Below, piece after piece: positions 1 to 42,771 of a DNA stretch of 42,771 bases. The number at the start of each line of letters is the position of its first letter. Position 1 is the stretch's first letter. The position numbers were made by a program, and so were the translations under genes. The DNA lies in assembly GCA_947170005.1 (NCBI GenBank), contig CAMVRX010000003.1, positions 1 to 42,771 on the forward strand. Direction: 5' to 3'. The stretch is from an uncultured Elusimicrobium sp. GTDB taxonomy: Bacteria > Elusimicrobiota > Elusimicrobia > Elusimicrobiales > Elusimicrobiaceae. The notes beneath the pieces were generated by a model. The model was not told where the DNA came from. It worked only from the letters and a program-made list of their open reading frames with translations, and made no database searches.

Positions 1-32
1 ATTGAAACTAAATCTGTACAAGGAGAAATGAC

Positions 33-578
33 ATGAAAAAAGAATTATTGAAAAATAAGAGGGACCCCCTCACCCGGCCTTCGGCCACCCTCTCCCTCCG
101 GGGGCGAGGTAAACAGCGGGCATTTACGCTAATAGAACTGCTAGTGGTGGTGCTGATTATTGGTATTTTGGCGGCGGTGGCGGTGCCGCAATACCAAAAA
201 GCAGTGGAAAAAAGTCGTGTGGCCGAAGCAGTATTGATGTTGAATAATTTTTATAAAGCCCATCAAGTATGTTTGCTTTCGTCTACTCGGGAGGATTGCA
301 TGGATTTCAATGTTTTAGATATTGAAATGCCGGGCGAAATTTTAACGGATGAATGCATAGATGCAAAATGTTTTAATACGAAAGATTGGCAATATGGTAT
401 AGATGGTGATTATATTTATGCGAACCGAGTTATCGGCGGTGATACGGACAAGAGTCCTTATTTTTTGCAATTAAATTATGATGGTCTTGAGGAGATTTTA
501 ACACGTAATATTCAATGTTTTGGAGTACAATGTTCCGTTGTATGTGGAGCTAACCCTTGTTACGTGCAACAAAATTAA
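33..578 (+). CDS. Prepilin-like / pseudopilin protein (copy 1), leader peptide extended by a palindromic repeat
   Basis: AFTLIELLVVVLIIGILAAVAVPQYQKAVEKSR type IV pilin N-terminal motif; SD aaggag upstream. Confidence 0.93.
   Translation: MKKELLKNKRDPLTRPSATLSLRGRGKQRAFTLIELLVVVLIIGILAAVAVPQYQKAVEKSRVAEAVLMLNNFYKAHQVCLLSSTREDCMDFNVLDIEMPGEILTDECIDAKCFNTKDWQYGIDGDYIYANRVIGGDTDKSPYFLQLNYDGLEEILTRNIQCFGVQCSVVCGANPCYVQQN
64..110 (+). repeat. Palindromic repeat inside prepilin leader (cccctcacccggccttcggccaccctctccctccgggggcgagg)
   Basis: Near-identical sequence in reverse orientation at about 16754-16805 and a related one at 24866-24919; hairpin ggccttcggcc. Confidence 0.8.
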
Positions 579-596
579 ATACAGCGCAAAATAGTA

Positions 597-624
597 ACGG
601 GTGGCTTTTGACCACCCGTTTTTA
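597..624. terminator. Bidirectional intrinsic terminator between prepilin and alaS
   Basis: acgggtggcttttgaccacccgttttt hairpin with T tract. Confidence 0.75.
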
Positions 625-637
625 TAGGAATTTTTAC

Positions 638-3244
638 TTACGCTGCCAAAGTGCCCAACAACTTTTCCATGGGCTCTTTGGCTTCGCCGCCGCCTTGAGC
701 AAAATCGGGACGTCCGCCGGCACGGCCGTTTAAGCGGGTGGCTAATTCTTTGGCCACGGTTACGGCGTCCGTATTGGGCAGTTTGCCCGCCATTTTGACT
801 ACAAACGAGCGTTTGCCGTCGTGATCGCACGTAACGATGACCAATGCTTGTTTTTGCTTTTGCGCCAAGGTATCGGCGATGTTGCGCAGCTCTTTGGGTT
901 GGGCCTCGTCGGCTTTGCGCAAAATAACGGTTGTGCCGTTTTTCAAGGTGAAACTCATTTCATTTACGCCGCCCGCCGCTAAGGTTTTTTGGCGGAAGGT
1001 TTCGTAGTTGCGTTTGACTTCTTTGAGCTCGTCCATGATTGTGTTGACACGTGTAAACACGTCTTTAGCCGGAACGACTAAGCGCGCGGCCAGTGTTTCG
1101 GCCTGGCGGTTGACTTCCTTTAAATAGTCCAGCGCGGCCGGGCCGGCTACGCCTTCAATGCGGCGCACCCCGGCAGAGACGGAGCCTTCTTTAAGCACTA
1201 AAACGGTTATCACTTCGGCCGTGTTGGCTACATGGGTGCCCGCGCACAGTTCCAAGCTGTATTTGTCTTGCGGATGCTCAAAGCTGCCGCCCATGAGCAC
1301 AAAGCGGGCCGGGTCGGCATACGTCTCGCCCAGTAGCGTAACGGCGCCCAACTTTTCGGCATCGGCCAAGGGGCGGGTTTGACACGTAACGGGCAGCCCG
1401 TCTTGTGCGGCCTTATTGGCAATGGCCCAGGCTTTGTTTAGTTCATCTTGTGACGGCGTTTTGGAAAGTGTATAGTCAAAGCGGAAGCGCTCCGGCGATA
1501 CGTAAGAACCGCTTTGGTGCACGGTTGGCCCGAACACTTGGCGCAGCGCGGCGTTGATTAAGTGAATGGCGCTATGGTTGGCCCGGCAGCGTTTGCGCAA
1601 ATCGGCATCTACGCTTAGCGTAAGTAACTGGCCTTTTTTCAGCGTACCGTTTACTTGGTGTAAGAAAATTTTGCCCAACGGTTTTTGTACGTCCAGCACG
1701 CGGGCCAGCGGGTGGTTGCCGTCCAAAATAACGCCCTTGTCGCCAATTTGGCCGCCGGACTCGGCATAGAATGGCGTGGTGCTAAATACGGCAAACCCGT
1801 TACCGTTTAGACTATCCACTAATTCAAATTGTTCGTTAAGTAGGGCTAGCACTTCGCCTTGCGCGGTTAACGTATCGTACCCTACAAAGCGGGTGGCGGG
1901 CAAGGAGTTTTCCAACTTTTGCATGAGAATGACTTTGCCTTTACTAAATTCGTCGGCGTAGCTGCGGCTTTTTTCTTGCGCGGACTGTTTGGCTTGTTGG
2001 TAGCCTTTTTCGTCCTCGCTTACCCCTTCGGCTAATGCAATTTCGCGGGTGAGTTCCAGCGGGAAACCGTACGTTTCGTGCAAGTGGAAAGCATCTTCAC
2101 CGGAAATGGTTTTGGTGCCGCTGGCTAAGAGTTCCGCCAGTTTTTCTTCGCCGGTAACCAGGGTTTTCAAAAACGCTTTTTCTTCTTGTTTAAGCACGTC
2201 CTGAATGTGGGCGGCGTTTTTGTCAATTTCGGGGTATAAGCCCGCAAAAATTTGTTGCACCACGGGGACCAGGGTGTACAAGTACGGCTTATCGTTGCCC
2301 ATGAGTTTGGCGTAGCGCACCGCGCGGCGGATGAGGCGGCGCAAAATGTAGCCGCGGCCTTCGTTGGAAGGCAAAATCCCCTCGGCAATTAAAAAGCTGG
2401 AGCTGCGCGCATGGTCGGCAATGATGCGCAAGGCGGCTACTTCTTCGCGCGTTTTGCCTTCAATGTGTAAGTCTTTTTGGGCTTGCGCGGTCAGCGGAGT
2501 GAACAGGTCGGTTCCAAAGACGTTTTGAGCCCCTTGAATGGCCATGCACAAGCGCTCCAAGCCCATGCCGGTATCAATGTTGTTGTGCGGCAAGGCGGCC
2601 AAGGTGCCGTCTTCCTGGCGGTTGTAGCTTTCAAAAACGATATTCCAAATTTCTACGTAGCGCCCGCAGTCGCACGTAATGTCACAATGCGGGTTTTGGC
2701 AGCCTTTGTCGCCAAAGTCGTAATAAATTTCCGAACACGGGCCGCACGGACCGGTGGGGCCCATGGTCCAAAAGTTATCGGCTTCCCCTAGTTCAAAAAT
2801 GTGGTCCGCGGGGACGAACTGTTTCCAAATTTGGTAGGCTTCTTCGTCGCGCGGGGCAATACCGCCCTTGTAGATGCTGACGTAGAGCTTTTCGGCGGGC
2901 AAACCTAACACCTGGGTTAGATATTCCCATGCCCAGGCAATGGCTTCTTTTTTAAAATAATCGCCAAAGGAAAAATTACCCAACATTTCAAAAAAGGTTA
3001 AGTGCCGCTCGGTAAATCCCACACTGTCAATATCGGTGGTGCGTACGCATTTTTGGCAAGTGGCGGCGTTTTTAAGGGAATTATCAATGCCTAAAAAATT
3101 GGCTTTAAATTGCACCATCCCGGCGGAAGTAAAGAGCAAAGTCGGGTCCGAGTGCGGGATCAGCGAGCTGGACGGCAAGACCGGCAGCCCCTTGGACTTG
3201 AAAAAATTTAAGTATCCGTTGCGGATTTGTGTACTGGTTTTCAT
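638..3244 (-). CDS. alaS: Alanyl-tRNA synthetase
   Basis: 868 aa; FLGIDNSLKNAATCQKCVRTTDIDSVGFTERHLTFFEMLGNFSFGDYFK, RRLIRRAVRYA, CAGTHV motifs. Confidence 0.98.
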   Translation of the reverse strand: MKTSTQIRNGYLNFFKSKGLPVLPSSSLIPHSDPTLLFTSAGMVQFKANFLGIDNSLKNAATCQKCVRTTDIDSVGFTERHLTFFEMLGNFSFGDYFKKEAIAWAWEYLTQVLGLPAEKLYVSIYKGGIAPRDEEAYQIWKQFVPADHIFELGEADNFWTMGPTGPCGPCSEIYYDFGDKGCQNPHCDITCDCGRYVEIWNIVFESYNRQEDGTLAALPHNNIDTGMGLERLCMAIQGAQNVFGTDLFTPLTAQAQKDLHIEGKTREEVAALRIIADHARSSSFLIAEGILPSNEGRGYILRRLIRRAVRYAKLMGNDKPYLYTLVPVVQQIFAGLYPEIDKNAAHIQDVLKQEEKAFLKTLVTGEEKLAELLASGTKTISGEDAFHLHETYGFPLELTREIALAEGVSEDEKGYQQAKQSAQEKSRSYADEFSKGKVILMQKLENSLPATRFVGYDTLTAQGEVLALLNEQFELVDSLNGNGFAVFSTTPFYAESGGQIGDKGVILDGNHPLARVLDVQKPLGKIFLHQVNGTLKKGQLLTLSVDADLRKRCRANHSAIHLINAALRQVFGPTVHQSGSYVSPERFRFDYTLSKTPSQDELNKAWAIANKAAQDGLPVTCQTRPLADAEKLGAVTLLGETYADPARFVLMGGSFEHPQDKYSLELCAGTHVANTAEVITVLVLKEGSVSAGVRRIEGVAGPAALDYLKEVNRQAETLAARLVVPAKDVFTRVNTIMDELKEVKRNYETFRQKTLAAGGVNEMSFTLKNGTTVILRKADEAQPKELRNIADTLAQKQKQALVIVTCDHDGKRSFVVKMAGKLPNTDAVTVAKELATRLNGRAGGRPDFAQGGGEAKEPMEKLLGTLAA

Positions 3245-3292
3245 ATCAAAAATCTCACTTAAAAGGTATAATAGTAATTATACTATTTATGC

Positions 3293-3673
3293 GTGGGGCT
3301 GCGCAGCCCCGGAGGAGTAAAAATGTACAAAATTTTAAGCTATTTGCTCATTTGTACGGGGCTGTTTATTATCTTTTTTGCCGTGCACGGGATGTACAGC
3401 GTGTTTATTGGCGGAGGGAGTGCCCCGGCTATTGTCAATTTTGCAGATTTAACTATTAAAACCCAGTTAGGCCCTATGTTGCTGCCCATGCAACAGGCTA
3501 ACCTGATTATCAATTTGTGTTTGTTTACGCTTTTTATGGGATTTTTGGTAATGGTGGGAAGCAAAGTAGCCGGCGTTGGCTGCCAAATTTTAAAGAACGA
3601 GCGGATTTACCAGGCGCTGCGCCAGCTGCAGTTGCAAGGGGGGACGCTGTCCCAGGGGCTCAAGCAACTATGA
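3293..3673 (+). CDS. Small hypothetical membrane protein
   Basis: 126 aa with two hydrophobic segments; directly precedes the lipid-kinase-like gene. Confidence 0.65.
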   Translation: MGLRSPGGVKMYKILSYLLICTGLFIIFFAVHGMYSVFIGGGSAPAIVNFADLTIKTQLGPMLLPMQQANLIINLCLFTLFMGFLVMVGSKVAGVGCQILKNERIYQALRQLQLQGGTLSQGLKQL

Positions 3674-4545
3674 ACATGCGGTTTATTTTAAACCCGGTTA
3701 GCGGCAATAAGCCGCTGTTCCCGGAGGACGTTCGGGCCCATATTCAAGCGGATTTTCCTTCGGCCGAGCTGTGTATCACCCAGGGCCCCGGCCATGCCAC
3801 CCAACTGGCGCAAGAAGCGGCTGAGCAAAACTACCAAGCGGTGGTGGCAATTGGCGGGGACGGAACGATTAACGAAACGGCCAAAGGCCTGATAGACAGC
3901 CAAACGGCCTTGGGGATTATTCCGCACGGCAGCGGGAACGGTTTTGCGCGCGAACTGGGACTGATGGGCCCGTTGCCGCAAGTGTTGTCCAAATTGAAAG
4001 AGGCGGTTATCCAGCCGTGCGATGTAGGGTTTGCCAACGGGGAGCCTTTTTTAAATTTGGCCGGTGTGGGGTTTGAGGCCGCCGTGGCGTGGCAATTTAT
4101 GAACCAGGGCAAAGCTACCGGCAAACGTGGTATGGTGCCGTATTTTACCTTGGCGGCCCAGATGTTTTTTAAGTATCAACCGCCAGTGGTGCGTGTGGTA
4201 CTAAACGGCAAAGAACACCGCTGGGCACCGCTTACCTTGGTATTTGCCAACAACCGTCAGTACGGCAGCCACTTTATTATTGCGCCGCAGGCCGGGATTG
4301 CCGACGGACAGCTGGACATGGTGCTAGTACAAAACAAACCCAAGTGGCAGCTGGCCGCTGCGGTGCCGTTTTTCTTTATGGGGCAAAAGCCGCCTTTTGA
4401 CGTAACAGCCAGCGCCCGGGTGCAAAGTGCGGTCATAGAGTCCGAGCAGGATATTTTGTATCACATAGACGGCGAACCGCGCAAAACAGCCCGCCATTTG
4501 GAAATTACCCTAAGCCCGCGCGTGTTGCGCTTATTGGTACCTTAA
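3670..4545 (+). CDS. Diacylglycerol/lipid kinase family protein (YegS/DagK-like)
   Basis: MRFILNPVSGNK, VVAIGGDGTINETAKGL, LGIIPHGSGNGFARELG; start taken at ATG 3670 rather than the ORF-track start 3517. Confidence 0.93.
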   Translation: MNMRFILNPVSGNKPLFPEDVRAHIQADFPSAELCITQGPGHATQLAQEAAEQNYQAVVAIGGDGTINETAKGLIDSQTALGIIPHGSGNGFARELGLMGPLPQVLSKLKEAVIQPCDVGFANGEPFLNLAGVGFEAAVAWQFMNQGKATGKRGMVPYFTLAAQMFFKYQPPVVRVVLNGKEHRWAPLTLVFANNRQYGSHFIIAPQAGIADGQLDMVLVQNKPKWQLAAAVPFFFMGQKPPFDVTASARVQSAVIESEQDILYHIDGEPRKTARHLEITLSPRVLRLLVP

Positions 4546-4546
4546 T

Positions 4547-5056
4547 ATGGCTTACAAACGTAAAACCTCTTCCCGCAGCCGGGGATATTCCAAAAAACAA
4601 GTGAAGTTTTGGGCTTCGCTGATTGGGGCTGTTATCTTGTACGTGATGCAGCAGCAAGGCAAGCCTGTTTCGCAAGATGAAAACACGCCGACTCCCGCGG
4701 CATTTGAAAACGTGTCTGTGGCCTCGGTTTACGACGGGGATACATTTAAAATCAATTTGAATTGCTCGCTAGCGGTGTATTGCGAAAAGGTACCCGTGCG
4801 CGTGCTGGGTGTGGATACGCCCGAAATCAAAGGCAAAACCGAGCGCGAGAAAAAATTGGCGCAACAGGCCAAAGCGTTTACCAAAGAGTTTTTGGCAAAG
4901 GGGCCCGTGTCGCTGTCCAACTGCGGGCGCGATAAGTATTTCCGCTTGCTGTGTGATGTAACCAACGGACAGGGAAAAAACTTAGCCCAAGAGCTTATTA
5001 AAGCCAAGTTGGGCTATAGTTATTACGGCGGGACGAAATCAAATAAGTTCCAATAA
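4547..5056 (+). CDS. Thermonuclease-family (SNase-like) protein with N-terminal membrane segment
   Basis: SVASVYDGDTFKINL, VRVLGVDTPEIKG, AKAFTKEFL. Confidence 0.88.
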   Translation: MAYKRKTSSRSRGYSKKQVKFWASLIGAVILYVMQQQGKPVSQDENTPTPAAFENVSVASVYDGDTFKINLNCSLAVYCEKVPVRVLGVDTPEIKGKTEREKKLAQQAKAFTKEFLAKGPVSLSNCGRDKYFRLLCDVTNGQGKNLAQELIKAKLGYSYYGGTKSNKFQ

Positions 5057-5092
5057 ACGCAATAAATAAGCGGGATTGTGCGTTTTACTGTT

Positions 5093-5902
5093 ATGAAAAA
5101 ATTAGTATGCTTAGCTGTTTTATTGGGGGTGGCCGGGGCGCTGTTTGCACAATCTGCGGATAGTGTGGACGTGTTTGCCTATAATGCCAGCCAACTGGCG
5201 GCCCGGTTTAACGGGAAAACCCGCGACGACGTAGTTCGCGCGGCCAGTGCCGTGCCCGCTTACGAGGCGACGGTGACGGCTGCCAATGCGGTGCCGTATC
5301 ACGTGGTGCGTTACGGGAAACCTTCCCAAGACTACCGCGTTTTTGTGTTTAAGTCCAGCGGACAACAACCCCTGTTAGGGGTGGCGGATAACATGCCCAG
5401 CGTGCTGGCTTTGAATAAAAAATACCAGCTGACACTTGCATTGGCCAAGCAGGAATTTGCCCGCCGGATGCCGCAATCTTTTATGACGACGGTGCAAGAT
5501 GTGGCGCGCAGCGCAACGTACCGGGTCTATCAAAACGGGAACGAATTTTATTTGTTTGAAAACGGTTTGCTCACGCGCACTTTTACCAACGCGCAAGATT
5601 TTTCCGCCTTTATGGCGGCGATTACGGCTTCCAACTCGGCCGTGACGGCGCAACAAGCGCAACAACAAACCGTTTGGGAACAAGCCCAACAAGTCCCAAA
5701 CGCCGAAGATAACATCCCGCGCTATTATTATAACAGTTGGGGCGGAATTGTAGTGGGCGGGCCCGGCTACGGCTACCGCCGCCCGCACCGCCATACGCAC
5801 AAAAAGGAACCCGTGGCGCTGCAGCCGTTAACGCCCAGCGGGCCGCCCGCCGGAACGGTACTTATCCGGGATATCGACGGAAAATACATGAATTACAAAT
5901 AA
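5093..5902 (+). CDS. Secreted protein, uncharacterised domain (paralogue 1), basic/His-containing tail
   Basis: Signal peptide MKKLVCLAVLLGVAGALFAQ; aligns with 5954-6721 and 9097-10215(-); ATG at 5093. Confidence 0.85.
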   Translation: MKKLVCLAVLLGVAGALFAQSADSVDVFAYNASQLAARFNGKTRDDVVRAASAVPAYEATVTAANAVPYHVVRYGKPSQDYRVFVFKSSGQQPLLGVADNMPSVLALNKKYQLTLALAKQEFARRMPQSFMTTVQDVARSATYRVYQNGNEFYLFENGLLTRTFTNAQDFSAFMAAITASNSAVTAQQAQQQTVWEQAQQVPNAEDNIPRYYYNSWGGIVVGGPGYGYRRPHRHTHKKEPVALQPLTPSGPPAGTVLIRDIDGKYMNYK

Positions 5903-5953
5903 GGTTTTCCGTTCGGGTTGCAATAATTTTTGAGAGAAGGGGGTTATACCCTT

Positions 5954-6721
5954 ATGAAAAAACTATTACTAGCAGGCGTTTTGTTGTTTGCCCTGGGGGG
6001 CACGTTAAGCGCACAGGCTACGAAGCGTAACGTGGCTGTGCTGGCCTATACGGCTGACCAGTTGGCGGCCCAATTTGCGGGCAGCACCCGCAAAGAAGTG
6101 GTGGCCGCTATCAATACGGTACCCGCAGCCGAACAGGTATTGACCGCACAAGACGGTAAAGAATATATGCTCGTGCGCTACGGAGGCGCTCACCAGGATT
6201 ACCGCCAATTTCTCTTTGAGTTCAAATTGCCGCAAACCTTACTGGGCGTGGCGGACAACCCCGCCGGTATTGCGGCGTTTAATGAGAAATACGGCTTGTC
6301 CATTGCGGTAACGGCGCAAAATTTGGCCCGCAACGCAGGTGCCTTTTTAAGCACGGTGGCGGATGTGGCCAACGGGACCGAGTATCAAGTGTACCAAAAC
6401 GGCGACGAGTTTTTGCTCTTTCAAAACGGACAGTTGGTGCAAACGTTCTATAACGTCCAGGAATATCAGGCGTTTATGGCTACGTTGACGGCTTCCAACT
6501 CGGCCTATGCGGCCCAGCAAGCACAGGAGCAAACGGCCCTGGAGCAAGCCCGCTTAGCCCAACAAACAAGGCCCGTGTATCGGCGTTCGTACGTGGCCCC
6601 GATATTAGGTACGGCGTTGGTAGGAGGGTTGGTGTGGAGCTCTATTAACTGGCACCGCCATCACTACCGGCCGCATCACCACGGCCCGGCCCCGCGGCCG
6701 CCGCATCATCACCGTCGGTAA
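5954..6721 (+). CDS. Secreted protein, uncharacterised domain (paralogue 2), His/Arg/Pro-rich tail
   Basis: Signal peptide MKKLLLAGVLLFALGGTLSAQ; tail HRHHYRPHHHGPAPRPPHHHRR. Confidence 0.85.
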   Translation: MKKLLLAGVLLFALGGTLSAQATKRNVAVLAYTADQLAAQFAGSTRKEVVAAINTVPAAEQVLTAQDGKEYMLVRYGGAHQDYRQFLFEFKLPQTLLGVADNPAGIAAFNEKYGLSIAVTAQNLARNAGAFLSTVADVANGTEYQVYQNGDEFLLFQNGQLVQTFYNVQEYQAFMATLTASNSAYAAQQAQEQTALEQARLAQQTRPVYRRSYVAPILGTALVGGLVWSSINWHRHHYRPHHHGPAPRPPHHHRR

Positions 6722-6740
6722 GATAGGCTAAAAATTTTAA

Positions 6741-6771
6741 AAAGCGTACATTGTAAAGTGTACGCTTTTTT
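6741..6771 (+). terminator. Intrinsic terminator whose loop holds the likely -35 of the downstream RNA/prepilin promoter
   Basis: aaagcgtacattgtaaagtgtacgctttttt. Confidence 0.75.
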
Positions 6772-6779
6772 GTTATACT
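6751..6779 (+). promoter_or_regulatory. Predicted sigma70-type promoter for structured leader copy A
   Basis: TTGTAA, 17 nt, TATACT; -10 begins 20 nt before the first closing-stem base, as in copies B and D. Confidence 0.6.
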
Positions 6780-6793
6780 ATCAGTACAATTTA

Positions 6794-7012
6794 ATCTGTT
6801 TTTGGAACCGTACGAAGGTGCGGTGCTCTTGGAAAGTTTCCAAGTTCTATTCTAGACCGAAAATAGGCGTTTGAGGCACAGTATGATAAAGCTGATCCCT
6901 TTGTTGTACTGGGCCGAGTGTTTCCCGCTTGCGGGAAACCGCGGCTATGTCGCTTAGGCACTAGAATAGACTGAGCGTTGGTAGCCGTTTTTTGTTGGTT
7001 CCTCAAATGGAT
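6794..7012 (+). ncRNA. Structured 5' leader RNA element, copy A (upstream of prepilin 7044-7556)
   Basis: Closing stem atctgtttttgga/tcctcaaatggat; hairpins ccgtacgaaggtgcgg and cttggaaagtttccaag; long stem tctattctag(6846-6855)/ctagaataga(6961-6970); hairpin gtttcccgcttgcgggaaacc; GCGGCTATGT; GCCGTTTTTT. Confidence 0.8.
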
Positions 7013-7043
7013 AAATTGAAATAAAAATATGAGGAGACAACAA

Positions 7044-7556
7044 ATGAAAAAATGGAACAAACGGGGGTTTACCCTCATTGAGCTGTTAGTAGTGGTGTTA
7101 ATTATTGGTATTTTGGTGGCCGTCGCTGTGCCACAATACCAGGTGGCCGTGGAAAAAGCACGGGTCGCCCAAATGTTGCCCATGATGCGCCATATTTATG
7201 ATGCCTTGGCTTTGTATAAGCTGGAACATGGAAATTATTGGAACGAAGAGGACGACTTGCCCTCATGGGACGAATTGGGAATAGAACCTCCGTCTGGATT
7301 CTCACAGAACGCATATACAGAATTTTACAATGATACTTGGTATTGTTTCCCCAATGAAGAAAGGACCGGATATGTATATTGTAATTCCGAGCAGTCTTAT
7401 ACTATAAAAATGTGGCAACCGGACGATGCAGACAGTGTGTTGGCTGGGAAACGAGCCTGTATTGTAGGTGCGGCTGGCACTGTTGGGGAACGGGTATGCA
7501 AAGCACTGGGAAAGGAGATAGAAGACGACGATTACAGCGGGTATTACTTTTTTTAA
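7044..7556 (+). CDS. Prepilin-like / pseudopilin protein (copy 2), short leader
   Basis: MKKWNKRGFTLIELLVVVLIIGILVAVAVPQYQ; SD gaggag; ATG 7044 preferred over 7029. Confidence 0.94.
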   Translation: MKKWNKRGFTLIELLVVVLIIGILVAVAVPQYQVAVEKARVAQMLPMMRHIYDALALYKLEHGNYWNEEDDLPSWDELGIEPPSGFSQNAYTEFYNDTWYCFPNEERTGYVYCNSEQSYTIKMWQPDDADSVLAGKRACIVGAAGTVGERVCKALGKEIEDDDYSGYYFF

Positions 7557-7572
7557 GTGTACGGCATAACGT

Positions 7573-7604
7573 AAAAACCCCTAGAACAAGTTTCTAGGGG
7601 TTTT
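7573..7604. terminator. Bidirectional intrinsic terminator
   Basis: aaaaacccctagaacaagtttctaggggtttt. Confidence 0.85.
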
Positions 7605-7610
7605 GCAGAT

Positions 7611-9068
7611 TTATTTCTTATTTTCATCGAGTGCACAAGGCACTTTGGGGCTTTTTTCCACCAAGTCCTTAATGGGTTTGATGACTTGTGCTTGCGGTTT
7701 TAACGTGCAGGGGCCGCCAATGCAGCCGCCTTTGCAGTTCATCACTTCCAAAAGCTGAAAGTCGCCTGCGCCTTTGGCATACGCATTAAGCAGGGCCATG
7801 GTTTTTTTGTCCAGGCCGTTAATGGCAGCTTTTTTGAAGGGCTTTTTCCCGGCAATCGCATTTTCTACCGCTTGGGCTACGCCGCCGGTTACGCCGTAGT
7901 AGCGGGCTTCGCCGGAGATGTTGGGGTCTAAAGCCGTTTCCTCGCACGCGGAGGGGTTGATGCCTTTAGCATCAAACAAGGCCCCCAATTCTTCGTACGT
8001 CATGACGTAATCCATGTTGGGGTCTTCCATGCCTTCGGCCCGTTTAGATACACACGGCCCGATAAATACCGTTACATGGCCTTTCTTTTTTTCAATCTCG
8101 GCGGTATAAGCGGCGGGCGTTTTGGTATTGGATACAAATTCTTTAAGCGCGGGCAGGTGTTTCTTTACCGCTTGTATCCAGGCCGAACAGCAAGAGGTGG
8201 TCATAAACCGTGCGCCCTTTTCCAAGCGCTCTACCAGTTCGCGCGCTTCGTTAGCGGTGGTGATATCGGCCCCGCAGGCTACTTCGGTTACCAGCGGGAA
8301 CCCCGCTTGCTTGATTGCTGTAATTAACTGGGGAAGGGTGCAGTCAAACTGTCCCACAATAGACGGGGCAATCATCGCTACTACCGGGGCGCCTTTTTTG
8401 ATTTGGTTCAACACGTCAATGAGTTGGCTGCGCTCCATAATAGCACCAAACGGACAGGCTTCCATACAGTGCCCGCACGAAATACATTTATCAAAATCAA
8501 TTTGGGCTACGCCGTTTTCGCGTTTATGAATGGCATTGACCGGGCAAGCTTGTTCGCACGGGACCGGGATAAACGTAATGGCGTTGTACGGACAAGCCAG
8601 TTTACAGGCCCCGCAGTTTTTGCACTTGTCTGCGTCAATAAAAGAGCGGCCGTCAATAAAACTGATAGCCCCAAATTTGCAAGCCTGCTGGCACGGGCGC
8701 GCCAGACAGCCTTGGCAGGCTTCGGTAACCATGTGGCGGGCCTTGCGGCAGCCGTGGCAGGCAATGTCCATGACCGTTAACGGAACTTGTGGAATATGGG
8801 TACGGGTAAGGGCTTCTTTGGCGTAATCGTTTAAAGAGGTGGCTTCGTCGTCCTCTTCCACGCTGCAGCCCAAAGCGGCTAACGTGCGTGCCCGGAAGAC
8901 GGCCCGTTCTTTATAAATGCAACACCGTACCGAGGATTTAGAATCCTGGGGGATGACTTCAAAAGGAATGCGGTAGGCGTTGGTTTCCAGCGTGCCTTTA
9001 TCAAACGCTTCTATAATTTTACGCAGCGCTGTGCGTCTAAAATAAATGGCTTTATTGTCGCAATTCAT
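7611..9068 (-). CDS. [FeFe]-hydrogenase-like protein with multiple 4Fe-4S ferredoxin domains
   Basis: CKNCGACKLACPYNAI, CISCGHCMEACPFGAI, H-cluster motifs TSCCSAW / GPCVSKRAE / MNCKGGCIGGPC; start at MNCDNKAIYF (9068); the longer ORF overlaps the upstream gene. Confidence 0.9.
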   Translation of the reverse strand: MNCDNKAIYFRRTALRKIIEAFDKGTLETNAYRIPFEVIPQDSKSSVRCCIYKERAVFRARTLAALGCSVEEDDEATSLNDYAKEALTRTHIPQVPLTVMDIACHGCRKARHMVTEACQGCLARPCQQACKFGAISFIDGRSFIDADKCKNCGACKLACPYNAITFIPVPCEQACPVNAIHKRENGVAQIDFDKCISCGHCMEACPFGAIMERSQLIDVLNQIKKGAPVVAMIAPSIVGQFDCTLPQLITAIKQAGFPLVTEVACGADITTANEARELVERLEKGARFMTTSCCSAWIQAVKKHLPALKEFVSNTKTPAAYTAEIEKKKGHVTVFIGPCVSKRAEGMEDPNMDYVMTYEELGALFDAKGINPSACEETALDPNISGEARYYGVTGGVAQAVENAIAGKKPFKKAAINGLDKKTMALLNAYAKGAGDFQLLEVMNCKGGCIGGPCTLKPQAQVIKPIKDLVEKSPKVPCALDENKK

Positions 9069-9096
9069 ATACCTATATTTTACTAAATTATATACC

Positions 9097-10215
9097 CTAG
9101 CGGGAACGACTGCGCTGCGTATTGCGGTTGTTACGCCCGTTGCTGCGCTGCGTGTTGCGGCTGTTGCGCCCGGCGTTACTGCGCTGCGCGTTGCGGTTGT
9201 TGCGCCCGGATTGGGCTTTGCCCTTACCGGCTGAGCCTTTGTTGGGGCCGGTGTAGGATCTTTCGCGCGCGGGCGTGCGGCTATTGCCAACGGCATCGTC
9301 CGGATCTCTTGCGGGGCCTCCAAACCAAGGCCCTTCCATTTCTTCCCATGCGCGCCGGCGTTCTTCTTCCTCGGCCCGGCGCATGCGTTCAAATATTGTG
9401 CCGCTGCGCACCAGTTCTTTAAAGGATTGGCGTGCCGGGGGTGTGTCTACCGGGGCCAACTCGGGCGTTTCTTCCGGGTCGGGAGCTACTTCTTCGGTTT
9501 GTACAATCCCACTGCCTTGCAAGCGGTTGGCAAAATCGGTAAATGTGGGTTCGTCCATAAATTGTTCGGCCAGCTGTTCATCGGCAAATACCACAAACAC
9601 CGGACCGGGCAGTTGGTAGGCATGGTAAGTTTTCTTGTCTTTGGTATTGGGCAACACTTTGTGCGGTACCTTGGGGAAGGCTTGGGTAAAATCTTTTCGT
9701 GTCACTTCAAAGGACGTGCCGTAGATCCGGTTTAAACTGAGCAGCCCCTCTACGTCCTGGGCAACGGCCAATAGTTTTTGGTCTGCGTCCGCTTCAAACA
9801 AAAAGAGACGGTACGGGCCGTTGGGCTGCCCAAAACGTACCAGCGCATAGCGGATCCCTTCCGGGATTTCAATAATTGTATCGAGCGTGGGTTTGATATT
9901 GGCGTTAAATACTACGTAAAAACGGCTTTTACCTGCCAGGCGTTTTTGCAGTTGCTCAGCCGAGCGTTTTAAAACAGCAATTTCACTGCTGTCTGTGGTG
10001 CTGGAAACCGGCGTGTACGCTGCCCCCAGTTTAATGGTAATTTCTTTCCCGTCCGGGGGAGGTACGGGCCGGGCAACGGGTTTTGTAACGGGGGCTTTCA
10101 CCGGTTGCGGCTTGGGTTCTTCGGGCAGCTGCCAATCTTCTACATTGAGCACCACTGCACCCGTCCATACGGCGGTTGCATATAATAACATAAAAAGGGC
10201 GTGTAATTTTCTCAT
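9097..10215 (-). CDS. Secreted or membrane-anchored protein, uncharacterised domain (paralogue 3), Arg/Asn-rich repeat tail
   Basis: Shares IRYALVRFGQPNGPYRLFLFEADADQKLLAVAQDVEGLLSLNRIYGTSFEVTRKDF with 5093 and 5954 genes; C-term RNNRNAQRSNAGRNSRNTQRSNGRNNRNTQRSRSR. Confidence 0.82.
   Translation of the reverse strand: MRKLHALFMLLYATAVWTGAVVLNVEDWQLPEEPKPQPVKAPVTKPVARPVPPPDGKEITIKLGAAYTPVSSTTDSSEIAVLKRSAEQLQKRLAGKSRFYVVFNANIKPTLDTIIEIPEGIRYALVRFGQPNGPYRLFLFEADADQKLLAVAQDVEGLLSLNRIYGTSFEVTRKDFTQAFPKVPHKVLPNTKDKKTYHAYQLPGPVFVVFADEQLAEQFMDEPTFTDFANRLQGSGIVQTEEVAPDPEETPELAPVDTPPARQSFKELVRSGTIFERMRRAEEEERRRAWEEMEGPWFGGPARDPDDAVGNSRTPARERSYTGPNKGSAGKGKAQSGRNNRNAQRSNAGRNSRNTQRSNGRNNRNTQRSRSR
9100..9215 (-). 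repeat. Degenerate tandem repeat encoding (R/N/Q/S)-rich units
   Basis: Repeated gctgcgctgcgtgttgcggctgttgcgcccg-type units. Confidence 0.75.
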
Positions 10216-10333
10216 ACATATATTATACGGTTTTTTGGTAAAAAAAGTATTTTTTTTACAGGGGAGTGGGTTGTCAAAGTGTTTCCAATTTCATAAAATT
10301 TTCTCATACACAGTGCTAGGAGGCACTTTATTT

Positions 10334-11653
10334 ATGAAAAAAGCAATATGGGGTTTAGTATGTGTAGCAGCTGTTTTGGCTGCTTGCCACAAGCAAGAAG
10401 CCGCTACTGCGGCCGCGCCGATTGTTTCGGCTGTTAAAGTTTTGCAACAAGATTTGCCGTGGAATATTGAATATCCGGCCCAGGTGATGGGGTCATTGGA
10501 AGTAGTCATCCGGGCCCAAGTAGGCGGTATTTTGCAAAGCCGCAACTACAGCGAAGGGGAGTTTGTACAAGCGGGCACGCAGTTGTTTCAAATTGACGAT
10601 GCCGAATATAAGGTAGCCTTGGAAAAAGCCCAGGGAACCTTGGCCCAAGCGCAAGCGGAAGAAAAACGCACCGGGCGTACCTTTCGCCGCATGAAGACGC
10701 TGCGGGAGTCCAACGCGGTGAGCCAACAGGATTATGATAATGCCCTGTCTGCTTACGAAACGGCTCAAGCCAACGTTAAAGTGGCCCAGGCCGCGGTAGA
10801 AGGGGCCGAAATTAACTTGGGGTACACTAAAGTAACAGCACCCATTTCCGGCATTGTAGGGCAAGCGGTACCGTCGGTAGGTAGTTTAATTTCCCCGGCG
10901 GGCGAATCGGGCTATCTTACCAATATGGTGCAAATTGACCCGCTGTATGTAAAATTTTCCATGCCGGGCAGCCAGTTTAATCAACTTTCGCAAGGATTTT
11001 TATCGGGGCAAATTGCATTTGGCAATATGAAAGTAGGCCAACAAAAACAAGTGGAGCAGGAATATAAAGATAAAGATGTAAACGACGTGGCTGTTTATGT
11101 GGAAGCGGTGTTGCCCAATGGAGAAATTTACCCTCAGCGCGGTAAAATTATTTTCTTTGACAGCTCTGAGAATGCGCAAACTTCCAGCATTGCCATGAAG
11201 GCCGAGTTTGCCAACCCCAGTGACTCCCGCTTGTTGATGCCGGGCCAATTTGTGCGCGTGCATTTGATTGGGGCCACGTTTAAAGACGCTATTTTAATTC
11301 CGTCCTCGGCCGTGCTGCATACTGCCAAAGAGCTGTTGGTATATGTAGTGGACGCCAATAATGCCGTGGAAGCACGCCCCATTGAGGCTGATTTGCAGGA
11401 CGATATGTATATCGTTACCCAAGGGTTAAAGGCTGGGGATGTGGTGGTGAGTGAAGGCCTTTCGCGCATTCGCCCCGGTCAAAAAGTGGATGTGAAATTG
11501 CAGGATTTTTCTGTACCGGTTATGCAAGAGCGCACTGCCCCCAAGGCCGATGAAGAAAAAATGGACCAGTTGGAGCAAGCCATTTCGGATTCGGAAACGC
11601 CGGATACCCAGTCTTTGCCACAGCCTGCGGCCGAACAACCGGCCGGAAAGTAG
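10334..11653 (+). CDS. RND efflux periplasmic adaptor (membrane fusion lipoprotein, AcrA-like)
   Basis: MKKAIWGLVCVAAVLAACHK lipobox; YPAQVMGSLEVVIRAQVGG...; start at ATG 10334. Confidence 0.95.
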   Translation: MKKAIWGLVCVAAVLAACHKQEAATAAAPIVSAVKVLQQDLPWNIEYPAQVMGSLEVVIRAQVGGILQSRNYSEGEFVQAGTQLFQIDDAEYKVALEKAQGTLAQAQAEEKRTGRTFRRMKTLRESNAVSQQDYDNALSAYETAQANVKVAQAAVEGAEINLGYTKVTAPISGIVGQAVPSVGSLISPAGESGYLTNMVQIDPLYVKFSMPGSQFNQLSQGFLSGQIAFGNMKVGQQKQVEQEYKDKDVNDVAVYVEAVLPNGEIYPQRGKIIFFDSSENAQTSSIAMKAEFANPSDSRLLMPGQFVRVHLIGATFKDAILIPSSAVLHTAKELLVYVVDANNAVEARPIEADLQDDMYIVTQGLKAGDVVVSEGLSRIRPGQKVDVKLQDFSVPVMQERTAPKADEEKMDQLEQAISDSETPDTQSLPQPAAEQPAGK

Positions 11654-11662
11654 GGGGAAAAT

Positions 11663-14600
11663 ATGTTCTCTAAATTTTTTATTGACCGGCCTATTTTTTC
11701 GGCTGTTATCTCGCTGTTAATTACGCTGGCGGGGATTGTGTCTATTAAAAATCTACCCGTCGAGCAATACCCCGATTTAACCCCGCCTACCATTGCCGTT
11801 TCGGCCAGTTACCCCGGCGCCAGCCCTGAGGTAATTGCCAACACCGTAGCGGCCCCCTTAGAGCAGCAAGTCAACGGGGTGGAAGATATGCTGTATATGA
11901 ACTCCACCTCCTCGGCCAATGGCGATATGGCCCTGACGGTTTACTTTAAGGTAGGCACCGACCCCGACCAAGCCATGATTAACGTCAACAACCGGGTACA
12001 AGGGGCCACGGCCACGCTGCCCGAAGATGTGCGCCGATACGGAGTTACGGTGGATAAAAAATCGTCTGCTATTTTGCAGATGATTGCGTTTTATTCGCCT
12101 TCCGGCCGTTCCGATACCACCACGATTGGAAACTACGTTTTAATTAACATTGTAGATGACTTAAAACGTATTGAAGGGGTGGGGGATGCCATGGTGATGT
12201 CCGCTAACGACTACGCCATTCGTATTTGGGTTAAGCCCGATGTGCTCTCCCAGCGCAACTTGTCTATTTCCGATGTGGCCTCCGCCGTCCAAGCACAAAA
12301 CGCGCAGCGCGCTGCGGGTAAAATCGGCCAAGCGCCCATGCCGGTAAAAGTAGACCGCAGCTATTCTATTATTGCACCCGGCCGTTTTTCTACGGTAGAA
12401 GAATTTGAAAACATTATTTTGCGCGCAAACCCGGATGGTACCACCTTGCGCCTCAAAGATGTAGCCCGGGTGGAACTAGGCAGCCAAACTTACGAATTTA
12501 ACGGTAGTTTCAACCGCCAACCTGCGGTGCCGGTGGGGGTGTATTTGTCCCCGGGTGCTAACGCAGTAGCCACCGCCAAGGCCGTGCAAGAACATTTAAA
12601 AGAAGCCGCCAAAAACTTCCCGGCGGAAATGGACCTGGCTTACGATACCGCTTATGATACCACGCTGTTTGTCAATGAGTCTATTAAAGAGGTTATTAAG
12701 ACCCTTATTGAAGCCATGGTGCTGGTGTTTTTGGTGGTATACCTGTTCTTAAAAGACTGGCGCGCTACGCTTATTCCGTGCTTGGCGGTGCCGGTGTCTA
12801 TTATTGGTGCATTTGCCGGAATGGAAGTAATGGGCTTTTCCATTAACACGCTTACACTCTTTGGGCTTGTATTGGCAATTGGTATGGTGGTAGACGATGC
12901 CATTGTGGTCATTGAAAACGTGGAACGTATTATGCACGAGGAAAATCTCCCCGTGCGCGAAGCTACTATTAAAGCCATGGACGAAGTTTCCGGCCCGGTG
13001 GTTGCCATTGTGCTGGTGCTGTGTTCGGTGTTCGTTCCGGTGGCGTTTATGGGTGGTTTAACGGGGGTAATGTACAAACAGTTTGCTATTACCATTGCGG
13101 TTTCCGTGGTGATTTCCGGCTTAGTGGCCCTTACGCTGACCCCGGCTTTGTGTGTGCTGCTCTTAAAAAAGCAAGAACGCCCGACCCACGGTTTCTTTTA
13201 TAAATTTGACCAATGGTTTGATAACCTCACGCAAAAATACGGCAAACTGGTCAGCTTTATTTTGCACAAAGGGATGGTATCCGGCCTCGTCATGGCGGTG
13301 CTGTTTGTGGCCACGTGGGGTTTGTTTAAAATAGTGCCCGGCAGTTTATTGCCGACGGAAGACCAAGGGATTATTATGGTAGCCTCGCAGTTGGACCCGT
13401 CCTCTTCGCTTTCTGCCAGTGACGAAGTTTCCAAAGAAATGGAAGACGTGCTCTTATCGTTACCCGAGGTGGAAAAAGAGATGACCTTTGCGGGTTATGA
13501 TATGATCACCGGCGCACAGAAAAACAACTCGGTTGCCTCGTTTGTGATGTTAAAACCGTGGGATGAACGCAAAAAAGAAAATGAATCTTCCACCGCGGTT
13601 GTAAAACAAGTGTACCAAAAAGCGCAAACCCAAGTGCCGCAAGCGCTTGTCATGCCGTTTAACCCGCCGCCCATTATGGGGATGAGTACTACCGGCGGGC
13701 TTGAGGGATACATTCAAAACCGCTCGGAAGGCGGACCTGCGGAACTGGCAGCCCAACTCAATAAATTTTTGGAAGCGGCGCGCAAACGCCCGGAACTGAC
13801 CAGTGTGTCTTCGTCGTTCTCGGCCTCGGTACCGCAGTATGCGCTTACGGTGGACGAAGTAAAAGCGCAATCCATGGGGGTTTCGTTAGATGCCCTGTAC
13901 GCCACCTTGCAAGGTACGTTTGGAAATATGTACATTAACGATTTTACGTACATGGGCCGCAGCTTTAAAGTAATGATGCAAGCGGAAGGGGACTATCGTG
14001 CCCGGCCGGACCAGATTAGCGGGATTTACGTGAAATCCAATTCCGGGGCGATGGTGCCGTTGTCCTCTTTAGTTACGCTGACCCCCTCGTTAGGACCGGA
14101 TATTGTGGAGCGGTTTAACGTGTTCCCTTCGGCCAAAATTATGGCCAGCCCCGCCCCGGGGTATAGCTCGGGCGATGCTATCCGCGCGGTGGAAGAAACC
14201 GCCAAAGAAACCTTGGACAGTGGCTTCACCTTGGCTTGGACGGGTACTACTTACCAGGAAAAACTGGCGGGCAGTTCTTCGGCCTCGGCCTTGATGTTGG
14301 GGATGCTGGTGGTCTTCCTTATTTTGGCCGCGCAATATGAAAAATGGAGTTTGCCGGTGGCCGTGCTGCTAGCCGTTCCGTTTGCTTTGTTTGGGGCCTT
14401 GTTAGGGACGTGGCTGCGCGGGCTGTCTAACGATATTTACTTTCAAATTGCGCTGGTGGCCTTGGTCGGTTTGGCGGCCAAGAACGCTATTTTGATTGTA
14501 GAATTTGCTGTGCTGTTAAAAGAGCAAGGCATGGCTAAAGCCGAGGCTGCGCTGCAAGCTTCGCTGCTGCGTTTTCGCCCGATTGTAATGACCTCATTGG

Positions 14601-14776
14601 CTTTCATTTTAGGATGTGTGCCGTTGGCCATTAGCTTTGGCGCCGGCGCAGCCAGCCGCCACTCCATTGGTACGGCCGTGGTGTGCGGGATGTTAATTGC
14701 CACGGGCGTAGCACCGATGTTTGTGCCGTGGTTCTTTACATTATTTGCCGGAAAAGATAAACAGGAGAACAAATGA
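11663..14776 (+). CDS. RND/HAE1 efflux transporter permease (AcrB-like)
   Basis: MFSKFFIDRPIFSAVISLLITLAGI, 1037 aa, GMVVDDAIVVIENVERIM. Confidence 0.97.
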   Translation: MFSKFFIDRPIFSAVISLLITLAGIVSIKNLPVEQYPDLTPPTIAVSASYPGASPEVIANTVAAPLEQQVNGVEDMLYMNSTSSANGDMALTVYFKVGTDPDQAMINVNNRVQGATATLPEDVRRYGVTVDKKSSAILQMIAFYSPSGRSDTTTIGNYVLINIVDDLKRIEGVGDAMVMSANDYAIRIWVKPDVLSQRNLSISDVASAVQAQNAQRAAGKIGQAPMPVKVDRSYSIIAPGRFSTVEEFENIILRANPDGTTLRLKDVARVELGSQTYEFNGSFNRQPAVPVGVYLSPGANAVATAKAVQEHLKEAAKNFPAEMDLAYDTAYDTTLFVNESIKEVIKTLIEAMVLVFLVVYLFLKDWRATLIPCLAVPVSIIGAFAGMEVMGFSINTLTLFGLVLAIGMVVDDAIVVIENVERIMHEENLPVREATIKAMDEVSGPVVAIVLVLCSVFVPVAFMGGLTGVMYKQFAITIAVSVVISGLVALTLTPALCVLLLKKQERPTHGFFYKFDQWFDNLTQKYGKLVSFILHKGMVSGLVMAVLFVATWGLFKIVPGSLLPTEDQGIIMVASQLDPSSSLSASDEVSKEMEDVLLSLPEVEKEMTFAGYDMITGAQKNNSVASFVMLKPWDERKKENESSTAVVKQVYQKAQTQVPQALVMPFNPPPIMGMSTTGGLEGYIQNRSEGGPAELAAQLNKFLEAARKRPELTSVSSSFSASVPQYALTVDEVKAQSMGVSLDALYATLQGTFGNMYINDFTYMGRSFKVMMQAEGDYRARPDQISGIYVKSNSGAMVPLSSLVTLTPSLGPDIVERFNVFPSAKIMASPAPGYSSGDAIRAVEETAKETLDSGFTLAWTGTTYQEKLAGSSSASALMLGMLVVFLILAAQYEKWSLPVAVLLAVPFALFGALLGTWLRGLSNDIYFQIALVALVGLAAKNAILIVEFAVLLKEQGMAKAEAALQASLLRFRPIVMTSLAFILGCVPLAISFGAGAASRHSIGTAVVCGMLIATGVAPMFVPWFFTLFAGKDKQENK

Positions 14777-16155
14777 AACTGATCCATTTACTAACCGCTT
14801 GTGCGGTGCTCACTGCCGGATGTACCCTGGGCCCCAACTATAAACGCCCGGATGCAGATTTGCCCACCGGGGCAGATGCTAAAAATTACAACGTGTTCAC
14901 CCAGCAAAACTGGTGGACCATGTTTGATGACGAGGTGCTCAACCAAATGGAAGACACGGCCCTTGAATATAACTGGGATTTGAAGGCCGCTATTGCACGT
15001 GTGGACCAAGCGCGTGCGGCGGTAACAATTGCCGGGGCCAACCAATTGCCCAGCCTTTCGGCGGGCGGTACTACCGGGCGCGAAGGCAACGCGGCAGGCT
15101 CGGGGGAAGTGCAAAGCCGGGCGGGGCTGACGGCTTCGTTTGAGTTGGATTTGTGGGGTAAATACCGCCGGATGAAAGAGTCGGCCCGTGCCCAGCTTTT
15201 AGCTACCGAGGCCGCGCGCGACACCGTGCGCTTAACCCTTACGGCCGACGTAGCCAAGCAGTATTTTACCATGCTGATGCTGGATAACCAAATTGAAATT
15301 GCCCAAAAAACTGTAGCGGCGCGGCAGGAAAACGTGCGCATTTATCAAAGCCGTTACGAGGCGGGCTACGCCACGGAAGTAGATTTGCGCCGTGTGCAAG
15401 CCAATATGCAAAGCGTCAAAGCGGAAGAAGACACCCTGCGCTTGCAGCTTTCTAAAACGGAAACGGCATTGGCCGTGCTGCTGGGTAAATCCCCGCGCGA
15501 GATTGTAGAAGAAAAAATCACGCGGGGCAAACACTTAAACGAACTGACCCTGGTGCCGGATGTACCCGCGGATTTACCTTCTGACTTATTAGAACGCCGC
15601 CCGGATGTGATGACGGCTGAGCAAAATTTGATTGCCGCCAACGCCGATATCGGCGTGGCGCGCACCGCCTATTTCCCCGATATTTCACTGACGGCAGCGG
15701 CCGGGTACGCCAGCAGCGCGCTAACGAGTTTGTTTAGCGGCGGCGCGGGCGTGTGGAGCTTGGGAGCTGGGCTGACGGCTCCGATTTTTGAAGGCGGCAA
15801 AATCAGCGCACAAAATAAACAAGCAGAAGCGAAATACCAAGAGATTTTGGCTAATTACCAAAAAACCTTGCAGCTGGCATTTAAAGAAGCGTTGGATGCC
15901 CTTAACTCCAACCAACGGTATCGCCAAATATATGACTCTTACTTGGCGCAGACTGACAATATGCGCCGCAGCTATGAGCTGACCAAAAAGCAAGAGGATG
16001 CGGGGCTTATCGGCGTGACGGATCTACTGAGCGTGGAAGAAACGCTGTTATCGTCCGAGATGAACTTGGCCACGGCGCGCAAGAATGAGTTGGATGCGGT
16101 GGTGGATTTGGCCAAGGCGCTTGGCGGCGGGTGGACGAGCCAAGATATTAAATAA
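14773..16155 (+). CDS. Outer-membrane efflux lipoprotein (NodT/OprM-type TolC family)
   Basis: MKLIHLLTACAVLTAGCTLGPNYKRP; DLLERRPDVMTAEQNLIAANADIGVARTAYFPDISL. Confidence 0.96.
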   Translation: MKLIHLLTACAVLTAGCTLGPNYKRPDADLPTGADAKNYNVFTQQNWWTMFDDEVLNQMEDTALEYNWDLKAAIARVDQARAAVTIAGANQLPSLSAGGTTGREGNAAGSGEVQSRAGLTASFELDLWGKYRRMKESARAQLLATEAARDTVRLTLTADVAKQYFTMLMLDNQIEIAQKTVAARQENVRIYQSRYEAGYATEVDLRRVQANMQSVKAEEDTLRLQLSKTETALAVLLGKSPREIVEEKITRGKHLNELTLVPDVPADLPSDLLERRPDVMTAEQNLIAANADIGVARTAYFPDISLTAAAGYASSALTSLFSGGAGVWSLGAGLTAPIFEGGKISAQNKQAEAKYQEILANYQKTLQLAFKEALDALNSNQRYRQIYDSYLAQTDNMRRSYELTKKQEDAGLIGVTDLLSVEETLLSSEMNLATARKNELDAVVDLAKALGGGWTSQDIK

Positions 16156-16199
16156 GCACAAAAGTAAATTTTGCCTAATTGAATTTTAAGTTTGAGCAG

Positions 16200-16227
16200 C
16201 CAGGTAAGAGATAAATCTTTTACCTGG
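16200..16227. terminator. Hairpin between convergent efflux operon and prepilin copy 3
   Basis: ccaggtaagagataaatcttttacctgg. Confidence 0.6.
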
Positions 16228-16247
16228 CCCTTTTCTGAATTGCTCAC

Positions 16248-16835
16248 CTAATCGCAGTAATGTAATGCAGAACCATAATTTGTTTTTAATAAATCACATA
16301 ACCACTTTCCATGTGATTTATTACTCGACCAATCATTAATTATTTTGGTCCCATCGGCGAAAAAGAGAATATCCACCTCATAACCGTTTGTGAGGCCATT
16401 CCGTCGTTCGCTTGTGATATATATGCAGGGGCTGGTTCCATATGACTCACAATCCCCTTCTGGGTTACCGCATTCTTGTATCGCAAATTCGAAGTTTTCT
16501 GTGTTATAGGTAGAACCGTTCCATGCTCCTCCCACAAAAGATTCAAATGCCTTACAGACGGTACTGCTGTCTGGAGGAATTGTTCCTGCTAAAAAGGCCA
16601 ATTGGCTTTCTTTTTCTATTCCGTTTACGATGTTCATCCATTCGGTCCATCGCGCTTTTTCGACGGCTTTTTGGTATTGCGGCACGGCTACTGCGGCTAA
16701 AATGCCGATAATCAGTACTACTACCAACAGTTCAATGAGCGTAAAACCCCGTTGTTTACCTCGCCCCTGGAGGGAGAGGGTGGCCGAAGGCCGGGTGAGG
16801 GGGTTGTTTAACAAGTTTACATTTTCAGTTTTCAT
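16248..16835 (-). CDS. Prepilin-like / pseudopilin protein (copy 3), leader with palindromic repeat
   Basis: MKTENVNLLNNPLTRPSATLSLQGRGKQRGFTLIELLVVVLIIGILAAVAVPQYQ; SD aaaagga; start 16835 preferred. Confidence 0.93.
   Translation of the reverse strand: MKTENVNLLNNPLTRPSATLSLQGRGKQRGFTLIELLVVVLIIGILAAVAVPQYQKAVEKARWTEWMNIVNGIEKESQLAFLAGTIPPDSSTVCKAFESFVGGAWNGSTYNTENFEFAIQECGNPEGDCESYGTSPCIYITSERRNGLTNGYEVDILFFADGTKIINDWSSNKSHGKWLCDLLKTNYGSALHYCD
16754..16805 (-). repeat. Palindromic repeat in prepilin leader, same family as 64-110
   Basis: tacctcgcccctggagggagagggtggccgaaggccgggtgaggggg. Confidence 0.8.
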
Positions 16836-16837
16836 TT

Positions 16838-17068
16838 TGTTTTTCCTTTTGCTTAATGGCCGGATTAGCATAACAAAAACGGCCGTCCTGCTAATCTGCA
16901 AAAGGGGTAGATTAACACCACAGCCGTGGCTACCGTACAAGACGGTAAGCACTCGGCACAAAATAATGGGTTTCGAAGGTCCATTATCTTGTGCCTAATT
17001 CGGCTGTTTTTGACCCTTTTGCGTATTTTCATACACGCCGCACCTTGCGTGCGGCTTCAAAAACAGAT
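16838..17068 (-). ncRNA. Structured 5' leader RNA element, copy C
   Basis: Minus strand: atctgtttttgaa...; hairpin gccgcacgcaaggtgcggc; long stem gcaaaaggg(17014-17022)/cccttttgc(16898-16906); ggcacaagataatggaccttcgaaacccattattttgtgcc; acggctgtgg; gattagca..GCCGTTTTTG..tgctaatc. Confidence 0.8.
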
Positions 17069-17157
17069 TCAAATTTTAATTCACGCCCCGGGGGGCAATT
17101 TTCACAACCTCCTACCTGAAAATACACTTTATTATAACAAATTGGTACAATAAAAGT

Positions 17158-18552
17158 ATGACGATCTCTCCTTTAAGCCCGTTGGACGGGCGTTATGCAC
17201 AAAAACTAACCTCCTTAGCCGCCGTAATGGGTGAAGATGCCCTGTTGGCTGCGCGCGTGCGTGCGGAAACTACGTGGCTGGGTGTGTTGTGCGGGCTTAA
17301 ACTGCCCGGTGTAAAAAAATTGTCCGCGGCTGAACAAAAAATTTTGGCCGGGCTGTGGCATTTATCCGCGCAGGATGTGGCACTCATCCGCCAAATTGAA
17401 ACCACCGGTTATAAAAGCATTCCGGCCACCCGGCACGACGTAAAAGCCGTGGAGTATTTCTTACGCCTGAAACTGGCAAAAACTACCTTAAAAGACCGTT
17501 TACCGCTTATTCACTTTGCGCTCACCAGCGAGGATATCAACAGCGTTGCCTATGCGCTTTTGCTAAGTGACGGTGTAGACAAAGGGTTGCTCCCGGCGCT
17601 TGAAAAAATTCAAAAGGAACTTTTAAAATTGGCACGCAAAGAAGCCCGCGCAGTTTTGCTCGCCCGGACGCACGGCCAACCTGCCGTACCGACGACGTTT
17701 GGCAAAGAAATGCGCGTATTTGAAACGCGCCTGGCGCGGCAAATCAAACAGTTAAAACAGCAACAAATTTCGTGCAAATTTAGCGGGGCAGTAGGAAATT
17801 TTAACGCGCATGTTGCGGCATTTGCGGCGGTAAACTGGCCGCAGGCCGCGCGCCAAGTAATTAGCGCGCTAAATAAAGGGCGTAAATTAAAACTTTTTTT
17901 AAGCCCGCTGACCACCCAGGTAGATAACCGCGACAGTTACGCCGAGTTGTTTGATAATATCCGCCGCATTAATGTGATTTTAACGGATTTTAGCCGCGAC
18001 ACCTGGCACTACATTTCCGCCGGGCTTGTTAAGCAGCAAGCGGTTAAAGGAGAGGTGGGCTCGTCCACCATGCCGCAAAAAGTAAACCCGATTGATTTTG
18101 AAAATGCCGAGGGTAATTTGCAGCTTTCTTCGGCCTTGTTGGATTTTTTGGCCAACAAACTGCCGGTGTCGCGCTTGCAGCGGGATTTGTCGGACTCTAC
18201 CGTTTTGCGCAACATCCCGGTGGCGTTTGGGCACGCGCTGGTGGCGTATGAGGCACTGCTCAAGGGACTGTCCAAAATTGCATTTGACCGGGCGGCAGCG
18301 CGGGAAGAACTGCAAAATCATCCCGAAGTACTCGCGGAGGCTATCCAAACTGTTTTGCGCGCGTATGGGTGTGAAAACGCCTACGAGCTGTTGCGCGATT
18401 TTACCCGCGGCCGCCACTTAACCGCTGCCGCGCTAACCGATTTTATAGACGGGCTGGAAGTTCCGCCGTCCGTCAAAATGCAGCTGCACATGTTGGAAGC
18501 TGAAAAATATTTGGGCCTTGCGCCCCAACTTGCGGAGGGAAAATATGATTGA
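17158..18552 (+). CDS. purB: Adenylosuccinate lyase
   Basis: MTISPLSPLDGRY, GEVGSSTMPQKVNPIDFENAEGN signature. Confidence 0.97.
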   Translation: MTISPLSPLDGRYAQKLTSLAAVMGEDALLAARVRAETTWLGVLCGLKLPGVKKLSAAEQKILAGLWHLSAQDVALIRQIETTGYKSIPATRHDVKAVEYFLRLKLAKTTLKDRLPLIHFALTSEDINSVAYALLLSDGVDKGLLPALEKIQKELLKLARKEARAVLLARTHGQPAVPTTFGKEMRVFETRLARQIKQLKQQQISCKFSGAVGNFNAHVAAFAAVNWPQAARQVISALNKGRKLKLFLSPLTTQVDNRDSYAELFDNIRRINVILTDFSRDTWHYISAGLVKQQAVKGEVGSSTMPQKVNPIDFENAEGNLQLSSALLDFLANKLPVSRLQRDLSDSTVLRNIPVAFGHALVAYEALLKGLSKIAFDRAAAREELQNHPEVLAEAIQTVLRAYGCENAYELLRDFTRGRHLTAAALTDFIDGLEVPPSVKMQLHMLEAEKYLGLAPQLAEGKYD

Positions 18553-19561
18553 TTTAGTTTGCGGCGGCCAAGCCGGCGACGAAGGAAAAGGCAAAATTGC
18601 CGCGTATCTTTCTTATAAGGGCAATTACGATTATTGCGTGCGTGTGGGCGGCCCCAACGCGGGGCACACCGTCGTGCAAAACGGTATTTCCTATACGCTA
18701 AAAAATATCCCGTCCGGGTTTTTAAACCCTAAAACCAAACTGGTGTTGGGGGCGGGTGCTTATACGAAAACCGAGTGGCTGCTTGACGAAGTGAAAAAAA
18801 CCGGAACCCAAGACCGTTTGATTATTGACCCGTATGCCGTGCTGATTACCGACGAGCAAACCGCCGCCGAGCGCGGGGCTGCGCATTTTATGAGCAAAAT
18901 CGGCAGCGTGGGCACGGGGCTGGGCCAAGCAGTTAAAGAGCGCATTGAGCGGCGCGAAATTAAATTTGCCAAGGACGAGCCGCTTTTAAAAGATTTTATC
19001 CAGGACGTGCCTGAACTGTTAAACGGTTGCCTAGACAAAGGCGGACATATTTTGCTGGAAGGCACGCAAGGCATTAAGCTTTCTTTGCTGCACGGGGAAT
19101 ATCCGTTTGTTACCTCGCGCGATACGACGGCCAGTACGTTTTTGGGCGAGGCCGGACTGGGCCCCAAGTCCGTGCGCGACGTATATGTGGTGTTTAAACC
19201 CTATATTACGCGCGTCGGTCCGGGCCCGTTGGAAAAAGAAATGTTTGACGAGAAAGAACTGGAAATTTATCACACCAAAGGGCACGAAATTGGCAGTGTA
19301 AGTAAACGCTTGCGCCGTGTGGGCGAGTTTGAATGGAAGTCTGCCGCGCGTGCGATTATGATTAACAACTGCACCAAAATTGCCATTACGCACATTGATA
19401 TGTTTGAAGGCAATGACCGTGTGAAAAATGCCGCTGATTTTACTGTGGACGCCAAGAAATTTTTGGCGGACTTGCAGGCGCTGAGCGACAAGACGTATCC
19501 GCACCCGAAGATTGCGTTAATCTCCACGGGCCCGGACATGGAAGACACGTTAGTGCTATAA
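18545..19561 (+). CDS. purA: Adenylosuccinate synthetase, short (about 339 aa) form
   Basis: GGQAGDEGKGKIAAYLS, GGPNAGHTV, LLEGTQGIKLSL; overlaps purB by 8 bp. Confidence 0.93.
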   Translation: MIDLVCGGQAGDEGKGKIAAYLSYKGNYDYCVRVGGPNAGHTVVQNGISYTLKNIPSGFLNPKTKLVLGAGAYTKTEWLLDEVKKTGTQDRLIIDPYAVLITDEQTAAERGAAHFMSKIGSVGTGLGQAVKERIERREIKFAKDEPLLKDFIQDVPELLNGCLDKGGHILLEGTQGIKLSLLHGEYPFVTSRDTTASTFLGEAGLGPKSVRDVYVVFKPYITRVGPGPLEKEMFDEKELEIYHTKGHEIGSVSKRLRRVGEFEWKSAARAIMINNCTKIAITHIDMFEGNDRVKNAADFTVDAKKFLADLQALSDKTYPHPKIALISTGPDMEDTLVL

Positions 19562-19587
19562 CAACACCCTTGTAATGTTGCGTTTTA

Positions 19588-19630
19588 ACGGTAGGGCAGT
19601 AAACACGTAAAGTATTTACCGCCCTACTCG
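19588..19630. terminator. Imperfect hairpin after purA
   Basis: ggtagggcagtaaacacgtaaagtatttaccgccctac. Confidence 0.45.
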
Positions 19631-19940
19631 TTTTCCGGGCAACAATTTGCCACATTTGAGCATCTTTGCACCGACTTGCCACTCGACGCACCTAGCAGTG
19701 CGCCTTCGGGCAACTTACGGTGCAAATCTATCTCAAATCTGACAAATCAGCCTACTAAACATTTTACGCGGTGATGTTGCGGACGGCAAAAAATTACGTT
19801 ACGGGCCCACATACGGCGGCGTGTTGCCGCCCACAGGACTCAAATTTGAAAACAGGAGAAAACTCCCTTTTATACCGCGTTATTTTAAATTTGAAAAGTC
19901 ATCTTATCCTCTATTTTACTCGGTGTTTGCGTCAAATTTC

Positions 19941-20618
19941 TTACAAACAATCTTTGCAGGCATAAAAATCTTGTGTATTTTCAAGCCAATTGCAAATTTT
20001 TCCCCCTATGGGTGAAACATTAGTATCGTAATCACACTCGTCATGGCGCCAGCTACTGTTAGCGGTATCCTTAAGAATATTTAGCATGTATGCAACATTA
20101 TCATCCAAGGTGCGGTATACATAAATCCAGCAACTGCCGTCGTGAGCACACCCGGCGTCATACGCAAAATGTTGGTTGCCACAGGCTTCTCCCTCGCGAA
20201 TACTGCAATCCAGCCCATCTTCAATATCGATATCTAGTTGTCCCGAACCGTTGGCATTATCACCTAAAAATGCGATATCTTCCGTGCGCGTTCCATTTGC
20301 AAGTTGCCAGGTATCAATGGCTTTTTCTAAACTGGAAATCAGAATAAACGCCTCCGAGAGACGTGTCTTTTCTACGGCTACTTGGTATTGCGGTACCGCT
20401 ACTGCTGCTAAAATGCCGATAATCAATACGACGACCAAAAGCTCTATGAGCGTAAAACCGCAAAGCCGTTTATGTAGATCGGGTTCTACCTGACAATAAG
20501 CGTTGTCTTTTCCAATTGTCAAAGAGGAAGGATGCCCCTTAATCGGGGCATTGTCAGGCAGTGCCTGACCTACCCGATTGATTTGCGTAAAACCCCGCCG
20601 GGCGTTTCTTTGATTCAT
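19941..20618 (-). CDS. Prepilin-like / pseudopilin protein (copy 4), leader enlarged by about 45 codons
   Basis: MNQRNARRGFTQINRVGQ...LCGFTLIELLVVVLIIGILAAVAVPQYQ. Confidence 0.93.
   Translation of the reverse strand: MNQRNARRGFTQINRVGQALPDNAPIKGHPSSLTIGKDNAYCQVEPDLHKRLCGFTLIELLVVVLIIGILAAVAVPQYQVAVEKTRLSEAFILISSLEKAIDTWQLANGTRTEDIAFLGDNANGSGQLDIDIEDGLDCSIREGEACGNQHFAYDAGCAHDGSCWIYVYRTLDDNVAYMLNILKDTANSSWRHDECDYDTNVSPIGGKICNWLENTQDFYACKDCL
20460..20594 (-). repeat. 135-bp in-frame insertion with two palindromes, bounded by a 10-bp direct repeat
   Basis: gcgtaaaacc at 20450-20459 and 20585-20594; palindromes gatgccccttaatcggggcat and gtcaggcagtgcctgac. Confidence 0.75.
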
Positions 20619-20636
20619 TTTGTTTTCTCCTTAGTG

Positions 20637-20857
20637 AATCTGTTTTTGGAGAAATACAAAAAACGGCTCATTGTATCTATGGGCTAGTTACAGAACATAA
20701 ACACAACAGCCGTAGTTCACCACAAAGTGATAAACATTCAGCATAAGTAAATGGGTTTCGAAGGTCCATAAACTTATGCTTATAAGCTGCTGTCTTCGGC
20801 GTAACTAGCCCCCTGTTGCCAGGGTTCTGCGTTTCTTAAACGCTTCCAAAAACAGAT
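20637..20857 (-). ncRNA. Structured 5' leader RNA element, copy E
   Basis: Minus strand: atctgtttttggaa/tctccaaaaacagatt closing stem; hairpins gcgtttaagaaacgc and ccctggcaacaggg; long stem gggctagttac(20801-20811)/gtaactagccc(20681-20691); gcataagtttatggaccttcgaaacccatttacttatgc; gtttatcactttgtggtgaac; acggctgttg; atacaatgaGCCGTTTTTTgtat. Confidence 0.85.
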
Positions 20858-20987
20858 CAAATTTTTTACTGCACTTTTATTGTAACATAATTTTAAAAAT
20901 ATGTCTTGCAGTGAAAACATAGATTTAGTATATTAAGGTTAGTTATTGCTTCCTGCTTTCCCTTCCATTTTATTTAAGAGGTTGTAC

Positions 20988-22229
20988 ATGAAAAAACAAG
21001 TATCCGCATGTGTGGCGGCGGTGGTGCTGTGCAGCGTTTGCACGTTGGCGCAAGCTGCTAAAACACATGATTTAAACGACGGAATTTTATTTTCAGCCAA
21101 ACACGCGCAACGGGTGCAAAACCGCCGCGCCGCTGCCCTGGAAGAAACGGACCTGGCTTTGGAAAAAATGTGGGCCGATGCTAAGCACACAGCTAATAAA
21201 ATAGGGTTAGATATTGGGGTAGACATTTCCTACTTGGCCCAACGCGGGGCGCCCAACGGGAAGCAAACCGCTATCCAGGGTGTTTATTACCCCTATTTAA
21301 CGTGGAATTTATTTAAAAATGACACGGTGGGTGCCGGGCAATTAAACATAAACTATACGCTGGTGCGTTATTGGGGTACGCAAGCTGCCATTGTGCAAAA
21401 CCGCTTAAATACCGCCACCGCGTTTAACGATTACGCCGCCAACCAGGAGTTTTTCTCCCAATTTTCCTATACGCACACGTTGCCGGGAAGCTGGGATTGG
21501 CTGAGTGTAACCGTGGGGCAATACCCGCTCTACAACTTTGACGGTACCACCTATGTGGATAACCAGCAAACGGCTCTCATGAACTTTGCGCTTTCACAAA
21601 ATGCTACTTCGGTTTATCCGTCCGCGTCGTTTGGCGGTTATGTGCAGGCGCAAACCAAAACTTTTACGCTTGCCGGCGGGTACCAAGATGGCACCAACGT
21701 GACCGGAGAGCAAATTGAATTGGACGAGGCTTTTAGCGGCAAGTATACCGCGTTTGGTTACGTTGCCTGGACGCCGGATTTTCACTTAGGGGCCGGGCAA
21801 TACAGCGTGCTGTATTATTATCAGCCTGCCGTGGAAAAACAACCCGAAAACGTAAACGGCTGGTCCTTCAATATGCAGCAGAATATAGGTGAAAAATGGG
21901 CTGTATTTGGCCGAGCCAATGGTTCCGACAAAGGCGTAAGCGGGGTAAAAAATTCGTACGCGCTGGGTGCGGCCTTGTTAAATCCCTTCCACCGTAACAG
22001 CCAAGATGCTATTTTGCTGGGTGTGGCCTATAACCGCCTCAGCGAAAAAGGCCAGGGTTACCCCAACTATATGCGCAACGGCGAAACGGCCGTGGAACTA
22101 GCCTGGGTGTGGGGCCTTGGCAAGCTGGTAACGATCACGCCGGATTTACAAATTTATCCGCGCGCGGCGTTTACCCAAGATAAACAATTTACGACGGTAG
22201 TCGGTTTACGCACCACCGTTCAGTTGTAA
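20988..22229 (+). CDS. aaxA: OprB-type outer-membrane porin, AaxA-like
   Basis: Signal peptide; beta-rich porin pattern; first gene of an aaxABC-ordered cluster. Confidence 0.75.
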
Positions 22230-22252
22230 TCACAAAAAAAGGAGAAACTAAT

Positions 22253-22852
22253 ATGGAAAATAAAGACTTAGTATTAGGAACCCGTTATCCTACCTTGGCG
22301 TTTATTTCGGGGGGTGCGGGGCAAGCGGCGGACGGCATTCCGCCCCAGCCGTTTGAAACCTTTTGTTACGACTCCGCGCTCTTGCAAGCTAAGGTAGAAA
22401 ACTTCAACATTGTGCCGTACACCTCGGTACTGCCTAAAGAATTATACGGCAACATTGTGCCGGTAGATAAAGTAACCCAGCACTTCAAACACGGGGCTGT
22501 ATTGGAAGTGATTATGGCCGGCAACGGGGCCAAAATTGAGGACCACAAAGCCATTGCCACCGGCGTAGGCGTGTGCTGGGGAAAAGACAAAAAGGGCCAG
22601 TTAATCGGCGGTTGGGCGGCTGAATACGTAGAGTATTTTGATACGCCTATTGACGACGAAATTGCCCAAGGCCACGCGCATATGTGGCTTAATAAATCCT
22701 TAAAACACGAGCTGGAAATCCGCGGTGTGGAAAAACACAGCGAATTTCAAATTTGGCACAATTACATCAACATTACCCAACCGTTTGCATACTGCTTGAC
22801 GGTGATGGGTTTTTTGAACTTCAAATTTGCCGAACCGGTAAACGTGAAATAA
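22253..22852 (+). CDS. aaxB: Pyruvoyl-dependent arginine decarboxylase, AaxB-like
   Basis: [63 protein letters not shown]; Thr-Ser self-cleavage site in VPYTSVLP. Confidence 0.95.
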
Positions 22853-22865
22853 GAGGTGCTACACT

Positions 22866-24317
22866 ATGGGAGATAACAAAACTGCCGCCAAGTTAGGCGT
22901 TATTGGCCTAGCCAGTATTGTGATTAGTTCCATGGTAGGGGGAGGGGTATTTTCCCTCCCTCAAAACATGGCTGCCAGTGCTTCGGCTGCTGCGGTACTC
23001 TTGGCATGGGTGATTACGGGCTTTGGCATGTATTTTATTGCCAACACGTTTAGCGTACTCTCGCGCGTCAAGCCGGATTTAACTGCCGGTATTTATATGT
23101 ACGCGCGCGACGGCTTTGGCCCGTACGTCGGTTTTACCATTGGCTGGGGCTATTGGTTGTGCCAAATTTTTGGCAACGTGGGCTACGCCGTCATTACCAT
23201 GGACGCGCTAAATTATTTTTTCCCGCCGCATTTTGCCGGAGGAAATAATTTGCTGTCTATTATATGCGGCTCGGTGCTGATTTGGGGGTTTAACTTTATT
23301 GTACTGCGTGGTGTGAAACAAGCCACGATTTTAAACCTCATTGGTACGGTGGGCAAACTGGTGCCGCTTTTGGCGTTTTGTGTGATTTTACTGTTTGCTT
23401 TTCATGCCGATAAGTTTGACTTTAACTTCCTGGGGCGCATGGCCGAAGGTGGGCACAAACTGGGCAGCTTGGGCGCGCAGTTAAAAAGCACCATGCTGGT
23501 CACACTGTGGGCGTTTATTGGTATTGAGGGCGCGGTGGTGATGTCCAACCGGGCCAAAAGCCAATCGGCCGTCAGCAAGGCCACGCTTTTGGGCTTTTTA
23601 GGGTGTTTGGTCATTTACATCGGGCTTTCGGTCCTACCGTTTGGGTTCTTAACGCAAGAGCAAATTGCGTCCGTTGCCAACCCGTCCACTGCCGGCGTAT
23701 TGGAAAAAGTAGTCGGTCCGTGGGGCGCCGTATTTATGAACGTAGGGCTTTTAATTGCGGTGCTTTCTTCGTGGCTGGCTTGGACGATGATTGCGGCTGA
23801 AATCCCCGCGGCGGCGGCCGAAAATGGCACCTTTCCCAAAATGTTTGCGCACCAAAATAAAGAAGGTGCGCCGGACGTTTCGCTGTGGATTACCAGCGCA
23901 GTGATGCAATTGGCCATTTTGTTGGTGTATTTTTCCAATAACGCGTGGAACACAATGTTGTCCATTACGGGAGTAATGGTACTACCCGCCTATTTAGCCA
24001 GCACGCTTTATTTGTGGAAGCTGGTGGAAGACGGCGACTTTGCCAAAATTTCCCCCACCGGGCGGGCCGGAGCCTTGGCGACGTCCGTACTGGGTACTGG
24101 GTTTGCGCTGTGGTTGTTGTATGCAGCTGGGCTAAAATACCTGTTCTTGGCGGCGATATTTTTGGCGGTAGGCATCCCGGTATTTATGGAAGCGCGCAAA
24201 CAAAAAAAGGACGGCAAACCTGTCTTTACTGCGAGGGAATACCCGGTTGTCATCTTACTTGCCCTGGTAGCTTTGGCGGCTATTTATGCGTTTAGCCGCG
24301 GGCTCATCAAAATATAA
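22866..24317 (+). CDS. aaxC: APC-family arginine/agmatine antiporter, AaxC-like
   Basis: [50 protein letters not shown]; adjacent to aaxB. Confidence 0.9.
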
Positions 24318-24344
24318 GTTGTCCTACAAGTTGTGTAGTAAAAA

Positions 24345-24371
24345 ACCGCCCGGCATATTTTGCCGGGCGGT
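24345..24371. terminator. Intrinsic terminator between convergent aaxC and prepilin copy 5
   Basis: accgcccggcatattttgccgggcggt. Confidence 0.8.
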
Positions 24372-24377
24372 ATTACA

Positions 24378-25055
24378 TTATTCGGGACGTTCGTCATAAG
24401 GTTGGATTCCATAGCTAGCCAAACTTTGGCACACTTTATAACCTACGTCATCATAGCCTGTGCAGTCCCCAGAAGCGCCGGGATCAGTGGGGGGAAATAA
24501 AGCAATATGATAAGAACAGTAATTTGGACGTTCTCCGCACTCTCCCTCTTTATCAGAGCGACAGGCTTCTACTTGTGCAGGGTCATCAAATTCATACCAA
24601 AAATGCTTAGTACAGTAGTAATCTCCGTCTTCGTTCCATACTCCACCTGAAAATTCCATAATATCCTGTGGGTAGAAACGACGACTACCATGTTCTAAGG
24701 AATCTAGTATCTGAGCTTGTTGCGCATTTTTAAGAATAACTAATGCTTCGGTTGCGCGACTTTTTTCTACAGCTACTTGGTATTGCGGTACAGCTATGGC
24801 TGCCAAAATACCAATGATGAGCACAACGACCAACAGCTCTATGAGGGTAAACCCATGGGCTGCTTCCCTCGCCCCTGGAGGGAGAGGACGAGTGCGCCAG
24901 CACCGTGGTGAGGGGGTGCAAAACAAAGCTTTTCTTTTTAATACCCCCTCATCTATCCTGCGGACATCTTCCCCCTCTAGGGGGGAAGTAAAAAATAGAT
25001 CCCGCCCTACCTGTACTGTTTGCGTATTACCCCGCCGGGTATTTCTTTGGGTCAT
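24378..25055 (-). CDS. Prepilin-like / pseudopilin protein (copy 5), long leader
   Basis: MTQRNTRRGNTQTVQVG...AHGFTLIELLVVVLIIGILAAIAVPQYQ. Confidence 0.93.
   Translation of the reverse strand: MTQRNTRRGNTQTVQVGRDLFFTSPLEGEDVRRIDEGVLKRKALFCTPSPRCWRTRPLPPGAREAAHGFTLIELLVVVLIIGILAAIAVPQYQVAVEKSRATEALVILKNAQQAQILDSLEHGSRRFYPQDIMEFSGGVWNEDGDYYCTKHFWYEFDDPAQVEACRSDKEGECGERPNYCSYHIALFPPTDPGASGDCTGYDDVGYKVCQSLASYGIQPYDERPE
24866..24988 (-). repeat. Two consecutive palindromic repeats in prepilin leader
   Basis: 24866-24919 ccctcgcccctggagggagagg...gtgaggggg; 24943-24988 accccctcatctatcctgcggacatcttccccctctaggggggaag. Confidence 0.75.
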
Positions 25056-25067
25056 TTTTGTTTCTCC

Positions 25068-25287
25068 TTGGGGTTTTTAGGAAAAACAAAACGGCTCATT
25101 TGCTCTGTGGACAGTCAAGCGCACAAAACAAACAGCCGTAGTTTGCCCCCTTACGAGGGCAAACATTCGGCACAACTCACCGGGCTCATGACTTCCCGCT
25201 AAGTTATGCCTTAAATTAGGCTGTTCTTAGGGTTGACTGTCGATTCGCTTACGCAAACCGCATCCTTACGGATTTCCTAAAAACCAA
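25068..25287 (-). ncRNA. Structured 5' leader RNA element, copy F
   Basis: Minus strand: ttggtttttagga/tcctaaaaacccc (compensatory change in closing stem); hairpins atccgtaaggat, ggtttgcgtaagcgaatc; long stem gacagtcaa(25233-25241)/ttgactgtc(25110-25118); gtttgccctcgtaagggggcaaac; acggctgttt; GCCGTTTTG. Confidence 0.8.
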
Positions 25288-25360
25288 TTTCAAATTTTCT
25301 ACTACTCTTTCATTATAACAGTTTTTAGCAAGCCGGCTTAAAATTTTCCGCTACGCAAAA

Positions 25361-25388
25361 CCGCCCGGCATTTTGTGTGCCGGGCGGT
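25361..25388 (-). terminator. Intrinsic terminator after the choloylglycine-hydrolase-family gene
   Basis: accgcccggcattttgtgtgccgggcggt. Confidence 0.75.
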
Positions 25389-25408
25389 AGATGAATGAAA
25401 CTTTCTAC

Positions 25409-26503
25409 TTAAAAGTGCAACTCGTAGAATTTTTCTTGCTTGACCGGGTCCATTTCCGCTACCGTGTAAGGTACGGTGTCAAAATCAATTTGAGTCAAAT
25501 CAATTTTGCGGATGGCCGAGTTGTACATCGTGCGGTAGTAGAACGTCGGGTGCGTTACGTCACTCACCGCGGTCCACTGCGTAGCACTGGGCATATCCGG
25601 GATTTTCTCGCCGGGGGCGTACTCGGCCCCGATAGGCAAATCAAAGTTATTTAAAATATGAAATGCCTGCGTCACCGCTGCGTATTTATCCGCGGGAACC
25701 GGGGCGGTTTGTGCGTAGAAAAACGCGCGCACCAACCGCGAAGGCGGGGTCAAATCGCCGGGTAGCCCGGTTAAGTTGGTGCCGCCGCCGTACGAGGCCA
25801 AGTTCACTTCGCCCATGGTTTTGGCGGGCGTTTCGCCGCCGGACAAATGAATATAATTATTCAAGTTGGCCTGGTGCCACGGGAACGAAGGCGAGTTGGT
25901 AAACACACGCAGGTTGTTTTCGTATACGTGGCGCTCGCCTTTATCGGTAATTTCCAATACCACGCTGCGCCCGGTAGCATCGCTGATGCGCCAGTGGCCG
26001 GTAGCGTAGTGGCCGTCTTTATCGGGTTTGCCGATAGGGATAATGGCTATTTTTTTAAGGCCTTTTAAGGTCTCGTCCACGGTGGCAAAGTTGGTGAGGA
26101 TATAGCGCACCAGTTCGCCGTCGCTGACGGATTGTTTGCGGTATTTCTTCTCGTACGGGGTTAAGCTGCCCACGCCCGCAAAGTAGAAAATCCCGGCGTT
26201 GAGGCCTTTTTCATTCACGCCTTCGGTGACAAATACCGGTTCAACGGTGCTGGCACCGACGGCCCCGTATTTGTTGACCCACTTATGGCCGTTTTGGCCT
26301 TCGGGGGTAAGCGCGGTGTTTTCCATTCCGCGCGGCATAATGATGAGTTTACTGTTTAAATTGCCGCCTTTCCATTCAATCGTGCGAGCTAAAATCTTGG
26401 TGCCGTCGGCAGCGTCAATCGCAATGCCCGTGCAGGCATTGGCCGGGGTACTTACGGCGGCTACTAAAAGCGCAGCCAACGTAAGAGATACTAGTTTTTT
26501 CAT
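25409..26503 (-). CDS. Exported choloylglycine hydrolase / penicillin V acylase-family Ntn hydrolase
   Basis: Signal peptide MKKLVSLTLAALLVAAVSTPANA then CTGIAIDAADGTKILARTIEW (candidate N-terminal Cys nucleophile). Confidence 0.9.
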   Translation of the reverse strand: MKKLVSLTLAALLVAAVSTPANACTGIAIDAADGTKILARTIEWKGGNLNSKLIIMPRGMENTALTPEGQNGHKWVNKYGAVGASTVEPVFVTEGVNEKGLNAGIFYFAGVGSLTPYEKKYRKQSVSDGELVRYILTNFATVDETLKGLKKIAIIPIGKPDKDGHYATGHWRISDATGRSVVLEITDKGERHVYENNLRVFTNSPSFPWHQANLNNYIHLSGGETPAKTMGEVNLASYGGGTNLTGLPGDLTPPSRLVRAFFYAQTAPVPADKYAAVTQAFHILNNFDLPIGAEYAPGEKIPDMPSATQWTAVSDVTHPTFYYRTMYNSAIRKIDLTQIDFDTVPYTVAEMDPVKQEKFYELHF

Positions 26504-26604
26504 TACAACCTCCTTTTGAGATAGCCTATTAAAGCAAATTTGATGTTTATTTGCACGCGCAAAATAGGGTTAGATATTTTGAACTTGGATTAGTAAGGCA
26601 AATC

Positions 26605-26643
26605 CAATAAAAACCGCCCCTTGCGGTTAAACAAAGGGCGGTT
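26605..26643 (-). terminator. Putative terminator hairpin after 26681-27514
   Basis: aaaaaccgccccttgcggttaaacaaagggcggtt. Confidence 0.6.
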
Positions 26644-26680
26644 ACTATGTTAAGAAAACCCCGCGTTGGACGCGAAAATT

Positions 26681-27514
26681 TTATTTTAAAATTCTAGCAA
26701 AATTTAAATTTACCTTGCGCCCACTTATATGTTGGGGGGCCATATAACGGTCAATGAAGTCCCCAGATATAGTAAACTCATATATCCAGACATAACTAAG
26801 CTTTCTATCAAACTCCACATTTACGTAATAGTGTCCATTGTCTTCATACATACTGCGTATCTCAGAGCCACGGATGTACTTGACAGTCCAAGGTATATGT
26901 TTGTTTATATTAGATACAAAATCTGTATCTCGGTTTATTAGCCGGGCTTGCTCGTGTGCTTGAGTAGCGGCGGCCTGCCGTTCTAAACTTACAATTCGCG
27001 CTTGCAACACAGCCCTTTCATCTGCTTTGGGGGCTTCGGCCTTCTTTGGCTGGTCTTTGGCCTTGGCGGCGGCTTCATCCGCTTGGGCTTTTGCCATTTC
27101 CTCTGCTTTGGCTTTAGCAGCTTGCTCCGCTTTAGCCCGCGCAACTTCGGCAGCTTTGGCCTTAGCAGCTTTCTCTGCGGCGGCTTTAGCTCTAATAACT
27201 TGAGCTTGCAAGACAGCATTTACTCTATTTAATGAATCTCCTATTGCTTTGTGCCGTTCGTTTTGAGCTTGTAAAGCCGCATATTGCTGATTTACCATTT
27301 CTAACTTGACCTTGAGTTCAGCGTTAACCCCCACAAGGCTATCGGCGCGGTGTTCCACGCGTTCTAGTTTTCTTTGGTTTTGCGCATTTTCCGCTTCCAA
27401 AGCAATAACTTTTCCTTCCAAGTGGGCTATTCTTTCGCTTTTAGATTGTGCAAACGTATTAGTTGCACCTAAACAAAATATTTCGACGAATACAGCGAAT
27501 GCTAATTTTTTCAT
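26681..27514 (-). CDS. Secreted coiled-coil, Ala/Lys/Glu-rich hypothetical protein
   Basis: MKKLAFAVFVEIFCLGATNTFAQ signal; AAEKAAKAKAAEVARAKAEQAAKAKAEEMAKAQ. Confidence 0.85.
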   Translation of the reverse strand: MKKLAFAVFVEIFCLGATNTFAQSKSERIAHLEGKVIALEAENAQNQRKLERVEHRADSLVGVNAELKVKLEMVNQQYAALQAQNERHKAIGDSLNRVNAVLQAQVIRAKAAAEKAAKAKAAEVARAKAEQAAKAKAEEMAKAQADEAAAKAKDQPKKAEAPKADERAVLQARIVSLERQAAATQAHEQARLINRDTDFVSNINKHIPWTVKYIRGSEIRSMYEDNGHYYVNVEFDRKLSYVWIYEFTISGDFIDRYMAPQHISGRKVNLNFARILK

Positions 27515-27541
27515 TTTAATACTCCTTATACTAAATTGGCC

Positions 27542-28285
27542 TTACATAGCAGGCTTATAGTTGGGTCCGTGTTTAATTCCGTCGCGTACTTTGTAGTAGA
27601 ATTTCTTATGTAACTGTACCCCATTGAGTACGTAAGTAACATCTAAGTTATAACCGAGAGTAATTTTTACAGTAAATTCTACCGTCTGCGTATTGCGCGT
27701 TACTTTAGTTTCCACTATTCTAAAGTTAGGGTCGCTTTGATACATAGAACTGGCCCATTGGCGTGCCTCACTAAATTGGTTAATATCATGGGCAATTTGA
27801 GGGGTCATTAAATACGGTTTGTGGGAATTACTTGCAGTTGCTTGCGGAGCATAATTCCCGGTTCCTTGTTCGGCAGAGCAACTGCCGCCGTTACAATTAC
27901 CTTGTGCACGTGCAGTAACAGGTTGTACGCCCAATTTTGTTAGCAAGTCGTGCATTTGTTTGTTTTCTACCTTTAAACGTCTGTTTTCCCGTGCAATAGG
28001 TAAGTTTGCTTGGTTAGCATACTTTTGGTCGGGGTCAATCTGCGGGTTATCAAAGGCGTCTGGCCCTGCGGTATTTACGAACTCAAGGCCTAAATCTTGT
28101 AATTGTGCCCTCAATTGACGGTTTTCTTCAGCTAGACGTCTTTGGGCATCCAACAGTAAGCGTTTTTCAGTTTGAATATATAACGCTACTTCTTGTTGGT
28201 TGCGAAATTCTCTGTATTGGGCAAACGCACTGGTTGCACCTAAACAAAATACTCCAACGAGTATGGCTAATGCTAGTTTTTTCAT
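27542..28285 (-). CDS. Secreted hypothetical protein with coiled-coil segments
   Basis: MKKLALAILVGVFCLGATSAFAQ signal resembling its neighbours. Confidence 0.85.
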   Translation of the reverse strand: MKKLALAILVGVFCLGATSAFAQYREFRNQQEVALYIQTEKRLLLDAQRRLAEENRQLRAQLQDLGLEFVNTAGPDAFDNPQIDPDQKYANQANLPIARENRRLKVENKQMHDLLTKLGVQPVTARAQGNCNGGSCSAEQGTGNYAPQATASNSHKPYLMTPQIAHDINQFSEARQWASSMYQSDPNFRIVETKVTRNTQTVEFTVKITLGYNLDVTYVLNGVQLHKKFYYKVRDGIKHGPNYKPAM

Positions 28286-28297
28286 TTTTTTACTCCT

Positions 28298-29842
28298 TTA
28301 TAAATTTAATTTGTAAGATAATGGGTCCGTTAGCAATTCCACATCGGCACGTTTTACCAAATGCGGGTTTTCGTATTCCCCGTCGGCTTTAAATACAACG
28401 TATTCTTCCGGTGTAATGGGGATTCGATTTAAAGGGCCGGGCACTTCTAAAAATAACCCTCTTTTTAGTGGAATTTCATAAATTCTGCCTGCTTCATTAG
28501 TTTTTAGATATTTGGCACGCGGGAACACCTTTAATTGCGGGTCAATATAATAAAAATAAAACGCTTTAACCATTCTTGCCAATTTATCGGTGTCTTTATA
28601 GACCACGTCTGCTATTTCTACCTTACTCCAATAATAGTCAAACAATCCGTTCGCGCGGTCTTTCTCAATAGATTCTTGTTCTCTTTTTAGTAGCTGTTGA
28701 AAAGCCGCTTTGGTTTCCATCTGCGGGTGTAATACTTCATCTTGTAGTTGCTGTCTTTGTTCAAATACCTGCGGCAAAACACGACTTTTTTGCAGGTAAA
28801 TTTCCCACCTTTGTTGCCTTCTTTCGCTTATTATCTTTTCTTTAAAATAAGTCCAAACATCTTTGTAGGTTGGATGTGGGTTTCCACCTTTGTATGCGCC
28901 TTGTGCTTTATTAACAAAAATTTCCTCATCTGTTTTGTCAAAGACTGCGGCAAAAAGTGCGACATCCATTCCCGCATTATTAATTTGATTGTTCTCTGCG
29001 ATATCAAAAATCTCATTCTTTAACGCTTCATTCTCCATAAAGGGCAACGGACTCTTTTTACTTTGAGCTATAGTTTTTGCATTTTGTAACTCTTGCTGAG
29101 GCAATACTTGTGCATTTCTTATCCGCTTAGGCAAGGATGTGCCGTACAACTTTTGAAGCATATAAATATCAGCGGCTAGGGCCCATTCTTCAAACGCATT
29201 TCCATGCGGGGGTTTGTTTACGCCGGATAAATAATCAAGATCTTCTTTGTTGGGGAGCATAGGGTCTGCACCATATCTATCTTGCCAAGATTGTAACTTC
29301 CTTCCCACCGAAGATATGAAAGTGTTGGTGTGCCAAAAAAGAGAGCGTAGTTGTATTTGTTCTTCCGGGCTTAAGTTTCCTTTTCTATCTTCTAACAAAA
29401 GGCGGTGATAAGCAAGCCAGGTAACCTTAACATCCGGTATGTGTCCTCTATAGCTTGTTGGAATTTTTCCGTCTTGCTGTATGTTTTGTTGTACCCGTAA
29501 CAAAGATCTATTTACTAAGTCGGCACGGTCAGTAAGCCGTACAGGGACCAATTTGGATATATCCACTTGCGGGTGCAAGGCTTCGGCTTTTACACGTTCT
29601 AACGATAAAACCGCCGTAGCTGTTGGAATGTTAGCGGCAGGAGCATAAGGGGTTAATTGCGCCCCTAAAGTGGCGCGGGCTATCTGTCTTTCTACCTGTG
29701 CGCTTACAGCGGACGTAACGGCAGCTGGAGCTTTTGAAGAAAGTGCCCCCGTTAATCCTTTAACTAGGTTCTTTTGAGCATAGACAGACGGTGCAGTCAA
29801 GCACATCATCCCTACAAGTATGGCTATGGTTCTTTTTTTCAT
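28298..29842 (-). CDS. Secreted hypothetical protein, 514 aa
   Basis: MKKRTIAILVGMMCLTAPSVYAQ signal; no family recognised. Confidence 0.85.
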   Translation of the reverse strand: MKKRTIAILVGMMCLTAPSVYAQKNLVKGLTGALSSKAPAAVTSAVSAQVERQIARATLGAQLTPYAPAANIPTATAVLSLERVKAEALHPQVDISKLVPVRLTDRADLVNRSLLRVQQNIQQDGKIPTSYRGHIPDVKVTWLAYHRLLLEDRKGNLSPEEQIQLRSLFWHTNTFISSVGRKLQSWQDRYGADPMLPNKEDLDYLSGVNKPPHGNAFEEWALAADIYMLQKLYGTSLPKRIRNAQVLPQQELQNAKTIAQSKKSPLPFMENEALKNEIFDIAENNQINNAGMDVALFAAVFDKTDEEIFVNKAQGAYKGGNPHPTYKDVWTYFKEKIISERRQQRWEIYLQKSRVLPQVFEQRQQLQDEVLHPQMETKAAFQQLLKREQESIEKDRANGLFDYYWSKVEIADVVYKDTDKLARMVKAFYFYYIDPQLKVFPRAKYLKTNEAGRIYEIPLKRGLFLEVPGPLNRIPITPEEYVVFKADGEYENPHLVKRADVELLTDPLSYKLNL

Positions 29843-29901
29843 TTTAATAGTCCTTATACAACAGAATATACTCTCATTTTAACTTATGGATTGCCAAGAA
29901 C

Positions 29902-29923
29902 ACCATAGGCCAAAAGGCCTATG
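29902..29923. repeat. Perfect palindrome ccataggccaaaaggcctatgg
   Basis: 22-bp hairpin between divergent genes, no clear T tract. Confidence 0.6.
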
Positions 29924-30012
29924 GTCAGCTAGGACTTCGGCCGTTTGATACAGGTGCCGTTTTTAGAGTTAAAAATTATAGAATATATATATCCCCGCAA
30001 AAGGAGCGTTTT

Positions 30013-31938
30013 ATGAAAAATTTTGGATTTGTAAAAGTAGCCGCCGCCGTACCTGCCGTCAAGGTGGGCGACGTGGCCTTTAACGCCGCGCAAATGCTGG
30101 CACAAATTAAACAGGCCGCGCAAGCAGGTGTGCGGGGGGTGGTCTTCCCGGAGTTGGGGCTGACCGGCTATACCTGCGGCGATTTATTTTTGAAACCCAC
30201 TTTATTGGATGCGGCCGAGCGGGAACTTTCCAAACTGCTCACGCAAACCCAAAATTTGGACATTGTATTTATGGTCGGGCTGCCGGTGCGTGCCGGGGCG
30301 GTGCTACTCAATGCGGCGGCCGTTTGCTACAAAGGCCAAATTTGCGGTGTGGTACCCAAAACATATTTGCCCAATTATAACGAGTTTTACGAAAGCCGTT
30401 GGTTTGTGCGTGCGCTGGCCTTTAGCGGCGAAACAGTAACCTTGTGCGGTCAAACCGTACCCGCGGGGACGGACTTGCTGTTTAAGGCAGGCGGATACAC
30501 GTTTGGCGTGGAAATTTGCGAGGATGTATGGGCCACGGTGCCGCCGTCTAGCCAGGCAGTTTTGCAAGGGGCCGAAATTATTTTTAACTTGTCGGCCAGT
30601 AATGCGCTGGTGGGTAAACATGCCTATGTACGCCAGTTGGTAGCCCAGCAATCGGCCCGCGGAATTTGCGGATATGTGTATGGTTCGTGCGGGTTTGGCG
30701 AGTCCACCACCGACGTAGTGTTTGGGGCCAATGCGCTCATTTTTGAGAACGGGGTGGAACTGGCCCACTCGCGCCGGTTTGATTTTAAGCCGCAACTCAT
30801 CTGTGCGGAAATTGACGTAGAACACGTGCGCAACGAACGGCTGAGAAACACTTCCTTCCGTACGGACAGTGCGCTGGAAACGGCGGCCCCGTACGAGGTG
30901 ATTGATTTACAGCAACCCGTGGCGGAAGTGAAAAAACTCACACGCCCGGTATCGCCGCTGCCGTTTGTGCCCCATGGGGAAGAACTGGACGAGCGGTGTG
31001 AGGAAATTTTTAATATCCAAGTTACCGGGTTGGCGACACGTCTGTTGGCCGCGCAGGCTAAAACGGCCGTGGTGGGGATTTCGGGCGGATTGGATTCCAC
31101 CCTGGCCCTGCTGGTGGCGGTGCGCACGTTTGACAAACTGGGCTGGCCGCGTAAACGAATTTTAGGTGTGACCATGCCCGGATTTGGCACGACGGACCGC
31201 ACGTACAAAAATGCACTTAGCTTGATGAAAAAATTGGGGGTAACTGTTCAAGAAATTTCCATTAAAAAAGCGTGCGAACAGCATTTTAAGGATATCGGCC
31301 ACGATGTTAAAAAACACGATACCACGTATGAAAACGCCCAGGCACGCGAACGGACCCAAATTTTAATGGATGTAGCCAACCGCACGGGCGGAATAGTAGT
31401 GGGGACGGGGGATTTGTCCGAACTGGCCTTGGGGTGGTGCACGTACAGTGGGGACCATATATCTATGTACGGGGTCAATGCGGGGGTGCCTAAGACGTTG
31501 GTGAAATCGCTGGTGGAGTGGGTGGCTGCCCATGAAACGACAGACAAACAAACACAACGGGTACTGGCAGACGTAGTGGCTACCCCGATTAGCCCCGAAT
31601 TACTGCCCGCCGATAAAAAGGGCCGCATTGCCCAAAAAACCGAAGATTTGGTGGGGCCGTACGCCCTGCATGATTTCTTCTTATATTACTTAATATACAG
31701 CGGGTTTGGGCCGCAAAAAGTGTTGTTTTTGGCTGCACACGCGTTTGCCGGGCAATTTAAGCCGGTGGAAATTAAAAAATGGCTGGGCGTATTTATCAAG
31801 CGGTTTTTTGCGCAACAGTTCAAGCGCTCCTGCATGCCCGACGGGCCGAAAGTAGGGAGTGTGTCGCTCTCGCCGCGAGGGGATTGGCGCATGCCCAGCG
31901 ACGGCAGTGCAGCCGCGTGGCTAAAAGAGTTGGAGTAG
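30013..31938 (+). CDS. nadE: Glutamine-dependent NAD+ synthetase
   Basis: N-terminal nitrilase-like domain plus VVGISGGLDSTLALLVAV PP-loop. Confidence 0.96.
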   Translation: MKNFGFVKVAAAVPAVKVGDVAFNAAQMLAQIKQAAQAGVRGVVFPELGLTGYTCGDLFLKPTLLDAAERELSKLLTQTQNLDIVFMVGLPVRAGAVLLNAAAVCYKGQICGVVPKTYLPNYNEFYESRWFVRALAFSGETVTLCGQTVPAGTDLLFKAGGYTFGVEICEDVWATVPPSSQAVLQGAEIIFNLSASNALVGKHAYVRQLVAQQSARGICGYVYGSCGFGESTTDVVFGANALIFENGVELAHSRRFDFKPQLICAEIDVEHVRNERLRNTSFRTDSALETAAPYEVIDLQQPVAEVKKLTRPVSPLPFVPHGEELDERCEEIFNIQVTGLATRLLAAQAKTAVVGISGGLDSTLALLVAVRTFDKLGWPRKRILGVTMPGFGTTDRTYKNALSLMKKLGVTVQEISIKKACEQHFKDIGHDVKKHDTTYENAQARERTQILMDVANRTGGIVVGTGDLSELALGWCTYSGDHISMYGVNAGVPKTLVKSLVEWVAAHETTDKQTQRVLADVVATPISPELLPADKKGRIAQKTEDLVGPYALHDFFLYYLIYSGFGPQKVLFLAAHAFAGQFKPVEIKKWLGVFIKRFFAQQFKRSCMPDGPKVGSVSLSPRGDWRMPSDGSAAAWLKELE

Positions 31939-31961
31939 AGGTTTATTCTTTGTGTAGAAAG

Positions 31962-31995
31962 GAACTCCCGGAGAATGCTTGGGAGTTCTTTTTTT
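31962..31995 (+). terminator. Intrinsic terminator after nadE
   Basis: ggaactcccggagaatgcttgggagttcttttttt. Confidence 0.85.
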
Positions 31996-32009
31996 GTAAA
32001 CGATTTTGC

Positions 32010-32015
32010 TATAAT
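32010..32015 (+). promoter_or_regulatory. Predicted -10 element for structured leader copy D
   Basis: TATAAT exactly 20 nt before atctgttttt, same spacing as copies A and B. Confidence 0.6.
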
Positions 32016-32029
32016 GTAGGTACAATTTT

Positions 32030-32252
32030 ATCTGTTTTTGGAAGCGTTTAAGAAACGCAGCGCCTTTTGTAAAGGGCACAATTCAGGTTCAAAGACAGCT
32101 GTTATTAGGTACAAAATAATGTTTTTTCGCGAACTCATTATTTTGTACCGAGAGTTTACCGTGAAAACGGTGAACCACGGCTGTTGTAGTTGGGTTACCT
32201 GAATTGGCTCAAATGCAACTGCCGTTTTTATGTGCATTTCTCCAAAGCAGGT
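32030..32252 (+). ncRNA. Structured 5' leader RNA element, copy D
   Basis: atctgtttttgga/tccaaagcag; gcgtttaagaaacgc; cctttt..aaaggg; long stem aattcaggt(32080-32088)/acctgaatt(32197-32205); ggtacaaaataatg..cattattttgtacc; gtttaccgtgaaaacggtgaac; acggctgttg; aaatgcaactGCCGTTTTTatgtgcattt. Confidence 0.85.
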
Positions 32253-32302
32253 AGATTGAATTTCACGTGGGTCAGGTGTGAACCTGACAAATAGGAGAAA
32301 AA

Positions 32303-32959
32303 ATGAAAAAAGAAAATGCAGTTGTAAAAAATGACGGCATCCTGAGCTTGACTCAGGACCTTCAACGCCAGTCATTGCCGTTATGCTTGTGTAACAGCGT
32401 GCGTGGAAGATGGCAGATCAAGTCTGCCATGACGTCTTTATATCGCCGCGCATTCACTCTCATTGAACTTTTGGTAGTGGTACTCATCATTGGTATTTTG
32501 GCGGCGGTGGCGGTGCCGCAATACCAAAAAGCAGTGGAAAAATCACGCGCGGCAGAAGCCATGCAAATACTTAAAAGTCTGCGTGATGCGCAAGCATTGT
32601 GCATACTGGAGCACGGAGCATCAAGCGATGCTTGCGGTTGGGGAGACGGTGGAACGCAAGGGATAGGAGAACTGTTTGATAATATATCCGTTGACATCCC
32701 AGGCGAAATAGTTGCAACTCCTTTTGACGGAGACGGCATACAAACCAAGTATTTTCAATATGGTGTTATAAGCATTGATGACGATGTAGCAGATCTCTGC
32801 GCAAGCCGTTCCATATCTTCTGATGACGGATACACAATATGTACCAGTGCTAACCCTAATGGAGGTGTATATTATAATCAGTTTATTTGTACACATAACA
32901 CTGCCCAATGGTGTCCTTCTCTGGGTTTCAAGCAGTCGGGAAGTAAGTGGATTTTATGA
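32303..32959 (+). CDS. Prepilin-like / pseudopilin protein (copy 6), long leader
   Basis: RRAFTLIELLVVVLIIGILAAVAVPQYQKAVEKSRAAEAMQ; SD aggaga. Confidence 0.93.
   Translation: MKKENAVVKNDGILSLTQDLQRQSLPLCLCNSVRGRWQIKSAMTSLYRRAFTLIELLVVVLIIGILAAVAVPQYQKAVEKSRAAEAMQILKSLRDAQALCILEHGASSDACGWGDGGTQGIGELFDNISVDIPGEIVATPFDGDGIQTKYFQYGVISIDDDVADLCASRSISSDDGYTICTSANPNGGVYYNQFICTHNTAQWCPSLGFKQSGSKWIL
32341..32430 (+). repeat. Palindromic repeats inside prepilin leader
   Basis: cctgagcttgactcagg (32341-32357) and atggcagatcaagtctgccat (32410-32430). Confidence 0.65.
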
Positions 32960-32998
32960 CAAAATTCCCGGTGTTTACAAAACACCGGGAATTTCTAA
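32960..32998. terminator. Bidirectional intrinsic terminator
   Basis: aaaattcccggtgtttacaaaacaccgggaattt. Confidence 0.8.
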
Positions 32999-33008
32999 AC
33001 TAACTTGC

Positions 33009-34334
33009 TTACAGCAACTTGCCAGCTATATCGGCCAGGCGGCTGCGCTCGGTCTTGGTGAACGTAATGTGACCGTAATTTTTTTGGCCTTTTAGGCGGT
33101 CCACCAAGTACGTAAGGCCGTTGGATTCCACGTCCAAATACGGCGTATCAATTTGGTATGGGTCCCCGGTTACTACTACTTTGGTGCCTTCGCCCGCGCG
33201 GGTTAAAATCGTTTTCATCTCGTGCGGGGTCAGGTTTTGGGCGTCGTCCACAATCATATATTGCCCGGGCAGCGAACGGCCGCGCATGTGCGTGACCGAG
33301 GCAATTTCAATCTTGCCGCTGTCGAGTAAATAATGTGCTTTTTCTTCCCCTTCGTCCGGGTTTTTGCGGTCGGCCAAGAAGGCCAAGTTATCATAAATGG
33401 CGCCCATCCACGCATCTAGTTTTTCTTCTTTGGTACCCGGTAAAAAGCCCAAATCTTTGCCCACGGGAACGATGGAGCGGCACACGACCATGCGGCGGTA
33501 GGCGTTGTCGTCCATGGTGCGTTGCAGACCGGTGGCCAGGGTAACGAGTGTTTTACCGGTACCTGCCGTACCGACGAGGGTAACTAAATCCAAGCTGTCA
33601 TCTAGCAGCAGTTCCATGGCAAAGCGTTGCTCCTTGTTAAGCGGCTTAATGCCCCACGCCACCGGCTCTTGCGAGGAAAGCGGACGAAGCACAAAATCCC
33701 CGCTGTTAGCTACGCGGCCGATGGCAGATTTTTTGCTGCCGTCGTTCGTTTTCAAAATAACAAACTGGTTGGCCATAAATTTTTGCGGGTCCAGCTCCAG
33801 TTTTTTGGTGCGATAAAACGCGTCAATTTCATCGGGCGATACTTCCAGTTCCGTCACCCCGCTGTAAAGCTCATCCATATTCACTTTATCGGTGGTATAG
33901 TCCTGCGCGTTTAAGCCCAGTGCCTCGGCCTTTAGGCGCATATTGATGTCTTTGGTGACTACGATTACGGGGGTGGCGTTTTTCTTGTAAGAGCCTTCTT
34001 TTTTGCCCAAGGTATAAGCGATATTTAAGATGGCATTGTCGGCCTTGTTAAAGGCCATAGAATAAGGAAGGGTGTTGGGCAAATCCATTACAATTTTAAG
34101 CGTGCCGCCGTCGTCTAGTTTGACCCCTTCGTTTAGGCGGCCCTTTTTGCGCAGCTCATCTAACATGCGCGAAACCATACGCGCATTTTTGCCGCGGGTA
34201 TCGCCCTCGGTCTTAAAGGCGTCAAGTTCCTCAATGACGGCCATGGGGATGATAATGTCATTATCGTCAAAAGCACGCAGACAGTTCACATCGTGCAGCA
34301 AAACGTTAGTGTCAATAATGAATGTTTTTTTCAT
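33009..34334 (-). CDS. PIN domain-PhoH family ATPase
   Basis: MKKTFIIDTNVLLHD PIN start; LVGTAGTGKTLVTLATGL Walker A; YMIVDDAQNLTPHEMKTILTRAGEGTKVVVTGD; start at 34334. Confidence 0.95.
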   Translation of the reverse strand: MKKTFIIDTNVLLHDVNCLRAFDDNDIIIPMAVIEELDAFKTEGDTRGKNARMVSRMLDELRKKGRLNEGVKLDDGGTLKIVMDLPNTLPYSMAFNKADNAILNIAYTLGKKEGSYKKNATPVIVVTKDINMRLKAEALGLNAQDYTTDKVNMDELYSGVTELEVSPDEIDAFYRTKKLELDPQKFMANQFVILKTNDGSKKSAIGRVANSGDFVLRPLSSQEPVAWGIKPLNKEQRFAMELLLDDSLDLVTLVGTAGTGKTLVTLATGLQRTMDDNAYRRMVVCRSIVPVGKDLGFLPGTKEEKLDAWMGAIYDNLAFLADRKNPDEGEEKAHYLLDSGKIEIASVTHMRGRSLPGQYMIVDDAQNLTPHEMKTILTRAGEGTKVVVTGDPYQIDTPYLDVESNGLTYLVDRLKGQKNYGHITFTKTERSRLADIAGKLL

Positions 34335-34433
34335 GGGCACCCTCCGTGCAACCACAGCTTAATTATAGTATAATCCTGTAAAGGGCAAAATCAAGGTCCC
34401 TCGTTTTCATTGTAGCATTATTTAGAGAATTTT

Positions 34434-36794
34434 ATGAAATACCTTTGCATTCATGGTCATTTTTACCAACCCCCGCGCGAAAACGCGTGGCTGGAAGAAA
34501 TTGAACGGCAGGACAGTGCGGCCCCATACCACGATTGGAACGCACGCATTTGTGCGGAATGTTATTCCCCCAATGCGCTGGCGCGTGTGCTCAATGATAA
34601 AAAAGAATTAACGGGTTTGGTGAATAATTATTCGCGCATTAGTTTTAACTTTGGGCCGACGTTGCTGTCGTGGATGCAAGAAAAAGAACCCGAAGTGTAT
34701 CAGGCTATTTTGGAAGCGGACCGTCAAAGCAGGGAGCGGTTTTCCGGCCATGGCAGCGCGCTGGCGCAGGTATATAACCATATCATTTTGCCGCTTGCCA
34801 ACGGGCGCGATAAAGAAACCCAAGTAAAGTGGGGTATTTACGATTTTGAAAAGCGCTTTGGCCGTAAGCCCGAGGCTTTGTGGCTGGCCGAAACCGCCTG
34901 CAATACCGAAACGCTGGAAGTGCTGGCCGCCAATGGGATGAAATTTGTCATTTTGGCCCCCGGCCAATGTGCCCGCGTGCGTAAAATAGGCGAAGAGAAA
35001 TGGCAAGAAATCGGCGCCGGGGTGGACCCCAAGCGGCCGTATTTATGCAAGTTGCCCAGCGGACAGAAAATTGTATTGTTTTTTTACGATGGGCCTATTT
35101 CGCAAGGGATTGCGTTTTCGGATACGCTTTCTTCGGGTGAGAAATTTGCCTCGCGCCTGCTAAGTACCTATAACCATACCGACGAGCCGCAGCTTATGCA
35201 CATTGCTACCGATGGGGAAACCTACGGACACCACCAAAAATTTGCCGAAATGGCCCTGGCCTACTGCTTGAAAACCGTGCAGGAAAAACCCGACGTACAA
35301 CTAACCGTGTACGGTGAATTTTTGGAAAAAAATCCGCCGCAGTACGAAGCACAAATTCACGAAAATTCATCCTGGAGTTGCTTCCACGGGGTGGAGCGTT
35401 GGCGGGCGAATTGCGGGTGCAATTCGGGCATGCACGGCGGTTGGAACCAAAAATGGCGCGGGCCGCTACGCGCAGCGTTGGACTTTATCCGCGACGAGAT
35501 GATTAAAACTTTTGAGCAAGTGGGCGGCGCGTATTTTAAGGACGTATGGGCCGCGCGTAATGACTATATTGAACTTATTTTGGACCGCTCTTTAGATGCA
35601 CAGCACCGGTTTTTCCTGCGTCATGCTACCGAAAAAGCCTGGAACGACCGTTCCGCTGCTCTTATGCTGCTTGAAATGCAGCGCATGGCCATGCTGATGT
35701 ATACCAGCTGCGGGTGGTTTTTTGACGAAGTAAGCGGCTTGGAAACGACCCAAATTATGCAGTACGCTTGCCGGGCGATGGAGTTAAATTATGCGCTGAG
35801 CGGACGCAATTTGGAACCGCAGTTTGTGCAAATGCTTGAAAAAGCACCCAGCAATTTGCCCGAGATTAAAAACGGAGCCGTGGCGTATGAGCGTTATGTA
35901 AAACCGCAGGCCGCCAGTTTGGAAAAAATGGCTCTTTGTCACCTGGTTACGTTACTGGCCGACGAAACGACCAACCCGCACAAAGCCTACGCGTGCGACG
36001 TGCTGGACTTTAAACCGGTCAAATTAACGGCCCCGAATGCCGCTTTGTGGTACGGGTACATCCGGCTCAAATCCCGCATTACTTTGGAGGAACGAAACAT
36101 TCCCTTCGCCTTATTGCGCCGTGCCACCGCCAGCCTGACTTGCGGGGCCGGCGGGGACAATATGGACCCGGTATTTGCCCGGCTTAAAGAGCTATTTGAA
36201 GCCCAAAAATACGACGAGTGTGCGGAGTTTATCCGCCAGCAGTTGCGCCAAGAGGTGCCGCTAAGCCAAATGAGTATGGATGTGCGGCACAAAGTGGTAC
36301 AGCAGGTGCTGCGGCGTATGGATGAAGAAACGGCCCGGGTGTGTGAGGAGTTATTTGAAAAACAATACTCCGTGGTGCGGGGACTACAACTATTGGGTAC
36401 GCCCATCCCGCGGCCTTTTTTGGAAGCGGCTAACTTTGTGCTCACCAGCGACCTGGCGGCCGAGTTCCGCGCGGCAGACATCAACGTAAACGATGTGGAA
36501 GAACTGATGGAAGATGTTACTACGTTGGGGTTGGATGTTTCCAAGGGGAAAGTGGCGGCGGCCGTGAGCGAAAAATTGACTTTTTTGGCGTTTGCTTTTG
36601 CGCGTAACCCGGCCGATAAGGCGGCTGCGCATAAGTTGGTAGAGTTTTTGAACTATACGGAGATTTTTGGCTTTGCGCCCGACACGATTAAAGCGCAGGA
36701 GTTTGTGTATTTTGGTTTAAAGTCGTTGGGAGAGGAAGCTAAAAAGAAAGATATTTTGCGGGCCTTGGCGCGCAAACTGAAAATAGCGTTGTAA
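34434..36794 (+). CDS. Glycoside hydrolase family 57 protein with DUF3536-type C-terminus
   Basis: MKYLCIHGHFYQPPRENAWLEEIERQDSAAPYHDWN; GRKPEALWLAETA; MHIATDGETYGHHQKF. Confidence 0.92.
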   Translation: MKYLCIHGHFYQPPRENAWLEEIERQDSAAPYHDWNARICAECYSPNALARVLNDKKELTGLVNNYSRISFNFGPTLLSWMQEKEPEVYQAILEADRQSRERFSGHGSALAQVYNHIILPLANGRDKETQVKWGIYDFEKRFGRKPEALWLAETACNTETLEVLAANGMKFVILAPGQCARVRKIGEEKWQEIGAGVDPKRPYLCKLPSGQKIVLFFYDGPISQGIAFSDTLSSGEKFASRLLSTYNHTDEPQLMHIATDGETYGHHQKFAEMALAYCLKTVQEKPDVQLTVYGEFLEKNPPQYEAQIHENSSWSCFHGVERWRANCGCNSGMHGGWNQKWRGPLRAALDFIRDEMIKTFEQVGGAYFKDVWAARNDYIELILDRSLDAQHRFFLRHATEKAWNDRSAALMLLEMQRMAMLMYTSCGWFFDEVSGLETTQIMQYACRAMELNYALSGRNLEPQFVQMLEKAPSNLPEIKNGAVAYERYVKPQAASLEKMALCHLVTLLADETTNPHKAYACDVLDFKPVKLTAPNAALWYGYIRLKSRITLEERNIPFALLRRATASLTCGAGGDNMDPVFARLKELFEAQKYDECAEFIRQQLRQEVPLSQMSMDVRHKVVQQVLRRMDEETARVCEELFEKQYSVVRGLQLLGTPIPRPFLEAANFVLTSDLAAEFRAADINVNDVEELMEDVTTLGLDVSKGKVAAAVSEKLTFLAFAFARNPADKAAAHKLVEFLNYTEIFGFAPDTIKAQEFVYFGLKSLGEEAKKKDILRALARKLKIAL

Positions 36795-36814
36795 AAAGGG
36801 TTTTAGCATATCTA

Positions 36815-36846
36815 AAAAAGCACTGTTCAAAACAGTGCTTTTTTAT
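36815..36846 (+). terminator. Intrinsic terminator abutting the copy B promoter
   Basis: aaaaagcactgttcaaaacagtgctttttta. Confidence 0.85.
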
Positions 36847-36852
36847 TATACT
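36847..36852 (+). promoter_or_regulatory. Predicted -10 element for structured leader copy B
   Basis: TATACT exactly 20 nt before atctgttttt. Confidence 0.55.
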
Positions 36853-36868
36853 ATAAGTACAATTTCAT

Positions 36869-37088
36869 CTGTTTTTGGAAGCGTTTTAGAAACGCGGAAC
36901 TCTTTTGAAGAGGGAATAATCACGCCAAAGGCAGCCTATTGGGCGTAAAGAGAAGGGCCTTCGAAACCCGGCTCTTTATGCTTAATGTTTGCTATTTACA
37001 AAAATAGTAAATTACGGCTGTTGTATTTATGTTCTGTGATTATTCCATAAATATAGCGGCCGTTTTTGCATGCGTTTTTCCAAAACAG
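36869..37088 (+). ncRNA. Structured 5' leader RNA element, copy B
   Basis: ctgtttttggaa/ttccaaaacag; gcgttttagaaacgc; ctcttttgaagag; long stem ggaataatcac(36913-36923)/gtgattattcc(37036-37046); gcgtaaagag..ctctttatgc with ccttcgaaaccc; acggctgttg; GCCGTTTTTG. Confidence 0.85.
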
Positions 37089-37122
37089 AAAAATTGAAAA
37101 CTAGTTGCAAAGGAGAAATAAA

Positions 37123-37683
37123 ATGACAGTAGTAAAAAATACCCGGCGGGGTTTCACGCTCATAGAGCTGCTGGTCGTGGTGCTGATTATTGGCATATTA
37201 GCTGCGGTAGCGGTGCCGCAGTATCAAAAAGCAGTAGAAAAGAGTCGGTTAGCGGAAGCATTACAACTTACAACCAGTCTTCAAAGGGGAATTGATTTGT
37301 GTCTCCTTTCCAATCCTTGGCCAAATGCAGGCGATACGACTTGGTTTTTGGGTTTGGAAGAGGCGTTTTCTGGTCATAACACCAAGGACAATCTAGATAT
37401 AGATGTGGAAAGCGGGCTAATTTGTGATCAGGAGAACGGACGCACGTGTCGTGGGAAAAATTTTGCATACCAGGCTAATTGTAATATTACCAGTTGTCAT
37501 ATATATGCGAGTCGGTATCAAAATGGGGTAGTAGAAGGAACCCCTCAATACATGCTAGATATAAACCGTCAGTTATCTAATAGCGGATGGGAAAAGGTAT
37601 GTTGGTACGAAGAAGATAAACCCATTGGCGCGGCTATCTGTAAGAGTTTGGAATCTCAAGGTTGGAGTGCAGAAGAACTGTAA
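37123..37683 (+). CDS. Prepilin-like / pseudopilin protein (copy 7), short leader
   Basis: MTVVKNTRRGFTLIELLVVVLIIGILAAVAVPQYQ; SD aaggag; ATG 37123 preferred. Confidence 0.94.
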   Translation: MTVVKNTRRGFTLIELLVVVLIIGILAAVAVPQYQKAVEKSRLAEALQLTTSLQRGIDLCLLSNPWPNAGDTTWFLGLEEAFSGHNTKDNLDIDVESGLICDQENGRTCRGKNFAYQANCNITSCHIYASRYQNGVVEGTPQYMLDINRQLSNSGWEKVCWYEEDKPIGAAICKSLESQGWSAEEL

Positions 37684-37706
37684 TCTTTTATAGAGAGTCC
37701 CAAAAT

Positions 37707-37741
37707 AATTCTGCCCCAAGCTTATGCCTGGGGCAGAATTA
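37707..37741. terminator. Bidirectional intrinsic terminator
   Basis: aattctgccccaagcttatgcctggggcagaatt. Confidence 0.8.
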
Positions 37742-37762
37742 CACAAAGCTACGTTACCGGGT

Positions 37763-39274
37763 CTATTTTTCTGTTTCTTCCTCTAACTTTTTAAGCGTGG
37801 GGAAGAAAATAATCTCCCGGATAGAGTCTTGCCCCGTGAGCATCATAATAATGCGGTCAATTCCAATGCCCATACCTCCGGTAGGCGGCATGCCGCTTTC
37901 CATCGCCTCAATATAGTCGGCATCTAAGATGTCGGCATTTTCGGCATCTTCGCCTTTGGCAATTGCTTTAGCGGCAGCCTGGTCTTTTAAGCGTTGGAGT
38001 TGGTCGGCCGGGTCGTTAAGTTCTGTATAAGCATTACCCAATTCCTGCCCGTTTACAAACACTTCAAAGCGTTCTACCAGTTCCGGGTCGCCGGGTTTGG
38101 TTTTGGAGAACGGGCTCACGGCCGTGGGGTAATCCAGCGCAATCACGGGGTTGTGATAGTCGGCCAGTAACTTACCTTCAAACAGTTCGTCAAAAATGGC
38201 GCTATCGCTATCATCCGCGGAGAATTTAATCCCTTGTTCGCGCGCTACTTCTTCCAGTTTGGCGCGGTTGAATTTGCGGCCGTCTAATACTTCGTGAATA
38301 TCGCGGCCGAATTTCTCTTGCCATGCCACCGGGATGTAAAGCCGTTTGTACGGCGGGCGCAGGTCCACTTCGTAGCCGCGGAATTGCACTTTTTCCACGC
38401 CGATGGCTTTGGCGGCGTTGCCCAAAATTTCATCAAACAAATCGGCCATGGTGTTTACGTCGCCGTAGGCTTGGTAAAGTTCCATCATGGTAAACTCGGG
38501 GTTGTGGGTGGTGTCAATTCCTTCGTTGCGGAACATGTGCCCAATTTCATAAATGCGGTCCAACCCGCCGATAATCAGGCGTTTGTGATGCAATTCGAGT
38601 GCAATACGCATATACAGCGGCATTTTGAGCGCGTTGTGGTAGGTTTCAAACGGGCGTGCAATTGCCCCGCCGCTGGACGGGTTTAAAATGGGTGTTTCCA
38701 CTTCCAAAAATCCTTTTTCGTCCAAAGTTTTGCGGATGGAAGAAATAATTTTAGCGCGTTTAACAAAAATATCTTTGACTTCTTCATTGGCAATTAAATC
38801 CAGGTGGCGTTTGCGAAAGCGCACCTCGGTATCCTGCAGGCCGTGGTATTTTTCGGGCATGGGGCGGATGGCTTTGGAAAGCAAGGTCATCTTGGTAACT
38901 TTAATGGTTTTTTCACCGGTTTTGGTGACAAAAATATGTCCGGTTACAGATACAAAATCGCCTACGGCGATGTGCTTTTTGAAGAAGGTGTAGGCTTCTT
39001 CGCCCAAATTGTCTTTGGCAACGTAGAGTTGGATGCGGCCCGAAAAATCGCGCAAGTGCGCGAATGCGGCTTTGCCCATCAAGCGGATTTGCATCAAGCG
39101 CCCGGCGGTAACAGCGTCGGCATTTTCTTCTAAATTTTTGGCCTGTGCACAAGAAATTTGTTTCTCACAGCGGTTAGGATAGGGCGTAATGCCCAGTTGG
39201 CGGATTTCCTCCACTTCGGCGTAGCGCTGCTTGATAATGCCGTCTAGGGCGTTGTTGTGTTGTTGTTCGGACAT
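37763..39274 (-). CDS. lysS: Lysyl-tRNA synthetase (class II)
   Basis: 503 aa; FRNEGIDTTHNPEFTMMELYQAY, GMPPTGGMGIGIDRIIMMLTG. Confidence 0.97.
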   Translation of the reverse strand: MSEQQHNNALDGIIKQRYAEVEEIRQLGITPYPNRCEKQISCAQAKNLEENADAVTAGRLMQIRLMGKAAFAHLRDFSGRIQLYVAKDNLGEEAYTFFKKHIAVGDFVSVTGHIFVTKTGEKTIKVTKMTLLSKAIRPMPEKYHGLQDTEVRFRKRHLDLIANEEVKDIFVKRAKIISSIRKTLDEKGFLEVETPILNPSSGGAIARPFETYHNALKMPLYMRIALELHHKRLIIGGLDRIYEIGHMFRNEGIDTTHNPEFTMMELYQAYGDVNTMADLFDEILGNAAKAIGVEKVQFRGYEVDLRPPYKRLYIPVAWQEKFGRDIHEVLDGRKFNRAKLEEVAREQGIKFSADDSDSAIFDELFEGKLLADYHNPVIALDYPTAVSPFSKTKPGDPELVERFEVFVNGQELGNAYTELNDPADQLQRLKDQAAAKAIAKGEDAENADILDADYIEAMESGMPPTGGMGIGIDRIIMMLTGQDSIREIIFFPTLKKLEEETEK

Positions 39275-39344
39275 AGATACCTCGTAACTAAGTAATTACT
39301 TATATTTTACCAATTTACGCGTACGAATGTGCTAAAATACAAGT

Positions 39345-40079
39345 ATGACGAAACGTACTTGGATTGGAATCCTAATAGCAATCGTTGTAATGGCGGGGGG
39401 GCTACTCTACCGCCACTGTGCGCAGGAAGTAGATTCCCGCGGGGCTACGCGCCTGATGCGCGCCTTGGAAGAAAACGATACGGAAAAAACAGGACAACTT
39501 TTAAGCGAGGAAACCGTACACGTGCGCGACAAAGCCGGGCAAACCCCGCTGTTTTATGCGGCCCGCCATGCCGAGCATCCGCAGGTGTTGCATAAGTTGC
39601 TTTTAGCCGGGGCCGATCCCCTGGCAACTGATAAAAACGGCCAAACCCCGCTGATAGCTGCTGCTCAGTATAACCCGCACCCGGTCATTATAACCGTGTT
39701 GGCGCGCCAGCTGGGCCAGGGGGCTGCCCCTCAGCAAAATAAAGACCGCGCTTTAGTGGTGGCGGCACAGCACAATACTTTTACTATTATTAAGGCGTTG
39801 TTGGCCGTCCGCGCACGCCCGGCTTACCGTGAACCCAACGGCAAAGGCGCGGCCGATTACCTGCCGGAAAACCCACTGCTTAGCGACACGGAAAAAACGG
39901 ATTTGCGCCAAGTGATGTTGCTGTTGGAAATTTTGGAAGAGCGTGAAAAATTTTCCCCGATACAACGCGTGAAAAAACCCGTGTTAAGACAAATGGCCCC
40001 GTCGTCCGCTTCGCAAGAGACAGAGCCCCCGGCATCTGCGCCCGGTCCTGCTAAGAACGATTTGAAAGAACCGCAGTGA
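39345..40079 (+). CDS. Membrane-anchored or secreted ankyrin-repeat protein
   Basis: N-terminal hydrophobic segment; DKAGQTPLFYAARHAEHPQVLHKLLLAGADPLATDKNGQTPLIAAAQ. Confidence 0.88.
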   Translation: MTKRTWIGILIAIVVMAGGLLYRHCAQEVDSRGATRLMRALEENDTEKTGQLLSEETVHVRDKAGQTPLFYAARHAEHPQVLHKLLLAGADPLATDKNGQTPLIAAAQYNPHPVIITVLARQLGQGAAPQQNKDRALVVAAQHNTFTIIKALLAVRARPAYREPNGKGAADYLPENPLLSDTEKTDLRQVMLLLEILEEREKFSPIQRVKKPVLRQMAPSSASQETEPPASAPGPAKNDLKEPQ

Positions 40080-40110
40080 AAAAACCCCGCTTAGAAGCGG
40101 GGTTTTTTAA
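40079..40110. terminator. Bidirectional intrinsic terminator
   Basis: aaaaaaccccgcttagaagcggggtttttt. Confidence 0.85.
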
Positions 40111-40118
40111 AGAAAGGC

Positions 40119-41300
40119 TTAGTTTAAAACATTGGCCGGTTGGTAGGCTTTACCGTCTACCCATATTGTTTTGTTTTCTATTTTATCGGGCACTCTAAGG
40201 GCCTCTTCCGTGATGTGGTGGCGCCGGAAGGGTGTGGCCGTTAGGATGGTATTATCGGAAAAGTGTTTTAGCCAGCTTGCCAATGGGACCGGGTGCGAGC
40301 CTGCCAAAAAGGTATCTAACACCTGGGATACATACACGCCGTTTTGTTTCCACACCACTAGTACCGCCGTATGATAGCGCCAGTGCAGGCCCTTTTGCCC
40401 GTTGGCCAGCGTAAAGCGTTGCCCTTGCTTAGGGGTTAAAAATTCGCCCGTTTTGGGGTAAGCGGTAAGCATATAGAGCCGTACGTTGCGTCCTTGTTCG
40501 GGTTGGGCGGTGCCTTGCTGTGCAATCAAGCGGGCGATTAGATAACTGGTATAGTTGCACTCGTCAATTACCCAGCGGTACGTATACTTGCGGTGCGCAC
40601 GTGTATTGCCAATTTTATGATCAAAATTTTCCAAAGAAAGGTCAGCCTCGTCATAAAGAACAACTTGTTTTTGGGCTAAATATACAGCCTGTTGTACCGC
40701 TAAGTCCAAGTTTCTAAGCAGCGTAGAGGGAGCCGGAACAGAAGTAGCCCAAGCGGGGGTGTTGATTAAATACGCAGCCTGGGTTTGGTGACGGGGCTGT
40801 TGAACTAACAACTCAATCCACCTATTATATTCTTGCTGGGCAATATGCCTTTGGGGAGTGGAGCCGGCTGCTATAAAAGAGTCCAGCTGTTTGTGAATAT
40901 CCTCAGTATGTGCGCGGTAAAAAGCATCGGCTTTGGCAAAATCAAACGGTTTACGGCACCACATAAATCCGTCCAGCACACCCAGCTGGTTTAAATCCAG
41001 CGCGTGCAGCGGCTGCGGATGAAAGCGGGTGTACACGTGCATATTAAATAAATACAACGCAAAAGCGTAGACATGTTCCTTTTCCGTTTGCGACGAAAAG
41101 AGCTGTTCTAGAAAACCCGGTTCGCTGCGCACTTGGTTGGACAAAGGGAAAAAACGCATTTGGTTAAAGTGACTTGTGTCCGCCCCGGGGGCCTGCGTAA
41201 TTTTTTGCTCAAGCACTTGCGGGAGCGGGGCTGCCTGCAGGCCCGTTCCTATCCCGATACATACGCCAATTAACCATCCGTATTTTTTGAGCATATCCAT
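40119..41300 (-). CDS. Secreted hypothetical protein, possible protein-glutaminase-like Cys-His-Asp enzyme
   Basis: Signal-like N-terminus; ECNYTSYLIARLI ... HWRYHTAVLVVWKQNGVYVSQVLDTFLAGSHPVPLASWLKHF. Confidence 0.75.
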   Translation of the reverse strand: MDMLKKYGWLIGVCIGIGTGLQAAPLPQVLEQKITQAPGADTSHFNQMRFFPLSNQVRSEPGFLEQLFSSQTEKEHVYAFALYLFNMHVYTRFHPQPLHALDLNQLGVLDGFMWCRKPFDFAKADAFYRAHTEDIHKQLDSFIAAGSTPQRHIAQQEYNRWIELLVQQPRHQTQAAYLINTPAWATSVPAPSTLLRNLDLAVQQAVYLAQKQVVLYDEADLSLENFDHKIGNTRAHRKYTYRWVIDECNYTSYLIARLIAQQGTAQPEQGRNVRLYMLTAYPKTGEFLTPKQGQRFTLANGQKGLHWRYHTAVLVVWKQNGVYVSQVLDTFLAGSHPVPLASWLKHFSDNTILTATPFRRHHITEEALRVPDKIENKTIWVDGKAYQPANVLN

Positions 41301-41408
41301 AGTATAAGAGAAATTGACAGGTCCGGCAAGGGCCTTTTGGTCCTTTTTTTGTAATTTTTTATTATAATGTTAAAGTAATTATCATCTCAGTAAAGGAGAG
41401 TACAACTC

Positions 41409-42771
41409 ATGTGGTATGGTATTTCTTCCCTGCGGCCGTTTGAGCAATACGCGCTTTTTGGCGTACTGGCGATTGCGGTGGCAGGGCTTTTGTATGCACT
41501 GTTTTTGCGCAGCCAAGTAATGCGCGAAGACGCCGGCACCCAAAAAATGCAAGAAGTATGGGGAGCCATCCGGGAAGGTGCCAACGCCTATCTCAAACGG
41601 CAACTTAAAACCATTTTGCCGCTCATCGGCTTGCTGACGGTGTGTTTGTTCTTGTCGGTGTATATTGTGCCTGTATCGCAAGATTCTATGGAGCGTTTTG
41701 CTGGATTGTCTGCCGATACGGTCAAACTGATTGCCGCTTTCGGGCGCGCGGGTGCGTTTATTTTGGGGGCGGTGTTTTCGCTCTTAGTAGGTCAACTGGG
41801 CATGCGTATTGCCGTGGATGCCAACGTGCGTGTGGCTGCCGCTTCTAAGCGCAGCTTTGGCGATGCGCTGCGTATTGCCTACCGCGCCGGAACCGTTACC
41901 GGGATGCTTACGGACGGGCTGGGGCTCTTTGGTGGAACGATTATTTTTATTATCTTTGGTATTGCCGCGCCGGATGCCCTGCTCGGGTTTGGCTTTGGCG
42001 GCACACTGTTGGCCTTGTTTATGCGCGTGGGCGGCGGTATTTACACCAAAGCGGCCGACGTAGGGGCCGACCTGGTGGGCAAAGTAGAAGCCGGCATCCC
42101 CGAAGATGATCCGCGCAACCCCGCCGTGGTGGCCGACTTGGTAGGCGACAACGTGGGCGACTGCGCCGGTATGGCTGCCGATATTTTTGAATCGTACGAA
42201 GTAACCATTGTATCGGGCTTAATTTTGGGTATCGGTTTATGGCGTTTAACCGGGCACCACGAATGGATTGTGTACCCGCTTTTAGTGCGCGGAATTGGGG
42301 TGCTGTGTTCTATTATTGGCACGTACGCCGTCAAAGATTCCAAGCGTTCGGCCGGAAACGCCATGAAAGCTATTTTCAAGGGCTACTCCATTTCGGCAGC
42401 AATTTCAGTAGCTATTTTCGGCGTGTTGGCCTATTATTATATGGGCGGCGTGCCCGGCGGTTGGTGGCGCCCGTTTGCGGCTACGACAATCGGTATTATT
42501 TTGGCGATCAGCATTGACCGTTTGACCGAGTATTTCACCGGTACCGAAAACAAACCCGTGCAAGAAGTAAAAAAATCTACCGCCACCGGTTCGGCCACCA
42601 CTATTTTGTCGGGTATTGCCGTGGGGTTTGAATCGGCGGTGTGGACCACACTGGTCATTGCCGCCTCCATTTTCTGCTCCGTGGTGATTTTTGGCACCAT
42701 TGACGGGCTTAGCCCGGTGGAAAAATTCAACTTTATTCTCTACGGTGTGGCGATGACCGGTATTGGTATGC
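41409..42771 (+). CDS. hppA: Membrane-bound proton/sodium-translocating pyrophosphatase, N-terminal part (runs off window; absent from ORF track)
   Basis: ATG 41409: MWYGISSLRPFEQYALFGVLAIAV...; GGGIYTKAADVGADLVGKVEAGIPEDDPRNPAVVADLVGDNVGDCAGMAADIFESYEV. Confidence 0.95.
   Translation, partial: MWYGISSLRPFEQYALFGVLAIAVAGLLYALFLRSQVMREDAGTQKMQEVWGAIREGANAYLKRQLKTILPLIGLLTVCLFLSVYIVPVSQDSMERFAGLSADTVKLIAAFGRAGAFILGAVFSLLVGQLGMRIAVDANVRVAAASKRSFGDALRIAYRAGTVTGMLTDGLGLFGGTIIFIIFGIAAPDALLGFGFGGTLLALFMRVGGGIYTKAADVGADLVGKVEAGIPEDDPRNPAVVADLVGDNVGDCAGMAADIFESYEVTIVSGLILGIGLWRLTGHHEWIVYPLLVRGIGVLCSIIGTYAVKDSKRSAGNAMKAIFKGYSISAAISVAIFGVLAYYYMGGVPGGWWRPFAATTIGIILAISIDRLTEYFTGTENKPVQEVKKSTATGSATTILSGIAVGFESAVWTTLVIAASIFCSVVIFGTIDGLSPVEKFNFILYGVAMTGIGM

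Follow-up and report, generated by a model that had tools for sequence, protein, structure and literature searches.

A predicted transcription attenuator repeated before prepilin and other surface genes in one bacterial genome and its relatives

The leader RNA described here is probably a cis-acting transcription attenuator of surface genes and the representative of a new class, with termination predicted from its sequence. Its strands are ordered a-P2-P3-b-c-P5-P6-d-e-f from 5' to 3', in which c is CCAAARACAGCC, d begins with ACGGCUGUU, e is the terminator loop, and f ends in AGCCGU followed by a U-run. The arrangement forms a chain similar to that of the trp attenuator, because the helices a.c and d.f (stop) are set against c.d (read-through). 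The window, i.e. the whole 42,771-nucleotide stretch of DNA that was analyzed, contains six copies of the leader, one of which (25086-25287, minus strand) is more divergent. The layout of copy E is as follows:

20846-20855, minus: strand a, CUGUUUUUGG; pairs with c (a.c covariation in 144 copies)
20800-20811, minus: strand b; its partner is the terminator loop e, 20681-20692 (copy-specific complementarity)
20788-20799, minus: strand c, CCGAAGACAGCA; partner of a or d (a.c and c.d covariation)
20714-20787, minus: hairpins P5 and P6, inside c.d; candidate sensor junction (copy E fold and aligned copies)
20702-20713, minus: strand d, ACGGCUGUUGUG; partner of c in the antiterminator or of f in the terminator (c.d and d.f covariation)
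20663-20713, minus: predicted terminator hairpin d-e-f; single long hairpin fold, -22.3 kcal/mol
20663-20674, minus: strand f, ACAAUGAGCCGU; GCCGU-bearing 3' arm of the terminator
20658-20662, minus: U-run directly after the terminator hairpin
19941-20618, minus: prepilin gene 3' of copy E (N_methyl, PF07963, E 9.3e-8)

The other copies in the window also precede prepilin genes:

6796-6993, plus: leader copy A, before prepilin 7029-7556
16874-17066, minus: leader copy, before the prepilin ending at 16248
25086-25287, minus: divergent leader copy, before prepilin 24378-25055
32032-32230, plus: leader copy, before prepilin 32303-32959
36869-37068, plus: leader copy, before prepilin 37105-37683

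In copy E, GCCGU is located at 20663-20667 and ACGGC at 20709-20713 (minus strand). An A+T-rich stretch resembling TACAATTT lies 5' of strand a and may be a promoter. A seventh prepilin gene is found at the contig start (33-578, plus strand), and any leader of this gene would fall outside the contig. Judged by its gene content, the organism appears to be a member of the Elusimicrobiota.

A covariance model of the leader core, R1, was built from an alignment of eleven copies. In the genome of the window (1.07 Mb, 73% complete), the search gave 91 sense-strand matches with E <= 2e-5; the sole weaker match lies antisense to the copy at 16874-17066 and is its shadow. Pairing statistics were calculated on 144 distinct copies, consisting of these 91 and 53 from relatives.

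The terminator hairpin and the helices that compete for its strands

A first-pass annotation of this DNA had placed a GCCGU hairpin loop and its complement, described as an invariant ACGGC, at 20660-20720. This interval nearly coincides with the terminator hairpin, and the 6-bp ACGGCU/AGCCGU pairing is indeed present there on the minus strand, far beyond chance. The complementarity, however, is not limited to GCCGU and ACGGC but runs on as a long hairpin, which in copy E has the form ACGGCUGUUGUG...ACAAUGAGCCGU-UUUU. Nor is ACGGC invariant outside the window, where GCGGC, CCGGC and GCGAC are also present. The stretch from ACGGC to GCCGU forms a long hairpin with an immediate U-run in 141 of 144 copies, with folding energies of about -15 to -32 kcal/mol. 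In the 141 copies with both elements, 93.8% of the nine d.f pairs are standard, compared with 26-75% after shifting one strand by 1-3. Covariation is strong in the upper stem, and compensated copies include CGGU/ACCG in L097 and CGAC/GUCG in L105.

The d-e-f hairpin and its U-run are therefore described as a predicted intrinsic terminator, positioned 5' of the gene. The 8 positions counted from the last stem base contain 4-7 U, and the U-runs are short in some copies. A terminator score of the d'Aubenton-Carafa type was above 0 in 81% of copies and not above 0 in 19%. The simple terminator scan of the window, which covered loops of 3-8 only, did not call the hairpin; its loop is about 10 nt or more, longer than usual.

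In the pseudoknot form of the original proposal, GCCGU in a hairpin loop pairs with ACGGC and competes with a junction stem, and no terminator is involved. Such a model now appears very improbable, as GCCGU is the 3' arm of a predicted terminator whose 5' arm begins with ACGGC, and this continuous hairpin with its U-run is found in nearly every copy. The 3' hairpin that would present GCCGUUUUU/GCCGU is supported more weakly, though genuinely: flanking complementarity reaches 11.3, against 9.8 ± 0.19 in permuted data, while at least 5 pairs are formed in only 83 of 141 copies. For this hairpin to form, transcription must already have passed the terminator.

A terminator of its own would also suit a free-standing small RNA, with the pilin gene placed under a separate promoter, and terminated leaders would be RNAs of about 200 nt. 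The spacing of 36-45 nt between terminator and start codon (copies A, E and F), however, hardly leaves space for a promoter, 86 of the 91 copies stand before the same gene class, and a conserved antiterminator pairing would serve no purpose in such an RNA. A free-standing RNA is thus highly doubtful.

The second pairing proposed earlier, of GCUGU with an upstream ACAGC, was also found, and what had been termed a junction stem is the competing antiterminator, c.d. Standard pairs make up 97.4% of its six pairs, compared with 18-64% (maximum 63.6%) in slid registers of the 141 copies with both elements. The pair c8.d7 is formed in 139 of 141 copies, whereas 1000 shuffles reach at most 136. Ten copies have A at d7, and these are mostly not mutual nearest relatives. 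In L083 and L113, the A at d7 fits c and mismatches f, and c.d can therefore be kept apart from d.f. Because c.d is short (5-6 bp) and mostly invariant, its covariation rests on few positions. The changes noted earlier in copy A, GCGGC and AUAG/CUAU, belong to the copy at 6796-6993 (plus strand), and in 9 of the 10 copies with CUAU the facing position is U.

The c.d pairing is thus a conserved alternative helix, and its strand d is shared with the terminator, so that the two structures exclude each other. Both pairings are conserved with compensatory changes, and the two-state regulatory RNA suggested at first remains the best reading of the leader.

Two helices were absent from the annotation: the copy-specific b.e and a third competing helix, a.c. 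Strand a, CUGUUUUUGG, pairs with strand c, CCGAAGACAG (CCAAARACAG), of which the ACAG doubles as the 5' strand of the antiterminator. In register, 98.1% of a.c cells are standard pairs, compared with at most 58.5% in slid registers, and the mean number of pairs is 9.81 of 10, against 9.61 ± 0.014 when partners are shuffled between copies. Covarying pairs include CUAUUUUUGA/UCAAAAAUAG and CUGUUUUGGG/CCCAAAACAG. Covariation in the aligned copies supports all three helices, a.c, c.d and d.f. A helix of strand a with the 3' end near the Shine-Dalgarno sequence, striking in copy E, was considered separately; it was weak overall (15.8 versus 13.4 shuffled), strong in 30 of 141 copies, and was left outside the core model.

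The copy-specific helix b.e and the proposed switch

In each copy, the approximately 10 nt directly 5' of strand c can pair with that copy's own terminator loop, with a mean of 10.0 bp within copies and 5.2 bp between copies. The score of this helix, b.e, is 23.97, compared with 11.45 ± 0.21 in 5000 permutations of copies, i.e. 59 standard deviations above. The sequence of b.e varies copy by copy, its length is mostly 9-11 bp, and its position within the terminator loop is fixed to within about 1 nt. Strand b is separated from c by only 0-1 nt in 135 of 141 copies. This near-zero gap suggests that b.e stacks on a.c as an H-type pseudoknot in which the terminator is kept whole or almost whole; alternatively, in the read-through state, b.e could enclose c.d as a nested helix. 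Together, a.c and b.e likely form a pseudoknot, other than the one first proposed.

The following order of events is proposed. Strand a is transcribed first and would be able to pair with c. Where a.c forms, d would be left for f, the long hairpin with its U-run would arise, and RNA polymerase would be released some tens of nucleotides 5' of the start codon. In this stop state, the terminator loop is probably docked next to a.c by b.e in the manner of an H-type pseudoknot, given that only 0-1 nt lie between b and c. In the read-through state, c.d would close a three-way junction with P5 and P6, the terminator would not form, and the gene would be transcribed. A signal, either a small molecule or a protein, may stabilize the P5/P6/c.d junction and so lead to read-through. 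The sequence itself shows the helices, how they covary and exclude each other, and that they lie before genes, and we infer that termination takes place in vivo and that b.e is part of the stop state. Both structural features of an attenuator that were looked for, a predicted terminator 5' of the gene and a helix that excludes it, are present in the leader sequence.

Energies were obtained by folding with enforced helices in Vienna, in which pseudoknots are excluded, and are crude. Transcripts ending just after d gave means of -57.3 (a.c) and -58.6 (c.d) kcal/mol, and complete leaders gave -79.4 (stop) and -74.3 (read-through) kcal/mol. By these calculations, the choice between a.c and c.d would be nearly balanced until f is made, as expected for a switch decided during transcription. 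Since the stop state is the one predicted to be favored in complete leaders, read-through would need a factor or kinetic control.

Relation to known regulatory RNAs and the nature of the signal

The leader would work like a trp-type attenuator, yet it matched no known RNA family searched (Rfam 15). At gathering score, no Rfam 15 family, including GEMM, T-box, cobalamin and others, matched the window or 11 leader loci, and the best sub-threshold matches of copy E were at chance level. No description of such a leader was found in the literature. In trp- and his-type attenuators, which share the same chain logic, segments 1.2 and 3.4 (terminator) are opposed to 2.3 (antiterminator), as a.c and d.f are opposed to c.d here. 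The present leader differs from them in having no conserved leader peptide, in the P5 and P6 hairpins between segments 2 and 3, in the additional helix b.e formed with the terminator loop, and in its surface-gene targets. A leader peptide as the general mechanism was rejected: a Shine-Dalgarno sequence with an open reading frame of at least 8 codons was present in 9 of 141 copies, and the peptides were unrelated.

T-box leaders are likewise cis leaders that choose between terminator and antiterminator, but no T-box match was found in Rfam and the targets here are not amino-acid genes. In cobalamin riboswitches, kissing occurs between the aptamer region and the expression hairpin. The pairing of an expression-hairpin loop with an upstream segment is similar here; however, there is no Rfam match, and the helix is 9-11 bp long, private to each copy, and located in the terminator loop. 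Riboswitches for c-di-GMP (GEMM) occur in several copies, also before pilin genes. They resemble the present RNA as several-copy cis leaders of surface genes, and terminator-type expression platforms exist for GEMM, whereas size and core differ and the Rfam match is lacking.

A specific form of the attenuator reading, which we regard as possible and hold tentatively, is a small-molecule riboswitch in which the P5/P6/c.d three-way junction is the aptamer and a ligand, such as a cyclic dinucleotide, leads to read-through. The linkers around the junction are conserved, the many copies before surface genes recall the c-di-GMP riboswitches, and GGDEF proteins were detected in 89 of the 90 genomes of the window's family. 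Genera that lack the RNA have GGDEF proteins just as often, though, the P5 tips differ between subtypes, and no Rfam riboswitch matches. Since GGDEF proteins also occur in genomes without the RNA, c-di-GMP is possible as the ligand but not indicated. With similar reserve, one sensed signal might control about 90 scattered pilin genes through a new riboswitch class, known to date from two families in one phylum, a cis terminator switch whose terminator loop would be docked on a copy-specific 10-nt strand in a pseudoknot beside the switching helix.

Control of the attenuator by an RNA-binding protein, bound to P5/P6 or to the a.c/b.e pseudoknot, is judged somewhat unlikely. A long, multi-hairpin structured leader common to a large regulon would fit such control, but no candidate protein emerged from the search, which covered NusG: nearly all NusG-bearing genomes have a single NusG match, and no LoaP- or RfaH-like paralogue was seen. 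An antiterminator of the NusG-paralogue type was rejected on the same count.

Distribution of the leader and its target genes

Among the 91 copies in the genome of the window, 86 are directly before prepilin genes, 4 are at contig ends, and 1 is before another gene. With a leader of about 200 nt, these copies constitute about 1.7% of the genome DNA. We know of no bacterial cis-regulatory RNA class that occurs in such numbers in one genome. How a choice is made among more than 80 pilin genes in one bacterium becomes a directly testable question, and the comparative set of over 170 sequences can be used in the search for a ligand or a binding protein.

At least one R1 match was found in 78 of the 90 genomes of the family, confined to two of six genera, with 0-4 matches in most genomes and more than 40 in several, in a search that counted no more than 46 per genome. 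Even among members of one genus, the copy number extends from 0 to more than 40. In the survey of the phylum, 89 of 342 genomes had R1 matches, eleven of them in a second family. Almost every locus examined in the second family retains the helices a.c, b.e and d.f; in this family the P5 tips differ and the RNA is located before glycosyltransferase, methylase and prepilin genes. Targets elsewhere include GT8 and GT2 glycosyltransferases, LicD, outer-membrane barrels, TPR proteins, a DNA methylase and likely lipoproteins. No blastn match and no pattern match in viral contigs pointed to a plasmid or phage element.

These targets also bear on a stochastic form of the attenuator, in which near-balanced folding would give random read-through and cells would differ in their pilins, an RNA form of phase variation. 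The energies of a.c and c.d are balanced, and pilins, glycosyltransferases, LicD and DNA methylase resemble classes that are often phase-variable; however, the folding energies are crude and the sequence leaves room for a sensor, and this form is considered improbable.

Few or no leaders accompany the tens of prepilin genes found in many relatives, and the leader expansion is therefore lineage-specific. Among the few prepilins of R1-negative relatives that were examined, no such leader was found.

Some further observations were made on the leaders and on the prepilins. The alternative P5 tip sequences GAAGUCAUGAGCCC and GCUGAUCCC are found, respectively, in the window at 25131-25231 (minus strand) and in L141, and in the window at 6857-6949 and in L134 and L147. 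The genome of the window thus shares these alternative P5 tips with the distant second family, as if they were exchangeable modules. Prepilin (N_methyl) matches number from 12 to at least 80 in family genomes, G004 and G067 among them, which is strikingly high for genomes of 1-2 Mb and also holds for genomes with few or no copies of the leader RNA. The prepilin leader peptides are at least 25 aa long in 38 of 86 cases, with the recurring pieces VGQALPD and GHPLPP. In many prepilin genes, in-frame palindromic repeats follow the start codon and precede the GFTLIE cleavage site (in the window at 16750-16800, 20460-20610 and 24855-25050, and in further prepilin genes of its genome), and by analogy these may recall the in-frame palindromic elements of Rickettsia.
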